Assembly (NCBI RefSeq): GCF_024330105.1
Contig: NZ_JANDHW010000003.1
Span: forward strand, 124,001 to 188,000
Origin: Coprobacter tertius
Lineage (GTDB): Bacteria; Bacteroidota; Bacteroidia; Bacteroidales; Coprobacteraceae
Direction of reading: 5' to 3'
DNA length: 64,000 nucleotides
Shown here: positions 1 through 64,000 of the stretch, piece after piece
Layout of the letters: each line of letters starts with the position of its first letter
How positions within the stretch are numbered: the first letter of the stretch is position 1
The notes under the pieces: model-generated
Databases searched by the model: none
Told to the model about the DNA's origin: nothing
What the model saw: only the letters and a program-made list of their open reading frames with translations
Made by a program: the position numbers and the translations under genes

Positions 1-1506
1 TACACCGTCTTCATTTGGGTCTAAGGTATGTTCTGTATCTTCGATATTATAATTAATCAGAGCGGAAACGGCAAATAATGCGGTCCATGCATTTACATCG
101 CTGATCGATATTTTGTTTATCGTTTTATTCGGGTCGGTAACGATTCTCATCTCACATAAAGTACGAGTATCACTGTCGTTCAAAGTTCCTGATTTATAAT
201 TGAAGAGCCCGGCAGAATAAGCGCCGCCGTTTTTGTTTCCCCAATTACCCATTATCGATTGGTTTGTAACAATTGTTCCATTGGTATAATGTGCTGTTAC
301 TGGAGACTGACCGTTATAAACACTAAATCCTAATACCAATATTTCACTAGCATTTACTTTAGTATTGAGAGTAAGTGTTCCACCTCCCGACAATACGTTA
401 TTTTTATTATAATCGGCAAGTTTGTATTTGCAACCGGTGTGATCGGAGACAATGTTTCCATCTGTAGGCAATCCGTTTTTCAGAGATTCGTTAACCGATT
501 GCGAATAGAAGATATTACCTTGTCCGTCGCATAAACCTAAGCCTCTCGCATCGTTATATGCATTAGTCGATAGGGTATAGTTTCCTGAAGTACCTGATAA
601 TGTCCCCGATTCTGCGATTATGTCCACATTGAATCCTGAGAGAGTAAGGGGGCTGTAATGTTTCATTAATGGCGATGTTTCCATCGGAGCATTCGGATCG
701 TTCATGGCAATGAGGTATTCATTCCATAGTTCTGTCATATTTACAGTTTTGTTAAGCCCATAATATACGGCTTTGGTAAAATTCCAACTGAATCCTAAAG
801 CAATAGGAGCATAGTTGAATCTTTTAATGAATTCGGGATTCTTTTCTTTTGTAAGCCATCCGAAAAAAAATCCGGTATATCGATATCCATCTAAATAGTT
901 ACCTCCTGCTGGCCGGTCGGCCATTGTAAAATGGTCATTTAGATAACGTACTGCATCGGCCATACCTTCAATTGCAGCCCATTGCTGGTTTCCGGTTTGG
1001 TAGCCCGATAATTCTACCTGTAAAGCATGAGTCATTTCATGTAGTAATACGCCTTTTGTTTCGTACATGAATTTTTCAATTTCAATGTCGGTAGGATTTG
1101 ATGCATCTCTGAAAAGTTTTTCGATATAGTCGATCGAATAATCGATACCTACGCGTATGTTACCGTTTGCGTCGCTTCCTCCCCATTTAGCTGATGGTGT
1201 ATTACCCATTCCCGATTTGAGAGTATAAACGAGTGTAACTTTGCTTGGGGAGGGTACTCCGGGTGAGGAGGGATCGTTATAAAGTGTGCGCATAACATCA
1301 CGCCCCGCAGCATAAATATATTCGTTCATATCGGGTATAAGACGGTGGTAGATTTTCGAACCGGTACGGTCAGTTTCATTATCGACAAGTTCTATTTTAC
1401 CGAATTTGTAGTTTTCCCAGGGATCGGCATTTTTGTTTTCGCATTTACCTTTTAAGGGGAATAGTATTAATAGTGCGATGAATACTACATGAAATTTTTT
1501 TTTCAT
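1..1506 (-). CDS. Secreted BSP-family metallopeptidase, 3' end cut by window edge
   Basis: An open frame of 502 codons starts at an ATG (1504-1506) and runs off the left edge without a stop. The N-terminus is a signal peptide (MKKK followed by a hydrophobic stretch to about residue 18), so the protein is exported. The zinc motif HEMTH lies at residues 156-160, preceded by GVLL and followed by ALQ. This fits the plant-type basic secretory protein (PF04450) peptidase family of the MA clan. The residues after about 300 look like a beta-rich accessory domain. The zinc motif makes peptidase function likely; the substrate is unknown. The gene is set apart from the kinase downstream by about 260 bp. 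Confidence 0.8.
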   Translation of the reverse strand, partial: MKKKFHVVFIALLILFPLKGKCENKNADPWENYKFGKIELVDNETDRTGSKIYHRLIPDMNEYIYAAGRDVMRTLYNDPSSPGVPSPSKVTLVYTLKSGMGNTPSAKWGGSDANGNIRVGIDYSIDYIEKLFRDASNPTDIEIEKFMYETKGVLLHEMTHALQVELSGYQTGNQQWAAIEGMADAVRYLNDHFTMADRPAGGNYLDGYRYTGFFFGWLTKEKNPEFIKRFNYAPIALGFSWNFTKAVYYGLNKTVNMTELWNEYLIAMNDPNAPMETSPLMKHYSPLTLSGFNVDIIAESGTLSGTSGNYTLSTNAYNDARGLGLCDGQGNIFYSQSVNESLKNGLPTDGNIVSDHTGCKYKLADYNKNNVLSGGGTLTLNTKVNASEILVLGFSVYNGQSPVTAHYTNGTIVTNQSIMGNWGNKNGGAYSAGLFNYKSGTLNDSDTRTLCEMRIVTDPNKTINKISISDVNAWTALFAVSALINYNIEDTEHTLDPNEDGV

Positions 1507-1712
1507 TTCATTTTATATTTAAAAAGTTAGATATAAGGTTCTGTTCAAAAATTGAAACAGAGAAAATTTATTACAATCATTTAAAATAAGCTAAGAAAAT
1601 TATCATTATTCAAAGATAAGGAATATTTTGAATGCGTATATTACGGACATACTATTTTGTGATAGTAATATTTATTTAATTATAAGAAATTAAGAGGATG
1701 TTTGTAAAAAAC

Positions 1713-1739
1713 ATCCCGGTTGCTTTAAACAACCGGGAT
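1713..1739 (-). terminator. Rho-independent terminator of the PfkB kinase gene
   Basis: Perfect 10-bp inverted repeat ATCCCGGTTG / CAACCGGGAT (1713-1722 and 1730-1739) with a 7-nt loop. On the minus strand it is followed by GTTTTTT. It sits 26 bp past the stop of the kinase gene. Confidence 0.85.
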
Positions 1740-1764
1740 TGGATGGAAATAGTTGTTTTTTGAA

Positions 1765-2652
1765 TTAAGATATGATTTTTGTTATTTTTTCGGGTAATGC
1801 AGGCATTGCTCCTGCACACGAACAGACATACGCAGATGTATCTACTGCGATTTTGTGTGCTTCACATATATCTTTTCCTTTGATTATCGCACTGCAAAAT
1901 GCTGCGGTGAAAGAGTCGCCGGCTCCAACAGTATCGACTACTTTGACTTGAGGAGTTGTTTGAAAAGACATAGAAGTAGGGGTGAAAACGTAACTACCAT
2001 TAATCCCACAAGTAAGAATGAGCATTTCTAGTTTGAAATCGGAAACAATTCTTTTACATATTTCCTGTAAGTCGGGTGTATCATAGCCAAACATACGTGA
2101 GACGGTGATTAGTTCTTCATCATTGATTTTTAATATGTTGCAATGAGATATCGATTCACGTACGGTATCGGTTGTATAGCAATGTTGCCTTAGGTTTATG
2201 TCGAAAATGCGGAGGGATTCTTTGGGTACGAGTCTGATGATATGACGGATGCTTTTACGAGAGATTTCGTTTCTCTGGGCCAGTGATCCGAAACAGATAG
2301 CTTTCGCTTTACGGGCAATATCCTCGGCTTCAGGAATAATAGGAATATTGTCCCAGGCTACATTTTCGCATATTTCATAACAGGGGATTCCGTTTTCGTC
2401 AAGAGTGATATTTACAGTTCCCGTGGGAAAATCGATTTCGGGTAGTATATAATTTAGTTTTTTCCTTTTTAGATTTTCAATAATTTCTTTACCGAGTTCA
2501 TCTTTCCCAACAGCACTTATGGCATATCCTTCAAAGCCGAATTGTCCCGAATGATAGGCAAAGTTTGCGGGTGCACCTCCTAATACTTTTCCGGTAGGCA
2601 ATACATCCCAAAGAATTTCACCGATACCGATAATAATATCTTTGTTTTTCAT
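1765..2652 (-). CDS. PfkB-family carbohydrate kinase (fructokinase-like)
   Basis: The 295-residue protein has the ribokinase/PfkB fold signatures. The N-terminal sugar-binding segment GGAPANFAYH lies near residue 25, and the C-terminal ATP/anion-hole motif DTVGAGDSF near residue 240 contains the catalytic Asp. These kinases phosphorylate a sugar, most often fructose for this subgroup, using ATP in the cytoplasm. No sugar transporter or glycosidase is adjacent, so the exact substrate stays open. The gene stands alone between two strong terminators. Confidence 0.85.
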   Translation of the reverse strand: MKNKDIIIGIGEILWDVLPTGKVLGGAPANFAYHSGQFGFEGYAISAVGKDELGKEIIENLKRKKLNYILPEIDFPTGTVNITLDENGIPCYEICENVAWDNIPIIPEAEDIARKAKAICFGSLAQRNEISRKSIRHIIRLVPKESLRIFDINLRQHCYTTDTVRESISHCNILKINDEELITVSRMFGYDTPDLQEICKRIVSDFKLEMLILTCGINGSYVFTPTSMSFQTTPQVKVVDTVGAGDSFTAAFCSAIIKGKDICEAHKIAVDTSAYVCSCAGAMPALPEKITKIIS

Positions 2653-2769
2653 AAATAATAAATTAACGTTTTCTGTTAGGTTAAAGCCTATAAAATTAGA
2701 TAAATAATAAGGTATCCAAATTAAAGGTGTGATGAAGAAATGGCAGCTGTTTTTTTAATTTTGAGTAGA

Positions 2770-2812
2770 AACACAGAAGGGATTACTCATTTTCGGTAGT
2801 CCCTTCTGTGTT
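2770..2812 (-). terminator. Terminator after the acyl-CoA dehydrogenase gene
   Basis: Long inverted repeat (AACACAGAAGGGATTAC at 2770-2786 and its near-perfect complement at 2796-2812), about 20 bp downstream of the acyl-CoA dehydrogenase stop on the minus strand. T-rich sequence flanks it on both sides, so it may work in both directions. Confidence 0.8.
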
Positions 2813-2831
2813 TTTTATTTATATCGAATTT

Positions 2832-4535
2832 TTAAAGACGATAAAATTCGAGGTCTTCGATATTGAACTTTTCAATATATTCTGCATTCTTCATTACTTC
2901 CGATTCACCGTAATGTATATATACTTCTGCTGAATTTCTGAACGAATTGCATCTGCTCGTATCTTGCAATAGCAGGTGTCCCATAATAATATGTCCTGCC
3001 ATTTCTACCATACGGCGTGCGTGGAAATCGATATATTCGGGATCTTTAGTTTCGGTAACTGAAGAAACGGTTTTTTCGTATATAGCTGTCATTGCTTTCA
3101 ACCGGTTTTGTAACGGTATAAGCTCGGGACATATTGGCTGTTCTTCATAGAATTTCATCATGTTGAGATATGTTCCCGTTGTTACGTGACGGATTGCTGC
3201 AACTACTTGTAATTGGGTAGTGCCTTCGTAAATAGAAGTAATACGGGCATCCCGGTAAATTCTTTCACAAGCATAGTCTTTCATAAATCCTGAACCACCG
3301 TGTATCTGTACACAATCGTATGCGTTCTGGTTACAAAATTCGCTGCCTATTCCTTTTGCCAAAGGTGTAAATGCATCAGCTTGTTTCTGATACATTTTCA
3401 TTTCGGCACGTTCTTCTTTCTCGAGCTTGCGTTCTTTTGAGATATCTTCGAGAGTTTTATACATATCTACAAAACGAGTTGTTTCGTATAGCAGAGAACG
3501 AGAGGCGTCGAGTTTTGCCTTCATTAAAGATAGCATTTCATAAACGGCCGGGAATTCGATAATGGCTTTTCCAAACTGGCGACGTTCTTGAGCATATGAC
3601 AGAGCTTCGCGATATGCAGCTTCTGATACACCAACCGATTGTGCGGCAATGCCTAACCGTGCACCGTTCATCAATGCCATTACGTATTTTATCAGTCCCA
3701 TTTTACGGTCTCCGCAAAGTTCAGCTTTTGCATTACGGAAAACCAGTTCGCAAGTGGGAGAACCTTTTATACCCATTTTATTTTCGATGCGTCTAACGGT
3801 TACTCCTCCGTCATTCTTGTCATAAATAAACATCGAAAGGCCACGTCCGTCTTTAGTTCCTTCTTCTGACCGAGCCAACACCAATGCGATATGTCCGTCA
3901 CCGTTGGTAATAAACCGTTTTACACCGTTGAGATACCAGCAACCGTCGGTTTCGCTGTAAGTGGCTTTTAGCATTACGGCTTGTAAGTCCGATCCTGCAT
4001 CGGGTTCGGTCAAGTCCATAGCCATTGTTTCACCGGCACATACTCTCGGTAAGTATTTTTGTTTTTGTTCTTCGCTGGCAAATTCATAAATTGTTTCTGC
4101 ACAATCTTGCAATCCCCATATATTTACAAAACCAGCATCTGCCCGGCTCACCATATCAGCTGCCATTATATAGGGTACTAATGAGAAGTTCAACCCATTG
4201 TAACGGCGGGGAAGAGAAATGCCCATTAAACCGGCATTGATTAATGCTTCGAGGTTTTTTTCTGTGCCTGATGCATATTTTACATGTCCATCGATAACTT
4301 GAGGTCCTTCATGATCGACACTTTCTGCATTTTGAGCAACAATCTCACCACTGATTTCTCCGGCTATTTCAAGGACTTTTTCATAACTATCCATTGCATC
4401 CTCAAAATCGAAAGGGGCATAATCGTATTTTTCAGCATCGCTGTAATCTCTTTCTTTCAAGGCGACCAGCCGCTTCATGAGCGGATGATTTAAGTGATGT
4501 TTCAGATCACTGTTATCTAAATAGAAATTAGACAT
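2832..4535 (-). CDS. Acyl-CoA dehydrogenase (FAD-dependent, long form)
   Basis: The 567-residue protein oxidises an acyl-CoA to the 2-enoyl-CoA and passes electrons to electron-transfer flavoprotein. Visible motifs are TEPDAGSD (FAD/substrate region, near residue 177), FITNG, QIHGGSGF and the C-terminal IYEGTTQLQ, which carries the usual catalytic Glu. It is longer than the classic 380-residue enzymes, with an extra helical C-terminal domain as in the long Bacteroidales/Deltaproteobacterial forms. It follows etfB and etfA on the same strand, which supports the electron path to ETF. The 228-bp gap to etfA shows no clear promoter or terminator. Confidence 0.9.
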   Translation of the reverse strand: MSNFYLDNSDLKHHLNHPLMKRLVALKERDYSDAEKYDYAPFDFEDAMDSYEKVLEIAGEISGEIVAQNAESVDHEGPQVIDGHVKYASGTEKNLEALINAGLMGISLPRRYNGLNFSLVPYIMAADMVSRADAGFVNIWGLQDCAETIYEFASEEQKQKYLPRVCAGETMAMDLTEPDAGSDLQAVMLKATYSETDGCWYLNGVKRFITNGDGHIALVLARSEEGTKDGRGLSMFIYDKNDGGVTVRRIENKMGIKGSPTCELVFRNAKAELCGDRKMGLIKYVMALMNGARLGIAAQSVGVSEAAYREALSYAQERRQFGKAIIEFPAVYEMLSLMKAKLDASRSLLYETTRFVDMYKTLEDISKERKLEKEERAEMKMYQKQADAFTPLAKGIGSEFCNQNAYDCVQIHGGSGFMKDYACERIYRDARITSIYEGTTQLQVVAAIRHVTTGTYLNMMKFYEEQPICPELIPLQNRLKAMTAIYEKTVSSVTETKDPEYIDFHARRMVEMAGHIIMGHLLLQDTSRCNSFRNSAEVYIHYGESEVMKNAEYIEKFNIEDLEFYRL

Positions 4536-4763
4536 ATTATTTAATCGTTTTTGTTTTTATTACTTATATTTTCTCATCCCTGCATTTTTCAAAATATCAT
4601 CGTATTTGTATAATCAGTTCGTATCCTTTCTTGTGGGATTATTTTCTCTGATCCCTGAGAATAAGTCGTGTCGGCCTGAACTGAAACTTCCAATATGATG
4701 AAGTTGAAAACGACATTTATTTAGAAATACTTTGTCATAAGGATAAGAGTTTGTCGAAATTTA

Positions 4764-5783
4764 TTATTTAGAATTCTTCTTGTAATATTTTATCATTTTA
4801 GGAAGAATATCTTCAACGGTTCCGGTAATTACATAATCGGCGATCGTATTTATCGGGGCATTCGGATCGTTGTTTACCGAAATTATAATAGAACTATCCT
4901 GCATCCCGGCAATATGTTGAATTTGTCCCGAGATACCGCAAGCGATATATAATTTCGGACGAACGGTAACACCGGTTTGGCCGATCTGCCTTTCGTGTTC
5001 TGCGAAACCGGCATCTACGGCTGCACGTGAAGCACCTACTTCTGCTCCGATTGTATCTGCAAGATCGTATAATAGCTTAAAATTTTCTTTCGACCCTACG
5101 CCATAACCTCCGGCTACGATGATCGGTGAGCTTTTGATGTTGATTTTCGATTTTTCCATGTGACGTTCGATCACATCAACTGCAAAATCGGTATCGTAAA
5201 CATATTTTGAAACATCGAGCTTTACGATTTCTCCTTTATATGTGGGAGAGACGATTTCTTTTTTCATAACGCCTTCCCGCACGGTTGCCATTTGAGGACG
5301 GCATTCGGGGTTTACAATGGTCGCTACGATATTCCCTCCAAAGGCAGGACGTATTTGATATAAAAGATTTTCATACTTTTTCCCCTCTTTTTTGTCTTCG
5401 TGAGGACCAATTTCGAGAGATGTACAGTCGGCGGTAAGACCGCTATGCAAATAAGATGATACTCGCGGACCCAGATCGCGACCGATACTGGTAGCTCCCA
5501 TCAGACAAATTTGGGGCTTTTGTTCTTTAAAGAGATTTACCAATACCGATGTATGTGGGAGTGATGTATAGGGAAATAATCTTTTGTCATCAGCCAGATA
5601 TATCGTATCGGCACCGTAGGGAAATATTTGTTTTTCTACGCCATCGAGGTTACTTCCTACGACGAGAGCTTCGAGTTTACAATTTAGTTTATTAGCCAGG
5701 GAACGACCTTTTGTCAGCAATTCGAGGCTTACATCGGCGATAATGCCGTCTTCTATTTCGCAATATACAATTAAATTGTTCAT
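4764..5783 (-). CDS. etfA: Electron transfer flavoprotein, alpha subunit
   Basis: This 339-residue FixB/EtfA protein binds FAD and, with EtfB, carries electrons from the dehydrogenase. The conserved C-terminal FAD domain is clear: GGYGVGSKENF, GASRAAVDAGF, QIGQTGVTV and the YIACGISGQIQH segment. The N-terminal half is the Rossmann-like EtfA domain. It lies 37 bp after etfB, consistent with one operon. In strict anaerobes such ETFs can be plain carriers or electron-bifurcating; this cannot be decided by eye. Confidence 0.93.
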   Translation of the reverse strand: MNNLIVYCEIEDGIIADVSLELLTKGRSLANKLNCKLEALVVGSNLDGVEKQIFPYGADTIYLADDKRLFPYTSLPHTSVLVNLFKEQKPQICLMGATSIGRDLGPRVSSYLHSGLTADCTSLEIGPHEDKKEGKKYENLLYQIRPAFGGNIVATIVNPECRPQMATVREGVMKKEIVSPTYKGEIVKLDVSKYVYDTDFAVDVIERHMEKSKINIKSSPIIVAGGYGVGSKENFKLLYDLADTIGAEVGASRAAVDAGFAEHERQIGQTGVTVRPKLYIACGISGQIQHIAGMQDSSIIISVNNDPNAPINTIADYVITGTVEDILPKMIKYYKKNSK

Positions 5784-5820
5784 AAAATACTTTTTAGAGA
5801 GTTAATGAATATCACCGGTA

Positions 5821-6696
5821 TTATCCGATGGTGTGGTTTACGATCAACTCTTTCATCAGTTCGTCGATCTCATTATCCGATCCGCTGAGCTGTTTGCTCT
5901 CTTTAGCTTGGAAAACCACATTTTCTATCGATTTCACTTTTGTCGGAGATCCGGCTAACCCTACTTGATTAAGGTCGGCATCTACATCGGATACGCTCCA
6001 TTCGGTGAGGTTCAAATAAGGTCGTGATTCGTATAATTTATCGAAATAGTCGTTATCTTGATTTTGCCTTTCGCTGATGGTTTTTGCATATTTATATTTT
6101 TGTATCAGTCTTGCGTTGCGCGGACGACAATCGTCGGCACTTCCATTTACTGTGATGACCACAGGCGTTTTACATTCCACTATTTCTATACCCCGTTCGA
6201 GACGACGCTTTACGGTTACTTTATCATTATCTGCTTTAATAATTTTTTCGGCGTAAGTGATCTGAGGTATTTTTAATTTTTCGGCAACCTGAGGACCTAC
6301 CTGAGCTGTATCACCGTCGATAGCCTGACGGCCGCCAATGATAATATCATAATTTTTCAGTTTACGTACTGCGCAAGCCAAAGCATAAGAGGTTGCAAGT
6401 GTATCGGCTCCGGCAAAAGCACGGTCGGTCAGTAAAACTCCGCCGTCTGCACCTCTAAAAAGTCCTTCTCGTATGATATCGGCTGCACGGGGAGGACCCA
6501 TAGTCAATAAAGATACGGTAGAACCCGGGTGTTGGTCTTTTAATTGCAGAGCCTGTTCGAGTGCATTCAGGTCTTCAGGATTAAAGATTGCAGGCAGGGC
6601 GGCGCGGTTAACAGTACCGTCTGCTTTCATTGCATCTTTTCCTACATTTCTTGTATCAGGTACTTGTTTAGCAAGTACAATAATTTTTAAGCTCAT
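5821..6696 (-). CDS. etfB: Electron transfer flavoprotein, beta subunit
   Basis: This 291-residue FixA/EtfB protein has the family N-terminus (KIIVLAKQVPDT) and the nucleotide-binding stretch DIIIGGRQAIDGDTAQVGP near residue 120. It is the first gene of the etfB-etfA-acyl-CoA dehydrogenase cluster and has a Bacteroides-type promoter about 65 bp upstream. It acts in the cytoplasm as the partner of EtfA. Confidence 0.93.
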   Translation of the reverse strand: MSLKIIVLAKQVPDTRNVGKDAMKADGTVNRAALPAIFNPEDLNALEQALQLKDQHPGSTVSLLTMGPPRAADIIREGLFRGADGGVLLTDRAFAGADTLATSYALACAVRKLKNYDIIIGGRQAIDGDTAQVGPQVAEKLKIPQITYAEKIIKADNDKVTVKRRLERGIEIVECKTPVVITVNGSADDCRPRNARLIQKYKYAKTISERQNQDNDYFDKLYESRPYLNLTEWSVSDVDADLNQVGLAGSPTKVKSIENVVFQAKESKQLSGSDNEIDELMKELIVNHTIG

Positions 6697-6759
6697 AATT
6701 AAATCGGGATATAGATTATAATATTTTTGTTTATTTTTAATTACGTCAGTTGTAAATCA

Positions 6760-6790
6760 CAAATTTACGGAATGCTTTAAAATAGCCAAG
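6760..6790 (-). promoter_or_regulatory. Probable promoter of the etf operon
   Basis: On the minus strand, TAAATTTG (-7 box, 6760-6767) lies 19 bp from CTTG (-33 element, 6787-6790). This matches the Bacteroidetes TTTG-N19-TAnnTTTG pattern with one mismatch in the -33 element. Confidence 0.5.
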
Positions 6791-6858
6791 TATTTTCAAC
6801 GAAAAAATATCTTATCAGAGATATAAAGCCTACCGAGAATTTTCGATGATTCTTTGTT

Positions 6859-8262
6859 TTATTCATAACTACTTCCATCGAAACAATGCGTACAGATACA
6901 TTCTTTAGGTAATCCTATCGATTTTACGAGTGTTTCTATCGGATTGAATTTTAATGTAGTTATATTTAATTCTTTACAAATACTGTCGACCATTCTGCAA
7001 TATTTCGGTGAATTTGTCGTAGCATATTCCGAAAGGTCTTTATCATGATTTCCTTCCAGTTTTTGTATTGTACGGCGGGTAATCAGTTCGAGATCCGATT
7101 TAGATGCCGTAAAATTGAGAAATTTGCAGGGGTAAATCAAAGGCGGACAACTGATGCGCATATGTACTTCTTTTGCTCCATAGCGATAAAGATCGTTTAC
7201 ATTATCCCGTAACTGAGTTCCTCTTACGATAGAATCGTCGCAGAATACGACTTTTTTATCTTTGAGCAGGCTTTTATTGGGAATTAGTTTCATTTTGGCT
7301 ACCAGCTCTCTCATTTCCTGATTGGGGGGAGTAAAACTTCTTGGCCAGGTAGGAGTATATTTTACGATTCCCCGCTGATAGGGTATTTGTTTACCTACTG
7401 CGTATCCTAAAGACATGCCTACGCCGGAGTCTGGAATTCCGGAAACAAAATCAGCTTCTATATCGTCTGTTTTTCCCATTTCGAGTCCACAATCAAATCG
7501 CATGGTATCGACGTTTTTTCCTTCGTATTCGCAAACAGGATAACCATAATATACCCATAAAAAAGAACAAATTTGCATTTTCTCCCCCGGTTTCCGTAAT
7601 TGGGTAAATGTGTCTGCAGTAATGTGTACGATTTCTCCCGGGCCGAGATTGTATTCTGTTTCGTATCCTAAATTGGGGAAACTACAGGTTTCTGAAGAAA
7701 CGGCATAGCAGTTTTTTCCTTTTCCTAATAAAACAGGAGTTCTTCCATATTTATCGCGTGCTGCGATAATCCCGTCTTCGGTAAGTAAAAGAATCGAACA
7801 AGATCCTTTGATACGGTTGTATACGTTCTCGATTCCTTCGACAAAGTTTTTCCCTTCTATAATGAGCATCGATACCAGTTCCGATTGATTCGTGATGCCG
7901 TTGCTATGTTCGCAGAAATGGTTTCCTTTGGCTAATAATTCTTTTTCGAGTTCGGGTATATTATTGATTTTAGCGACGGTAACGATCGCAAATTTTCCTA
8001 AGTGTGAACTTATAATAATTGGTTGAGCGTCGGTGTCGCTAATAACACCGATCCCCGAACACCCTGAAAATGAAGGAAGATCATCTTCGAATTTCGACCG
8101 AAAATATGAGTTTTCAATATTATGTATTGCACGAATGAAATTCCCGTTATCTTGTGTAACCATACCGGCTCTTTTTGTTCCCATGTGCGAATTATAGTCT
8201 ACACCGTAAAACAAATCGGCAACACATGATTTTTTCTTTATAGTTCCAAAAAATCCTCCCAT
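6859..8262 (-). CDS. PurF-like amidophosphoribosyltransferase paralogue lacking the N-terminal Cys
   Basis: The 467-residue protein aligns with glutamine phosphoribosylpyrophosphate amidotransferase: an N-terminal Ntn glutaminase-like domain (about 1-230) and a C-terminal phosphoribosyltransferase domain with the PRPP loop VVFCDDSIVRGTQ near residue 345. Canonical PurF starts MCGI(F/V)G, and Cys2 becomes the nucleophile. Here the start reads MGGFFG (codons ATG GGA GGA), so that Cys is absent and glutamine hydrolysis is unlikely. The enzyme may use free ammonia, or act in another role. It lies just downstream of purL but is separated from it by a terminator. Four cysteines near the C-terminus (ECICTHC and others) resemble iron-sulfur ligands seen in some PurF proteins. 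Confidence 0.8.
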   Translation of the reverse strand: MGGFFGTIKKKSCVADLFYGVDYNSHMGTKRAGMVTQDNGNFIRAIHNIENSYFRSKFEDDLPSFSGCSGIGVISDTDAQPIIISSHLGKFAIVTVAKINNIPELEKELLAKGNHFCEHSNGITNQSELVSMLIIEGKNFVEGIENVYNRIKGSCSILLLTEDGIIAARDKYGRTPVLLGKGKNCYAVSSETCSFPNLGYETEYNLGPGEIVHITADTFTQLRKPGEKMQICSFLWVYYGYPVCEYEGKNVDTMRFDCGLEMGKTDDIEADFVSGIPDSGVGMSLGYAVGKQIPYQRGIVKYTPTWPRSFTPPNQEMRELVAKMKLIPNKSLLKDKKVVFCDDSIVRGTQLRDNVNDLYRYGAKEVHMRISCPPLIYPCKFLNFTASKSDLELITRRTIQKLEGNHDKDLSEYATTNSPKYCRMVDSICKELNITTLKFNPIETLVKSIGLPKECICTHCFDGSSYE

Positions 8263-8322
8263 AGTTATTCTGATGTCTTTAGTTTTTTTGAGCTTGTGAT
8301 GATATATTACTGTATTTTAAAT

Positions 8323-8362
8323 AAAAAGGGAGAGTGCTCGTTCGTACGTCACTCTCCCTTTT
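8323..8362 (-). terminator. Terminator after purL
   Basis: Inverted repeat AAAAGGGAGAGTG / CACTCTCCCTTTT (8324-8336 and 8350-8362) lies ten bases past the purL stop. T-rich flanks are present on both sides. Confidence 0.85.
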
Positions 8363-8371
8363 AAGGATCAG

Positions 8372-11300
8372 TTATTTACCGTTTTGTTTTTCTACCCATT
8401 TACGTGCATTTACAAAAGCTTCGATCCAGGGTGTAACCTGGTCTTCGTTTTTACGGTCATAAGGATAATAAGCCCATTGCCAGGGGAATATTGCTCTTTC
8501 GAGATGAGGCATCAAAGCTAAGTGACGACCATCTTCCGATGCAATACCGGCTATAGCCCAGGGTGAACCGTTGGGATTTGCCGGATATGCGTCGTAACTG
8601 TACTGTGCGACAACATTGTATTTATCTTTATCGTATGGTAATTCAAACTTACCTTCACCATGGGCTACCCAAATTCCTAATTTGCTGCCCGATAATGAAC
8701 CGAACATAACTGAATTGTTTTTCGGTATGGTAAGACCGATAAATTCCGATTCGAATTTATGAGAATCGTTGTGACGCATTTTAGGTTTCTTCTCATGATC
8801 GGGAGTGAGCAAACCGAGTTCGACCATCAACTGACAGCCGTTGCAGATTCCTAAACTTAAGGTATCTTTACGGGCATAAAATCTATCGAGGGCTACTTTG
8901 GCTTTTTCGTTCCATAAAAATCCTCCGGCCCATCCTTTTGCCGAACCTAAAACGTCAGAGTTGGAAAAACCTCCGCAATATACGATCATATTTACGTCTT
9001 CGAGCGTTTCCCTGCCACTGATAAGGTCGGTCATATGCACGTCTTTTACATCGAATCCTGCCAAATAAAGGGAATATGCCATTTCACGATCCCCATTTAC
9101 TCCTTTTTCACGTATAATGGCTGCTTTTATGCCGTTATGTTGACGCCGGTCGGGATTAATTCCGTATGAAGATAGTTTTCCGGTGAAAGAGGAATTAAAT
9201 TTAATTTGTATCGGTTGTTGTTTATAATTTTCGAAGCGGTCTTTTGATGATTTTTCTCCGCTTTGTTTACGATCCAATAGGTATGAGGACGAATACCAGA
9301 CGTCTCGCAGGTGATCGATACCGAATTGATATTCGGCTTCGTCTTTTTTGACGAGTAAATGTCTTTCATTACAAGGGCGTCCTATTTTCAGAAAACCGAT
9401 TCCGTTATCTTGTAATATTTTTTCTACTTGTATTTTATCTTTTACTTGTATGAGTATACCCGGGTTTTCACTGAATAGAATTTTAATAATATCTTTTTCA
9501 GCTATCTTATCGAGATTAATTTCGAGTCCACCTTCTACATTGGCGAAATTCATTTCTAATAAAGCGGTGATCATTCCTCCGGCCGAAATGTCATGGCCGG
9601 CAAGTATAAGTCCTTTGTTTATCAATTCTTGTATAGTCTCGAACGCCGAAGCAAAATATTCACTATCTTTTACTGTCGGTACTTCGTTTCCGATTTTATT
9701 CAGAGATTGAGCAAAAGCAGATCCTCCGAGTTTGAAAGAATCGAATGAAAAATCGATATAATAAACGGCACTATTGCGATCGTGTACAAGAACGGGGGAT
9801 ATCACTTTCTTAACATCCGATACTTCTGCTCCGGCTGAAATGATGACTGTTCCGGGTGAATATACTTTTTCATCTCCGTATTTTTGCGTCATCGATAAAC
9901 TGTCTTTACCGGTAGGAATGTTTATACCCAATTCGCAGGCAAAACGGCTACAAGCTTCTACAGCTTTATAAAGTCGTGCGTCTTCTCCTTCGTTTTTACA
10001 TGGCCACATCCAGTTTGCACTTAAGGAAACGCTTTGCAACCCTTCGCTGAGAGGTGCCCATATTATGTTAGTCAGTGATTCGGCAACCGCCAATACCGAT
10101 CCGGCTTCGGGATCGGCCATAGCGGCTTGGGGAGCATGGCCTATAGAGGTTGCGATACCGGCTTTTCCCCGGTAATCGAGGGCAACGACTCCGCAATCGC
10201 TAAGCGGAAGTTGTATTTCTCCCTGACATTGCTGGCGGGCTACTTTACCGGTTACCGAACGGTCTACTTTATTTGTTAACCAGTCTTTGCAAGCGACAGC
10301 TTCGAGTTGCAAAACATTTTCGAGATATTCGTGTATTTTACTTGTTACGTATTTTACGCCTTGATATGTTTCGATAATTGTTTTATCTTTCATGACAGTA
10401 CGCGGTGCTTTTCCGAACATATCTTCCATTGCGAGATCAATAGGTCTTACTCCGTCTGCTTGTTCGAATACAAATCTCATGTCTCCGGTAGTTTCTCCTA
10501 CTACATACATGGGAGCTCGTTCCCGATCAGCTATTTGGCGTACTTTTTCGATGTCTTTTTCTTGTATTACCATTCCCATTCGTTCCTGGCTTTCGTTCCC
10601 GACAATTTCTTTTGCCGATAAGGTAGGATCTCCAATGGGCAGTTTATCCATTTCTATTTTACCACCTGTGCTTTCAACTAATTCCGAAAGGGCGTTCAGA
10701 TGCCCCCCGGCACCGTGGTCGTGTATCGATACGATGGGGTTTTCATCAGCTTCAGCCAAGGCTCGTATCACATTAGAGGCCCTTTTTTGCATTTCAGGAT
10801 TAGCCCGTTGAATGGCGTTTAATTCGATTGCGTTGGCATACACACCGGTTTCTACTGAAGAAACAGCTCCTCCACCCATTCCGATACGGTAATTATCACC
10901 GCCCATTACCACTACTTTTTGTCCGGCTTCGGGAGTTCCTTTTAATGCATCCCTCATTGTCCCGAATCCTACGCCTCCTGCCAGCATGATTACTTTATCA
11001 TACGCAAATTTTTTGTAATTTTCGGCATGTTCGAAAGTTAATAAAGATCCACAGATAAGAGGTTGTCCGAATTTGTTACCGAAATCAGATGCTCCATTAG
11101 ATGCTTTCACTAATATTTGTTCTGGAGTCTGATATAACCATTTACGCTCGGGCATGGCATTTTCTTCCCATTCACGACCTTCTTCGGTACGTGGGTACGA
11201 AGTCATATATACGGCGGTACCTGCTATAGGGAGACTGGCTTTTCCTCCTCCCAGACGGTCTCGTATTTCTCCTCCGGTACCTGTTGCTGCTCCATTGAAA

Positions 11301-12070
11301 GGTTCGACTGTAGTAGGGAAATTATGAGTTTCGGCTTTTAACGAAATGACAGTTTTTATGTCTTTTATTTCGAAATAGTCGGGTTTGTCTTGCGAAGCGG
11401 GTGCGAATTGTTCGACTTCGGGGCCTTCGTTAAAAGCGACATTATCTTTATACGCTGATACAAGACGATTCGGGTTGTATTCTGAAGTCTTTTTAATCAG
11501 TTTAAATAACGAACTTTCTTTTTCTTCTCCATCGATAATAAAAACACCGTTGAATATTTTGTGGCGACAATGTTCCGAGTTTACTTGAGAGAAACCGAAA
11601 ACTTCGCTGTCGGTAAGCTTACGGCCGATTTTTTTACTTAGCTCATTTAAGTAGTTAACTTCGTCATCACTCAGGGCCAAGCCTTCTTGTTTATTATAGG
11701 AGACAATATCGTCGATATAAACGATAGGATCGGGTTTTTTATTTATTTCAAATATTTGCTGGTTCAATCCATTATACATGCGTTGCAACATGGGATCATG
11801 TTCTGCATCTTTGTCTTTTGCCGCAAAATATTCTTCAATACGGGTTATTCCGGATAGTCCCATATTCTGGGTAATTTCTACCGCATTTGTACTCCAGGGA
11901 GTAATCATTTCTTTCCGGGGGCCTATAAACCATCCGCCGAGTTGTTTGTCATCCGTTACTTCGGCTTGGCTGAAAAGCCAGCACAACTTCTCTTTCTCTT
12001 CAGGGGAAAATGAGTGATCAGCTTCTACGGCTATCACTGTCTGATCTGGTGTTTTGAAAAAAAGAACCAT
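8372..12070 (-). CDS. purL: Phosphoribosylformylglycinamidine synthase, single-chain
   Basis: The 1232-residue protein is the large one-piece PurL. It converts formylglycinamide ribonucleotide plus glutamine and ATP to the amidine in purine synthesis. The ATP-grasp-like/AIRS domains carry FGFSQVNSEHCRHK (near 155), SLKAETHNFPT and SIHDHGAGG. The C-terminal class I glutaminase domain carries the nucleophile in SLGICNGCQ (near 1090) and the HGEGKF and PHLER histidine/glutamate segments, so it is intact. The length matches the family. The gene is read alone, between its terminator and an AT-rich 5' region. Confidence 0.96.
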   Translation of the reverse strand: MVLFFKTPDQTVIAVEADHSFSPEEKEKLCWLFSQAEVTDDKQLGGWFIGPRKEMITPWSTNAVEITQNMGLSGITRIEEYFAAKDKDAEHDPMLQRMYNGLNQQIFEINKKPDPIVYIDDIVSYNKQEGLALSDDEVNYLNELSKKIGRKLTDSEVFGFSQVNSEHCRHKIFNGVFIIDGEEKESSLFKLIKKTSEYNPNRLVSAYKDNVAFNEGPEVEQFAPASQDKPDYFEIKDIKTVISLKAETHNFPTTVEPFNGAATGTGGEIRDRLGGGKASLPIAGTAVYMTSYPRTEEGREWEENAMPERKWLYQTPEQILVKASNGASDFGNKFGQPLICGSLLTFEHAENYKKFAYDKVIMLAGGVGFGTMRDALKGTPEAGQKVVVMGGDNYRIGMGGGAVSSVETGVYANAIELNAIQRANPEMQKRASNVIRALAEADENPIVSIHDHGAGGHLNALSELVESTGGKIEMDKLPIGDPTLSAKEIVGNESQERMGMVIQEKDIEKVRQIADRERAPMYVVGETTGDMRFVFEQADGVRPIDLAMEDMFGKAPRTVMKDKTIIETYQGVKYVTSKIHEYLENVLQLEAVACKDWLTNKVDRSVTGKVARQQCQGEIQLPLSDCGVVALDYRGKAGIATSIGHAPQAAMADPEAGSVLAVAESLTNIIWAPLSEGLQSVSLSANWMWPCKNEGEDARLYKAVEACSRFACELGINIPTGKDSLSMTQKYGDEKVYSPGTVIISAGAEVSDVKKVISPVLVHDRNSAVYYIDFSFDSFKLGGSAFAQSLNKIGNEVPTVKDSEYFASAFETIQELINKGLILAGHDISAGGMITALLEMNFANVEGGLEINLDKIAEKDIIKILFSENPGILIQVKDKIQVEKILQDNGIGFLKIGRPCNERHLLVKKDEAEYQFGIDHLRDVWYSSSYLLDRKQSGEKSSKDRFENYKQQPIQIKFNSSFTGKLSSYGINPDRRQHNGIKAAIIREKGVNGDREMAYSLYLAGFDVKDVHMTDLISGRETLEDVNMIVYCGGFSNSDVLGSAKGWAGGFLWNEKAKVALDRFYARKDTLSLGICNGCQLMVELGLLTPDHEKKPKMRHNDSHKFESEFIGLTIPKNNSVMFGSLSGSKLGIWVAHGEGKFELPYDKDKYNVVAQYSYDAYPANPNGSPWAIAGIASEDGRHLALMPHLERAIFPWQWAYYPYDRKNEDQVTPWIEAFVNARKWVEKQNGK

Positions 12071-12348
12071 TTTTTGTTATTTAGTTGTTCGATCTATGCA
12101 GTATGGAATGCCTGGAAATGAAAAAATATGATAAATATCTTATACTCAAATTGCTATTGTATTTATCTTTATATTTTCAGTTTAATAAGGTTTGCAATTC
12201 CCCTGCAAAATTAATCAAAACCTGCATTCTTTAAAACATTTAAGACAAAACAATTTATGCGGTTTTCACAATTAACTATTATATTTGCATTCACAAAGTA
12301 TATTTTTCATCTTTTATAAATAGAATAAAACTGATAATAGTGGATTTA

Positions 12349-12993
12349 ATGCTATACACGATCATAAGGGGAGTAGCTATCGGTTTGCTGGTTTCTGCAC
12401 CGATGGGACCCATCGGAGTCTTATGCATTCAACGTACTTTAAACAAGGGCAGGTGGCCCGGATTCGTGACTGGTTTAGGAGCTTCTTTATCTGATTTGTG
12501 TTATGCTTTACTAACAGGCTTCGGGATGTCATTTATTACTGATTTTATAGAAACAAATCAGAATTTGTTGCAGATATTAGGCAGTTTTGTTTTGGTTGGT
12601 TTCGGGGTATATTTGTACCGTCAAAATCCGGCGAAAAATATCAGGAAGCAAAGTAAGAATATAGGTACTTATACACAGGATTTCGTAACGGCTTTTTTCC
12701 TTACTTTGTCAAATCCGCTTATACTGTTTCTATTTATCGGGTTATTTGCTCGCCTTAATTTTTTCCTTCCCGAATCTCATTTACCTGAATATATTGCCGG
12801 ATACATATCGATAATTATAGGTGCTATAGGTTGGTGGTTGACTATAACTTTCTTGGTAAATAAAATACGTACCCGATTTAATTTAAGAAGTTTATGGATG
12901 ATAAACCGCGGAATTGGCATTGTCATGGTTATTATGTCTTTGGTAGGTTTTATTATGGGAATAGATGCGTATTTCAATCTTAAATTAATTTAA
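12349..12993 (+). CDS. LysE-family amino acid exporter
   Basis: This is a membrane protein of 214 residues with five or six hydrophobic segments. The LysE/RhtB hallmark SAPMGPIGVLCIQRTL lies near the N-terminus. Members export amino acids or related small molecules. An in-frame GTG three codons upstream (12340) is possible, but the ATG at 12349 gives the usual family start. A TATATTTG box at 12280-12287 could be its -7 promoter element. The next gene starts 11 bp after its stop, so the two are probably co-transcribed. Confidence 0.85.
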   Translation: MLYTIIRGVAIGLLVSAPMGPIGVLCIQRTLNKGRWPGFVTGLGASLSDLCYALLTGFGMSFITDFIETNQNLLQILGSFVLVGFGVYLYRQNPAKNIRKQSKNIGTYTQDFVTAFFLTLSNPLILFLFIGLFARLNFFLPESHLPEYIAGYISIIIGAIGWWLTITFLVNKIRTRFNLRSLWMINRGIGIVMVIMSLVGFIMGIDAYFNLKLI

Positions 12994-13004
12994 TCAATAA
13001 TGCT

Positions 13005-13661
13005 ATGAATAAATCGATTGTTGTCCCGTATATTGCTAATCTGGATAATGTTGCACTCGAAGATCTTTCTGATATAATGGAAGAAAAAGCAGCTCGTCAG
13101 AGTATTGAGTGTGTAAACTGGCCTGGTCAGTTTAATTATAAACCGATTACAGTATTTAATATAGCTCGTAGCGATAAATATCTGTATATTAATTTTTTTG
13201 TCCGTGGAAATTGTCTCTTGGCGGTTACGACTTCAGATAACGGACCGGTATGGGAAGACAGTTGTGTGGAGTTTTTTATGCAGGTTCCGGGAGAGCAGGA
13301 ATATTATAATTTTGAGTTTAACTGCATCGGTACTGCATTGGCTGCAAAGCGTAAGAGTAGGGAAGAGTGTGAGCATTTTCCTCTCGAAAAAATGGCTTTA
13401 ATTAAAAGATATGCTTCAGTCGGCAATAAACCTTTTCAGGAAATGCAGGGTATTTTCGCATGGGAACTTTTAGTGGCCATTCCGTTTGAGTTGATGGGTC
13501 TTGATGGTAAGGCTCTCCCACCGAAAATTAAGGCGAATTTTTATAAATGTGCCGATAAAACAAGTCTTCCTCATTTTTTGAGCTGGAACCCGGTGAAATC
13601 TCAGTCCCCTGATTTTCACCGTCCCGAATTTTTCGGAGAATTGATTTTCGATGCTGAATAA
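13005..13661 (+). CDS. CBM9-like domain protein
   Basis: This 218-residue protein has no signal peptide. It resembles the carbohydrate-binding family 9-like fold found at the end of secreted enzymes and as stand-alone proteins in Bacteroidales; the motif VWEDSCVEFFM near residue 82 and the FNCIGTALA stretch are typical. It probably binds a ligand rather than catalyses a reaction, and the ligand is unknown. It follows the LysE exporter by 11 bp. Confidence 0.7.
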   Translation: MNKSIVVPYIANLDNVALEDLSDIMEEKAARQSIECVNWPGQFNYKPITVFNIARSDKYLYINFFVRGNCLLAVTTSDNGPVWEDSCVEFFMQVPGEQEYYNFEFNCIGTALAAKRKSREECEHFPLEKMALIKRYASVGNKPFQEMQGIFAWELLVAIPFELMGLDGKALPPKIKANFYKCADKTSLPHFLSWNPVKSQSPDFHRPEFFGELIFDAE

Positions 13662-13683
13662 TATAGAATAATGGTAATATATG

Positions 13684-13712
13684 CAAGGCGGAAAATATAT
13701 TTTTCCGCCTTG
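13684..13712. terminator. Bidirectional terminator between convergent genes
   Basis: Inverted repeat CAAGGCGGAAAA / TTTTCCGCCTTG with a 5-nt AT loop and TTTT after it. It lies between the CBM9-like gene (plus) and the LtaS-type gene (minus). Confidence 0.85.
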
Positions 13713-13724
13713 TTTTATGGGTAT

Positions 13725-15698
13725 TTATTGTGGAATGTATCCTTTATATTTTCCGGTAAGTTCGTTTCGCATGAGATATTGTGCGGTTTGTAACATCGAG
13801 AATACATAATTTTTCATACTATCCTGTAATGCCGGATTTATTATTTTTTCCTGTTCTACACTGTTCTTTACATGAAGTAACCATTCTTGTTTGTCGGCTG
13901 GCCGGTTGATATAAAAATGGTCATGATCGATGCACCCTATTGCGTCGTCGGATGTAAAAAAGATATAAGGCCTTTTATCATGAAGCAGATCGACTCCAAA
14001 TCCGTTATTCGTATAATCTATATTCAGTAATCCGAGTAGGGTGGGACCTATGTCGATTTGTCCGCCCAATGCATTATTCGCTTCAGGTTTTATATAATTC
14101 GGAGAATAAAATAGGCAAGGGATATGGTTGTAGGATAGTGGCATATCGCTGTGAGGTTCACCGACTTTTTTCCCGTGATCTCCAAAAAATACGAAAATTG
14201 TATTTTTGAACCACGGTTTTGATGATGCTTGTTTCATAAAGTCTGCGATTGCCTTATCTGCGAATTCTACAATACGAGTTTCATCGGTATGACTGTGTGC
14301 TTTAAAATCTTTCGGAACGATATAAGGGGGATGATTGCTGATACTTAGTAAAACACTAAAAAAAGGATCTCCGTTTTTCGATTCTCGATCGATCGTTTTA
14401 AGGGCATATTCGTATAAAAAGTCATCCTGCACTCCGAAGCTGTTGACTACTTTTTCTTTGGGGTAGTTCTCTTGGGAATAGATTTGGTCGAATCCGTTAG
14501 TTCGTAAAAATCCGTTCATGTTGTCATATTGTGATTCATGAGTCATAAAAAATAAAGTCGTGTATCCGTTATCTTGTAAAATTGTAGGTAATCCTGCATA
14601 AAACGGAATGACAGCTCCTTTCATCGAATTGTGCTTCATTAGTGCAGGATATGAATACAATACCGAATGTATTGCATGGTTAGTGTGAGTCCCTGCCGAA
14701 TAGAAATGATCGAAGCATAACGAATTGTTGGCAATGCTGTCGAGAAAGGGTGTTAATTCTTGTGTGTTGCCGTATCTTTTTAATAATTTGGCCGACATCG
14801 ATTCCATAAAAATGAGAATGACGTTTTTTCGGTTCGGTTCTCCTATATGAGTGATATTGCGTGCGATCGGAGAAATATCGGGTAGAGAGTCGGTTATGTT
14901 CAGTTCTTGCCGAACGAGCTTTATTGCTTTTGTATCGTCCATGAGTTTTATTCCTTGATTTTCAGATTTTGAAGCTTCGAGAGAACTTCTCAGAAGGTTA
15001 AAAGAAGGACTTATTCCCAATTGATTTAAAAAAGTATTGTTACAATAGTATGCCGCGCTTACCCGTATCGGGTTATAACCGGTTCGTCCTCTGATGCCGA
15101 AGAAACATGCTCCAATGATAAGGACAGAACATCCTCCGATCGCTAATTTAGTTACTCCTGTCGTTTTTTTTACGGGCGATCCTATTTCCTTTAAAAACAT
15201 TTGTAAAAGACGGTGGGTTATAATATAGAAGGATATAATGATCAATAGGAGAAAGCCGAATGCCAGCAGGTAAGATAGTTCGCCGAACATCATGCCTACC
15301 GTGGTCCCTACATAAGAAAACCAGTTAAAAATAGATGCATTTATATGTTTGAAAAAATAATCGAAATAAGGAATGTCAGCAGCCGAAATGGTAAAAGCAA
15401 TGCTGTAAAAGATGCAAAAGTATAGGTTGATACTCTTATAAAGTCTTTTCCCGTAATAGTTGAACAGTGAACTGATAGAAACCGTTATCAGAGGTAATAC
15501 AAGAATGTAGCACGCTACTACGTTATCCATCCATAATCCCCTGAGAAAGGCTTGTGACTGTATCAGAAATCCTCGACTGGCTTCATCGATATAACTATGA
15601 CCTTGTATGTACAAAATAATTCTGAACAGGGTAAATATGGCAAGTCCGAGAAAATGTATTGACAGGATATACCGTAGAGAAATAAAATATTGTTTCAT
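13725..15698 (-). CDS. LtaS-type membrane sulfatase-fold phosphotransferase
   Basis: About 657 residues. The first 190 hold around five transmembrane helices. The rest is an extracytoplasmic alkaline-phosphatase/sulfatase-fold domain with IFMESMS (metal site), the nucleophile-region GTHTNHAIHSV and the metal motif FFGDHGKK. This architecture is that of lipoteichoic acid synthase/phosphoglycerol or phosphoethanolamine transferases that decorate envelope polymers. In a Gram-negative Bacteroidales the acceptor is unknown. The ATG at 15696-15698 was chosen: a TTG further upstream overlaps a TATATTTG -7-like box (15729-15736). Confidence 0.85.
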   Translation of the reverse strand: MKQYFISLRYILSIHFLGLAIFTLFRIILYIQGHSYIDEASRGFLIQSQAFLRGLWMDNVVACYILVLPLITVSISSLFNYYGKRLYKSINLYFCIFYSIAFTISAADIPYFDYFFKHINASIFNWFSYVGTTVGMMFGELSYLLAFGFLLLIIISFYIITHRLLQMFLKEIGSPVKKTTGVTKLAIGGCSVLIIGACFFGIRGRTGYNPIRVSAAYYCNNTFLNQLGISPSFNLLRSSLEASKSENQGIKLMDDTKAIKLVRQELNITDSLPDISPIARNITHIGEPNRKNVILIFMESMSAKLLKRYGNTQELTPFLDSIANNSLCFDHFYSAGTHTNHAIHSVLYSYPALMKHNSMKGAVIPFYAGLPTILQDNGYTTLFFMTHESQYDNMNGFLRTNGFDQIYSQENYPKEKVVNSFGVQDDFLYEYALKTIDRESKNGDPFFSVLLSISNHPPYIVPKDFKAHSHTDETRIVEFADKAIADFMKQASSKPWFKNTIFVFFGDHGKKVGEPHSDMPLSYNHIPCLFYSPNYIKPEANNALGGQIDIGPTLLGLLNIDYTNNGFGVDLLHDKRPYIFFTSDDAIGCIDHDHFYINRPADKQEWLLHVKNSVEQEKIINPALQDSMKNYVFSMLQTAQYLMRNELTGKYKGYIPQ

Positions 15699-15885
15699 TT
15701 TAATGAAAGATATATGAATTTTATGCTGCAAATATACTTTTAATTTTATTCAAAAAATAATAAGCCGGTTTACGATGAAATACCTTTTTATTGAAATGTT
15801 AAAAGAATACTTCTGATAAAGGAAAAGATATGACTGCGAATGTAGAACTTATTACTATTGTTTATAGGCATGGCAGGTAAAAAAA

Positions 15886-15914
15886 TACCCTGTCTATTTC
15901 GAAAAGACAGGGTA
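15886..15914 (-). terminator. Terminator after purA
   Basis: Perfect inverted repeat TACCCTGTCT / AGACAGGGTA (15886-15895, 15905-15914). On the minus strand it is followed by a T-run (TTTTTTACC). Confidence 0.88.
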
Positions 15915-15938
15915 AAGTTATATAATCATAAATTTTTT

Positions 15939-17213
15939 TTAATCTTCTTCGGTATAACGAATAATCGTTTGTTCACGATCGGGACCTACCGAAACAATTT
16001 TAATAGGAACTTCTAATTCGGTTTCGAGAAAATCGAGATAGGCATTAAATTCTTCGGGGAATTCATCTTCGCTCTGCATTCCGGTCATATCGGTTTTCCA
16101 ACCGGGTAGTTCCACATAAACAGGTTCTATTTTTTCGTCGATTTCGAAAGGGAATTCTGTAATTTCTTTTCCATTTATTTTATAAGCGACACAGGCTTTT
16201 ATCGTATCGAAACTATCGAGTACATCGCTCTTCATCATTATTAGGTGGGTAACGCCGTCTATCATAATGGAATATTTCAGGGCTACCAGGTCTATCCATC
16301 CACAACGACGTGAACGTCCGGTAACAGCCCCGAATTCGTGACCGATGCGCCGAATGGTTTCTCCCGTTTCGTCAAATAATTCGGTGGGGAACGGACCGCT
16401 ACCTACCCGTGTACAATATGCTTTAAAAATACCATAAACATTTCCTATTTTACTGGGGGCTATGCCTAAACCGGTACATGCTCCGGCACATATGGTGTTT
16501 GAGGAGGTAACAAACGGATAAGATCCGAAATCTACATCGAGTAGTGTACCTTGCGCACCTTCTGCAAGTACCGACTTTCCTTCTTTCAGGTAATTGTTTA
16601 TTACGTGCTCACTATCGATAAGATTGAATTTTTTCAGATATTCTGCTGCTTCCATCCATTGGGCTTCGAGTTCGGCAATGTCATAAACATAATTAAGCGA
16701 TTTCAGTATTTTCTCGTGTTTCGCTTTTGCTTCGGCATATTTGCGGTTGAAATCATGTAGCAAATCTCCCACTCGTAAACCGTTACGACTTACTTTATCG
16801 GTATAAGTAGGACCTATTCCTTTCCCGGTAGTTCCTATCTTGGCCGAACCTTTCGCTGCTTCATAAGCCGCATCGAGCATTCGATGAGTTGGCAATATCA
16901 GATGTGCTTTTTTTGAAATATACAAACGTTGCGTAAGATCATGTCCGCTTTTGGCAAGTTCTTCGGCCTCCTGTTTGAACAATAATGGGTCGAGAACGAC
17001 ACCATTTCCGATTACGTTTATTTTACCTCCTTGAAATATACCTGAAGGAATAGAACGTAATACATATTTCTGACCGTCGAATTCTAAGGTATGACCAGCA
17101 TTAGGCCCTCCTTGGAAACGGGTAACGACATCATAGTTGGGAGTAAGTACGTCTACGACTTTTCCTTTTCCTTCGTCTCCCCATTGCAATCCTAACAGAA
17201 CATCTACTTTCAT
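15939..17213 (-). CDS. purA: Adenylosuccinate synthetase
   Basis: The 424-residue protein joins IMP and aspartate with GTP on the way to AMP. The GTP-binding GDEGKGKVVD near residue 13, the IMP-site GGPNAGHT near residue 35 and the GPTYTDKVSRNG segment are all present. Length and start match the family. It is read alone, ending at a strong terminator, and the fur gene lies 55 bp upstream. Confidence 0.97.
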   Translation of the reverse strand: MKVDVLLGLQWGDEGKGKVVDVLTPNYDVVTRFQGGPNAGHTLEFDGQKYVLRSIPSGIFQGGKINVIGNGVVLDPLLFKQEAEELAKSGHDLTQRLYISKKAHLILPTHRMLDAAYEAAKGSAKIGTTGKGIGPTYTDKVSRNGLRVGDLLHDFNRKYAEAKAKHEKILKSLNYVYDIAELEAQWMEAAEYLKKFNLIDSEHVINNYLKEGKSVLAEGAQGTLLDVDFGSYPFVTSSNTICAGACTGLGIAPSKIGNVYGIFKAYCTRVGSGPFPTELFDETGETIRRIGHEFGAVTGRSRRCGWIDLVALKYSIMIDGVTHLIMMKSDVLDSFDTIKACVAYKINGKEITEFPFEIDEKIEPVYVELPGWKTDMTGMQSEDEFPEEFNAYLDFLETELEVPIKIVSVGPDREQTIIRYTEED

Positions 17214-17268
17214 TGGTGTTTAAATTTATTGTAATAATTATTTTCTCTACAGACAAAAAAAAATCCAC

Positions 17269-17742
17269 TTATTTGTGGATGGCCTTTTTCTTTTCGGCTT
17301 GCGCACACCGGTTACATATACCGTACACGTAAAGTGTATAATATGTTGTGGAGAATTTGCCGAATTTTTTATTGGCAAGTACGTTCAATAAATCTTGGTC
17401 TTTTACTTCTTGTACCTTTCCACATAACGTACATATCAGATGATGATGGCTAACGGTATTATAGGCTTTTTCGTATTGTGCGGGATGATGGCCGAACTGA
17501 TGTTTTCGAACGAGACCTGCATTCACGAAAAGATCGATCGAATTATACACAGTAGCTTTACTTACTCGGTATTTACTTTTAGCCATAATCTCATACAACG
17601 AATCTACATCGAAGTGTTCATTCGTTGAATAAATTTTGTCGAGAATAGCGTATCTTTCAGGGGTTTTTCGTAACCCCTTCGATTCAAGATACATCGTAAG
17701 TTTTTGCCTTACAATTTCTTTTGTTTTTTCTTCTGGTATCAT
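17269..17742 (-). CDS. Fur-family metal-responsive repressor
   Basis: About 157 residues. The N-terminal winged helix (GLRKTPERYAILDKIY) is followed by a dimer/metal domain with HHHLICTLCGK and a C-terminal CNRC pair, the structural zinc site of Fur/PerR proteins. The usual role is to repress iron- or peroxide-related genes. The ATG at 17740-17742 is preferred because the longer frame begins at a TTG inside the likely promoter. Which metal it senses cannot be told from sequence alone. Confidence 0.88.
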   Translation of the reverse strand: MIPEEKTKEIVRQKLTMYLESKGLRKTPERYAILDKIYSTNEHFDVDSLYEIMAKSKYRVSKATVYNSIDLFVNAGLVRKHQFGHHPAQYEKAYNTVSHHHLICTLCGKVQEVKDQDLLNVLANKKFGKFSTTYYTLYVYGICNRCAQAEKKKAIHK

Positions 17743-17757
17743 CTTATTCGTACGATA

Positions 17758-17787
17758 CAAAGATATATATTTTTATGAGAAGCACAA
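17758..17787 (-). promoter_or_regulatory. Probable promoter of the Fur-family gene
   Basis: Minus-strand TATCTTTG (17758-17765) lies 18 bp from ATTG (17784-17787). This is close to the Bacteroidetes consensus and is placed correctly before the ATG at 17742. Confidence 0.5.
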
Positions 17788-17817
17788 TAACAAGTAGTTC
17801 AATATATTTTACAGAAA

Positions 17818-18492
17818 TTAAAAACTTTCGGTTATAAATTCGTATTCATCATCTATTATTTGTTTGGCTTCTGTGTTTCGGAAAGAATTATGCATAGGTA
17901 TCCATTTGTCGAAAGATAATTTTATTGTTCCGGCATTATCGAGACCGGTATGCATAGCCTTTATTATGCTGTTCAGTGCGATGGTCATAGTCGTACTGTT
18001 ATTCCTGTCGATAGCGTTTTGTGTTGCCTCTATGAGTGAATTCAGCATACTTGCAGAAATATATTTCTTCTCGCTAATTATTCTCCCGGCAAGCTGAAAT
18101 CCTGTATATTGAAGCATGTCGTTATTCTGTGAGATCCATTCTCGAGCTTTTTTTTCGGCGTAAGGAGTTTTATTAAATAAGTGCATACATGCTATATCTG
18201 ATAATTCCCTGAAACGGATGTTTTCCGCCCATTCCTGCATTTCTTCCGGTTGCATTTCTTCTGGAGGAAACAAAAGTATGGCTAATATGTTCGATTCGCG
18301 CACATCTTCATTGCGTAGTGTCCGTGATAACGTGGCGTCGGGATAATAATCTTGTGCTATACGTTTTATCAAGGGGAGCGTAAGGCCGAAATTGATACGA
18401 TAATCCATGCCTTTTTCTCGCATACTTCCCGATACGATACCGTTCATCGCCATTCTGAATTTCCTTTTTATCTCTTTTATTTTTTCATCCAT
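17818..18492 (-). CDS. AlkD-like HEAT-repeat protein (DNA alkylation repair family)
   Basis: This 224-residue all-helical protein has repeated helical pairs and motifs such as RELSDIACMHLF and WISQNNDMLQYTGFQLAGR, typical of the short Bacteroidales relatives of the AlkD DNA glycosylase. AlkD removes bulky or charged alkylated bases. I could not confirm the catalytic Asp by alignment, so enzymatic activity is inferred from the family. The two genes around it are unrelated. Confidence 0.65.
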   Translation of the reverse strand: MDEKIKEIKRKFRMAMNGIVSGSMREKGMDYRINFGLTLPLIKRIAQDYYPDATLSRTLRNEDVRESNILAILLFPPEEMQPEEMQEWAENIRFRELSDIACMHLFNKTPYAEKKAREWISQNNDMLQYTGFQLAGRIISEKKYISASMLNSLIEATQNAIDRNNSTTMTIALNSIIKAMHTGLDNAGTIKLSFDKWIPMHNSFRNTEAKQIIDDEYEFITESF

Positions 18493-18536
18493 ATTTTAAT
18501 ATCCGATCTGTAATTATAAGCACCGACTTGTATTTT

Positions 18537-20531
18537 TTAATTGTTATAATCGGGTAATAATGAATAATCTTTAGAATATCGTAACATCTGTTGAGCATAC
18601 CCTTCTTTATATGTGACATTTATATCGGATATATTTCCGTTTTTATCATATACCGGTATGTATACCGGATTGATAAATCCTTTATAGGGAGCTATGTTTA
18701 ATTTCTTATATCGTTCTAAAATTTCTCGGTGTAATACGGGATCTACTTTTACGGCATAAGTTTCTACCAATTCTTTTCCGGCGTTAAAGTCTCCTGTCGA
18801 TTTTATGCGTTGTATTTCAGCGAGTAAATCTCCGATTATTTTTCTCATTTTTATGTAATCATTGATGACGACATATGTTTTTTCTTCTTTTTTGCGTAAT
18901 TCAACGACTTTATCGGGCATTCCTTTTTCGTAAATCCACCGGGCGATAAGCTGTCGGTTACGCATATGTGATTCTTCTAAATTATTACCGGGTAGGATGC
19001 GTGTAAGTTGAGTCAAAAGACCATTCATCATGTATTTGTAATATTCCGCTTTGTATGCTTCCTCATCGGGTAATAAATTTAATTCCACTATGCGGGAGTC
19101 GGCTATATAATAAAGGGCGAAAAGGTCGGCACGGGCTTCTTCTAATGTGGCTCCGTATGCTTTCAGTGCATCAGGATCGGTTCCCGGAAGCAGTTGTCCT
19201 GAACCGTGTCCCAAACATTCGTGCAGGTCGGTGTGCAAATTATCGGCTAAAAATCCGTATTTTTTTATTAACTCTTTTTCATTTTCACCCCAAATGAATT
19301 CTTCTGCAAAACCATTATTTTGCGATGCTCTGTCGTAGGCTTCGGTGATATTTTCTATGGTAACCGATTTAGATCCGTGTATCTGTCTTATCCAGTTTGA
19401 ATTCGGAAGGTTTATACCGATAGGAGTAGAAGGATAAGTATCTCCGCCTAAGATTGCAGCTGTAATTACTTTGGCTGATACTCCTTTTACTTTTACTTTT
19501 TTGAATTGTTGATCTACCGGGGAATTATCTTCGAACCACTGTGCATTTTCACTGATGATTTGTGTACGTTCGGATGCCTGTTTATTCTTGAAATTTACAA
19601 GAGATTCCCAACTCCCTTTTATACCGAGGGGATCTCCGTATGTTTCGGTAAAGCCGTTGATAAAGTCGATTTCTGAGTTCGTATCGTTTACCCAAAGAAT
19701 CGCATATTCGTCAAATTCTTTCAGGTTACCCGATCGGTTGAAATCGATCAATTTCTGAATTGATTTTTTTTGATTTTCGTTCTCTGCTACAGATTTTGCT
19801 TGCTCGAGCCAGTAAACTACTTTTTCGAGAGCTTCGGTGTATAATCCGCCGATTTTATAAATTTCTTCGTATATTTTCCCATTGCGTTTCACTAAACGGC
19901 TATTGAGACCGTAAGAAATAGGGTGAGGGTCATCTTTCTTTTTTACATGACTATAAAAAGTTTCGACCTCGTTTTGTGTAACGCCATCGTAATAATTACC
20001 GGCAGATGTAGTAATAAGATCTTCTCCTTCTGTTTGATTTACTCTTTTTGCATCTGTCATCGGAGAGAAGATTACCGGAACAATATTTTCTAATAAAGAT
20101 TCTTTTGATTCTCCTTTTTTTAATGGAAGGTATTTGTCTTCTATCGATTTTACAGCTTTAATAAAATAGTTCTCAGGAAAGCCGGGCATCATTTTATCGG
20201 TAGAATAATGGTGATGAATTCCGTTTGAAAACCAGATACGTTTCAAATAAATTTCAAAATTTTTAAATTCTTCAGTATCTCTGTCTCCTTTAAAATAAAT
20301 ATAAATTGCTTCGAGAGTCCGGCGTATTATTAAATTCCAACGATTGTTTTGGTCGTACAATATATCCCGTCCTTGCAGTGCGGCTTCAGACAGATAATAT
20401 AATAATTTTTTTTGTCGAAGCGTGAGTTCTTCAAATCCTGTAACTTTGTACCGGAGTATTTCAAGATCGGCAAATTTTTCTACTCGATAAAAATTATTAT
20501 CATTATGTTTAGAAATAGTTTCTGAATTCAT
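18537..20531 (-). CDS. Dipeptidyl-peptidase III (M49 zinc peptidase)
   Basis: The 664-residue protein has the six-residue zinc motif HECLGH characteristic of M49, followed by the second motif EEARAD, which contributes the third ligand. The enzyme cleaves dipeptides from the N-terminus of short peptides. No signal peptide is apparent, so a cytoplasmic location is likely. The length is normal for the bacterial family. It is read alone, with an AT-rich 5' region. Confidence 0.9.
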   Translation of the reverse strand: MNSETISKHNDNNFYRVEKFADLEILRYKVTGFEELTLRQKKLLYYLSEAALQGRDILYDQNNRWNLIIRRTLEAIYIYFKGDRDTEEFKNFEIYLKRIWFSNGIHHHYSTDKMMPGFPENYFIKAVKSIEDKYLPLKKGESKESLLENIVPVIFSPMTDAKRVNQTEGEDLITTSAGNYYDGVTQNEVETFYSHVKKKDDPHPISYGLNSRLVKRNGKIYEEIYKIGGLYTEALEKVVYWLEQAKSVAENENQKKSIQKLIDFNRSGNLKEFDEYAILWVNDTNSEIDFINGFTETYGDPLGIKGSWESLVNFKNKQASERTQIISENAQWFEDNSPVDQQFKKVKVKGVSAKVITAAILGGDTYPSTPIGINLPNSNWIRQIHGSKSVTIENITEAYDRASQNNGFAEEFIWGENEKELIKKYGFLADNLHTDLHECLGHGSGQLLPGTDPDALKAYGATLEEARADLFALYYIADSRIVELNLLPDEEAYKAEYYKYMMNGLLTQLTRILPGNNLEESHMRNRQLIARWIYEKGMPDKVVELRKKEEKTYVVINDYIKMRKIIGDLLAEIQRIKSTGDFNAGKELVETYAVKVDPVLHREILERYKKLNIAPYKGFINPVYIPVYDKNGNISDINVTYKEGYAQQMLRYSKDYSLLPDYNN

Positions 20532-20679
20532 AATTACTTTTTAAACAGAAAATTTATTCTGATAAATTAAACGATCGCTTTGCATCATTGGTTGATGATT
20601 TATATGCAAAAATACGAAAAACAGGTAAATAATAACCCCGCTTTTCGTATTTCTGTATCTCTAAAGATTGTTTTACCGG

Positions 20680-22215
20680 TTATTCCTCCGGTTTGTATTT
20701 TTTCGATATTATAATAATTACATTATTCTTTAATTTGTATTTATACTTATTATATAATGTCGGATTTTTTTCCTCAAATTCTTGTGCGTTATTTAGTATT
20801 TCTAAAGATTCTATTCTGTCTTGTCTTAATTTTTCGAAGTCTGATTTACTGATTTCTTTTCCGTCTAAGAAAAAAAGAGTTTTGTCTAAAAGATTAGAAT
20901 TTCTTATAGGACTTACTTTTAATTTCAATTTTTCTCCCGGAGTAATTGATGCCGTATCTTTCTTCATTCTAATGATGATTACTCCATTTTTAGCTTTTTC
21001 TCCGTATAAATCAACTCCGGTTTTATCTTTTATTACCGAAATAGATTGTATTTTTTCCTGATTTAGTTTTTTTATCGATGAATAGGGGATTTCTTTGTCG
21101 TCGAAAATAACCAATGGCTGTTTTTCGGGAGAATTATCGGAAAGTCTTATTATTGTTATGTTCGAAGTATCGGTTGCCGTTTCGGATGCGATAGTTCGTT
21201 TTTCTTTAATATGTTTTCGGGAAGAAGGGGAGCCCGATTTTTCAATAGGTTCAAATTTTTCAAGATTTGTTTTTACTAATGCCGTAAAATCATTAATTTC
21301 GTCATTTTGAAATTTGTTTAACTCATAAGATAACTCGGGTCGTGCAAAACCTGTAACGACCAAAGCCGCAACGGGAAGTATGCAAAGATACTTTAACCGT
21401 GCCCACGGATTTGATTTTTTCTTTAACATCATAGTGATTCTTTTTTTAAGTTGACTGTGATTAAAGCTGTTGGCCATAGAGTAGAGCCTTGTGCCGACAG
21501 CTTTTTTTATTAATAACATTTGATATTTTTCGATATTTATTCCTTTGTCGAGAACTTCTTTATCGGCTTCGAATTCGTGTAAATTTTTTAATTCTTGTTT
21601 CAATAGCCATGCAAAGGGGTTAAACCATTGGTAAATACATATAAATTCCGCTATAATAAGATCCCTCGAGTGTTTGGCTTTTAAATGGGCAGTTTCATGA
21701 ATGAGTATTTCTTTTACATCTTCGCAATAATCTTTTTCAGATATAAAAATATACCGTATCCAACTAAAGGGTGATATTTTCTCGTGATGGCGGATGAGTA
21801 TAAATTGTTCGGTCAGATTTTCTTTCCGGTTGTTTATAATAATTTTTATTAGGCGGCTAACCGATAAAAATATTTTAGATATAAGTACGGTGACACCTAT
21901 AAGGTAGATTAGTAACAGAAGTTTTCCAATAATAAATGGGGTATTATCGGCAATTGTTACAGTATTCATTGCTGAAGAAAGAGTGAGAGAAACAGGTAAC
22001 AGTTCTCTTACCGAGATTATTGTATTCTGAACGCCGATACTTGAGGGAAAAGATATTTTAAAGGCGGGAAGAATTACCGACGAAGATAAAAAAAAGAGTA
22101 TAACGAAACGGTTTAAACGATAGAAAGTTTCCTTGCCATAGAATAATTTATAAATGATGTAATAAATCATCAAGCATAACGAGGATTTAAGAATATATAA
22201 AAAAAAGCTTTCCAT
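20680..22215 (-). CDS. BlaR1/MecR1-type M56 sensor protease with TonB-plug-like tail
   Basis: 511 residues. N-terminal membrane helices (about 5-25, 35-55, 95-118) surround a cytoplasmic zinc-protease loop with HETAH at 173-177; another helix follows near 275-290. The C-terminal part is not a penicillin-binding domain. It carries two stretches resembling the plug/carboxypeptidase-regulatory segments of TonB receptors (PLVIFDDKEI...GEKAKNGVIII, then a diverged LFFLDGKEI...NNVIIII). It begins 11 bp after the BlaI-like gene and should cleave or inactivate that repressor on sensing an envelope signal. Confidence 0.85.
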   Translation of the reverse strand: MESFFLYILKSSLCLMIYYIIYKLFYGKETFYRLNRFVILFFLSSSVILPAFKISFPSSIGVQNTIISVRELLPVSLTLSSAMNTVTIADNTPFIIGKLLLLIYLIGVTVLISKIFLSVSRLIKIIINNRKENLTEQFILIRHHEKISPFSWIRYIFISEKDYCEDVKEILIHETAHLKAKHSRDLIIAEFICIYQWFNPFAWLLKQELKNLHEFEADKEVLDKGINIEKYQMLLIKKAVGTRLYSMANSFNHSQLKKRITMMLKKKSNPWARLKYLCILPVAALVVTGFARPELSYELNKFQNDEINDFTALVKTNLEKFEPIEKSGSPSSRKHIKEKRTIASETATDTSNITIIRLSDNSPEKQPLVIFDDKEIPYSSIKKLNQEKIQSISVIKDKTGVDLYGEKAKNGVIIIRMKKDTASITPGEKLKLKVSPIRNSNLLDKTLFFLDGKEISKSDFEKLRQDRIESLEILNNAQEFEEKNPTLYNKYKYKLKNNVIIIISKKYKPEE

Positions 22216-22226
22216 GTTATGATGGA

Positions 22227-22586
22227 TTAATGTGTGTGTGTGACTTTATGTATCAGTTCTTGTAATTCTTCAATCGAAATTTTCTCTTCCGAAACTAAAC
22301 AAGATACCGCACTTAAATAAGAGTTATCGAAATACTTGCTGATAACATTCTTTAAAGACTTCTTACTATATTCCTCTTTTTCTATGAGGGGGTAATATTG
22401 ATATGTTTTACCAAAGGTTTTATGCCCGAGGTATCCTTTATCTTCGAGCCCTCTTACGATAGTTGATAAAGTATTGAAATGAGGTTTGGGCTCTTCATAA
22501 AATGAAAGTATTTCTCTAACGAAAAGTGGTCCTTTATTCCAGAAATAAGTCATTAGTTCTTCTTCTTTTGCAGTAAGTGATTTCAT
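22227..22586 (-). CDS. BlaI/MecI/CopY-family repressor
   Basis: A 119-residue winged-helix protein with the family signatures ELMTYFWNKGPLFVREIL and FNTLSTIVRGLEDKGYL. Such repressors bind ACTA-type palindromes as dimers and are cut by the partner M56 protease. The gene is directly upstream of that protease, and three matching palindromes lie just before its start, so the pair probably controls itself and perhaps other genes. Confidence 0.9.
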   Translation of the reverse strand: MKSLTAKEEELMTYFWNKGPLFVREILSFYEEPKPHFNTLSTIVRGLEDKGYLGHKTFGKTYQYYPLIEKEEYSKKSLKNVISKYFDNSYLSAVSCLVSEEKISIEELQELIHKVTHTH

Positions 22587-22610
22587 AATTATTCAGATTT
22601 TCTACAAATA

Positions 22611-22667
22611 ACTAAAACTTTTAGTTTATAAACTAATTATTGTAGTTAAATAACTAAAAAATATAGT
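22611..22667. promoter_or_regulatory. Three phased ACTA-N7-TAGT operator-like sites
   Basis: Copies lie at 22611-22625, 22632-22646 and 22653-22667. Each is ACTA, seven bases, TAGT. Start-to-start spacing is exactly 21 bp, two helical turns, so all three present the same DNA face. They begin 25 bp upstream of the BlaI-like start codon. The shape matches operators of the BlaI/MecI family. Confidence 0.75.
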
Positions 22668-22696
22668 TATAAAATAATGTTACCGTATCGGCTATA

Positions 22697-22748
22697 AAAA
22701 AGACGGATAGGGTAAACTTTGAAAACAAGATTGCCCTGCCCGTCTTTT
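22697..22748 (-). terminator. Terminator after the LytTR gene
   Basis: Inverted repeat AAAAGACGG / CCGTCTTTT (22697-22705, 22740-22748), extended by a partial AGGG/CCCT pairing. On the minus strand a T-run follows. It lies 17 bp past the LytTR stop. Confidence 0.75.
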
Positions 22749-22764
22749 ATAATCGATATGATTT

Positions 22765-23553
22765 TTATAGATTAAGCTTCTCTTTTAAAAGTTTATAACC
22801 CGAAATGCTCGCTTTTATTTTATTTCCGTTTTTAAGTAAAACAGCATAATTTTCTTTTCCGAATAATTCTACACGTAGTATAGTATCTACATTTACAATG
22901 TAAGAACGGTGTATTCTTGTAAAGCGATCAGGTGGCAGATGGCTTTCGAAATATTTCATGGTTTGCTCTTTTAAATATTCTCCCGAGGTGGTAACAATAG
23001 AAACGTAATCGCCTGCGGCCTGCAGATAAATGATTTCGTCATTAGAAATAACATGTATTCTCTGTCCGTCTTTTACTGCGATACGACCGGTCATGCCGAT
23101 AGTCGAGATTGATTGTTCCTGTTCCAACGCCATTCGCTCGTTTTTCCAGCTTTGTAACTCTAGTATGTGAAACCATTCTATGGTAATGATCCAAGTAGCT
23201 GTCCCTAAGAACATACGTATAGGAAGGGTTGTCGCATAAGAGTATTTAAAATCTGCAAATAAGTAATTTACAATAGCATATATTATAAAACAACCTGCCA
23301 ACCATACTAAAAGAACCGCAAAGCTCATTAATATTTTCGTTTGTATCGAATAGATAAATTTCATAATATACCATAATCCTCCACAGAATGCCATCAGTAA
23401 TAAAACCGATAATATACTATCTACGATTGCCGGAGCAGGAGATATACTTCCATAATAAAAAAACAATAGGCATTGTGAGAGGCTTAAGAATATGCAGATT
23501 CCCGAAAATAGGACAGTTCTTTTCGAAGAACTCATAAAAGGGTGGCTCAGCAT
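22765..23553 (-). CDS. Membrane-bound LytTR-family transcription regulator
   Basis: 262 residues. Four hydrophobic segments in the first 135 residues are followed by a LytTR DNA-binding domain (about 165-260) with IIYLQAAGDYVSI and RFTRIHRSYIVN. It lacks a receiver domain, so it is a one-component membrane regulator rather than a response regulator. It follows the LiaF-like gene by 7 bp, and the two probably form one signalling unit sensing the envelope. Confidence 0.85.
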   Translation of the reverse strand: MLSHPFMSSSKRTVLFSGICIFLSLSQCLLFFYYGSISPAPAIVDSILSVLLLMAFCGGLWYIMKFIYSIQTKILMSFAVLLVWLAGCFIIYAIVNYLFADFKYSYATTLPIRMFLGTATWIITIEWFHILELQSWKNERMALEQEQSISTIGMTGRIAVKDGQRIHVISNDEIIYLQAAGDYVSIVTTSGEYLKEQTMKYFESHLPPDRFTRIHRSYIVNVDTILRVELFGKENYAVLLKNGNKIKASISGYKLLKEKLNL

Positions 23554-23560
23554 ACTTTTT

Positions 23561-24286
23561 TTAGTTTTTTATTTCAATTCCGCTAAAAGATAATGTTCCG
23601 CGAAGAATAAGCGATCGGTCGTTATGAATATTGGAAGAGTGAATTCTCTTATCATCGTATCCGCCTGCGAAAGGAATGATTTCAGATCGTATATTCCAGC
23701 TTGAGGGAGTATAAATTTCGATTCCTCCGAAGTTACAATCTATTTCCAGTAATGTATCACCTTCGCCTAAGGTCGTACGTCTGAGGTCGAGTATGACGGA
23801 CCCGAAGCGATTTCTTATTTTCCCGCCTTTGAATGTTTCGTCCAATATAGTTTGTCTTATGCCTCCAAGAGAGTTATCGACATTAATAAAGCCATCGGTG
23901 GATATGAATTCTGTTTTTTCGTTTCTTCTGAATTTACATTCGTGTTTCGGATGATAAAATATTTTTACGATAATGAGTATACCGAAACCCATTAACAGAA
24001 CTGGCCAGAAATAAATATTGAAATTTCCATTGATCATACCGATTACAGGCATAAGAAAATATATTCCTATGGCAGAAGTGACTAGACCGCTTACAAAATG
24101 GCCTTTTATTATTGAAAATATACCGATTAATGTAAGTAACATTTGCCATGACATGATTATGTTATATACATAGGTATCTATTATATTTAAATTTTTACAT
24201 AATACTATGATCCCCGATGCGATAAATAACAGTGCGGTAAAATAACCCCATCCCGATTGATTTCTTTTTCTTTTTGATGTTTCCAT
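23561..24286 (-). CDS. LiaF-like membrane protein
   Basis: 241 residues. The first 115 carry four short membrane segments. The remainder is a beta-helical LiaF-C-like domain with repeating hydrophobic turns (GSVILDLRRT, CNFGGIEIYTP, LSFSGIEI). In Gram-positive bacteria LiaF inhibits an envelope-stress sensor. Here it is paired with a LytTR regulator, common in Bacteroidetes, and may control it. That role is inferred from gene order. Confidence 0.75.
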   Translation of the reverse strand: METSKRKRNQSGWGYFTALLFIASGIIVLCKNLNIIDTYVYNIIMSWQMLLTLIGIFSIIKGHFVSGLVTSAIGIYFLMPVIGMINGNFNIYFWPVLLMGFGILIIVKIFYHPKHECKFRRNEKTEFISTDGFINVDNSLGGIRQTILDETFKGGKIRNRFGSVILDLRRTTLGEGDTLLEIDCNFGGIEIYTPSSWNIRSEIIPFAGGYDDKRIHSSNIHNDRSLILRGTLSFSGIEIKN

Positions 24287-24439
24287 AATTTTGATGTTTT
24301 TATGTTGTTGAGGCGAATGTAATACGAAGCAGCTTATTGAAAAATCATTATTCTTTTATAGTCTGCTATTTCCCGATTAAAACCGGAAAAATACCGTTGA
24401 AATTTCTTTTATGAAATTTTTTGAGAGATAAAAAAAACA

Positions 24440-24479
24440 CGTCCTCCCTTTTATAATGATATAAATAAAGGAGAGGACG
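24440..24479 (-). terminator. Terminator after rlmI-like gene
   Basis: Inverted repeat CGTCCTCCCTTTTA / TAAAGGAGAGGACG with arms 24440-24453 and 24466-24479 and one mismatch. A minus-strand run of eight T follows. Confidence 0.85.
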
Positions 24480-24506
24480 CGTCGAATTTATTCATTAATG
24501 TAATTA

Positions 24507-25691
24507 TTACTCTACATATAAAACCAATCCTTTTAAATATTCACCTTCAGGGTGATAGATATTCACTGGATGATCGGCCGGTTGTGTCAATTGGTGGATA
24601 ATACGAATACGCCGTCCCGAAATTGCAGCAGCGCTGAAAACCGCTAATCTGAAATTTTCTTTTGAAACGACTTGAGAGCAGGAAAAAGTAAATAGTATTC
24701 CACCGGGTTTTATTTTTTCAAATGCTTTGGCATTTAATTTTTTGTATCCTTGAAGGGCGTTATGCAGTACCTTTTTATGTTTGGCAAAAGCCGGAGGATC
24801 GAGAATAATCAGATCGTATTGATCTCCCATACGGTCGAGATATTTAAATGCATCTTCGGCAAAAGCCTCATGACGTTTGTCTCCCGGAAAATTTAATTCG
24901 ACGTTTTTGCAAGTTAAATCTATTGCTTTGGCAGAACTGTCTACCGAATGTACCAATTTAGCACCCCCACGCATAGCATAAAAAGAAAAACCACCGGTAT
25001 AGCAGAACATATTCAGAACCGAACGATTTTTGGAATATCGTTCGAGTAATGATCGATTTTCCCGTTGATCGACAAAAAATCCGGTCTTTTGTCCTTTTAA
25101 CCAATCTACATGGAACTTCAGCCCGTTTTCAGTAGCTACATTTCCGGCATCTCCTCCGATGAGATATTCATTTTCAGGGTCGAGTTGTGCTTTGTAAGGT
25201 AATGTGGTTTCCGATTTATAATATACATTTTTTATACGATCGGGGAGTATGGCTGTAAGTGCCTCGGCGAGAATATGTCGGGCGTAGTGCATTCCGGGTG
25301 AATGCGCCTGCATAACTGCTGTATGATCGTAGATATCGATAATAAGCCCCGGCAAGTTGTCGCCTTCTCCGTGTACAAGCCTGAATGTATTGTTATATTC
25401 TCCATTATCGAGGCCGATACTTTTACGGAGATCGTAAGCGGTACGCAGTTGTTTTTTGTAAAACCCGAGGTCGATAACGGTCGATTCAAAAGATAAAACC
25501 CTTACGGTTATACTTCCGATCTGGTAGTGCCCTAATGCAATAAAATTACCTTTGCAGTCGGTTACTTCAACGATATCGCCTTCTTCCGGTTGAGGAGAAT
25601 ATTTTTGTATGGCTCCTGAAAAAATCCATGGATGAAAACGATTTAACGATTCTTCTTTTCCCGGTTTTAAAATGACTTTACTATATGACAT
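24507..25691 (-). CDS. rlmI: RlmI-type 23S rRNA cytosine methyltransferase
   Basis: 394 residues. The N-terminal PUA RNA-binding domain (about 1-80, with HPWIFSGAI) is followed by a Rossmann SAM-methyltransferase domain with VLNMFCYTGGFSFYA (SAM site, near 235) and DLIILDPPAFAK (catalytic NPPY-type region, near 300). This order is that of RlmI, which makes m5C in 23S rRNA. It is the last gene of a run M23-dxr-rseP-rlmI, 14 bp after rseP. Confidence 0.88.
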   Translation of the reverse strand: MSYSKVILKPGKEESLNRFHPWIFSGAIQKYSPQPEEGDIVEVTDCKGNFIALGHYQIGSITVRVLSFESTVIDLGFYKKQLRTAYDLRKSIGLDNGEYNNTFRLVHGEGDNLPGLIIDIYDHTAVMQAHSPGMHYARHILAEALTAILPDRIKNVYYKSETTLPYKAQLDPENEYLIGGDAGNVATENGLKFHVDWLKGQKTGFFVDQRENRSLLERYSKNRSVLNMFCYTGGFSFYAMRGGAKLVHSVDSSAKAIDLTCKNVELNFPGDKRHEAFAEDAFKYLDRMGDQYDLIILDPPAFAKHKKVLHNALQGYKKLNAKAFEKIKPGGILFTFSCSQVVSKENFRLAVFSAAAISGRRIRIIHQLTQPADHPVNIYHPEGEYLKGLVLYVE

Positions 25692-25705
25692 CTTGTATTT
25701 CTTTT

Positions 25706-27028
25706 TTATTTAAAGAAAAAGCGGAATATATCGTTTCCATTTGCAAATATGAGTAGAGCAAAAAGAAAGGCCATTCCAGCAATCTGTGCATATTCCATGA
25801 ACTTTTCATTCGGTTTACGTCGTGTAACCACTTCATAAATGAGGAATAGTACATGGCCTCCGTCGAGGGCAGGAATAGGCAATATGTTCATAAAGGCAAG
25901 AATAATAGAAAGGAATGCCGTCATGTTCCAAAAAGTTTGCCAATCCCAGGTTGCCGGAAACAGATTTCCGATAGCTCCGAAACCACCCAGACTTTGAGCT
26001 CCTTCTTTTGTAAAGATGTATTTTAGACTGCTTACGTAGTCGACTAATTGAGTCACTCCCTTTTTTATCCCTTTTGGAAATGATTCCCAAAAGCCATATC
26101 TTGTTCTTTCTACTTTATAAATTTCGGTAATAGGAGTGAGTGCAATACCGATTTTACCGCTTTCGTCGACTTTTACCGGAGTTTCTTTGGCAATGCCGTT
26201 ACGATAAAAATTTATAGTAACGGTTTCATCTTTATGTGCACTCAAATTTTTTAGCAGGTCTGTGATATCAGGAATAGAAGTATTATTAATAGCTACCAGG
26301 CTATCACCTTTCATAAGACCGGCCATAGCTGCACCGCCGCCTTTTACGGCTTCTTTTACTACTACCGGATTCTGATAATAGGCAAATCGTGTATTTTCAC
26401 CGATCAGTTTTTGCATAAAATCCGCCGGTAAGTTTATTTTTACTTCTTTACCGTCTCGAAGTACGGTAACTTCTTTTGCCTCGCACATGGTTTGTACAGT
26501 ACTGCCATCGAGAGATATGAGAGGTTTCCCATCGGCTGATAAGGGGATATCCCCATTTCTGAATCCGGCTTCGAGAGCTGTTTGACTGAAAGCAAGACCT
26601 GATTTTGCATTTTTAAAAGGCAGGTATGCGTCTCCCCATGTAAACGTGATCATCGAATAGATGAATAAAGCGAGGATAAAGTTAAAAAGCACTCCGGCTA
26701 TCATAACCATGAGACGTTGCCCTGCAGGTTTTGATCTGAACTCCCAGGGTTGAGCCGGTTTTGCCATCTGTTCTTTATCCATCGATTCGTCTATCATTCC
26801 TGCGATTTTTACATAGCCGCCTAATGGTAACCAACCGATGCCGTATTCGGTTTCACTGTTTTTAGGTTTGAATTTAAAAAGACTGAACCAGGGATTAAAG
26901 AAAAGGTAAAACTTTTCTACTCTGATTTTGTAGATACGTGCAAATATGAAATGGCCGAACTCGTGTACAATCACCAGTATCGACAAACTTAAGATCAATT
27001 GCAAGGCTTTAATTAAAAAGGTCTCCAT
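25706..27028 (-). CDS. rseP: RseP-type site-2 intramembrane zinc protease
   Basis: 440 residues. HEFGH at residues 22-26 lies in the first membrane helix, and the second metal motif NILPIPALDGG lies near residue 385. A PDZ domain sits in between (GLMKGDSLVAINNT, near 235). The protein cuts anti-sigma factors or signal-peptide remnants within the inner membrane. It is placed 31 bp after dxr, a gene order seen in many bacteria. Confidence 0.93.
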   Translation of the reverse strand: METFLIKALQLILSLSILVIVHEFGHFIFARIYKIRVEKFYLFFNPWFSLFKFKPKNSETEYGIGWLPLGGYVKIAGMIDESMDKEQMAKPAQPWEFRSKPAGQRLMVMIAGVLFNFILALFIYSMITFTWGDAYLPFKNAKSGLAFSQTALEAGFRNGDIPLSADGKPLISLDGSTVQTMCEAKEVTVLRDGKEVKINLPADFMQKLIGENTRFAYYQNPVVVKEAVKGGGAAMAGLMKGDSLVAINNTSIPDITDLLKNLSAHKDETVTINFYRNGIAKETPVKVDESGKIGIALTPITEIYKVERTRYGFWESFPKGIKKGVTQLVDYVSSLKYIFTKEGAQSLGGFGAIGNLFPATWDWQTFWNMTAFLSIILAFMNILPIPALDGGHVLFLIYEVVTRRKPNEKFMEYAQIAGMAFLFALLIFANGNDIFRFFFK

Positions 27029-27059
27029 TTGTTTATTCTATATATAAATAAGTATAAAT

Positions 27060-28217
27060 TTAAATCACAGTTAATTGTTCTATAGCTATTTTGCGTGCTT
27101 CTGTATCGGTATGTACATAATCTTCGTAGCTGGGTGACTTTATATAAGATACTCGTTGCATAGTATCGGCAATAAGGTCTGCAATTTGTAGGTAGCTTAT
27201 TTTTTCTTTCAGAAAAGCATTTACAGCGACTTCGTTTGCGGCATTCAGTATACAGGGCATATTCCCTCCGACTTTCATAGCTTCGTATGCAAATCCCAAT
27301 AAAGGAAATTTACCGATGTCGGGACGTTCGAATGTAAGTTGCGCATATTCTTCTATACAAAGTTTTTTTCCATTATATTTTAAACGATTGGGATAAGAGA
27401 AGGCATAACGTATCGGTAGTTTCATGTCAGGAATGCCTAATTGCGCTTTTATGGCACCATCTTGAAATTCAATCATCGAATGTACAATCGATTGAGGATG
27501 TACGGCAACTTCTATCTGTTCGGGTTTTACATCGAATAGCCATTTAGCTTCGATGACTTCAAATCCTTTATTCATCATTGTGGCGGAATCAATGGTGATT
27601 TTAGCCCCCATTTTCCATTTAGGATGTTTTAGTGCATCATGCAATGTTACGTTGCAGAGTGCTTCTTTGGGGAATGTGCGAAACGGACCTCCGGAAGCAG
27701 TAAGAATAATTTTTTCGATAGGATTGTGTGTTTCTCCTGCCAAACATTGAAAAATAGCCGAATGTTCAGAGTCGACAGGAATTACCGGCGTTTTATTTTC
27801 TAATGCCAGTTGTTTTATTAGTTCGCCGGCTACCACCAGCGTTTCTTTATTGGCAAGGGCAATTGTTTTTTTCGATTTGATGGCTCGGATCGTAGGGCGT
27901 AGTCCTGCATATCCTACCATAGCGGTGAGCACTATATCTATAGGAGCCGATTCGACAATTTGCGCAATAGCATCCGTTCCTGCATATATTTTTATCGGCA
28001 GGTCGGCTAAAGCCTCTTTTAAAGAATGATAGTGATCTTCATTAGCTATAACGACAGCTTCGGGTACGAATTTTCGGGCCTGTTCGATAAGCCGTTCTAC
28101 GTGATTGTTAGCCGTCAATGCATATATTTCAAATAAGTCGGGATGATCCGATACCACATCAAGTGCTTGTGTACCGATAGAACCGGTCGATCCCAATATT
28201 GCGAGTTGCTTTTTCAT
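27060..28217 (-). CDS. dxr: 1-deoxy-D-xylulose 5-phosphate reductoisomerase
   Basis: About 385 residues. The NADPH-binding GSTGSIGTQALDV lies at the N-terminus. The metal/substrate region VDSEHSAIFQCL and GGPFR lies near 150-190, and the C-terminal domain has LNAANEVAVNAF. It is the first committed step of the MEP isoprenoid pathway. The start is set at the ATG 28215-28217: the longer frame uses a TTG, and a TATATTTG box (28248-28255) lies between. Confidence 0.95.
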   Translation of the reverse strand: MKKQLAILGSTGSIGTQALDVVSDHPDLFEIYALTANNHVERLIEQARKFVPEAVVIANEDHYHSLKEALADLPIKIYAGTDAIAQIVESAPIDIVLTAMVGYAGLRPTIRAIKSKKTIALANKETLVVAGELIKQLALENKTPVIPVDSEHSAIFQCLAGETHNPIEKIILTASGGPFRTFPKEALCNVTLHDALKHPKWKMGAKITIDSATMMNKGFEVIEAKWLFDVKPEQIEVAVHPQSIVHSMIEFQDGAIKAQLGIPDMKLPIRYAFSYPNRLKYNGKKLCIEEYAQLTFERPDIGKFPLLGFAYEAMKVGGNMPCILNAANEVAVNAFLKEKISYLQIADLIADTMQRVSYIKSPSYEDYVHTDTEARKIAIEQLTVI

Positions 28218-28302
28218 TATTGTGTCGGTAATCTTCATAAAGCAGGACAAATATACGAATAAAATTAACAATGCCCCATGCTTTTATGCCTCACTTTTTG
28301 AA

Positions 28303-29172
28303 TTAAAAATCGATATAATCTACCGGATTAAGGGGGATGCCCATATGCCATAATTGGAATTCGATCATAGGTCTGGGGTCACCGTCTTCTTTTTTAGCAG
28401 AAAGTGTCATCGCTATGTTTTCTCCGCTTTGAACTTTATCCCCGACCGATTTCAGTAATGCTCCATTATATTTATAAATCGAAATAAAATTGTTGTTATG
28501 TTGTAATTCTATAACATAGTCGTTTTCGGCGGTATAGTGGGCCGAAATGACTGTGCCTTCGAGGGTTGCAGAAACGGGAGTATTGTTAGCCGGTAATATA
28601 TCGATTCCGAAATGGCCTTTTTGAGGATCGAACTTTTGCATTACCGACCCTTTAACCGGAGGATAAAAAATAAATCCATCGGTCGGAATATTGTGATTTA
28701 GTACATTTAGCATGTATTTTTCTTCTTGTGCATATTCTTGTACGAATTCGGTCGTTATATCGGATCGGCTGAGGAAAGAGTCGTTGGGAAAGGATAACAG
28801 GGAATCTTTTATTTGTTGCATCGAATCGATCTTTATATCACCGGTGAGTATGCGTGTGAGATTTTTTAAATAAGCGTCTTTGAGTTCTATTTCATTAGAT
28901 AGAGAATCGATACGTAATGCATTATCGATAATCAAATCTCGAGTTTCCGATTTAAGATATCCCGGCAATAAAGTACGTAACGGTGTCCCTGCTATTAAAT
29001 AAGTAGCTGTTATGAAAATAACGAATACTAAAGCGCAGAAAAAAAGAAATGCCCCTAAACGGGAAAGTCGAAAAGTCCATACTTCTTCTAATGTGTTTTC
29101 ATTAAAAAAAGATAGTTTGTATTTCGATCGCATCTTTTTCCAGAAAGAGCGTAGTTTATATTTTTTATGCAT
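28303..29172 (-). CDS. M23/LytM-domain protein, probably non-catalytic
   Basis: 289 residues. A short cytoplasmic start is followed by one membrane helix (about 38-62), a coiled linker, and a LytM domain near 170-285. The first metal motif HFGID is kept. The usual HxH and the active-site H are replaced (MIEFQLW instead of HLHFE; SIYKYN instead of Y.H). It is therefore likely a degenerate LytM protein that activates amidases, as EnvC/NlpD do, rather than a peptidase. It lies upstream of dxr on the same strand. Confidence 0.75.
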   Translation of the reverse strand: MHKKYKLRSFWKKMRSKYKLSFFNENTLEEVWTFRLSRLGAFLFFCALVFVIFITATYLIAGTPLRTLLPGYLKSETRDLIIDNALRIDSLSNEIELKDAYLKNLTRILTGDIKIDSMQQIKDSLLSFPNDSFLSRSDITTEFVQEYAQEEKYMLNVLNHNIPTDGFIFYPPVKGSVMQKFDPQKGHFGIDILPANNTPVSATLEGTVISAHYTAENDYVIELQHNNNFISIYKYNGALLKSVGDKVQSGENIAMTLSAKKEDGDPRPMIEFQLWHMGIPLNPVDYIDF

Positions 29173-29490
29173 ATATAATGTTTGTTATCAACAGGATATA
29201 TCAACTGAATAAGGTTGATTATCAGTACGATGCAATATTACTAATTTTATATGATAATAACAAATCGATAAATGATTTAGAGCCGTTACTTAAATATCTT
29301 TTTTGTTTTATTATTCTTTTCATCTGCTTTTTATTCTACCTGAATGAACAGAATGGGGATTAAGGTTGTTTTACATTCAAATTAATTTAAACTGCGTTAC
29401 AGTGTGTATTCACCGGTCGCTTTCAGGCCTGCCGTACCGGATATACGTTACCGACGCATAAACAATTGTAAACTAAAAAATAACAAAGTG

Positions 29491-30681
29491 ATGAAAACAA
29501 AGCACATTTTTTATTCAATGGCATTGGCTTTGATTGCCTCTTGGGCCTATATCGAGAGTGGAGCGGCTCAAGTGGCCGTGGTTGAAGCGGAGGAAGTATC
29601 CGTTACGGAAGTGGTCCCCGGTAAAGTACATTATTATTCGCCTAAAGTTGGTAACAACTGGTATATATCGTTAGGAGCAGGTGCTCAGACTTTTCTGACT
29701 GAACACAAAGGTGATGCACAATATACATTGGCTATGAGTTTTGCTCTGGGTAAATGGATTACTCCTTATGTGGGGATTCGTATTAACGCTATGGGTGGTT
29801 CGTTACATTCTTTATGGCCCGATAAAACTCATATGTTCCATACAAGATATGCAGCTGTTTACGGTGATTTAATGTGGGATCTTACCAATGCCTTAGGCGG
29901 TTATAACGAGCGCCGTGTCGTATCCGTCATTCCGTTTGCCGGTGTGGGGGGTATTTACGGATTCCATAATCCCGAAGCCAATCGTAAAACTTATGGTTTT
30001 CCGGTTTCTATCGGTATGAAAATAAATTTCCGTCTGGGTCATTATGTAGATTTCTTCTTGGAAGGTCGTGCAAATGCCATGACAGACCAATTTAACGGTG
30101 TAATTCAGGGAAGACAGATTGAATCGATCGTATCGGCTATCGGAGGTCTTACCGTTAAATTCGGTAAAGAACGTTTTGTTGCATATGATGCTTATGCAGA
30201 TCGAATGGTTATAAATGGGTTGAATAATCGCGTTAACGAATTGCGTTCACAACTCGAAGTTTGTGAATCTCGTGAATGTCCGCCTTGTCCCGAACAAGAA
30301 GTCGTTGTTCAGGAAGTTATTGCCGAAGTTCCGCAGAATTGTAATACCGACTTGGCAGCAGTAGTACGTTTCCGTATCAACAGTGCCGTTGTATCTAACG
30401 AGGAAATGGTAAATGTTTATAATATCGCACAATGGATGAAGAAAAATCCCGATTGTAATGTTATGGTTTCGGGCTATGCCGATAAAGAAACAGGTACTCC
30501 GGCTTATAATCTGTCGTTGAGTAAAAAACGTGCCGAAGCCGTTGTTAAGATACTTACCAGCAAATACGGTATTAATGCAAATCGCATACATATGGAAGGT
30601 ATGGGAAGCAATAAACAGCCTTATCCTAACAATAATAACTGGAACCGTGTGGTAATTTTCTCTGGAAAAGCTGCTAAATAA
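29491..30681 (+). CDS. OmpA-family outer membrane protein
   Basis: About 396 residues. The signal peptide starts at the ATG 29491 (MKTKHIFYSMALALIASW). An eight-strand beta-barrel follows to about residue 230. A short Cys/Pro-rich linker (CESRECPPCPEQ) leads to an OmpA-C peptidoglycan-binding domain with VSGYADKETG and NLSLSKKRAEAV. It anchors the outer membrane to the cell wall. The linker cysteines could form a disulfide. The gene ends at a strong terminator and is read alone. Confidence 0.93.
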   Translation: MKTKHIFYSMALALIASWAYIESGAAQVAVVEAEEVSVTEVVPGKVHYYSPKVGNNWYISLGAGAQTFLTEHKGDAQYTLAMSFALGKWITPYVGIRINAMGGSLHSLWPDKTHMFHTRYAAVYGDLMWDLTNALGGYNERRVVSVIPFAGVGGIYGFHNPEANRKTYGFPVSIGMKINFRLGHYVDFFLEGRANAMTDQFNGVIQGRQIESIVSAIGGLTVKFGKERFVAYDAYADRMVINGLNNRVNELRSQLEVCESRECPPCPEQEVVVQEVIAEVPQNCNTDLAAVVRFRINSAVVSNEEMVNVYNIAQWMKKNPDCNVMVSGYADKETGTPAYNLSLSKKRAEAVVKILTSKYGINANRIHMEGMGSNKQPYPNNNNWNRVVIFSGKAAK

Positions 30682-30705
30682 TTATAAGGTTTAACACTCT
30701 TAGAT

Positions 30706-30745
30706 GAAGAAAGCCGGTACCGAATTTATTCGGACCGGCTTTCTT
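30706..30745. terminator. Bidirectional terminator after the OmpA gene
   Basis: Inverted repeat AAGAAAGCCGGT / ACCGGCTTTCTT (30707-30718 and 30734-30745), extended by CCGAAT/ATTCGG. T-rich sequence follows on the plus strand. It also separates the convergent lipoprotein gene. Confidence 0.88.
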
Positions 30746-30765
30746 TATCTAAATGATTGTCGAAT

Positions 30766-31215
30766 TTATAATATGTTGCTATCGACAAAAGTCACATAAT
30801 TATTAAATAATTCTCCCGACAGATAGTGATTTCTTATCATTATATTATCAAAATAAACGATCTTTTCGTTATCAGGATATGGAGGTGTAAGATATTCTAT
30901 TATGAGTCCTTCTTCATAGTTGTCGAACCATCTCCAGCGAAAAGGAAAATTATCTACTCGAGTGCCGGTGGTATAACGAAAAATTCGGCGGTCCATGCCA
31001 CTTCCGTTAATACTGAAAGTAAGTTCGTGTTCGACATTTATTCCGCTGGAATTATCTAAATAATAATCGACCCAAATTTTATTACATAAAGCGTAAGTAG
31101 AAGGAGATCTACTATCGTTTGGCGGGATACGGGGTTCGTCTGTAACATCGCATGCACTCATCCACATTCCTGTAAACAGAATCGACAGAAAAACCTTTAA
31201 GTTACATTTTTTCAT
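30766..31215 (-). CDS. Small lipoprotein of unknown function
   Basis: 149 residues with a lipoprotein signal: MKKC, then hydrophobic residues, then MSAC at about 19-22, followed by DVTDEPR. The mature part is beta-rich with many aromatic residues (NFPFRWRWFDNYEEG). I do not recognise a family. It is probably surface- or periplasm-facing and read alone. Confidence 0.7.
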   Translation of the reverse strand: MKKCNLKVFLSILFTGMWMSACDVTDEPRIPPNDSRSPSTYALCNKIWVDYYLDNSSGINVEHELTFSINGSGMDRRIFRYTTGTRVDNFPFRWRWFDNYEEGLIIEYLTPPYPDNEKIVYFDNIMIRNHYLSGELFNNYVTFVDSNIL

Positions 31216-31416
31216 CTCTATATATTTTGATTGAAGGATTTCAATAGTAAATATACGATTATTTACAATACGGGAAATAAATTGATATTTAAAATTGCCG
31301 GTAAAAAATAAAAACGGTTGCGGCTAAAGGCTGACATCCGTTTCTATATCATTTAAAACTCAAAAATAACTACTGGTAACAAAGCTATTTTTATCGTGGC
31401 TGAGTTTTATTTTCGC

Positions 31417-32487
31417 TTATTTATTTAAAATATATTCTTTAATCCATTTCCCTACTTCAGACGTTTTGTATGATTTGTCTCCCGAAGCAATATCTTCTGT
31501 TACCACACCTGCCTTAATGGATTCATCTACTGCCGTGCGTATTACACGGCCTTCATCCATAAGCCCGAAAGCATATTCGAACATCAGTGCAGCCGACAAT
31601 ATCGTTGCGATAGGATTTGCTATGTCTTTTCCTGCTGCCTGCGGATAAGATCCGTGGATGGGTTCGAACACCGATGTGTGCAAGCCTATGGATGCAGAAG
31701 GAAGCATTCCCAAGGAACCGGTTATAACCGATGCTTCATCGGTCAGGATGTCGCCAAACATATTTTCAGTTACAATTACATCGAAACGATTTGGCCATTG
31801 TATCAGTTGCATAGCCGCATTGTCGACAAACATATATTCGGTCGTTATATCCGGATTTTGTTTTTCTATTTCCTGAGCTACTTCACGCCAGAGTCTCGAA
31901 GTACACAAAACATTGGCTTTATCTACAATCGTTACCTTTTTTTTACGTTGGCGGGCGTATTTATAGGCGAGTTCTACAATACGTTTTATTTCTTCTCTGC
32001 TATAAACACAAGAGTCGAAAGCAACGTTATTATCCTCGCTTCTGCCTTGCGGCCGCCCAAAATAAATACCTCCGGTAAGTTCGCGTATACACATGAGGTC
32101 GGTGCCGGTAACGATGTCGGTACGTAAAGGCGATTTATGTATCAGGGTTTCGAAAGTCGTTACCGGGCGGATATTGGCATAAAGTCCTAATTTTTTTCTC
32201 ATCCCCAATAATCCCTGTTCGGGACGCACTTTAGCGGACGGATTGTTATCGTATTTGGGATCGCCGATTGCTCCGAATAGTACGGCATCTGATTGCATAC
32301 AGAGCTCATGAGTTTCGTCAGGGTAGGGATTTCCTGTTTGTTCAATGGCGCAGGCTCCTACTAATGCATGTTTATAAGTAAGGTCGTGACCGAATTTTTT
32401 ACAAACGGCTTCGGTTACCTGTAATGCTTGTGATACGATTTCGGGACCGATCCCGTCACCCGGGAGTATGGCAATGTTCATTTTCAT
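31417..32487 (-). CDS. leuB: 3-isopropylmalate dehydrogenase
   Basis: 356 residues with the decarboxylating dehydrogenase signatures: [10 protein letters not shown] at the start, substrate/NAD stretch [11 protein letters not shown] near 135, and the metal-site region [17 protein letters not shown]-like segment near 240. It makes 2-ketoisocaproate in leucine synthesis. It is the last gene of leuA-leuC-leuD-cimA-like-leuB, 36 bp after its neighbour. A second in-frame ATG two codons in is equally possible. Confidence 0.95.
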
Positions 32488-32523
32488 AATTGTATATTGT
32501 TTTTCGTTTGATTTGTTAAGGGT

Positions 32524-34047
32524 TTAAAAATTATTCATAGATATCTGGTTCAACATTTTGAGGGTTGCTTGTATGGCAGCTTCCGTTTGGTCGGCATCGA
32601 GTCCACGTGTTTTAAATGTATGTCCGTTATGATTCCAGGTAATGATCGTTTGTACAAAAGCATCGGTACGCCCTCCGGGGGGGATATCTACCATATAGTT
32701 CGTTAGCATAGGAAACGGTTGTTTTAAATGTACCTTATATATTTTTCGTAAAGCTTTCATAAAAGCATCGTATTGTCCGTCTCCGATAGCAGTTTCTTCG
32801 TATTGTATTCCATGTATTTCCATTTTTATTACCGCTACAGGTCTTAATCCCTGAGCCAGTGAAAGGGAATAATTGAGAATGCGTATGGGTTGTTCTTTAT
32901 CGTTATGTTTTAAGACATCCGAGATAATATAAGGAAGATCGTCTTGAGTAACGACTTCTTTTTTATCTCCGAGAGCGATAATACGCTCAGTTACTTTTTT
33001 CATCGATTCTTCATCGAGTTCGATTCCTAATGCTTCGAGATTTTTACGGATGTTAGCTTTTCCTGAAGTTTTTCCCAAAGCATATTCACGAGTACGCCCG
33101 AATCTTTCAGGTAACAGTTCGTTGAAATATAAATTATTTTTACTGTCTCCATCGGCATGCACCCCGGCACATTGTGTAAATACATGTTCTCCGATAACCG
33201 GTTTGTTTGCCGGAATTCGTATACCCGAATATGATTCTACTACCCGGCTTACCTGATTGACTTTGTTTTCAGCGATATGTGTATGTATATTTAACTGATC
33301 GTGTAATACGGCTAATACACTGGATAGGGGAGCATTACCGGCTCTCTCACCGAGTCCGTTGATTGTGCAGTGTATGCCTTTCACTCCAGCTTTTACAGCT
33401 GAAAATACATTAGCTACAGCTAAATCATAATCGTTATGTGCATGAAAATCGAAATGCAAGCCGGGATACTTTTTTACCATATCACGACAAAATTCAAATG
33501 TCTGATAAGGATTTAAAACTCCGAGTGTATCGGGTAACATAAATCTTTTTATTGGCTCGGTATGCAATGTTTCTATCAGTGAGTAAACATATTCCGGAGA
33601 TTGGGACATACCGTTCGACCAGTCCTCCAGATAGATATTTACCGACAGTTTGTTTGCTATAGCCTGATTTATGACCTTTTTTATATCTTCGATATGTTGG
33701 AAAGGTGTTTTTCGCAATTGTTGTTCACAGTGTTTCAAAGATCCTTTACATAACAAATTGATCACTTTTCCACCGGCTTTTTTAATCCATTCTACCGAAA
33801 TTCCTCCATCGATAAATCCCAATATTTCCACTTTTTCGGCATGTCCTCGTTTAGCGGCCCAGTCACAAACCCGTTTTACAGCTTCGAATTCACCTTCTGA
33901 TACGCGTGCGGATGCGATTTCAATACGATCTACTTTCAGTTCTTCGAGCAACAAGCGGGCTATGCTCAATTTTTCCTGTACTGCAAAGGAAACACCCGAA
34001 GTCTGTTCTCCGTCGCGTAAGGTAGTATCTAATATTTCGATCTGCAT
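32524..34047 (-). CDS. LeuA-family acyltransferase, citramalate-synthase-like
   Basis: 507 residues. A TIM-barrel HMGL-like domain ([16 protein letters not shown], then HAHNDYDLAVAN near 200 as the metal site) is followed by an alpha-isopropylmalate-synthase-type regulatory domain (about 370-500). The operon already holds a full leuA, so this copy most likely makes citramalate or a related 2-hydroxyacid for isoleucine, or serves as a second LeuA. The ALRDG in LeuA is TLRDG here in both copies, so it does not discriminate. It sits between leuD and leuB. Confidence 0.75.
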   Translation of the reverse strand: MQIEILDTTLRDGEQTSGVSFAVQEKLSIARLLLEELKVDRIEIASARVSEGEFEAVKRVCDWAAKRGHAEKVEILGFIDGGISVEWIKKAGGKVINLLCKGSLKHCEQQLRKTPFQHIEDIKKVINQAIANKLSVNIYLEDWSNGMSQSPEYVYSLIETLHTEPIKRFMLPDTLGVLNPYQTFEFCRDMVKKYPGLHFDFHAHNDYDLAVANVFSAVKAGVKGIHCTINGLGERAGNAPLSSVLAVLHDQLNIHTHIAENKVNQVSRVVESYSGIRIPANKPVIGEHVFTQCAGVHADGDSKNNLYFNELLPERFGRTREYALGKTSGKANIRKNLEALGIELDEESMKKVTERIIALGDKKEVVTQDDLPYIISDVLKHNDKEQPIRILNYSLSLAQGLRPVAVIKMEIHGIQYEETAIGDGQYDAFMKALRKIYKVHLKQPFPMLTNYMVDIPPGGRTDAFVQTIITWNHNGHTFKTRGLDADQTEAAIQATLKMLNQISMNNF

Positions 34048-34091
34048 AGGTTGTTATTTTTTTATTTCGATAGAAGCAAGAATATAAGATA

Positions 34092-34682
34092 TCAGGAATT
34101 TTTTTTCTCCCAATTTTCGATCTTATCTTTTTGACTCAACAGATAGTCGATGTCATCATAACCGTTGAGGAGACAATTTTTTTTATATGGATTTATGTCG
34201 AAAGACTCAGATGTTCCGTTACTGTTGTTGGTAATAGTTTGGTTTTCGAGGTCTACTGTTACGGTCGTTTTTGGATCTTTGTCGATTGCTTCGAAGAGTA
34301 TTGCCAAGAATTTTTCTGACACGACTACCGGTAAAACACAGTTGTTAAGAGCATTGTTTTTAAAAATATCGGCGAAAAAACTCGATACTACGACTTTAAA
34401 ACCATATCCTCCTACGGCCCATGCGGCATGTTCACGGCTTGATCCGCTGCCGAAGTTTTTCCCTGCTACCAGTACAGTTCCTGAATAAGTAGGGTTATTT
34501 AAAACGAATTCGGGTATAGGATTGCCTCCTTTATCATATCTCCAGTCACGAAATAGATTCTCACCGAAACCTTCTCGGGTTGTCGCTTTAAGGAAACGAG
34601 CTGGTATTATTTGATCTGTGTCGATATTTTCCATAGGAAGAGGAACACAGGTGGATGTTATTTTTACAAATTTATCGGTCAT
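34092..34682 (-). CDS. leuD: 3-isopropylmalate dehydratase, small subunit
   Basis: 196 residues. The swivelling domain motifs [13 protein letters not shown] near residue 20 and [13 protein letters not shown] near 78 are clear. With LeuC it isomerises isopropylmalate. The stop is 44 bp before the next gene in the operon. Confidence 0.95.
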
Positions 34683-34734
34683 TTCAATTCGATTTTCTTA
34701 GTTTATAAATGATTTTGTATTGAGGGGTGCGGAA

Positions 34735-36129
34735 TCATAAAAAATCTCTGGGATCGGTTATTTTTCCGGTTATAGCTGCAGCTGCGGCTACTAAGGGCCC
34801 TGCCAGAATCGTACGGGCTCCGGGTCCTTGTCTTCCTTCAAAATTTCGGTTCGATGTGGATACGGCATATTTTCCTGCCGGTACTTTATCATCGTTCATA
34901 GCCAGACAAGCCGAACAACCCGGTTGTCGTAATTCGAATCCTGCTTCGGCCAAAATTTTATCTAACCCTTCGGTGCGTATTTGTTTTTCGACTTTCCATG
35001 ATCCAGGAACTAACCATACGATAACATTGTCGGCTTTTTTATGTCCTTTTACAAAATGGGTAAATGCTCTGAAGTCTTCGATACGTCCATTAGTGCAACT
35101 TCCCAAGAAAACATAGTCGATAGGTTTTCCCATTATTTTCTCGCCAGGTTTGAATCCCATATAAGCCAATGATTTTTCGAAAGAGATTTTCCCTGCGTCA
35201 TCGATGTTGCTTAATTCAGGGATGCATTCCTGTATACCCATTCCCATTCCCGGATTTGTCCCGTAAGTAATGCGAGGAGCGATATCTGCAGCGTCGAAAT
35301 TAACTTCTTTATCGAATATTGCATCATCATCGCTCTTCAGTTTTTTCCAGCGGGCAACGGCTTTTTCCCATTCTTCGCCTTGAGGTGCGAATTCCCGCCC
35401 TTTCATGTAAGCAAATGTCGTTTCATCAGGGGCGATCATACCACCGCGGGCACCCATTTCTATGCTTAGGTTGCACACGGTCATTCGCTCTTCCATACTT
35501 AAAGAACGGATGGTTTCTCCTGCGAACTCTACAAAATAGCCCGTAGCTCCTCCAGTCGTCATTTTAGAAATTACATATAATGCGATATCTTTTGCAGTGA
35601 CACCTTTTCCGAGTTTTCCGTCTATTGTAATACGCATTTTTTTCGGTTTGGGCTGTAATATGCATTGTGAAGCCAATACCATTTCTACTTCACTGGTTCC
35701 TATACCGAAAGCTACCGCTCCGAAAGCTCCGTGAGTAGAAGTGTGGCTATCTCCGCAAACAATTGTCATTCCCGGTTGGGTAAGTCCGTTTTCAGGACCG
35801 ATTACATGTATAATTCCATTTTTTTCATGTCCCAGACCAAATAATTCGATGCCGAACTCTTGAGCGTTACGAGTGAGTTCTTCTACTTGTTTTTTCGATA
35901 CGGGATCGGTTATGGGTTTGTCCTGATTGAGTGTAGGGATATTGTGGTCGGGGGAACAGGTTGTTTTTTCGGGGCGGAAAACTTTGAGTTTACGCTCGCG
36001 TAGTCCGTTAAAGGCCTGCGGACTTGTAACTTCATGGCAATAATGCCGGTCGATATATAATTGGGTGGGACCGCCTTCTACTGTAGATACTATGTGTGAG
36101 TCCCAGATTTTGTCGAATAATGTTTTCAT
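34735..36129 (-). CDS. leuC: 3-isopropylmalate dehydratase, large subunit
   Basis: 464 residues of the aconitase superfamily. Cluster ligands are visible in FLGSCTNGR (near 345) and GCSACLAMN (near 405), and the [13 protein letters not shown] motif lies near 130. It binds a 4Fe-4S cluster and works with LeuD. It is placed second in the leu operon, 55 bp after leuA. Confidence 0.96.
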
Positions 36130-36184
36130 CGGATAGGATTGATTTATATGTCTTTTATCTTGTTTTTACTCTTTGGTAATAATT

Positions 36185-37681
36185 TTATATTACAAATTTA
36201 TTAATTGCATCGATAAATGCTTCTACCGAAGCCGCAATAATATCGGTATTGGCCGAAAATCCGTAATAATGAGTTCCTTCGTATGATACGGTAATATGTA
36301 CTTTTCCTACGTCATCGCTTCCTTTAGTTATAGCTTGGATAAGAAATTCCTGTACGGTCATTTTCCGATGTATGATCTGTTTTACGGCATTGATTGCTGC
36401 ATCTACCGGCCCGTTACCAGAAGCGGCAGCTTCGAATTTCTCACCGGCGATACTAAGGCATACGCTGGCGACGGACTGTACTCCGACTCCCGAGGTTACC
36501 TGTAAGTATTCGAGATGGATACGGGCATTTTCCGAGCGGTGTTTTCCTACAAGCATGAGTACATCATCATCGTTGATATCTTTTTTACGATCGGCCAGTT
36601 TAAGGAAATCCTCGTAGGCTTTATCGAGTTTTTCTTTATCGAGATCTACCCCCAGTATATGCAAGCGATGTTTCAATGCAGCTCGTCCGCTACGGGCTGT
36701 CAATACGATCGAGTTTTCATCGATACCTACATCTTTCGGGTCGATGATTTCATAGCTTTCTCTGTTTTTAAGTACTCCATCCTGATGGATTCCAGAAGAA
36801 TGAGCGAATGCATTTCTGCCTACAATCGCTTTGTTGGGCTGTACAGGCATATTCATTAAACTGGAAACCATACGACTGATTCCGTAAATTTTCTGTGTAT
36901 TTATGTTGGTTTCGATATTTTTTTCGCGGTGGCTTTTAAAAATCATAGCTACTTCTTCGAGAGAGGTGTTTCCGGCTCTCTCCCCGATACCGTTTATCGT
37001 TACTTCAGCCTGACGGGCGCCGTTGAGAATTCCTGAGATCGTATTAGCCGTAGCCATACCTAAATCGTTGTGACAATGTGTGGCTATTACGACATTGTCA
37101 ATGCCTCTTACATTTTCTTTAAGAAAGCGTATTTTTTGTCCGAATTCTTCAGGTAGGCAATATCCTGTTGTATCGGGTATATTGATAACAGTCGCTCCGG
37201 CTTTTACCACGGCTTCTACCACACGTGCCAGATATTCGTTATCGGTACGTCCGGCGTCTTCAGCGTAAAATTGTACATCTTCAACATATTTTTTTGCATA
37301 TTTTACTGCTGCGACAGCCCGTTCGATAATTTCTTCTCGGGTAGAATTGAATTTGTACTTAATGTGTGAATCGGAGGTTCCTATACCTGTATGTATTCTT
37401 TTATGTTTTGCATATTGCAGGGCTTCGGCTGCCACTTTTATATCGTTTTCTACAGCACGGGTAAGTGCACATATCGTGGGCCAAGTAACGGCTCTTGAAA
37501 TTTCGACTACCGATTTGAAATCTCCCGGACTCGAAACAGGGAATCCGGCTTCGATAATATCTACACCCAGCTCTTCGAGAGCTTTGGCTACCTGAATTTT
37601 TTCAACTGTATTCAATTGGCATCCCGGAACCTGTTCACCATCTCTCAGAGTGGTGTCGAAAATAAATAATTTGTCTGACAT
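36185..37681 (-). CDS. leuA: 2-isopropylmalate synthase
   Basis: 498 residues. [12 protein letters not shown] near residue 10 is the HMGL catalytic motif, [13 protein letters not shown] near 203 binds the metal, and the C-terminal regulatory domain (about 385-495) gives leucine feedback inhibition. It is the first structural gene of the operon. Its ATG lies about 35 bp past an attenuator hairpin and about 120 bp past a short leader ORF rich in Leu codons. Confidence 0.95.
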
Positions 37682-37715
37682 TTTCTATATGTGTTATTTG
37701 TTTTCTTATATAAAA

Positions 37716-37748
37716 ACAACCTTTCGCACATGGTGTGAGAAAGGTTGT
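37716..37748 (-). terminator. Attenuator-type terminator of the leu operon
   Basis: On the minus strand, ACAACCTTTC pairs with GAAAGGTTGT (37739-37748 with 37716-37725), with further CACA/TGTG pairing in the loop. The run TTTTTAT follows. It lies between the leader ORF and leuA, so it can end transcription before the structural genes. Confidence 0.85.
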
Positions 37749-37796
37749 CTGAATTATTTTTTTGATTCGTTATCGTTGTTTATGTGCGCGCCTGTC

Positions 37797-37868
37797 TCAC
37801 TTTCTGTCGGAGAATCCCGATAGAATAATATATAGGCTGCTTAGTAGATTAAAAAAACGAATCTTCAT
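37797..37868 (-). CDS. leuL: Leader peptide of the leu operon
   Basis: A 23-codon ORF starts with ATG AAG ATT CGT. It holds four leucine codons, two of them adjacent (residues 8, 9, 12, 16), and two adjacent isoleucines (14-15). All four leucines use CTA. The ORF lies downstream of a good promoter and upstream of the terminator hairpin. This layout matches translation-coupled attenuation known for branched-chain amino acid operons: stalling at Leu codons when Leu-tRNA is low would favour read-through. The antiterminator fold is not proven. Confidence 0.75.
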   Translation of the reverse strand: MKIRFFNLLSSLYIILSGFSDRK

Positions 37869-37901
37869 ATTTTTATCTTTGATGATTTCAATTTTATGTT
37901 G

Positions 37902-37931
37902 CAAATATAAATATACTTTTTAAAATGCAAA
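37902..37931 (-). promoter_or_regulatory. Promoter of the leu operon
   Basis: Minus-strand TATATTTG (37902-37909) lies 18 bp from TTTG (37928-37931). It matches the Bacteroidetes consensus. Transcription would start about 30 bp before the leader peptide. Confidence 0.75.
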
Positions 37932-38069
37932 ACAAAAACTGAAACTTTTTTGAATAAAAATATTTATTCTTATTACTTTTATCGGGTTTTATTGTATAAA
38001 TTATAAGTTTTGGTTTTTCCCCCAATCTGTTATACAGCATATTATGGTTTGTGCGCATTCATATAAAAA

Positions 38070-38098
38070 AAAGAGGAGACCCTTGTCGGTTCCTCTTT
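38070..38098 (-). terminator. Terminator after the primary sigma factor gene
   Basis: Inverted repeat AAAGAGGA / TCCTCTTT around a 13-nt loop. A minus-strand T-run follows. It lies about 20 bp past the rpoD stop. Confidence 0.8.
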
Positions 38099-38120
38099 GT
38101 AAAATCTCGTATATGCGAGA

Positions 38121-38981
38121 TTATCCCAAATAAGTTTTCAGCAGTTTGCTACGTGAACTTTGTCTTAATCTTCTGATGGCTTTTTCTTTAATCTGGCGTA
38201 CGCGCTCTCTTGTGAGGCCGAATTTATCGCCGATTTCTTCCAGTGTCATTTCCTGACATCCAATACCGAAAAACATTTTGATTATATCACTTTCTCTTTC
38301 GGTTAAAGTAGCAAGAGCTCTGTCAATTTCTTTTGCAAGGGACTCATTGATGAGTGAACGGTCGGCGATTGGTGAATCGTCGTTGATCAGTACATCGAGT
38401 AAGCTATTATCTTCTCCTTCGACAAAAGGGGCATCTACCGAGATATGACGACCTGATACTTTCATCGTATCCGAAATCTTATCTACGGGAATGTCCAATT
38501 CGTCGGCAAGTTCTTCCGGAGAAGGGCGGCGCTCATTTTCCTGCTCGAATTTAGAGAAGGCTTTACTGATTTTGTTCAGTGAACCTACCTGATTGAGTGG
38601 AAGGCGAACGATACGCGATTGTTCTGCCAAGGCTTGAAGAATCGATTGGCGAATCCACCAAACGGCATAAGAAATAAATTTGAATCCGCGGGTTTCGTCA
38701 AATTTTTCAGCAGCCTTTATCAGTCCGAGATTTCCCTCGTTAATTAAGTCCGGCAGACTTAACCCTTGATTCTGATATTGCTTGGCAACCGAAACAACGA
38801 AACGCAGATTAGCCCGAGTAAGTTTTTCTAAAGCTACTCTGTCGCCTTTCTTAATGCGTTGAGCGAGTTCTACCTCTTCTTCGACCGTGATCAAGTCTTC
38901 GCGTCCGATTTCCTGAAGATACTTGTCAAGAGAAGCACTCTCCCTGTTTGTAATTGATTTTGTAATTTTTAGTTGTCTCAT
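38121..38981 (-). CDS. rpoD: Primary sigma factor, Bacteroidetes short type
   Basis: 286 residues counted from ATG 38979-38981 ([10 protein letters not shown]). Regions 1.2, 2, 3 and 4 are all present: [20 protein letters not shown] and [10 protein letters not shown] (region 2), and [18 protein letters not shown] (region 4 helix-turn-helix). There is no region 1.1, as expected for Bacteroidetes, where this factor reads TTTG/TAnnTTTG promoters. The longer frame begins at a TTG overlapping a TATATTTG box (39006-39013), so the shorter start is preferred. Confidence 0.95.
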
Positions 38982-39160
38982 TTTGCAAAATGAAAATTTG
39001 GAGTGCAAATATAACGTTTTTTTGCTAATAAATTTGCTTTGTTGCTTATAAAAAACTATCGTATAAGGCTTTTTTTCGCAAATTGCAATTTATAACTTAA
39101 ACGTTTAATAAAACGATTTGTTGCGTTATATATTGTGTATTAAGTATATATTTATAAAAA

Positions 39161-39202
39161 AGCACGGTTCGGGAACATCTGTACGTTCTGTAGAACCGTG
39201 CT
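39161..39202 (-). terminator. Terminator after the HtrA gene
   Basis: Perfect inverted repeat AGCACGGTTC / GAACCGTGCT (39161-39170, 39193-39202). TTTTTATAAA follows on the minus strand. Confidence 0.85.
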
Positions 39203-39225
39203 TTCAGATGTTTTTTATCGTTATA

Positions 39226-40749
39226 TTACTTAGGGTCGGCCGTATCGTTAAGATCTACCGCATAGTATCCGTTTTTACCATTGGGATATATACCGGTGAT
39301 GAACATAACTTTATCTGCCGAATCACTGCGTACGATCGAGTTGAATATTTCTTCTACGTCATTTACAGAAGTAACTGGGTTGTTATTAATTCTCAGGATA
39401 ATAAATCCGTTCCGAATTCCTGATTTTTGTATTTTACCTTCTTTAATACCATCGACTTGTACACCATAACGTATATTGAGTTCTTTGCGGGTCTTGTCGC
39501 TCAGTTCTTTAAATGCTGCGCCGAGTGTATTAATGTTTACAGCCTTGGTAATCGATGTATTTCCCTGCCGGTTTTTAAGTACAACCGAATAGTCTTTGTG
39601 TTCTTTGTTTCTAATAACAGTAACTTTCACTTTATCTCCAGGGCGATACCGGCTGATCTGCTCTTGTAATGCGGCTGCATTCTTAACTTTTATGCCATTA
39701 ATAGCGATGATGATATCGCCTTTCTTTATACCGGCTTCCATAGCTCCGCTTCGGTCTTCCACTTCGGGAATGTAAACCCCTTCTTGAGCGTCGATTCCGA
39801 ATTGTTTTGCTGTTTCAGAATTTATGTCGATAATACTTACTCCCAGATAAGCTCGTTGTACGGTACCGTATTGTTTCAGGTCGGTAATAACTTTACTTAC
39901 GATACTGGTAGGTATAGCGAAAGAATAACCCGCATAGTTTCCGGTTTCTGAATAAATGGCGGTATTGATTCCAACCAGTTCTCCATTGGTATTAACGAGT
40001 GCTCCGCCACTATTACCGGGATTAACGGCTGCATCGGTTTGTATAAATGACTCGATACCCAGGCGACCACCTCTTTGTCCTTGTCCCATACCCAGTGAAC
40101 GGGCTTTTGCGCTAACGATTCCAGCAGTTACAGTGGAGGTGAGTTGGAATGGATTACCGACAGCCAGTACCCATTCGCCGATTTTTAATTTATCGGAATC
40201 ACCGAATACAATTGTCGGAAGATCTTTTGCATCTATTTTTATCAGTGCCAGGTCTGAATAAGGGTCGGCTCCGATAAGTTTGGCATTGAACGTACGATTA
40301 TCGTTTAGGGTTACTTCCAATTCATCGGCTCCGTCGATGACATGATTATTGGTAACGATGTAACCGTCGTTCGATATGATTACACCCGAACCCATTCCTA
40401 TACGCGGCTGTGGTTTCATGTTACCTCCTCCCCGTTGTCCGAAAAAGAATTCGAAGAAGGGATCTTGCTGCATATTAGGATATTGATTTTTTGAGGTAGA
40501 AGTGCTTTTTATACTTACGACGGCATTTACCGTACTTTCTGCCGCTTTGGTAAAATCGGTCTCTATTGCAGGCGAATGAGAAGTAATAGCATAACCGACA
40601 GGACGAGCAAAACCGCCGTCTATTTCGGTATTATTCTTCGTTGAGGCAAAGCCTGTATTATTCAGGAGTGAATATACGCCAATAGAGATACCCGAACTTA
40701 CAATGGCTACAAGGATAAATCCAATTAGTTTTCTTCTGTAATTTTCCAT
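39226..40749 (-). CDS. HtrA/DegQ-type periplasmic serine protease
   Basis: 507 residues. An N-terminal membrane anchor or uncleaved signal (about 9-30) leads to a trypsin-like domain: TNNHVIDGA (His), the DLALIKID stretch (Asp) and NPGNSGGAL (Ser). Two PDZ domains follow (GVYIPEVEDRSGAMEAGIKKGD, and a second near 420-490). It degrades or refolds damaged envelope proteins. The glycine/asparagine-rich loop after the anchor is typical for Bacteroidales. Confidence 0.93.
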   Translation of the reverse strand: MENYRRKLIGFILVAIVSSGISIGVYSLLNNTGFASTKNNTEIDGGFARPVGYAITSHSPAIETDFTKAAESTVNAVVSIKSTSTSKNQYPNMQQDPFFEFFFGQRGGGNMKPQPRIGMGSGVIISNDGYIVTNNHVIDGADELEVTLNDNRTFNAKLIGADPYSDLALIKIDAKDLPTIVFGDSDKLKIGEWVLAVGNPFQLTSTVTAGIVSAKARSLGMGQGQRGGRLGIESFIQTDAAVNPGNSGGALVNTNGELVGINTAIYSETGNYAGYSFAIPTSIVSKVITDLKQYGTVQRAYLGVSIIDINSETAKQFGIDAQEGVYIPEVEDRSGAMEAGIKKGDIIIAINGIKVKNAAALQEQISRYRPGDKVKVTVIRNKEHKDYSVVLKNRQGNTSITKAVNINTLGAAFKELSDKTRKELNIRYGVQVDGIKEGKIQKSGIRNGFIILRINNNPVTSVNDVEEIFNSIVRSDSADKVMFITGIYPNGKNGYYAVDLNDTADPK

Positions 40750-41019
40750 AATTATTTTATTTCTTCAAATGTTAAAATATTGTCGTATTTAAATATTCGA
40801 CACGTTAAAATTAATACAACATTCGTACGGTTATTCTTACATGTCATACTTTTTAGAAACTTTTAATAGCAACTGTATCAACTTAACAGCACTTAACTGA
40901 TGATAGACGGTTCGGTGACATGCTTACCCGACATTTTGTCATATAACAGCTATTTTTTTAATATTCATTTTTTTATTCTGTCATGTAAAGGCGTAGTAAC
41001 GTTCTTTTGTTGTTTTTAG
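40750..41019. other. Intergenic region between divergent htrA and rnpB
   Basis: This AT-rich stretch must contain the htrA promoter, but I see no convincing consensus box in it. No ORF or RNA-like structure stands out. Confidence 0.4.
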
Positions 41020-41050
41020 TTGCATAATCGTTGACAATAAGTTATCTTTG
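41020..41050 (+). promoter_or_regulatory. Promoter of rnpB
   Basis: TTGC (41020-41023) lies 19 bp from TATCTTTG (41043-41050), eight bases before the RNA's 5' end. It matches the Bacteroidetes primary-sigma pattern. Confidence 0.7.
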
Positions 41051-41057
41051 CGTTATA

Positions 41058-41401
41058 CAGCAGGGTAGTCTGTCGCCTGTGGTCTCACAGGAGGAAAGTC
41101 CGGGCAACACAGAGTACCATATTTCTTAACGGGAAGCTATCTGTGAAGGTAGAGTAATGTAACAGAAAATAACCGCCACTTTCGGGTGGTAAGGGTGAAA
41201 AGGTGAGGTAAGAGCTCACCGGTCTTTGCGGTAACGCGAAGAGCCGTACATCTTATGGGTTGTAAGGTTATGTATACCGACGTTGTAGGGCTACTCGTCC
41301 GATGTCGGGGGGTAAACCGCTGGAGCCTTGTGGTGACATAAGGCCTAGATAAATGACAGACGCCTTTTATTAGGTACAGAACCCGGCTTATCGCCCTGCT
41401 G
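41058..41401 (+). ncRNA. rnpB: RNase P RNA, bacterial type A
   Basis: About 344 nt. The 5' and 3' ends pair (CAGCAGGGT with CGCCCTGCTG) as helix P1. The universal core GAGGAAAGTCCGGGC lies at 41091-41105, and the distal core ACAGAACCCGGCTTA at 41376-41390. The T-run TTTTCTTTTTT after the 3' end is the terminator. It is the catalytic RNA that matures tRNA 5' ends. Confidence 0.95.
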
Positions 41402-41431
41402 TTTTCTTTTTTCTATAAATATTTCAGGAAA

Positions 41432-42787
41432 ATGGCAAAGGTTTCTTGGATAGTCCGGTTAAGAATTAAATTCCGCCGTGCACTCAAATTTGTTTTGGAA
41501 GATATGTGGCGTATCACCGAGAATGAAGTCTCGGGAACTTTCAAACGTTTTATCAATCTTATCAAAATAATTTCTATTTCTGTCAGACGTTTTCAGGAAG
41601 ATGATCTCATGTCGAAAGCTTCGGCTCTGACATATAGTACTGTTTTGGCAGTTGTACCTGCCTTGGCGGTTATTTTTGCCATCGCTAAAGGTTTTGGATT
41701 CCAAAATATTATCCAGAGCCAGCTTTTTGATTATTTACCGGCTCAAAAAGAGGCTTTGAGTCATGCTTTGGGGTTTGTCGATGCTTATTTGGCCGAGGCT
41801 CGTAACGGAGGTGTTTTTGTAGGTGTAGGTATCGTATTTCTTTTCTGGACAGTTATAAGTTTGATGGGAAACGTCGAAAATGTATTAAATGATATTTGGC
41901 AGGTAAAAAAAGACCGGTCTTTTTACCGGAAAATTACCGATTATACTTCGATGTTTATTATTTTGCCTATTCTTATGATCGCATCGAGCGGTTTGTCTCT
42001 TTTTATTTCATCGGGAATTAATAATAATTTGTATCTAAATTTTATCAGCCCTGTTGTAAGAGGATTGATTTCATTTAGCCCTTATTTTCTTACTTGTTTG
42101 CTTTTTACCGGTATATATATTTTGTTTCCCAATACAAAAGTGAAATTTTGGAATGCTTTTATTGCCGGTATTATTTGCGGATCGGCATTTCAGTTATTTC
42201 AATTTTTGTATATAAGTGGTCAGATATGGGTTTCAAAGTATAATGCTATTTATGGAAGCTTTGCTTTTCTCCCGTTATTTTTGCTGTGGATGCAGCTTTC
42301 ATGGCTCATCTGTATATTCGGGGCGGTTCTTTCATTTTCCGCTCAGAATATTAATAATTATAATTTCGAGAGAGACACGAAAAACATAAGTCGCCGGTAT
42401 AAAGATTTTTTTTCTATTCTTGTAGCGTCGGTGATAGTAAAGCGGTTCGAGCAGGGGAAAAAGGCGTTTACTCTCGAAGAAATATCTAATAATTATCATA
42501 TTCCCATAAAGCTTACGGCACAGGTATTGCAATTATTAATGAATATAGGCGTTATTTCTGAAGCGGTAACCGATGATGAAAGAGTTATGGCCTACCAGCC
42601 TGCAATGGATATTAATTTAATTTCGGCGGGTTTGGTGTTATCCCGACTCGATAAACTGGGATCTGAAAATTTTAAGATAAACGAAGAAATAGAATATAAA
42701 GGACAGTGGGAGACATTATTACGATCGCGGGAACAAATGTATCACACTGCAGACGAAGTCCTTCTTAAAGATCTGGATGTTGTGTAA
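41432..42787 (+). CDS. YihY/BrkB-family membrane protein
   Basis: 451 residues. Six or so membrane helices span about 60-310, with the family motifs ALTYSTVLAVVPALAV and YGSFAFLPLFLLWMQLSW. The C-terminal 130 residues look like a winged-helix-type cytoplasmic domain (FTLEEISNNYHIP). Its function is poorly known; the name ribonuclease BN is a historic misassignment. It starts 31 bp after rnpB. Confidence 0.88.
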   Translation: MAKVSWIVRLRIKFRRALKFVLEDMWRITENEVSGTFKRFINLIKIISISVRRFQEDDLMSKASALTYSTVLAVVPALAVIFAIAKGFGFQNIIQSQLFDYLPAQKEALSHALGFVDAYLAEARNGGVFVGVGIVFLFWTVISLMGNVENVLNDIWQVKKDRSFYRKITDYTSMFIILPILMIASSGLSLFISSGINNNLYLNFISPVVRGLISFSPYFLTCLLFTGIYILFPNTKVKFWNAFIAGIICGSAFQLFQFLYISGQIWVSKYNAIYGSFAFLPLFLLWMQLSWLICIFGAVLSFSAQNINNYNFERDTKNISRRYKDFFSILVASVIVKRFEQGKKAFTLEEISNNYHIPIKLTAQVLQLLMNIGVISEAVTDDERVMAYQPAMDINLISAGLVLSRLDKLGSENFKINEEIEYKGQWETLLRSREQMYHTADEVLLKDLDVV

Positions 42788-42804
42788 ATGCTTTATTTCT
42801 CGTT

Positions 42805-44097
42805 TTATCTTTTTTCGAGTGATTTTAGCAGATCGGCTACAATAAAGGAACTGCCGCCAATGAATATAAAATCATCTTTGTCGCTTTCTTTCAGTGCAGC
42901 TTTATAAGCTGCTTCTACTGTAGGATATGCATTCCCCGAAAGCCCTATAGCTTTTGCTTTGTGTTTTATCTCTTCAGCGGGCATAGCTCTGGCAACACTG
43001 GCCTGGGTGAAATAATAAACTGCATTCTTGGGGAGCATTTGTAAAACCCCGTTAATGTCTTTGTCATTAACCATACCCAATACGATTCGCAAAATGCGAT
43101 ATTTTTGTTGTGATAATTGGTATACGATATATTGCATTCCACCTGTATTATGCCCTGTATCGCAAAAAACTTGTGGTGAATTATTTATTGCTTGCCATCT
43201 TCCTTGTAATCCGGTTAGAGATGTAATATGGGAAAAGCCTTCGTAAACGGCCTCTGGATGTATGTGATACCCCGATTTTATCAGTTGTTCGATTGCCGTT
43301 AATACGGTAGCCGCATTTTTTTCCTGACAGTATCCCCCTAATTCTCCATATAGATGAGGATAGGTGTCGTTTTCGAAAAACCATCCTCCGTTTTCGTTCA
43401 GAATACTCTTTTTTATCGGTTTTATTTCTTCGGCAAAAAAGATCGGAGCTCCGATCTTTTTTGCTTGTTTCTCGAAAACTTCTTTTACTTTTCCATTTGC
43501 TTCACCGATGATGACCGGAATATTTTTTTTCATAATTCCTGCTTTTTCAGTGGCGATTTGAGATAAAGTATCTCCCAAGAATTGCATGTGGTCGTAGCTG
43601 ATGTTTGTGATAATACTCAGATCGGGGGAAATTATATTGGTGCTATCGAGTCTGCCGCCGAGACCTACTTCGATAATAGCTACGTCTATTTTACAAGAGG
43701 CAAAATACTCGAAAGCCATCATCATTGTGAGTTCGAAAAATGAAGGATGTATATAACGGGTCGGTTCCAGATGTTGACGGGTAAAATCCATAATAAATTC
43801 TTTGGATATCATTTCCCCGTTAACTCTTATTCTTTCTCTGAAATCGACTAAATGAGGCGATGTGTATAATCCTGTTTTATAGCCGCTCTGTTGTAATATA
43901 GCGGCAATTAAATGAGATGTAGAACCTTTTCCGTTGGTACCAGCAACATGTATAGTCCTGAATTTTCGATGGGGATGCCCGAAATATTCGTCGAGTGCTT
44001 CACTGTTTTGTAATCCGGGTTTGTAGGCGGCAGCTCCGATCTGTTGAAAAACAGGCAATTGTTTATATAAGTATGAAAGCGTTTCTTCGTAATTCAT
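42805..44097 (-). CDS. folC: Folylpolyglutamate/dihydrofolate synthase
   Basis: 430 residues of the Mur-ligase family. The P-loop GTNGKGST lies at 53-60, the second motif VGLGGRLDSTN near 145, and the CDTGHN motif near 315. It adds glutamates to folates with ATP in the cytoplasm. It is first in a minus-strand run of unrelated transport genes in the sense of position; the chromate pair lies 15 bp upstream, so co-transcription is possible. Confidence 0.93.
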   Translation of the reverse strand: MNYEETLSYLYKQLPVFQQIGAAAYKPGLQNSEALDEYFGHPHRKFRTIHVAGTNGKGSTSHLIAAILQQSGYKTGLYTSPHLVDFRERIRVNGEMISKEFIMDFTRQHLEPTRYIHPSFFELTMMMAFEYFASCKIDVAIIEVGLGGRLDSTNIISPDLSIITNISYDHMQFLGDTLSQIATEKAGIMKKNIPVIIGEANGKVKEVFEKQAKKIGAPIFFAEEIKPIKKSILNENGGWFFENDTYPHLYGELGGYCQEKNAATVLTAIEQLIKSGYHIHPEAVYEGFSHITSLTGLQGRWQAINNSPQVFCDTGHNTGGMQYIVYQLSQQKYRILRIVLGMVNDKDINGVLQMLPKNAVYYFTQASVARAMPAEEIKHKAKAIGLSGNAYPTVEAAYKAALKESDKDDFIFIGGSSFIVADLLKSLEKR

Positions 44098-44112
44098 TTT
44101 TATTCTCGGTGA

Positions 44113-44664
44113 TTAATATATGATATACCCTGCAATACCGGCAAGTACGATCACCCATATGGGATGTATCTTAGTATAACGAACCAGCAAAAACGATACG
44201 ACTGCTATAAGTACGCTGGGTAAATAATCGGGGAAATTTTCTTTATTCATCAGTATAAGAGCAGCCGATGCTATAAGTCCTACGACGACGGGACGCAGGC
44301 CTGAAAATATACTTTGTATATATAGGTTATCCTTATGTTTCAGGAGTAAATGACTTACCAGAAGTACCAGGATAAATGACGGTAAACAAACGGCAGTTGT
44401 AGCCAATATCGATCCCCATATACTGCCGCCCGTAGCTACATAACCGATATAGGTAGCACTGTTTATGCCGATAGGGCCCGGTGTCATTTGTGAAATGGCG
44501 ACGATGTCGGTAAATTCTTTTGAAGTGAGCCACGGAGCCGATTCTCCGTAATGCACTACTTCTACAGCTTCATGTTGTATTAGAGAAAGCATGGCATAGC
44601 CACCACCGAATCCGAATAGTCCGATCTTCAGATATGCCCAGAGTAAATTTAGATATACGATCAT
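44113..44664 (-). CDS. Chromate transporter half-protein (CHR family), copy 2
   Basis: 183 residues with FGGGYAMLSLIQHE at the start and AISQMTPGPIGINSATYIG, the CHR-domain hallmark, near residue 57. Five to six membrane helices are present. CHR proteins of one domain work as pairs of opposite topology. This one lies 20 bp after the other copy. Substrate chromate or another anion is inferred from the family only. Confidence 0.88.
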   Translation of the reverse strand: MIVYLNLLWAYLKIGLFGFGGGYAMLSLIQHEAVEVVHYGESAPWLTSKEFTDIVAISQMTPGPIGINSATYIGYVATGGSIWGSILATTAVCLPSFILVLLVSHLLLKHKDNLYIQSIFSGLRPVVVGLIASAALILMNKENFPDYLPSVLIAVVSFLLVRYTKIHPIWVIVLAGIAGYIIY

Positions 44665-44684
44665 TTTCTATCGCTATTTATGAT

Positions 44685-45236
44685 TCATTGATGTTTCCTC
44701 TTCTTATCGATATATCGATAATAAACTATTCCTCCTACCCCCCCGGCCAATACGAAATATACCGGTGAAATACCGCATAACCAGATTAGTAAAGCCACTC
44801 CAGCAGGTATCCATATATTTTTTATATTGATGCGGGCCGATTTTGCCGTAGTCAGTACTGGTGCTACGATAAGAGCTACAACAGCAGGGCGTATTCCTTT
44901 AAAAATACGTTCGATTACAGGGTTGTTATACGATTTTGAAAAGAACATCGCGATTAGCAGGATTAGAACAAAAGAGGGTAGGACAGTACCTAATGTTGCG
45001 ATAATACTGCCTTTAGTTCCTCTTAGCTTATTTCCCACCATAATCGAGATATTTACAGCCAGAATTCCAGGTAATGACTGTGAAATCGCTAGGGCATCGA
45101 GAAATTCTTCTTTAGAAAGCCATTTATGCTTGTCGACCACTTCTTTTTCGATAATTGAGATCATGGCCCATCCTCCGCCGAAAGTGAAAGCTCCGATTTT
45201 AAAAAAAGTAAAAAACAGGTCCGGATATATACCCAT
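44685..45236 (-). CDS. Chromate transporter half-protein (CHR family), copy 1
   Basis: 183 residues, the partner of the following gene. It has FTFGGGWAMISIIEKEVV and the motif ALAISQSLPGILAVNIS. The equal length and neighbouring position show an ancient split pair. It is first of the pair in transcription order. Confidence 0.88.
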   Translation of the reverse strand: MGIYPDLFFTFFKIGAFTFGGGWAMISIIEKEVVDKHKWLSKEEFLDALAISQSLPGILAVNISIMVGNKLRGTKGSIIATLGTVLPSFVLILLIAMFFSKSYNNPVIERIFKGIRPAVVALIVAPVLTTAKSARINIKNIWIPAGVALLIWLCGISPVYFVLAGGVGGIVYYRYIDKKRKHQ

Positions 45237-45291
45237 ATCTTATGTTTATTTATTTACATATCGTTTGGCAAAGTTATGTAAAAACAAACAA

Positions 45292-45326
45292 GAACGCAAA
45301 GAGTCTAATAAAACTCTTTAGCGTTC
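45292..45326 (-). terminator. Terminator after thioredoxin gene
   Basis: Inverted repeat GAACGCAAAGAGT / ACTCTTTAGCGTTC around a 7-nt loop, with one mismatch. T-rich minus-strand sequence follows. It lies about 70 bp past the trx stop. Confidence 0.7.
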
Positions 45327-45394
45327 TTCTAAAATTATGCCGGACTAATAAAAATATAATCGGTATTTTACAGGGTAGAGGAAAATAAAAAAAC

Positions 45395-45691
45395 TTATTT
45401 ATATTTTTCTATTACCTCTTTTAATGTTCCCGCTTGCATGACGCCCGATTGGCGCCATAGGATTTCTCCTTTTTTAAAAACAATGAGAGTGGGTACTGAT
45501 TGTATACCGTATTTAGCCGATATAGCGTTGTTTTTATCTACATCGATTTTCAGAATAGTAGCTGTATCGCCGATCATTTTCTTTAATTCTTCAAGAATCG
45601 GTTTCATAGCTTTACAAGGTCCGCACCATTCGGCAAAAAAGTCTACCAATACAGGTTTATTCGCAGATATTATTTCATCGAAATTATTCAT
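45395..45691 (-). CDS. trxA: Thioredoxin
   Basis: 98 residues, a normal-length thioredoxin. The active site WCGPCK has its cysteines at 23 and 26. The cis-proline loop is VPTLIVF. It is a cytoplasmic disulfide reductant, read alone. Confidence 0.93.
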
Positions 45692-45906
45692 AACATTTAA
45701 ATTAATCGTTTATTCAGTTATAAATATAACATTTTTTTTGCTGAATAGTTGTATTATCTCTACAATTTTGCGGTATAGGAAGCATTCATATTTCGATTCT
45801 TCACAGTTATTTCTTTTTTCTTGACATAATGTGGTTATTAATGTTCTTAAAATGAGGTTTTAATGAAATCTACCATATTTTCTGTAAGAAAATAAAGTGT
45901 AAAAAA

Positions 45907-45937
45907 TTTGCAGAAATCAAAAAAGTCACTACCTTTG
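45907..45937 (+). promoter_or_regulatory. Promoter of tRNA-Ser
   Basis: TTTG (45907-45910), exactly 19 bp, then TACCTTTG (45930-45937): a full match to the Bacteroidetes primary-sigma consensus, 33 bp before the tRNA. Confidence 0.85.
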
Positions 45938-45970
45938 CATCGCTTTCGAAAGGAAGTGAGATCTTTTTTA

Positions 45971-46055
45971 GGAGAGATGGCAGAGTGGTCGATCGCGACG
46001 GTCTTGAAAACCGCTGTACTGAGAGGTACCGGGGGTTCGAATCCCTCTCTCTCCG
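45971..46055 (+). tRNA. tRNA-Ser (anticodon UGA)
   Basis: 85 nt. The acceptor stem GGAGAGA/TCTCTCC closes with discriminator G. The anticodon loop CTTGAAA places TGA at 46005-46007. A long variable arm (type II) and the TTCGAAT T-loop fit serine. CCA is not encoded. The last bases form the integration site of the element downstream, and the gene is left intact. Confidence 0.95.
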
Positions 46056-46056
46056 C
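46034..46056 (+). repeat. Left att repeat (tRNA-Ser 3' end)
   Basis: GGTTCGA, three bases, then the 13-bp core CCTCTCTCTCCGC (46044-46056). The same arrangement recurs at 57253-57275 as a direct repeat, bounding the mobilizable element. Confidence 0.88.
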
Positions 46057-46382
46057 AACAAACGCTGAAAATCAGCAGATTGCAAAACAAACACCCAGTT
46101 TTACACCCAAGAATGTAAAGTCTGGTGTTTTTGTTTTATTTAAGATAATACAACCACTACATAATAAAAGAGTAGCGATATTAAAAGAATCCGATGAGAA
46201 AAGACTAATATTTATCTATCCATTCACTTTGATTTTTCAGGACTTTACATCGTCCTGAAAGTATTTGTTATTGTATTCCAACGTCAGGAGTGGATTATAA
46301 TACAAGTTTTTTGTGTGGATAGAATTTCGTTTTGCTTAATGTACGAAAGTACTTATCTATAAACGCATGAAATATTAGCACA
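46057..46382. other. Left-end non-coding region of the element
   Basis: 326 bp between the tRNA and the efflux gene. It holds an imperfect hairpin (AAACACC...GGTGTTT, about 46088-46129) that may terminate tRNA transcripts, and presumably the promoter of the resistance genes, which I could not place. No ORF in it looks real. Confidence 0.4.
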
Positions 46383-47588
46383 ATGAATCATTGGAAATCA
46401 ACTTTGGCCGTGATAGGAATAGGCCAACTCATATCTATTTTAACAAGTACGATTGTTGGCTTCTCCATTATTTTTTGGATTAGCAACGAATTTAAATCCC
46501 CGACAGCTTTATCTCTGGCTATTTTAGCTGGATTTTTACCACAATTTGTATTAGGCTTGTTTACCGGGGTCTATGTTGACAGATGGAATCGAAAGAAAAC
46601 GATGTTTTATTCGGACTTGTTCATCGCGTTCTGTACCCTATGTCTTTTTATTGTGATAACCAAGGGTTATAAAGACCTTTCTTTTTTTTATCTATTGACT
46701 GCTTGTCGTTCAATAGGCAGTACGTTTCATGCACCTGCTTTACAGGCAAGCATCCCTCTACTGGTTCCCAAGCACCATCTTGTCAGGGTATCAGGTTTGT
46801 ACCATTCCATTCAATCCTTCAGTGAGGTGATAGCTCCCGTTGTAGGGGCAAGCCTCGTTGTTTGGCTTCCCATACAGTATATTCTGCTCATAGATGTGAT
46901 CGGAGCTGTTGCTGCTTGTCTGACCTTACTTTGTGTCCAGATTCCTTCTCTTCAAAAAACGAAAGTTCTTCCAGATTTCAAAAAAGAACTGACGGAATGT
47001 TGGCATACCTTGCGGCGTACAATGGGCATTTTGCCTTTATTCGTATGCTTTACGCTGGTGACTTTTGTCCTTATGCCTGTTTTTACGTTATTTCCTTTTA
47101 TGACGCTTCTGCATTTCAACGGAAACATTTTGCAAATGGGAGTTGTGGAAATGGGTTGGGGCTCAGGGGCATTGTTGGGCGGTTTAGTACTTGCCTGTAA
47201 GGCTTTGAAAAGCAAGCAAACATTAGTGATGCATACGGCTTATGTGATATTGGGATTGTATCTGATTAGCGCCAGTTATTTACCATCAAGCGCATTTATA
47301 GGTTTTGTTTGCCTAACATTTACAGGAGGCATAGCCTATTCCATTTACCATGCGCTTTTCATCGCTATTATTCAGCAGAACTTGGCTTCGGACATGCTTG
47401 GACGGACTTTTTCTCTCATCTTTAGTTTGAGTACCTTTCCATCAATGCTGGGTATCGTAGCTTCAGGATATTGGGTGGAAGCATGGGGTATCACATCCGT
47501 CTTTATGATCAGCGGATGGGTTATCTTTCTGATTGGAGTGGGTGCAAATTTTATTTCTTCAATCAAGCAGTTGGATAATTACGCATAG
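46383..47588 (+). CDS. mef(En2): Macrolide efflux protein, Mef(En2)-like MFS transporter
   Basis: 401 residues with about twelve membrane helices. The MFS loop motif GVYVDRWNRKKTM lies between helices 2 and 3, as in Mef proteins that expel 14- and 15-membered macrolides by proton antiport. The length and the lnu neighbour match mef(En2) as described on NBU2. It is followed 24 bp later by the lincosamide gene, so the two are probably co-expressed. The frame is intact, so resistance is plausible but not shown. Confidence 0.88.
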   Translation: MNHWKSTLAVIGIGQLISILTSTIVGFSIIFWISNEFKSPTALSLAILAGFLPQFVLGLFTGVYVDRWNRKKTMFYSDLFIAFCTLCLFIVITKGYKDLSFFYLLTACRSIGSTFHAPALQASIPLLVPKHHLVRVSGLYHSIQSFSEVIAPVVGASLVVWLPIQYILLIDVIGAVAACLTLLCVQIPSLQKTKVLPDFKKELTECWHTLRRTMGILPLFVCFTLVTFVLMPVFTLFPFMTLLHFNGNILQMGVVEMGWGSGALLGGLVLACKALKSKQTLVMHTAYVILGLYLISASYLPSSAFIGFVCLTFTGGIAYSIYHALFIAIIQQNLASDMLGRTFSLIFSLSTFPSMLGIVASGYWVEAWGITSVFMISGWVIFLIGVGANFISSIKQLDNYA

Positions 47589-47612
47589 TATTATTTATTA
47601 AAGAATTATTAT

Positions 47613-48125
47613 ATGACAAAGAAAGAACACACTACGATTACAGAGTTATTTCAAGTTTTGGACTTGTTGGAAAGCCTGGACATGCAGTTTTGGTTGGATG
47701 GAGGCTGGGGAGTGGATGTCTTGTACGGACAGCAAACCCGCTTGCATAGAGATATTGACATTGATTTTGATGCCAATTATACAGACCAACTCCTTGGTCT
47801 TTTGCAGGAGAGAGGATATCAAATTGAAACAAATTGGTTGCCCACCCGTGTGGAACTGTATAGCAAAGAATTAGGCTATATTGATATCCATCCTTTTGTC
47901 TTGAATGCGGACGGCACTTCCAAACAAGCCGACTTGGATGGAGGCTGGTATGAATTTCAACCGGACTATTTTGGAACAGCAGTCTTTGAAGGCAGAAGCA
48001 TCCCTTGCATTTCTGCAAAAGGGCAACAAGTATTCCATTCGGGCTACGATTTAAGAGAGAAGGATATTCACGATTTATCTATAATTAAACAATGTATAAC
48101 AACAATGAGCCTAACAATTAGATAA
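47613..48125 (+). CDS. lnu(AN2): Lincosamide nucleotidyltransferase, Lnu(AN2)-like
   Basis: 170 residues. The nucleotidyltransferase fold shows WLDGGWGVDVLYG and the acidic motif HRDIDIDFD that binds the metal-nucleotide. The enzyme adds AMP to lincomycin or clindamycin. The length equals that of the LinAN2 protein of NBU2, and the order after mef is the same. The frame is uninterrupted. Confidence 0.9.
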   Translation: MTKKEHTTITELFQVLDLLESLDMQFWLDGGWGVDVLYGQQTRLHRDIDIDFDANYTDQLLGLLQERGYQIETNWLPTRVELYSKELGYIDIHPFVLNADGTSKQADLDGGWYEFQPDYFGTAVFEGRSIPCISAKGQQVFHSGYDLREKDIHDLSIIKQCITTMSLTIR

Positions 48126-48135
48126 GAACAAGAAA

Positions 48136-48501
48136 ATGACAGAAAAACAAATTGTCTGGTATATCTTACTTACAGAAGTAAAGATAGACAGTGACACCCA
48201 GTCTGTCACATCCCTGAGTGTAGCTCCATTGGCAGTCTTGCCGGAATTCCAGCGTAAGGGAATTGGGGGGGGGATGTTGATTCAGTAAGCCCATCAGAGG
48301 GCAGCACTTTTGGGTTACGGCACAGCAGTCGTATTGGGGCATAAAGAGTATTATCCTCGATTTGGCTATCGCAAGGCTATCGATTTAGGAATTGAATTTC
48401 CTTTCGAAGTCTCTCATGAATATTGCATGGTGGCTGAATTAATACCTGGAGCTACTGAGAATGTGAAAGGTATGGTTTGTTATCCAACTGACTTTAAATA
48501 G
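48136..48501 (+). pseudogene. GNAT acetyltransferase remnant with an in-frame stop
   Basis: One continuous reading frame from ATG 48136 gives acetyltransferase sequence on both sides of a single TAA (48286-48288). Before it stands VLPEFQRKGIGGGMLIQ, the acetyl-CoA loop; after it AHQRAALLGYGTAVVLGHKE then YYPRFGYRKA. No frame change is needed, so a single nonsense mutation broke it. The N-terminal half of the fold is also missing. It follows the lnu gene by 10 bp and is probably not functional. Confidence 0.85.
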
Positions 48502-48572
48502 TTTAACAAGTAAAATTCATTATATAACTCGGACTGGGTATTTCAATTTCCCAGTCCGTATTCTGATAGTAC

Positions 48573-48926
48573 TTATTCAATTGGAAGATTGTGTTGCTTC
48601 AAGAATGAAAGTTTATCCCAATACCCTCTTTGAAAGACGATTTTGTTATCTTTTACATGAAAAAATCCGCATCCACGAAGTCCAAGAGAGTCTTTCCATT
48701 CCATGATAGCCCATTCGCCATCTTCAAAAATATTTTCCACCATACAAACCATTTTAGCAGTGGCAAATTCATTCACAAACATTTTGTAGATTGATTCTTT
48801 ACCTATTATTGGTTCGTTTGCGACTTGATGATTTACTGCATTAGTAGCATACAGCTCTGCTATATGATAAGCATCTGCTTTGTTAAAGCAATCTATCCAT
48901 TTTTCCAAAACTTCTTTAGGCTTCAT
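48573..48926 (-). CDS. SnoaL/NTF2-like small protein
   Basis: 117 residues. The cone-shaped NTF2 fold is suggested by WIDCFNKADAYHIAELYA at the start and the ending GYWDKLSFLKQHNLP. Such proteins can be small isomerases, hydrolases or ligand binders. The substrate is unknown. The gene is oriented opposite to the resistance genes and is part of the cargo end of the element. Confidence 0.7.
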   Translation of the reverse strand: MKPKEVLEKWIDCFNKADAYHIAELYATNAVNHQVANEPIIGKESIYKMFVNEFATAKMVCMVENIFEDGEWAIMEWKDSLGLRGCGFFHVKDNKIVFQRGYWDKLSFLKQHNLPIE

Positions 48927-49014
48927 TTTTTATAAATTCTTAGGATTTTGATTCTGTAATAAAAACAATCTGTTTGGATGCATAGATACTTGATTTTATT
49001 AATAATAGGCTATT

Positions 49015-50418
49015 CTATATTCTAAATCCTCTGGATTTTTGCTCTCTCTGCACCGAGTTACGTAGATTCTGCTGTAACTTTTCCCATTGTTCCTTAAACC
49101 ATTGTACTATGGGTTGTCGGTTTATGGTCAGCATAAGCTTACCACTATCCATCGGATGTTTCTCAACCCTAAAAATATCATTCTTGATGTCAAATTTCCA
49201 CCTGTGTTCTTCGGAATAAATTTTGCCACTACATTGTATGGATTCTTTCTTTGTCAAGAGGTTTTCTATCATGTCTTTGGTAAACCCGATAACAGCGCAT
49301 AATTTTTCCATTCTCAACATCTCTTTGAACATGGGAAACCATTTGTGGGCTTTTTCAAGCAAGGTGCTCAATCGTGATATTTCCTTGTCTTTGGCTTCAA
49401 GTTCTTGATTATGTATTCTTTGAAGATTACGAATTTGTCTGCTATGCTGTTCCTGTATTTGTTGTATCTGAATTTTTAATTCATCAGTAGCTTTGTCCCG
49501 TTTGGTAATTTCCTGATGTAGCTGCTCGATGTGATGTTCCAGTTCTTTCAGCTTACCGCTTCCGAAAAGAGAACCTACACCGCTTGCTATGGCGGTAGCA
49601 GCATTGGTGGCTGTTTTCTTTAGTTTGTCCGTGCGTATCTCTGCTTTTACCTGTTTGAGTTCCTGTTCGGCAAGGCTTACTTGTTGTTCCTTGTGTCGCT
49701 TGGTTTCCTCTATACGTTGCAGTTCGGCTTTCTGCTTCTCTATGATAAAGTCGTTCCGTTCCAGATGTTCCTTGCCTGTTACAGCCTTTGATTGCCCACG
49801 CTCCATCAGCAGAATGTCGGATGCCAAGCTCTGCATTTCGGTCATATCCTCGTCATTGAGTTTGCGGCTCTTGCCTGTATCGTGATTCATCCAGTCGAAT
49901 ACGATATGGGCATGGTAATTCGGCTTGAACCACCTTTCGCCTACTTGGAAACTCTCCATGTCCTCCGGTGCAGGCTGACCGTTCAGCCAATGCCCCTCGT
50001 CCTTGTGCAGGAAGATTTGCAGCGGTGTAATGCCCCAGCGTTTTTGGCATTCTTCACCGAATTTACGCACATCTGTCAAAGTGGTGTCCGGCCTGATGAG
50101 CAATACTCCCTCACGGATGGGCGAACATCCCGCCACCTTGATAATCTTACCGTTCTTCCCTTTGCGTTTACGCTCCTTTTCCTGCATGGCACGGCCTGTC
50201 TTTTCCTTGACCATGCGCTTGATGTTCTCATAGTGCGCCTGCAATTCGAGATTGCCGAAATCGGAATTTATCCACTGTTCATTATCAGCTGTAAGTTCGG
50301 GCACGATGTAGATTTTGGACTTGCCGATGTTGCGCATATATTCGGCAGTCCTCCGGTTATGAGCCTCGCTTGATGTCACGTTGCAAGGCTTGATATGTAT
50401 GCTTGATTTTGTTGCCAT
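49015..50418 (-). CDS. MobV-type relaxase (Pre/Mob family)
   Basis: About 467 residues from ATG 50416-50418 (MATKSSIHIKPCN). The MobV motif I, NRR near the start, and the metal-binding NYHAHIVFDW near 185 are present. A long coiled coil (about 220-340) follows. It nicks oriT and leads DNA transfer when a helper conjugative element is present. An upstream ATG (50472) would add 18 residues, but family starts favour the shorter form. The hairpin-rich DNA before it is the likely oriT. Confidence 0.88.
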   Translation of the reverse strand: MATKSSIHIKPCNVTSSEAHNRRTAEYMRNIGKSKIYIVPELTADNEQWINSDFGNLELQAHYENIKRMVKEKTGRAMQEKERKRKGKNGKIIKVAGCSPIREGVLLIRPDTTLTDVRKFGEECQKRWGITPLQIFLHKDEGHWLNGQPAPEDMESFQVGERWFKPNYHAHIVFDWMNHDTGKSRKLNDEDMTEMQSLASDILLMERGQSKAVTGKEHLERNDFIIEKQKAELQRIEETKRHKEQQVSLAEQELKQVKAEIRTDKLKKTATNAATAIASGVGSLFGSGKLKELEHHIEQLHQEITKRDKATDELKIQIQQIQEQHSRQIRNLQRIHNQELEAKDKEISRLSTLLEKAHKWFPMFKEMLRMEKLCAVIGFTKDMIENLLTKKESIQCSGKIYSEEHRWKFDIKNDIFRVEKHPMDSGKLMLTINRQPIVQWFKEQWEKLQQNLRNSVQREQKSRGFRI

Positions 50419-50472
50419 CTTTTCAATTTTTAATTCGGTTATTACTAATTTTGTTTGCTGCTTTCCGCTCAT

Positions 50473-50641
50473 AACCGCAAGGGGTTCTTAGGGGCAACCC
50501 ATAAGCGGAGTTTCCAAAGAGAGGGTCACTCTTTGGTCGGGTTGCATAGGGCTGAAAGCCCTTGCCGGGTTCTTAGGGCAGCGTCCTAAGCCCCTCGGGA
50601 GAGCCCACAACTACGCAAGCGAAGCGTGTAGTTATAGTGGG
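50473..50641. other. Probable oriT region
   Basis: 169 bp between the relaxase and primase genes, dense in inverted repeats: CCAAAGAG/CTCTTTGG (50514-50536), GGGCT/AGCCC, CTTAGG/CCTAAG (about 50571-50590) and a larger imperfect hairpin GCCCACAACTAC/GTAGTTATAGTGGGC (about 50603-50642). Its GC content is higher than the surroundings. Position next to a MobV gene makes an origin of transfer likely; the nick site is not identified. Confidence 0.6.
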
Positions 50642-51598
50642 CTATAACCGGAAGCCTTTCGGTTTCTTGGATAACGTATCATTCCTCTTTCTGACGGATT
50701 GCATTTGCTCTTTTCCATCAGACATGCGCTTCTGCAAATACTCGTTCAGATCTTTGCATCCGCAGTAGATTTGGGAAGCGTCCCGTATATGCCGGATGCT
50801 GTCGTATTCCTTTCGGATTTGCTGCAAGGCTTCCATTCCTGCGCGGTCATTGTCAAAAAAGCAGTGGATGCGCTCATAGCTTCCCAACGGGTAGAGTGCC
50901 TTGGAAACATTGGCTACGGAGTTCAGCACCATGTAATCCTGCCTGTCGAAATCGGGGTATTGCGGGCAGCTTTCGAGCCGTAGGGTCAGAAAGGAAAGGT
51001 AGTCCATAAATCCCTCGAAAACGAAACAGGTGTTCTTCGGTTCTTGTTGCCGTATGTGTGTAATGTCTTTCGGAGCGATACACCCCTTAAAATATCGGTT
51101 GCGTATCTCATAGCCGCCCGATATGTTCGGAAACGCAATGGCGAAGTACTGCTTGTCGTTGTGCGTAAACCGAGCTTCCTTACATTCTCTTTTCGCCAGT
51201 GCCGGATTTATCCCCCTTTCCTGCAAGTAAGCGAGCAAGGCAGGAGAAGAAAGCGGCACGATTTCCAACTGTTGGAAACTCGGCTCCGTAAAGGACTGCT
51301 TGCGAAAAGAGAAAGAAACGGGGCGCACGTGCGGTGCCTGTTCCTCTATGCGTTTCAAAAGATACGGCACACTGTCCGTTGCATAGAGGTGCGAAGCCAG
51401 TGCGATGATGTTGCCGCCCTTGCCGAGTGCAAAATCATACCATTGGTTCCGCTCGGTATTCACCTTGAACGATGCTTCGGTTTCTTCCCTGAACGGCGAT
51501 TTGTACCAAAGATTGATGCCCTGCCGCTTCACCGGGCTATATCCCAAGCTGTGAAGATACTCTTCCAGCCTGATTTGTTTTGCTGTCTGTATATCCAT
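50642..51598 (-). CDS. Toprim DNA primase of the mobilizable element
   Basis: 318 residues. The N-terminal 100 resemble a CHC2-type primase finger domain that has lost its cysteines (KSPFREETEASFKVN, WYDFALGKGGNI). A Toprim domain follows with CFVFEGFMD (Glu) and HCFFDNDRAG (DxD), then KDLNEYL. It probably primes replication of the excised circle or the transferred strand. The relaxase lies downstream and the RepA-type gene upstream. Confidence 0.85.
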   Translation of the reverse strand: MDIQTAKQIRLEEYLHSLGYSPVKRQGINLWYKSPFREETEASFKVNTERNQWYDFALGKGGNIIALASHLYATDSVPYLLKRIEEQAPHVRPVSFSFRKQSFTEPSFQQLEIVPLSSPALLAYLQERGINPALAKRECKEARFTHNDKQYFAIAFPNISGGYEIRNRYFKGCIAPKDITHIRQQEPKNTCFVFEGFMDYLSFLTLRLESCPQYPDFDRQDYMVLNSVANVSKALYPLGSYERIHCFFDNDRAGMEALQQIRKEYDSIRHIRDASQIYCGCKDLNEYLQKRMSDGKEQMQSVRKRNDTLSKKPKGFRL

Positions 51599-51671
51599 AA
51601 ATGATTATCTTTATCGGTTATTGCTTGTTTTTCTTTTCGCCAGTACCTTTTCATATAGGTTACTGGTGTAT

Positions 51672-51792
51672 AACCACTTCACTTTATTGTCGTATATATA
51701 GGATACGGCTTAAAGTGAAGCGGTTTGATGCACTCCTGTAACCACTTCGCTTTATCCTAATATATAGACCCTGAGAATAAAGTGAAGTGATT
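51672..51792. repeat. Two long inverted-repeat pairs, possible origin or operator
   Basis: The same sequence occurs four times: AACCACTTCACTTTAT (51672-51687), its complement TAAAGTGAAGCGGTT (51711-51725), AACCACTTCGCTTTAT (51740-51755) and ATAAAGTGAAGTGATT (51777-51792). Units alternate in direction about 35-40 bp apart, making two hairpins or four protein sites. It lies between the RepA-like and primase genes. Confidence 0.7.
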
Positions 51793-51804
51793 GCGAGGAT
51801 TGGG

Positions 51805-52881
51805 CTAATAGTGGAAATCCGGTTCGTACCTGTACTTTCTGCCGTTTTCCTGCACTATCATCCGCTTGTTCTTTAACACTGTGATGAGTTTGACCAGCTT
51901 GTTGTCACTTAACGGAATGCCCACCAAGGCATACGACTCTTTCAGTGCTTTGCCCAGTTCCTTATATCCGTATTCGTCCTGTAACGAGAATGCGGCTTCC
52001 AGAGCTATCCGGTGCTGTTGCTCGGAAATGTCCTTGCAGGCATCAAACCTTTCACCTTGGGGTCTGCCGGGTGCTTTGGTTTCTGTCTGGTAGTTCTCCA
52101 TCAGTTCAGGCAATGCCCTGTCATTGATGCGGAAGGCAAACGGCTCGAAGTCCATCGCACGGATGTGCATGGCGGAAACCTTGCTTATGTCCCCGTTGCT
52201 CTTGTCCTTTTCAACGAGCAGCACGGTTTCAGCCTTGTTGTTCAGCTCCGTGCCGATATGTCCCCTCGCGTTCTCATCCCCCTTGTTCTGATGGAGTATC
52301 GTGTGGATATGTATCTGCCTGTCGTCCGTCCACTGCATCAGCTTTGATATGATGCGTGTCGATTCACTGGGGCTGTTGATGTCATATACCATGTCACGGA
52401 TGCCGTCTATTATCACCAGACCAAGGTTCGGCGTATGGTAGATTGCCTGTTCGACAATCCTTATGCGCTGCTCCGGCGTGTACTTCCGCAGGGCAAGGAA
52501 TTCAAGGTTTTCGTTGTCCCTGTCATCGGGCAGCCCTGCCATACGCATGATGCGCTCCATCACATTCAGGCAGTGGTGGGGGCTTTGCTCCGTATCCACA
52601 TAAAGCACTTTCCGTTTGGCTTCGGGAAGTTCAGCCGCATACCTGAGCACCGTGCCGTTTTTCAATGCCGCCGCCACGATAGCCGACACATTGAATGTCT
52701 TCTTGCTTTTGGCTTTGCCGATGGATGCGCTGAAATTTCCCAATGTGCCTATTACAGAACCTTTCACACTGAGGATTTCGGGGGCTTTCTCGTATTTTCC
52801 TGACAGGCTCAGCCGTGAGGCTTGCCAGAGGATTACCGCCTGTTCGTCCGATATTTCCCGGATGTCTTTCATATAGTCCAT
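51805..52881 (-). CDS. RepA-type RecA-fold ATPase (helicase-like)
   Basis: 358 residues. A P-loop variant GKAKSKKT lies near 47-54, Walker B-like LVIIDGIRDM near 155, and HTILHQNK near 197 is a sensor segment, as in RepA/DnaB-like hexameric ATPases. The C-terminal 70 residues look like a small winged helix. It probably drives replication of the excised element with the primase. The gene starts 14 bp after DUF3853. Confidence 0.8.
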   Translation of the reverse strand: MDYMKDIREISDEQAVILWQASRLSLSGKYEKAPEILSVKGSVIGTLGNFSASIGKAKSKKTFNVSAIVAAALKNGTVLRYAAELPEAKRKVLYVDTEQSPHHCLNVMERIMRMAGLPDDRDNENLEFLALRKYTPEQRIRIVEQAIYHTPNLGLVIIDGIRDMVYDINSPSESTRIISKLMQWTDDRQIHIHTILHQNKGDENARGHIGTELNNKAETVLLVEKDKSNGDISKVSAMHIRAMDFEPFAFRINDRALPELMENYQTETKAPGRPQGERFDACKDISEQQHRIALEAAFSLQDEYGYKELGKALKESYALVGIPLSDNKLVKLITVLKNKRMIVQENGRKYRYEPDFHY

Positions 52882-52895
52882 AGCGATTCCTCCCG

Positions 52896-53204
52896 TTATT
52901 TGCGTCCGCCTGTTTTCTTCCCTGCCAGTTCAAGGGCAAGTTCCGCATCCACGATAATCTTGCGCCCAATCTGGGTGATGGCCTTGTCTATCTTCCCGCT
53001 TTTCTTTATGCGGTTGGCGGTGGGCAGGCTGCACCCGAACAGTTTGGCTATGCCGAGTATGCCGTACACATATTTCCTGCTTGTGTCCGTTACGGGCTGC
53101 GGCTGCGTTTCCGGCTGACCGGATGCGTGCCTGCTTAACATTATAAACTCTTCGCCTGTCATCTGCCAGACGGGTTTGGATAATAATTCTTGGATATTTG
53201 TCAT
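52896..53204 (-). CDS. DUF3853-type helix-turn-helix protein
   Basis: 102 residues. The C-terminal segment YGILGIAKLFGCSLPTANR then KKSGKIDKAI is an excisionase/MerR-like winged helix of the DUF3853 family, common in Bacteroides mobile elements next to RepA-type genes. It likely binds DNA to control replication or excision. Confidence 0.82.
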   Translation of the reverse strand: MTNIQELLSKPVWQMTGEEFIMLSRHASGQPETQPQPVTDTSRKYVYGILGIAKLFGCSLPTANRIKKSGKIDKAITQIGRKIIVDAELALELAGKKTGGRK

Positions 53205-53359
53205 AGTCCAATCTAATTAGTCGTTAAACAATCAGCCCTGCGCACTGGCTGTTATTTCTGTTCTCGAACGATGCAAAATTAGATATGGATACGGGTGGTA
53301 AGGATGGGGATAATATAATCGAATATCGCTGTATCTTATTGAATATCAGAAAATAAAAA

Positions 53360-53387
53360 TACCACTCAAAAATGAATTTGAGTGGTA
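53360..53387 (-). terminator. Terminator after the 350-residue unknown gene
   Basis: Inverted repeat TACCACTCAAA / TTTGAGTGGTA with a 6-nt loop. On the minus strand a T-rich stretch (TTTTTATTTT) follows. It lies 40 bp past the stop at 53427. Confidence 0.82.
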
Positions 53388-53426
53388 AAAGTGGAACTTT
53401 CGTAAAGAATCAGGATATGTCACGGA

Positions 53427-54476
53427 TTATCTGAATATCTGCTCCATTTCTTTGGCGAAATTCTGGTTGCTGTCACTGGGGAAATCAGAAACGGGCTCTT
53501 TGTACTTGGACTTATAATAACCGTCATCAATATCCAGCAGTTTGAGCATTCCGGCTTTCCATTTGTCCCTGTCCTGTTTGGGGAGCTTTTCGCTCATGAG
53601 AAATATCAGATAACATACACGGATTTTCTCTCTCGGTTTGGTTTTCAGTTTGTAGTTGCAGGGTTGCAGGTTCATGTTGGCATAAAAATCCGGTGCGGAA
53701 ATTTCTTCAAACTGTTCTCCCACACATACTTCATGAATGAGCGAAAGTAATTTCATGCTGAAGTATTCGTGTTGTTCCGTTGTTGTTTCCTGCGGACTGA
53801 CTGGCTTTCTCGGTTCTTCCTGTCGGTTCCCGTCGGGAATATATTTCTTCAATATGTCCAAGAAAAGGCAGCTTTGACGGTATATGTCCGCACAACGGTT
53901 CTTCATATATTGGAATGCCTCCTTTCTTGCAGCCTTTTGCAGGTCATAGAGTTCGTTCAGTCTGGCTTTTTCCCTGTCGTATTCAGCCTTGCAGCGTTCA
54001 TATTCTTTCTCCGCCTGCTTTTCTTCTTCGGCTGTATGTTCCCTGTAACCGATGGAATCATACCTGTTGTTGGCTTCATTCAGCGGCTTGCTCAGACTTC
54101 TTGTGACATCCAGTTGGGCTTCAATTTCAAGGGAATACCTTTCCATGTGCTGATGGCAGACACGCTCTATGGCACTGTCACTTATGGGGTGCGTTTCATA
54201 AGCCTGTATGCTCTTTTCTATTTCGGTTTTCAGGCTGTTGAGTATCAGGGTGTATTGTTCTTTTTGCCTGTCAAGCACCAGTTCAAGGATGGCGGCTTCA
54301 AAAGACTTCATGTCATTGTACTGCTGACAGAAATCGGAAATAAATTTCTGCCTGTCAAAAGAGAAAACGTGATTGTCTATATAGTCCCTGTATATTCTGT
54401 AGAGTTCCCCGTATCGGGGAATCATCGTCTGTATATTGTCTGCCATAGGTGTCCTACTTTTGTCTGTTCTTTTCAT
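53427..54476 (-). CDS. Unknown protein with coiled coil
   Basis: About 349 residues from ATG 54474-54476; a TTG two codons upstream is less likely. A charged helical centre (about 160-200, EEEKQAEKEYERCKAEYDREK) suggests a coiled coil. I do not recognise a family. It overlaps the end of the DUF1016 gene by 23 bp, so the two are translated together and may form one functional unit. Confidence 0.65.
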   Translation of the reverse strand: MKRTDKSRTPMADNIQTMIPRYGELYRIYRDYIDNHVFSFDRQKFISDFCQQYNDMKSFEAAILELVLDRQKEQYTLILNSLKTEIEKSIQAYETHPISDSAIERVCHQHMERYSLEIEAQLDVTRSLSKPLNEANNRYDSIGYREHTAEEEKQAEKEYERCKAEYDREKARLNELYDLQKAARKEAFQYMKNRCADIYRQSCLFLDILKKYIPDGNRQEEPRKPVSPQETTTEQHEYFSMKLLSLIHEVCVGEQFEEISAPDFYANMNLQPCNYKLKTKPREKIRVCYLIFLMSEKLPKQDRDKWKAGMLKLLDIDDGYYKSKYKEPVSDFPSDSNQNFAKEMEQIFR

Positions 54477-55749
54477 TGTCAAGAAGCATCGTCAGTTCTT
54501 CCTCCACCTGTTCTATGCTCGGCAGTGCCGATTTCAGGTTTTCCGGCACAGCCTTGCTGAGCTGATAATCGCTGATGCCGATAGGCTGGTCATAGCCGGT
54601 CAGCGCATATTGTGCGACAATCTCATCCTTGCCCTTGCACAGCAGCAGCCCGATGGTCTTGTTGTCATTCTCTCCCCTCAGCTTGTCATCCACCACATTG
54701 ATGTAGAAGTTCAATTGCCCGGCATATTCCGGTTTGAACGGGGTGGCTTTCAGTTCCACGACCACGTATGCATGGAGTTTTATGTTGTACAGAATCAGGT
54801 CGGCATAGAAATCGCTGTCGCCAATCTGGAAATGCTTCTGCCTTGCGACAAAGGCGAATCCGCTGCCCATCTCCAGCAGATAGCGGGTGACGTGCTTCAC
54901 CAGTTGTTCCTCTATGTCCCTTTCGTCCGCCCGTTCTTTGGCTCCCGCCAAGTCAAAGATATACGGGTCTTTCAACAGGTAGTTGGCAAGGTCGCTTTGA
55001 GGTGCAGGAAGCGTGGCGGTAAAATTATTGACCTTGCGGCTGTTGATTTGCCGTTCAAACAATTTGCTTTCAATCTGCATTTTAAGGACGTTGCTGCTCC
55101 ATCCCATTTCCACGGATTGCTTCATATACCAATAATCGACACCTAATGGAAGTGAACTGTTCAGCAGAATCACATGGCTTGCCCAGTTGATTCTTGCGAC
55201 AGGTGATGCCAGGAACAGTTTTTCTATGTCCTCTATCGGTATTCGGCAAACGGTAGCTACTGTTTGGGCTACATCCTGAATTTGTGCAAGAGGTTCTTGC
55301 ACAATTGTAACTTCCTTGTTGTCAGAGGATGGAATTTGTGCAAGAGGCTCTTGCGTAAATGACACATTGTTCAGGCATTGGATTTCATCCGTGATTTTCT
55401 GCACACTTGGAGCAAGTATTTTCGCATCGGTTTCTATGAAACTCCGTAATGCGCCCAATGGATAGGAGCGTGCGAACTGGCACATATAAGCCAAGTTCCT
55501 GACCGAATATCCTTTCTTTTCGGGATAACTGAACCGTATTGCCTGCGCCAGTTTCTTGATGACCTTGCCGCCCCAGCCTTGTCGGTTCTGATGGTACAAT
55601 ATGTAATTGCCCATCTTCCAGTAGTGGAACAGCATCTGCGCATTGGCGGCACTGATGAGCCGGACTTGCGCCTGCTCTATTTCCGAGCCGATGGCATTGA
55701 CGAAAGCCTCGAAACTCCTTTTCTCTATGTTGTTATCGTTGTTGCTCAT
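54454..55749 (-). CDS. DUF1016 (YhcG-type) PD-(D/E)XK nuclease-like protein
   Basis: 431 residues. The N-terminal DUF1016 domain (about 15-110, with WKMGNYI and GWGGKVIKKLAQ) and the C-terminal nuclease-like domain with YADLILYN and VVVELKA (about 305-330) are both intact. Between them stands an unusual segment in which QEPLAQI occurs twice, 18 residues apart. The family is found on many mobile elements, with a suspected role in DNA processing or recombination. It is read with the following unknown gene. Confidence 0.82.
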   Translation of the reverse strand: MSNNDNNIEKRSFEAFVNAIGSEIEQAQVRLISAANAQMLFHYWKMGNYILYHQNRQGWGGKVIKKLAQAIRFSYPEKKGYSVRNLAYMCQFARSYPLGALRSFIETDAKILAPSVQKITDEIQCLNNVSFTQEPLAQIPSSDNKEVTIVQEPLAQIQDVAQTVATVCRIPIEDIEKLFLASPVARINWASHVILLNSSLPLGVDYWYMKQSVEMGWSSNVLKMQIESKLFERQINSRKVNNFTATLPAPQSDLANYLLKDPYIFDLAGAKERADERDIEEQLVKHVTRYLLEMGSGFAFVARQKHFQIGDSDFYADLILYNIKLHAYVVVELKATPFKPEYAGQLNFYINVVDDKLRGENDNKTIGLLLCKGKDEIVAQYALTGYDQPIGISDYQLSKAVPENLKSALPSIEQVEEELTMLLDNEKNRQK

Positions 55750-55819
55750 TGTTGTATGTATTGAAAGTCACAAAGATAAGCCCAATAACAGGCATCCCGT
55801 GAAACTTGCTGATTGTTTT

Positions 55820-57103
55820 TTATAGTTGGTTGAATTTGTTCATTGCATTTGCCTTGATGTCATCTGCGATGTCAATGTAAGGTTTCATGGCTTTATAATC
55901 GCTGTGTCCCGTCCATTTCATGACCACTTGTGCCGGGATACCGAGAGCCAAGGCGTTACAAATGAATGTCCTTCGTCCGGCATGGGTACTTAACAATGCG
56001 TACTTTGGCGTAACTTCATCTATACGTTCATTTCCTTTATAATATGTTTCCCTTACAGGCTCGTTGATTTCGGCAAGCTCGCCCAACTCTTTCAGATAAT
56101 CATTCATTTTCTGATTGCTGATGACTGGCAGTGCCATGTTGTTCTCAAAGTGAATGTCCTTGTATTTTTCAAGTATGGCTTTGCTGTATTTGTTCAGCTC
56201 TATGTTTAGGCTGTCCGCCGTTTTGACGGTAGTAACTTCTATGTGGTCGGATTTGATGTCACTTCGCTTCAAGTTACGGACATCTGAATATCTTAGACTC
56301 GTAAAGCAGCAGAACAAAAAAACATCCCTGACACGTTCCAGATATTGTTTGTCTTTGGGTATCTGATAGTCTTTCAGTCTATTCAATTCGTCCCATGTCA
56401 GAAAGATTACTTTCTTTGAGGTGGTTTTCAATTTCGGTTTGAATGTATCATATGCAATGTTTTGATTATATCCCTTTTTGAAGCTCCATCGCAGGAACCA
56501 TTTGAGAAATCCTATCTGTTTGCCGATGGTACTGTTTCTCATGTCTTTTTTGTCACGCAGGAAGTTTACATACTCGTTTAGCCCAAACTCATCGAAATAC
56601 TCAAAAGTCACATCTTCTTTGAACTCTTTCAGGTGATTTTTTACGGCTGCAAATTTTTCGTATGTAGATTCTGTCCAGTTGTTCTGATTGCCACATTCCT
56701 TGACAAACTCATCAAATATCTCCCAAAAACTTATTTTAGTATCTTCCTGTTGCTCCTCACTGTCATTTTTCATTCGCAGATTGAACGCATCTTTTAACTG
56801 TTGGGTGGTCGGCATGGTTTCCTGTACCTCAAATTCTTTGAACACGTTTTGAATTTCGGCATAGTATCTTAGCAAATCCGCATTGATTTCGGATGCGCTT
56901 TGCTTTAACTTATTGGTACATCCGTTCTTTACACGCTGCTTGTCTGCATCCCACTTGGCTACATCAATGCGGTAGCCGGTTGTAAACTCGATGCGGTGAC
57001 TTGCGTATATGACACGCATACGGATGGGAACGTTCTCCACGATTGGAACGCCGTTCTTTTTGCGGCTTTCAGGTGCAAAAATGATGTTTCGTTTGATGTT
57101 CAT
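55820..57103 (-). CDS. intN2: Tyrosine integrase of the NBU2-like element
   Basis: About 427 residues from ATG 57101-57103 (MNIKRNIIFAPESRKKNG). An N-terminal arm-binding domain, a SAM-like core-binding domain (about 130-210) and the catalytic domain follow, with FTSLRYSDVRNL (Arg), STHAGRRTF (His-x-x-Arg), WTGHS and Y in KPYIDIADD. It joins the circular element to the tRNA-Ser 3' end. The longer frame upstream runs through a TATATTTG box (57131-57138), so the shorter start is chosen. It lies about 160 bp from the right att copy. Confidence 0.92.
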   Translation of the reverse strand: MNIKRNIIFAPESRKKNGVPIVENVPIRMRVIYASHRIEFTTGYRIDVAKWDADKQRVKNGCTNKLKQSASEINADLLRYYAEIQNVFKEFEVQETMPTTQQLKDAFNLRMKNDSEEQQEDTKISFWEIFDEFVKECGNQNNWTESTYEKFAAVKNHLKEFKEDVTFEYFDEFGLNEYVNFLRDKKDMRNSTIGKQIGFLKWFLRWSFKKGYNQNIAYDTFKPKLKTTSKKVIFLTWDELNRLKDYQIPKDKQYLERVRDVFLFCCFTSLRYSDVRNLKRSDIKSDHIEVTTVKTADSLNIELNKYSKAILEKYKDIHFENNMALPVISNQKMNDYLKELGELAEINEPVRETYYKGNERIDEVTPKYALLSTHAGRRTFICNALALGIPAQVVMKWTGHSDYKAMKPYIDIADDIKANAMNKFNQL

Positions 57104-57252
57104 GACTGGGTGTATTTGAAATTCTGCACCCAAATATACACCCAAAAATTGAAATAGCGAGCGATATTCGATAATATTTAGATTTAATTATGATTGTAAT
57201 AAGCTGGTTATTAATAGGCATTTGCGATTGTGTGATATTTTGAGATAGTACA

Positions 57253-57275
57253 GGTTCGAGAGCCTCTCTCTCCGC
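57253..57275 (+). repeat. Right att repeat
   Basis: GGTTCGA, three bases (GAG), then the 13-bp core CCTCTCTCTCCGC at 57263-57275, identical to the core in tRNA-Ser. It marks the right end of the element. Confidence 0.88.
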
Positions 57276-57279
57276 TGAC

Positions 57280-57349
57280 AACCTTAACTATTAAGGTTTT
57301 ACAAGTAAGGCACCCAAAAAGGAACCCATTTTTAGGTTCTTTTGGGTGC
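57280..57349. terminator. Palindrome and terminator between att repeat and spanin gene
   Basis: First a perfect 8-bp palindrome AACCTTAA-CTA-TTAAGGTT (57280-57298), five bases after the att core. Then a long hairpin GCACCCAAAAAGGAACC / GGTTCTTTTGGGTGC (57310-57326, 57335-57349), T-rich on its right. It closes the lysis operon, and perhaps also stops transcription entering from the left. Confidence 0.7.
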
Positions 57350-57366
57350 TTTCCTTTTATCCCCCG

Positions 57367-57987
57367 TTAAAACAATTTGCGGAAGAAGCCGACTACGGCC
57401 GTAAATACTTTCGTCTTCCGAAGGAAGAAAAAGGCAACCGCCAATAGTACCAAAATCCCGAAAATGTAACGCCACCTGTACGGGTCGGCCGCCGGCTTCT
57501 CGGTAATATCGGCTTCCTTATCGGTGTCCGTATTCACTTTTTCCGCCTTGGTCGTTTCCGTCTTCTGTTCTTCCTGTGTTACCCCGGTCGCTTCGGTATT
57601 CTGTTTTACCGTGAATGTTTCGATACTCTTAATAGCTCCCTGCCTTCCGGTATCGGGCGGCTGCTTTTCTTTCGGTTCCTTCGGCCGGTTCTTGGGCGTG
57701 TCTGCAACCGTCTTAGACGGGCCGCCCGTCTTCGTAGTGCTCTGCTTTACCGGCAGGGTATCGGGTTCCGGCGGGAAAAACTCGATTTTCGTATAGGTTA
57801 CTTCTACGCCTTCGGTTTTCGTACTGTCTACCGTCCGGCGAAATTCGGCCGCCGTCGTTTCGTCCCGCTTTTCTTCGGTCTTAGCCGTTTCCTTCGTGCT
57901 GCCGGCCAACTTTCGCGGCGTGCTGCAACCGGCAAGCAATACGGATAAAAGCAACGCAATTACTACTATGCTAAATTTCGGTTTCAT
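57367..57987 (-). CDS. Probable unimolecular spanin (lipoprotein with C-terminal membrane helix)
   Basis: 206 residues. A lipoprotein signal ends in LLAGC with Cys at 21. A long polar, Lys/Glu/Thr-rich linker with no membrane part spans about 25-170, and one C-terminal helix lies at about 174-189 followed by basic residues. A lipid anchor at one end and a membrane helix at the other is exactly the layout of u-spanins, which fuse outer and inner membranes in the last step of phage lysis. It overlaps the endolysin by 4 bp (ATGA), which strengthens the call. Confidence 0.75.
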
Positions 57988-58508
57988 ACTGAATATTTTA
58001 AGGCGTTAAGCCGGTTAAGCCACCCTTTGATAAACCGCTTTTGCGAAGGGTCGCGTTCCACAATCCGGTAAAGGAAGGCTTTGCGCTCGGCCTTAATCGT
58101 GTCGAACAATGTACGCGGGTCGGCGTTATTGACTGCCTGCAAGGTCTTCGGGCCTACGATACCGTCCGCTTGTACTCCTAATACGCGCTGGGGTATCTTA
58201 ATACCGTTCGCGCCGGAACCCCAGACCCAATCCACCAAAATATCGGCGACCGGCTGGCTTGCGATGTCGTCGGCCTTCCACCTGTCCCAATAGTGGGGCT
58301 TTAATACCCGGTTCAAAACGTCGTCTTCCGTAAGTAGTTTAAGGTCGTCTACGTCTATATCGCCGTCCCCGTCCTTATCGTAGCCTACTTTGCGCCAAGT
58401 AGCAATAGTTACGCCTTTGTTCGTCGCGCCGCCTTTATCCAGCGGGTCGTTTACAAACCCGCCTTCCCACTTCAAAATGAAGGGTAATAGTTTTCTTACG
58501 TCTGCCAT
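57984..58508 (-). CDS. Endolysin, GH108 muramidase with peptidoglycan-binding tail
   Basis: 174 residues. KWEGGF near 13-18 carries the catalytic Glu (15) of the GH108 family; GGATNKGVT follows. Unusually, [12 protein letters not shown] at 44-55 is a perfect EF-hand-type calcium loop inside the enzyme domain. The C-terminal part ([18 protein letters not shown]) is a PG_binding_3 domain. There is no signal peptide, so a holin or other route must release it. It degrades the cell wall. Confidence 0.88.
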
Positions 58509-58520
58509 ATCGAATTAGTT

Positions 58521-59189
58521 TTAGGACAATAACGTAGCTATCTGAACCCCGGCCTTGCGTATCAACATACCGACCTTTTGCGCGTCCATTTCGGTATTAC
58601 AATAGGTTAGGCCGACAATACCCAAGGGTGCGGTTCCCTTGTATATCGCCAATAGTGCTACTTCGGTTACGTTATTGGACTTCATTTTGAAATACAGCTT
58701 TTGGTCTAAGGGCTTAATATCTTCGATACTGCCGTAGAAAAAACCGTCTTCCAAGACCTTAGCAAGCAATGGATAACGCGAAAGGCTAAAATCTGCGTAT
58801 TCTTCTTCCACCCCTAAAACGCCGTCTTTCGTCGTTTCCAATCGCATAGAACCGAATAGGAACGGCAACCCGGAACCCAAATTAGAATTTCCGTTATGAA
58901 ATTCGATAAGCCAAGACCGCCCGGCTTCGGATTTGTTTAACAGCCGTTCCAAAATAAGGCGTATTTCGGTATCTGATTTTATACGCTTGGCTATCGCGTC
59001 TTCGTGCTGTTCAGTTCTCGTATTCTCGATTTTCTCCAACAAATAAGTAGGATTAAGTGCGAAGAATACGACGTACCCCGATAGCAGAAGGATAAACAAC
59101 CCTTTGATAATCGAGAAAAAGCCGTATTTGTTTTGCAAGGCTATTAGCTTTTGAAGAAAACCGATACCCTTTTCTATTTTCTGTTCCAT
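58521..59189 (-). CDS. Single-helix membrane protein with GAF-like domain, candidate holin-associated protein
   Basis: 222 residues. One strong membrane helix lies at about 24-46; the rest is soluble and resembles a GAF-type fold (WLIEFHNGNSNLGSGLPF, then EVALLAIYKG). It stands directly upstream of the endolysin in the late operon, where holins usually lie, but a one-helix protein with a big soluble domain is not a classical holin. A sensing or regulating role in lysis is possible. I keep the function open. Confidence 0.5.
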   Translation of the reverse strand: MEQKIEKGIGFLQKLIALQNKYGFFSIIKGLFILLLSGYVVFFALNPTYLLEKIENTRTEQHEDAIAKRIKSDTEIRLILERLLNKSEAGRSWLIEFHNGNSNLGSGLPFLFGSMRLETTKDGVLGVEEEYADFSLSRYPLLAKVLEDGFFYGSIEDIKPLDQKLYFKMKSNNVTEVALLAIYKGTAPLGIVGLTYCNTEMDAQKVGMLIRKAGVQIATLLS

Positions 59190-59194
59190 AGCTA

Positions 59195-59602
59195 CTACAA
59201 TTTAGACCCCGTAACTTCTATTCCTACTTTCTGCAAATCGGCCCGAACCATAGCCTTTACCGCGATGACTTCGGAAAGGTAGGCTTCGTATTCCGTTTTG
59301 TCCGTTTCGTCCGTCGATAGCCCAAGCACAAAAGCGTTATACTTGTTGATAAGGCTAAATTCTTCGGTTTCGTCCCGGCGGGAACGCAAAACGGCCTTTA
59401 CGCATTTGTCGTAATCCGGCCGGCCCCATACTTCCACCGTGTCGTAGTCGTACGCCTTCCTTGCGGCCGGGGCCTGTTCGCCTTCCTGTTCGGCCATAGG
59501 TTCCGGCTGTATTTCCACTTCGGTAATATTGTAGTTGTAATGCCAACTGCCGTTACCCAAGTCCTGCAAAATGGGCGGTCTATCGTTTGAATTTGATTTC
59601 AT
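59195..59602 (-). CDS. Small phage protein of unknown function
   Basis: 135 residues. The N-terminus (ILQDLGNGSWHYNYNI) and a C-terminal helical half are typical of a conserved unnamed protein in Bacteroides phage late regions, often near tail genes. No signal or membrane helix is seen. Its start overlaps the reverse transcriptase end by 23 bp, so translation is coupled to the DGR. Confidence 0.65.
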   Translation of the reverse strand: MKSNSNDRPPILQDLGNGSWHYNYNITEVEIQPEPMAEQEGEQAPAARKAYDYDTVEVWGRPDYDKCVKAVLRSRRDETEEFSLINKYNAFVLGLSTDETDKTEYEAYLSEVIAVKAMVRADLQKVGIEVTGSKL

Positions 59603-60590
59603 ACTTCGATGTTTTAGAAAGTTTCTTAATCAAGTGTTTGCTATCGCAAGACTTCGCCCAACCCCACCAAGGGCAAATAGCCTGCTTAAAGTCCTTTTCG
59701 GATAGTGGCCTTTTCCGCTTGTTAATTTTCGCCAACCGCCGGCAAAAGGTCTTTTTAATGCCCTTTCGCATTTTGGTATGCGTGTGGAAAAATACATATC
59801 CTACGAAGTCGATACCGCGAGCCGCTACGGGGAAAACTTGCCAGTTCCCTTTAACCTCTAATTTCAAGTCCCCCAAATACTCCCTAATTTCGCCCATTAA
59901 GGAATGAAGGTAGGCTTTGTCGGGCGCAAGTATTACAATATCGTCCGCATAGCGGAAGTAATATTTTACGCCTTTCTGCTCCTTTATCCAATGGTCGAAG
60001 TAGGTTAAATAAAGGTTAGCGAAATATTGGCTTAGATAATTTCCGATAGGTACGCCGTCCGCCGAATCTACAATTTCGTCAAGTAGGCGAAGTAGCCTTT
60101 TATCCTTCAACTTGCGGCGTAGAATGGATTTTAGCACGTCGTGGTTAATCGAAGGATAGAACTTGCGAATATCCAATTTCAAGCAGAACGTAGTACCTTC
60201 CGGGTCTTCCCGTAGGGCTTGTTTTACCTTCTTCGCGGCCGCATGAATCCCCCGGTTCTTAATGCAGCTATAAGTGTCCGCCGTGAAAGTCGAAACCCAT
60301 ATAGGCTCTAAGACGTTCATTATAGCGTGGTGCAAAATACGGTCGGGAAAGTAAGGCAAGCGGTATATTTCCCGTTCTTTGGGTTCGTAAATAGTGAATA
60401 CGTCGTACTTAGACGTATGGAAAGTACCGTTTAGCAAAATTTCGCGTAACTTCAATAGGTTTGCTTCCCTGTTTTTGTCGTGTTCTATAACTCCGTACGT
60501 GCGTAACTTACCCTTACGGGCCTTTTCGTCCGCAAGCTGCAAGTTCTCGATAGAACAAATCTTTTCGTACAAGTTACCTATTCGCTTCAT
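59580..60590 (-). CDS. DGR reverse transcriptase
   Basis: 336 residues. The reverse-transcriptase palm is complete: LKLDIRKFYPSI (first catalytic Asp at 140), GVPIGNYLSQYFANLYL (182-188 IGNYLSQ, the DGR-type motif in place of the intron-type QGxxxSP), and YADD at 214-217. No maturase or nuclease domain follows, as expected for DGR enzymes. It copies the template repeat RNA with errors at adenines. It lies directly downstream of the template repeat, within the VP-accessory-TR-RT order. Confidence 0.95.
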   Translation of the reverse strand: MKRIGNLYEKICSIENLQLADEKARKGKLRTYGVIEHDKNREANLLKLREILLNGTFHTSKYDVFTIYEPKEREIYRLPYFPDRILHHAIMNVLEPIWVSTFTADTYSCIKNRGIHAAAKKVKQALREDPEGTTFCLKLDIRKFYPSINHDVLKSILRRKLKDKRLLRLLDEIVDSADGVPIGNYLSQYFANLYLTYFDHWIKEQKGVKYYFRYADDIVILAPDKAYLHSLMGEIREYLGDLKLEVKGNWQVFPVAARGIDFVGYVFFHTHTKMRKGIKKTFCRRLAKINKRKRPLSEKDFKQAICPWWGWAKSCDSKHLIKKLSKTSKYEIKFKR

Positions 60591-60704
60591 TGCGTTACTC
60601 GTTTGCTGATTTCTTAGGGAACGTTCGGGAAGTCCTACTAATGCCCCTTAAATAGTTGTTGTTTTTTGCCAAGTGGCAAGGTTTTTACCCCCATAAAAAA
60701 AACT

Positions 60705-60817
60705 GCATAGCTGAGAGCCGATATTCGCATTCGTATTCGAAGCCGTGTTATTCGTATTCGCGTACGAAAAGCCGGCATTCGCGCTGTTATTCGCATTACC
60801 GCCGAAAAGCACGCCCC
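60705..60817 (-). repeat. DGR template repeat (TR)
   Basis: 113 bp that match the variable repeat at 61300-61412 without gaps. Of 28 adenines on the coding (minus) strand, 15 differ in the VR; none of the other 85 bases differ. Read in the VP frame, the TR is rich in AAT/AAC (Asn) codons, the usual DGR design, because mutation of both As reaches many amino acids. It starts 21 bp after the accessory ORF. A hairpin TTGCC/GGCAA (60666-60679) lies between it and the RT gene. Confidence 0.96.
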
Positions 60818-60838
60818 AAGGGTAAACCGCCTATAATT

Positions 60839-61180
60839 CTATTCGAAATAATACCTTGTACCCGAAGCCCGCATAGTTACTTTACGCGGAAAGGCGTTGC
60901 GCTCCTTAATCTTCCCAAGGATATATTTAATTTCCTGCGAATTGGTAAAGAACTTCCGCGCTTCATTATCCGGGTCTTCTCGGTTGAACTTAATCTTAAC
61001 CAAGAAGCGGTTATTTCCGAACTTCGTTTTAACGTCGTCCAAATAGTCTACAACCCAAAACGAAAGATTGATTAACTTTTGCTGGTTCGTTTCCGGGCAG
61101 TTGAAATGCTTGTTATTCGCGTCCGGCTCAATCTGCAAGAAAGCCAAACTTCCGTCGTCCTGTCTGTTGTTGTTTTCCAT
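60839..61180 (-). CDS. Small ORF in the DGR accessory position
   Basis: 113 residues. It lies between the target gene and the TR, where Avd-type accessory proteins are encoded. It does not look like the four-helix Avd: it has a mixed alpha/beta pattern (FLVKIKFNRED, then EIKYILGKIKERNAF and FPRKVTMRASGTRYYFE). It has no membrane part. It could be a different accessory class, a host-phage structural protein, or a DGR helper. Its role is not known. Confidence 0.6.
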   Translation of the reverse strand: MENNNRQDDGSLAFLQIEPDANNKHFNCPETNQQKLINLSFWVVDYLDDVKTKFGNNRFLVKIKFNREDPDNEARKFFTNSQEIKYILGKIKERNAFPRKVTMRASGTRYYFE

Positions 61181-61196
61181 TTTTGCGAAAAATTGA

Positions 61197-61242
61197 ACGG
61201 CGGGCGTTCGTCCTGATTTGGGCTAATTCGAAAGCCCGCCGT
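61197..61242. other. Long-loop inverted repeat downstream of the DGR target gene
   Basis: Perfect 9-bp arms ACGGCGGGC (61197-61205) and GCCCGCCGT (61234-61242), 28-nt loop, about 43 bp past the VP stop. DGRs can have a hairpin just after the VR that helps target recognition; this one could be that or a terminator. There is no T-run. Confidence 0.5.
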
Positions 61243-61284
61243 AGTTAAACCTTCTTTGTTAAATGCGTTCCGTTACGTGTCGTT

Positions 61285-62604
61285 TCAAGCGGGTAAAAAG
61301 CAAAGCCGAGAGCCGATATCCGCAGTCGTAGCCGAAGCCGCGTTAAGCGTATGCGCGTACGAAAAGCCGGCAAACGCGCCGTAATGCGCATTACCGCCGA
61401 AAAGCACGCCCCTTTGTCCGGTATTGCTTGCTACGTTCGTATAGAAGTAATCGGCGAAGTAAGTAGTAGAACTTGCGCCTACCTCTACCGGCATATTCTC
61501 GCCGTACTCGCCAATCATCATAATTTTAACGTAGCCTTCCTTTCGGGGTAACTCGCCGCGCTTTTCGTAATCGGTATAGTCGCTATCTTGGTACTTGGCC
61601 GGGTCGGTACATACGAAGAACTCACTAACGCCGCCAGCGTCCGCACTTTGAATATTGCACTTGCAGCCGTCCGTCCAACTCCATACGTGCCCGAAAGGAT
61701 TTTCCAAACCTCGGTAGCTGGGTACGCTAAGGGTTTGGGTATTCGTGCCGGCATCGTCTTTATTTACCGTATATTCTACTACGCCGGTCTTGTTTCCTAA
61801 CGCGTTAGTAACACCGCAAGGAATTACCGGGTAATACCCGAATAAATCCCAATTTGAAAGGTTGGTAACGCCTTGGCTTAATCCGCCCTGCTTATATCCT
61901 TCGCTCGTGGGTTCGGCGTTATAGGCAAGCTGGCAATTAAAGTTAGCGTATTCGACGGCATAAAGCCACCAACAAGTTTTTTGTACCTCGTAAACGTCGC
62001 AATTCCAACCTGCCCCGTTCTTGCCGGCATTACCTCGGTTACGTGCGTATGCCCGGAAATTGGTAAGGCTGATAACCGTAGCAGGCATACCTATAAGCGA
62101 CTTAAATGTACCGTCTTTGCTTGCGTCGTTGTTACCCCCTCGGAAAGCTGCGGAAGTGTTTACGACGCTTGCAAGTTTCGGCGTAGCCGATACGGTGCGG
62201 TCTACGGCTGCTTCATAAGCCGAACGATAGGCAAGCGGTACCAAGTGGAACCCCGGTAATGCGTGTTCAGAAAGAAGACAGCGAAATTTAGTACCGTCTA
62301 CTTCGAACTTGCGGTAGTGGGCCGGTATTTCTACCATTACCTGCCCGTCGGTACCGTCAAGTTTGGCAGCCGCCCCCGTATCGCGCTTGGTGCTGTCGTT
62401 CGCATGAAGGTAGTAAGCCACCGTTCCGTTATCGCGCAAGATACAACGGCGCATTTTACTTTGAATAGGCAGCGAAACGTGAAGTTCCGGGCGACCAATT
62501 CGGGTACAAGCCGAAGAAGCTACGTTAGAATCCCATTCTATACCGTAGTAGTAATCGTAGGGAAACGTCGGCTTCGTGTTTCCTACTCCAATCAATAAAC
62601 CCAT
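61285..62604 (-). CDS. DGR-diversified tail-associated protein, C-type-lectin-like
   Basis: 439 residues from ATG 62602-62604 (MGLLIGVGNTKPTFP); a TTG 10 codons upstream is less likely. The C-terminal 250 residues have features of the formylglycine-enzyme/C-type-lectin-like domain, with FGHVWSWTDGC near 325 and the ending GSRLC. The VR lies in the last 41 residues, at the ligand-binding face of that fold. In phages such proteins bind the host surface, so variation would change adsorption. It lies between two small phage ORFs. Confidence 0.9.
   Translation of the reverse strand: MGLLIGVGNTKPTFPYDYYYGIEWDSNVASSACTRIGRPELHVSLPIQSKMRRCILRDNGTVAYYLHANDSTKRDTGAAAKLDGTDGQVMVEIPAHYRKFEVDGTKFRCLLSEHALPGFHLVPLAYRSAYEAAVDRTVSATPKLASVVNTSAAFRGGNNDASKDGTFKSLIGMPATVISLTNFRAYARNRGNAGKNGAGWNCDVYEVQKTCWWLYAVEYANFNCQLAYNAEPTSEGYKQGGLSQGVTNLSNWDLFGYYPVIPCGVTNALGNKTGVVEYTVNKDDAGTNTQTLSVPSYRGLENPFGHVWSWTDGCKCNIQSADAGGVSEFFVCTDPAKYQDSDYTDYEKRGELPRKEGYVKIMMIGEYGENMPVEVGASSTTYFADYFYTNVASNTGQRGVLFGGNAHYGAFAGFSYAHTLNAASATTADIGSRLCFLPA
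61300..61412 (-). repeat. DGR variable repeat (VR)
   Basis: 113 bp covering VP residues 399-435, just before the C-terminus. The 15 differences from the TR change 11 residues (407, 408, 409, 411, 418, 420, 422, 425, 427, 429, 433) and leave one silent change at 434. Changes include Asn to His, Tyr, Phe, Leu, Ala, Thr and Asp. Confidence 0.96.
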
Positions 62605-62617
62605 AGCCGTATAAGAT

Positions 62618-62887
62618 TTAGTACCCCCACACAAGGGTAGCGTTAATACTCGTTTGCTTAATCTCGCGGACTATTTCGGGGTTCCAGCCTGTTTCGAAGC
62701 GCGTAGCTACGAACTTGCCCGGCTCCATGCCCCAAAGGTTTACTTCAAGAACTACGGCGGTTTCTCCGTCGTTCTTAATGTTAAATGGCGTATCTTCCAT
62801 TTTGAAGTTACCCGTACTTAGCCCTTCAATGGGGCCAATTCTTCCAATTTGGGCGGAAACCGTTTCGCCCCCTCTCGTTGTACTCAT
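62618..62887 (-). CDS. Small phage structural protein, unknown
   Basis: 89 residues with alternating beta segments (FNIKNDGETAVVLEVNLWG, then VATRFETGW). It has no signal peptide. It stops 13 bp before the DGR target start, so the two are translated from one message. It could be a tail-fibre connector; the role is inferred from position only. Confidence 0.6.
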   Translation of the reverse strand: MSTTRGGETVSAQIGRIGPIEGLSTGNFKMEDTPFNIKNDGETAVVLEVNLWGMEPGKFVATRFETGWNPEIVREIKQTSINATLVWGY

Positions 62888-62971
62888 TTCTCCTATTTTT
62901 TAAGTTACACAAAAATACCCACTCGCGTATTATAATAATACGCTTGTTGGTAAAATATTAAAAACTCACAA

Positions 62972-64000
62972 CTATTGCCAAGTCTTTTCTAATATGTCAG
63001 TACCCCAATTTAATACAATCCAATATGGTTGCCCATTGGAATAAGGAACGCATAGTAATTCTATAACTCGCCCTAATATTTGTATGGCAAAAGGGTCGGT
63101 TTCATCTATTGTTCCGGTTTTAGGCTTTCCGCCAATACCTATATAACTCGATTGGGATGCCGAGGATACAAGTAGTACCGTCTTTGCAAAAGAGGCCGGC
63201 GTTCTTGTATAGGGCGGGAATCTATTATTTAAGATAGTTATACGCGCCCCGATATACTTTTCATCGAATGGTAATTCTATCCAATCTTCGTAAGAATGGT
63301 AGGTATCTTCAAGGCCGGACGAAACGATATTTAGGTTTTCTTTTATCTGGAATACGTGCCTTGTTGAGTTCCAAACCGCGTCCGAATCTCCAAGATAAAT
63401 AAAAGGTGTTTGTAAATATCCTGCGAAAATACCTTTTGAAGTATACATAGAACCGTCCTGTAACACCCTAAAAGGTGCGGACGCGCGATTGGCTTTTGTC
63501 GCCCCCGCCCAAAACCTAACGCTTGTTTCGCTGGTTCCTTCGCCCGTAATTCCCGCTTTAATTGTACTGTCGTTTCCGGCAAGTTGTACGGTACCGGAAG
63601 TAACTATACCACCATTTATTACGGTCTGCGTATTGTCGTATTCTACTGCTTCTACCCAATCGGAAGCAACGAAATTCCCCGTAGTTCGGGTTACATTACA
63701 CTTACGTAATACTTTCCCGTCTACCCAAATATCGCCTTTTTTATACGGCGGTATTGGCTGGGCCGTATATACCTTATTATTGTCGCCTATCATTTCTTCA
63801 AGGTCGGCAACGTCCTTTATAGAACCGTCCGAAGAAACGAATTTTATATTACCGCCGATTTCGCCCGCGTCCAAATCAAAATAAGTTTGTCCGTCCGCGC
63901 TTTGAACACGTCCCGTAGTAAGAAAACGCCCGTTAATGGTAGTCGCGCCATAAGTAAGGGCAATAAGACGCGCCGGCCGTTTCCCGTCGGTGTCCGTTAT
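62972..64000 (-). CDS. Phage tail protein, N-terminal part outside window
   Basis: The frame is open from the stop at 62972 to the right edge, at least 342 codons. A TTG at 63872-63874 is inside the frame, not a real start: the upstream sequence reads TGRVQSADGQTYFDLDAG and continues the protein. Beta-rich repeats with GGIVTSGTVQLAG and GSMYTSKGIFAGYLQTPF are typical of tail-tip or fibre-associated proteins in Bacteroides phages. It lies upstream of the DGR target, in line with a late tail operon. Confidence 0.75.
   Translation of the reverse strand: MTDTDGKRPARLIALTYGATTINGRFLTTGRVQSADGQTYFDLDAGEIGGNIKFVSSDGSIKDVADLEEMIGDNNKVYTAQPIPPYKKGDIWVDGKVLRKCNVTRTTGNFVASDWVEAVEYDNTQTVINGGIVTSGTVQLAGNDSTIKAGITGEGTSETSVRFWAGATKANRASAPFRVLQDGSMYTSKGIFAGYLQTPFIYLGDSDAVWNSTRHVFQIKENLNIVSSGLEDTYHSYEDWIELPFDEKYIGARITILNNRFPPYTRTPASFAKTVLLVSSASQSSYIGIGGKPKTGTIDETDPFAIQILGRVIELLCVPYSNGQPYWIVLNWGTDILEKTWQ

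Follow-up and report, generated by a model that had tools for sequence, protein, structure and literature searches.

The stretch of DNA analyzed here, 64,000 nucleotides of a Coprobacter tertius contig and hereafter the window, contains within a prophage a cassette of features on the minus strand. Read from its open reading frames and repeats in the 5′-to-3′ direction, the cassette consists of a target gene, a 113-aa ORF, a template repeat (TR), and a reverse transcriptase (RT) gene, with a first variable repeat (VR1) in the target gene and a putative structured RNA in the spacer between TR and RT (Table 1). This order agrees with that given in a preliminary description of the locus. Immediately downstream of the RT gene, at 59195-59602, lies a gene for a 135-aa protein (phrog_11557), and small ORFs of one similarity cluster are found downstream of the RT in the loci of 99 relatives. 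The surrounding prophage is about 47 kb long and is located at a tRNA-Ser gene, with capsid, portal, terminase, tape-measure, and tail genes through segments L002-L003. The repeat CCTCTCTCTCCGC is found at three points, namely, the 3′ end of the tRNA-Ser gene (46044), position 57263, and L004:12661 (C3:228661); we therefore read the region as a tandem array at tRNA-Ser, in which a mobilizable element is followed by the prophage.

Table 1. Features of the retroelement cassette, its remote target, and the surrounding mobile elements (positions without a prefix are those of the window)
Feature	Position	Strand	Description
Primary target gene	61285-62604	-	439 aa, phage tail-type protein with VR at C terminus; phrog_5302 tail protein, 7e-133; family conserved in relatives
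VR1	61300-61412	-	IMH at 3′ end; 15 TR mismatches, all at A, 13 of them outside the IMH
Accessory ORF	60839-61180	-	113 aa, phrog_19665 family; not recognizably Avd; predicted beta-rich, OB-like
TR	60705-60817	-	28 adenines; IMH* at 3′ end (positions 106 and 110); would serve VR1 and a second VR outside the window
Spacer RNA between TR and RT	60599-60683	-	Rfam RT-17 (RF03020), 42.2 bits (gathering 40.4), E = 5.5e-6
DGR reverse transcriptase	59580-60590	-	336 aa; Pfam RVT_1, 1.4e-17; phrog_1423, 4e-134
VR2	G000:C3:219309-219387	-	Outside the window, 34.7 kb beyond RT; 79 bp similar to TR
Target 2 gene	L004:3228-3761	Same as cassette	177 aa; phrog_11581; VR2 in C-terminal part
Prophage tyrosine integrase	L004:11209-12519		Far end of prophage
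tRNA-Ser	45971-46056		3′ end repeated at both prophage borders
Mobilizable element adjoining prophage	46044-57275		Relaxase-like gene, primase-like gene, own tyrosine integrase
Tyrosine integrase of mobilizable element	55820-57145		Not the phage integrase
Mef(En2)	46383-47588		In mobilizable element; above NCBIfam cutoff
Lnu(AN2)	47613-48125		In mobilizable element; above NCBIfam cutoff

Apart from the RT, nothing in the genome matches RVT_1. The enzyme displays both of the motifs previously claimed for it, IGNYLSQ and YADD, which are instances of the (I/V/L)GxxxSQ and YxDD motifs of the lineage of RTs found in diversity-generating retroelements (DGRs). The preliminary description had proposed an alignment of the RT as a check on its type. 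The closest solved structure is 8ub7 (E = 1.2e-48), which we take to be the DGR RT of Bordetella phage BPP-1, far ahead of a group II intron RT (2.6e-18), with other matches weaker still. That the enzyme is instead a retron, group II intron, or defense RT standing by coincidence next to a pair of repeats draws on NCBIfam models for group II and defense (Drt) RTs, all of which match only far below their cutoffs; given the distance between the two structural matches and the existence of the TR/VR pair, we reject these readings as practically out of the question.

The TR and VR1, each 113 bp, align without gaps at the coordinates first proposed, and their similarity stops at once beyond the repeat on both sides. 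A recount of the mismatches returned the 15 that had been claimed, affecting 15 of the 28 TR adenines and none of the 85 other bases (hypergeometric P = 2e-11), so that the pair differs solely at TR adenines. The exact TR sequence occurs a single time in the 3.3-Mb genome, and VR1 ends 12 bp before the stop codon of the target gene. The 3′ motif AGCTATGC is common to 31 distinct TR/VR pairs of relatives, and in every one of these pairs the VR has G in place of the motif's first A and T in place of its second, while the adenines upstream of these two positions take all four bases. Since both changes are fixed, they represent differences between IMH* and IMH and not evidence of mutagenesis. Their counterparts in the window are TR positions 106 (A, with G in the VR) and 110 (A, with T in the VR), and therefore 13 mismatches, not 15, count toward mutagenesis. 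With the IMH sites removed, 13 of 26 adenines are changed (P = 3e-10); the mutagenesis signature originally reported from all 15 thus stands on these 13. The VR accordingly lies at the 3′ end of its target gene and carries an IMH that differs from the IMH* of the TR. By our computation, the 26 mutable adenines fall in 16 codons and give access to about 2e15 protein variants; none of the possible changes creates a stop codon. BPP-1 has a hairpin directly after its VR; a conserved counterpart was sought in the window and in relatives and was not found. A 9-bp GC-rich stem located about 60 bp downstream of the VR is restricted to the window and its closest relatives, and by this position and distribution it looks like a terminator.

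The same pattern extends to the relatives of the RT, of which we collected 160 from genomes and viral contigs. In 137 of them, the RT is adjacent to two repeats, 45 bp or longer, that differ at three or more sites and only at adenines; among the others are contigs that stop near the RT. Across 160 pairs of at least 70 bp, substitutions at A yield G in 1,210 cases, T in 903, and C in 516. The nearest relatives, L005 and L085, encode RTs 97 and 96% identical to that of the window within the same cassette. Comparing VRs between related genomes, as had been suggested at the outset, places the differences at TR adenines: the VRs of L005 and L085 differ from that of the window at 15 and 14 of 113 sites, 14 and 13 of which are TR adenines, against four and three differences in the TR. 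Taking the window, L005, and L085 together, we observe 14 to 15 VR differences, at most one of them off TR adenines, alongside changes at one to four TR sites and in 3 to 5% of the RT. The body of the tail gene differs by about 11% in the comparison with L005 and L085, so that overall divergence in the VR is not much higher; what sets the VR apart from the gene body in near relatives is the location of the changes and not their amount. No such RT was found in the four other genomes of the same genus that were examined. Several MAGs carrying this Bacteroidota-type DGR phage are labeled as Clostridia (L005, L025, L026, and L043), for which mis-binning is the likeliest explanation.

The small ORF was correctly located in the preliminary description. 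An identity as Avd is unsupported by any test made. A protein of the phrog_19665 family is encoded upstream of the TR in 44 relatives, and in other relatives related proteins follow the RT, in several chromosomal DGRs starting 8 bases past the RT match. A profile of the upstream group recovers 66 loci, and single linkage at 1e-5 joins 141. In profile comparisons, the upstream group resembles a Flavobacteria-type group (E = 4e-4 over 90 columns), which in turn resembles a Bacteroides-type group (9e-15); a direct profile link between the upstream and Bacteroides-type groups was not supported. When 42 family members were compared with Pfam, no match to an S23/Avd-type model emerged, and a search of solved structures returned nothing significant, with no Avd among the matches. 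The predicted model (pLDDT, 89) shows a beta-beta-beta-alpha-beta-beta arrangement with one long helix and not a four-helix bundle; its top Foldseek hits are rich in OB folds, including SSB, and are not significant (best E = 0.32; TM, 0.26 to 0.37). On profiles, structure search, and predicted fold together, we reject Avd as its identity. The best reading is that the protein stands in for Avd, possibly via nucleic acid binding, and the family is common beside the RT in many Bacteroidota DGRs while having no name in Pfam.

In addition, the spacer between TR and RT is conserved in the alignment of relatives, and a match to RT-17 was also obtained in 5 of 12 relatives tested. The Rfam match suggests that the TR transcript likely includes this described class of structured RNA. 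A literature search for RT-17 under that name found no paper.

Used as a query against the remaining prophage (L002-L004) and the entire genome, the TR found exactly one further site, VR2. The 79 bp of VR2 differ from the TR at 13 positions, 12 of them at A and one a T-to-G change (P = 6.5e-8), and its 3′ end point is identical to that of VR1. The gene that contains it, target 2, lies within a series of early genes, which encode a metallo-beta-lactamase-fold protein, an SMC/RecN-type ATPase, an IstB/DnaC-type ATPase, and a DUF2303-like protein; a gene for a C5 cytosine methylase is located about 3.5 kb away. The metallo-beta-lactamase-fold gene (L004:4172-4909) matches the model for the anti-Pycsar protein Apyc1 at 7e-4, far below the cutoff. 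Both target proteins share a C-terminal GSRLCF-type motif, so some similarity between them is expected, and VR2 could in principle reflect chance or a duplicated C-terminal domain of common ancestry instead of a DGR target. We regard this as very improbable, since nucleotide identity to the TR stops at the boundary of the TR/VR1 repeat, 12 of the 13 mismatches fall at adenines, the same pattern recurs in relatives with TRs of their own, and the differences between the relatives L208 and L213 fall solely inside the remote VR. In about 18 records an off-cassette copy matches the record's own TR with 6 to 18 adenine changes and 0 to 3 others, and in the 17 records with both on one contig, the remote VR lies 11 to 41 kb from the RT. 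Full-length or long relatives of target 2 were found in about 30 of the 49 records tested, and both targets are conserved in relatives.

Close pairs of phages provide the strongest contrast between the remote VR and its surroundings. L208 and L213 differ at 15 of 86 positions inside the remote VR and at none of 1,214 flanking bases; for L215 and L217, the counts are 15 of 85 inside and 5 of 1,215 outside. Relative to the TR carried by the phage of L208, these remote VRs have 14 to 18 of 25 adenines changed and no other base. In L208 and L213, the recent variation is confined to the remote VR. Such differences between near-identical phages, at adenines of their own TR, indicate that the remote target is in all likelihood live in relatives. 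The target 2 family also appears as the adjacent target in nonphage DGRs of Flavobacterium, Elizabethkingia, Pedobacter, and others.

Outside the IMH, VR1 and VR2 carry four identical substitutions among the seven sites changed in both. Gene conversion between the two was considered on this basis and rejected, as four of seven is compatible with chance. A C-type lectin or Ig-like fold was sought in both targets, and neither gave a sequence match to solved structures; for target 2, the predicted model had no Foldseek match and the phage collection no full-length match.

At IMH position 106, VR2 retains the TR-type A, whereas all 13 of the relatives' remote VRs that contain the motif have G. Together with the T-to-G change, this suggests that in this strain the activity of VR2 may be reduced. 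The same two observations are what would favor a cassette that has ceased to work in this lineage, with its VRs as frozen products of past retrohoming. We consider this unlikely: the RT frame is intact and very similar to that of relatives, the TR and spacer RNA are conserved, VR1 shows no change at any base other than A, and near relatives carry different VRs. To judge from these features, the DGR is probably active in this strain.

The cassette is thus a complete DGR in a prophage, as the preliminary description had it, and both the RT match and the adenine pattern uphold the DGR assignment. That reading was incomplete in that it missed the remote second target, the RT-17 match of the spacer, and the non-Avd family of the small ORF, and counted the two fixed IMH differences as mutagenesis. 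We are highly confident that the locus represents the DGR of a temperate tailed phage, in which one TR serves both a tail target and a remote nontail target. In the proposed mechanism, the RT would reverse transcribe the TR and the RT-17 spacer RNA with misincorporation at adenines, probably assisted by the accessory protein. Homing would start at the 3′ IMH, and the mutated cDNA would replace VR1 at the C terminus of the tail protein; we propose that the TR is not overwritten because IMH and IMH* differ by two fixed bases. The same TR would supply VR2, in the C-terminal part of a small nontail protein encoded in the early (replication/recombination) region. Adenine specificity is observed at both VRs, as is the IMH/IMH* asymmetry between TR and VR. 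Target 1 would be expected to bind host receptors, and target 2 presumably acts inside the infected cell.

Altering phage tails is the textbook role of DGRs. Here, one template also diversifies a small nontail gene, whose place in the genome is conserved among many related prophages and which shows signs of recent change in nature; what a phage gains by randomizing a presumably intracellular protein becomes a testable question in a defined gene family. A second testable point is the possible replacement of Avd by an accessory family that is common beside this RT lineage and unnamed in Pfam. The cassette shares with the BPP-1 DGR (brt, avd, and mtd) the homology of its RT (8ub7), the adenine-only changes between TR and VR, a tail-protein target with a C-terminal VR, and the asymmetry of IMH and IMH*. 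It differs from that system in its accessory protein, which is not a recognizable Avd, in its second target 35 kb away, and in having no conserved hairpin directly behind the VR.

Two-target DGRs of gut phages have already been published, and the prophage adds a well-supported case from another type of phage. Quimbyvirus, a Bacteroides temperate phage of about 75 kb with a frameshifted RT, has one VR near tail genes and a distal one in a likely nonstructural gene near methyltransferases (Benler 2021, PMC8008677). The arrangement of VRs is alike in the two; the present phage is of a different type, however, with its RT in one frame, a genome of about 47 kb, and target 2 located among replication/recombination genes on the strand of the cassette. 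One adjacent and one distant target gene are likewise present in the Bacuni phages of Bacteroides uniformis, where the targets are Fib_succ_major/DUF1566 proteins (PMC8143477), in contrast to target 2, which lacks a full-length counterpart in the phage collection. The Hankyphage, a Bacteroides temperate siphovirus, has a DGR whose 117-bp repeats differ at 14 adenines and which includes a small Avd-like ORF; it moves by Mu-like transposition and diversifies one target of 2,200 residues (PMC6199706), whereas we observe a tyrosine integrase, a tRNA-Ser site, and two short targets. Among inducible gut prophages, four species carry an additional VR at a distance from the RT cassette and near counterdefense genes, e.g., a DNA methyltransferase (PMC12629997), a likeness to our prophage that is drawn from their description. 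Remote nonstructural targets have been proposed to act in phage-host conflict (PMC8143477, PMC8008677, and PMC12629997). A broader generalization is conceivable, though we hold it to be doubtful: a conserved class of Bacteroidota temperate phages may use one DGR to diversify not only the tail protein that binds the host but also a small early protein that acts inside the cell in conflict with host defenses or rival phages, with a non-Avd nucleic acid-binding accessory replacing Avd throughout the RT lineage.

Finally, elsewhere in the prophage, a head-morphogenesis protein (L003:5876-7570; phrog_16625) contains a C-terminal ADP-ribosyltransferase-like domain (Pfam ART, 1.5e-5).
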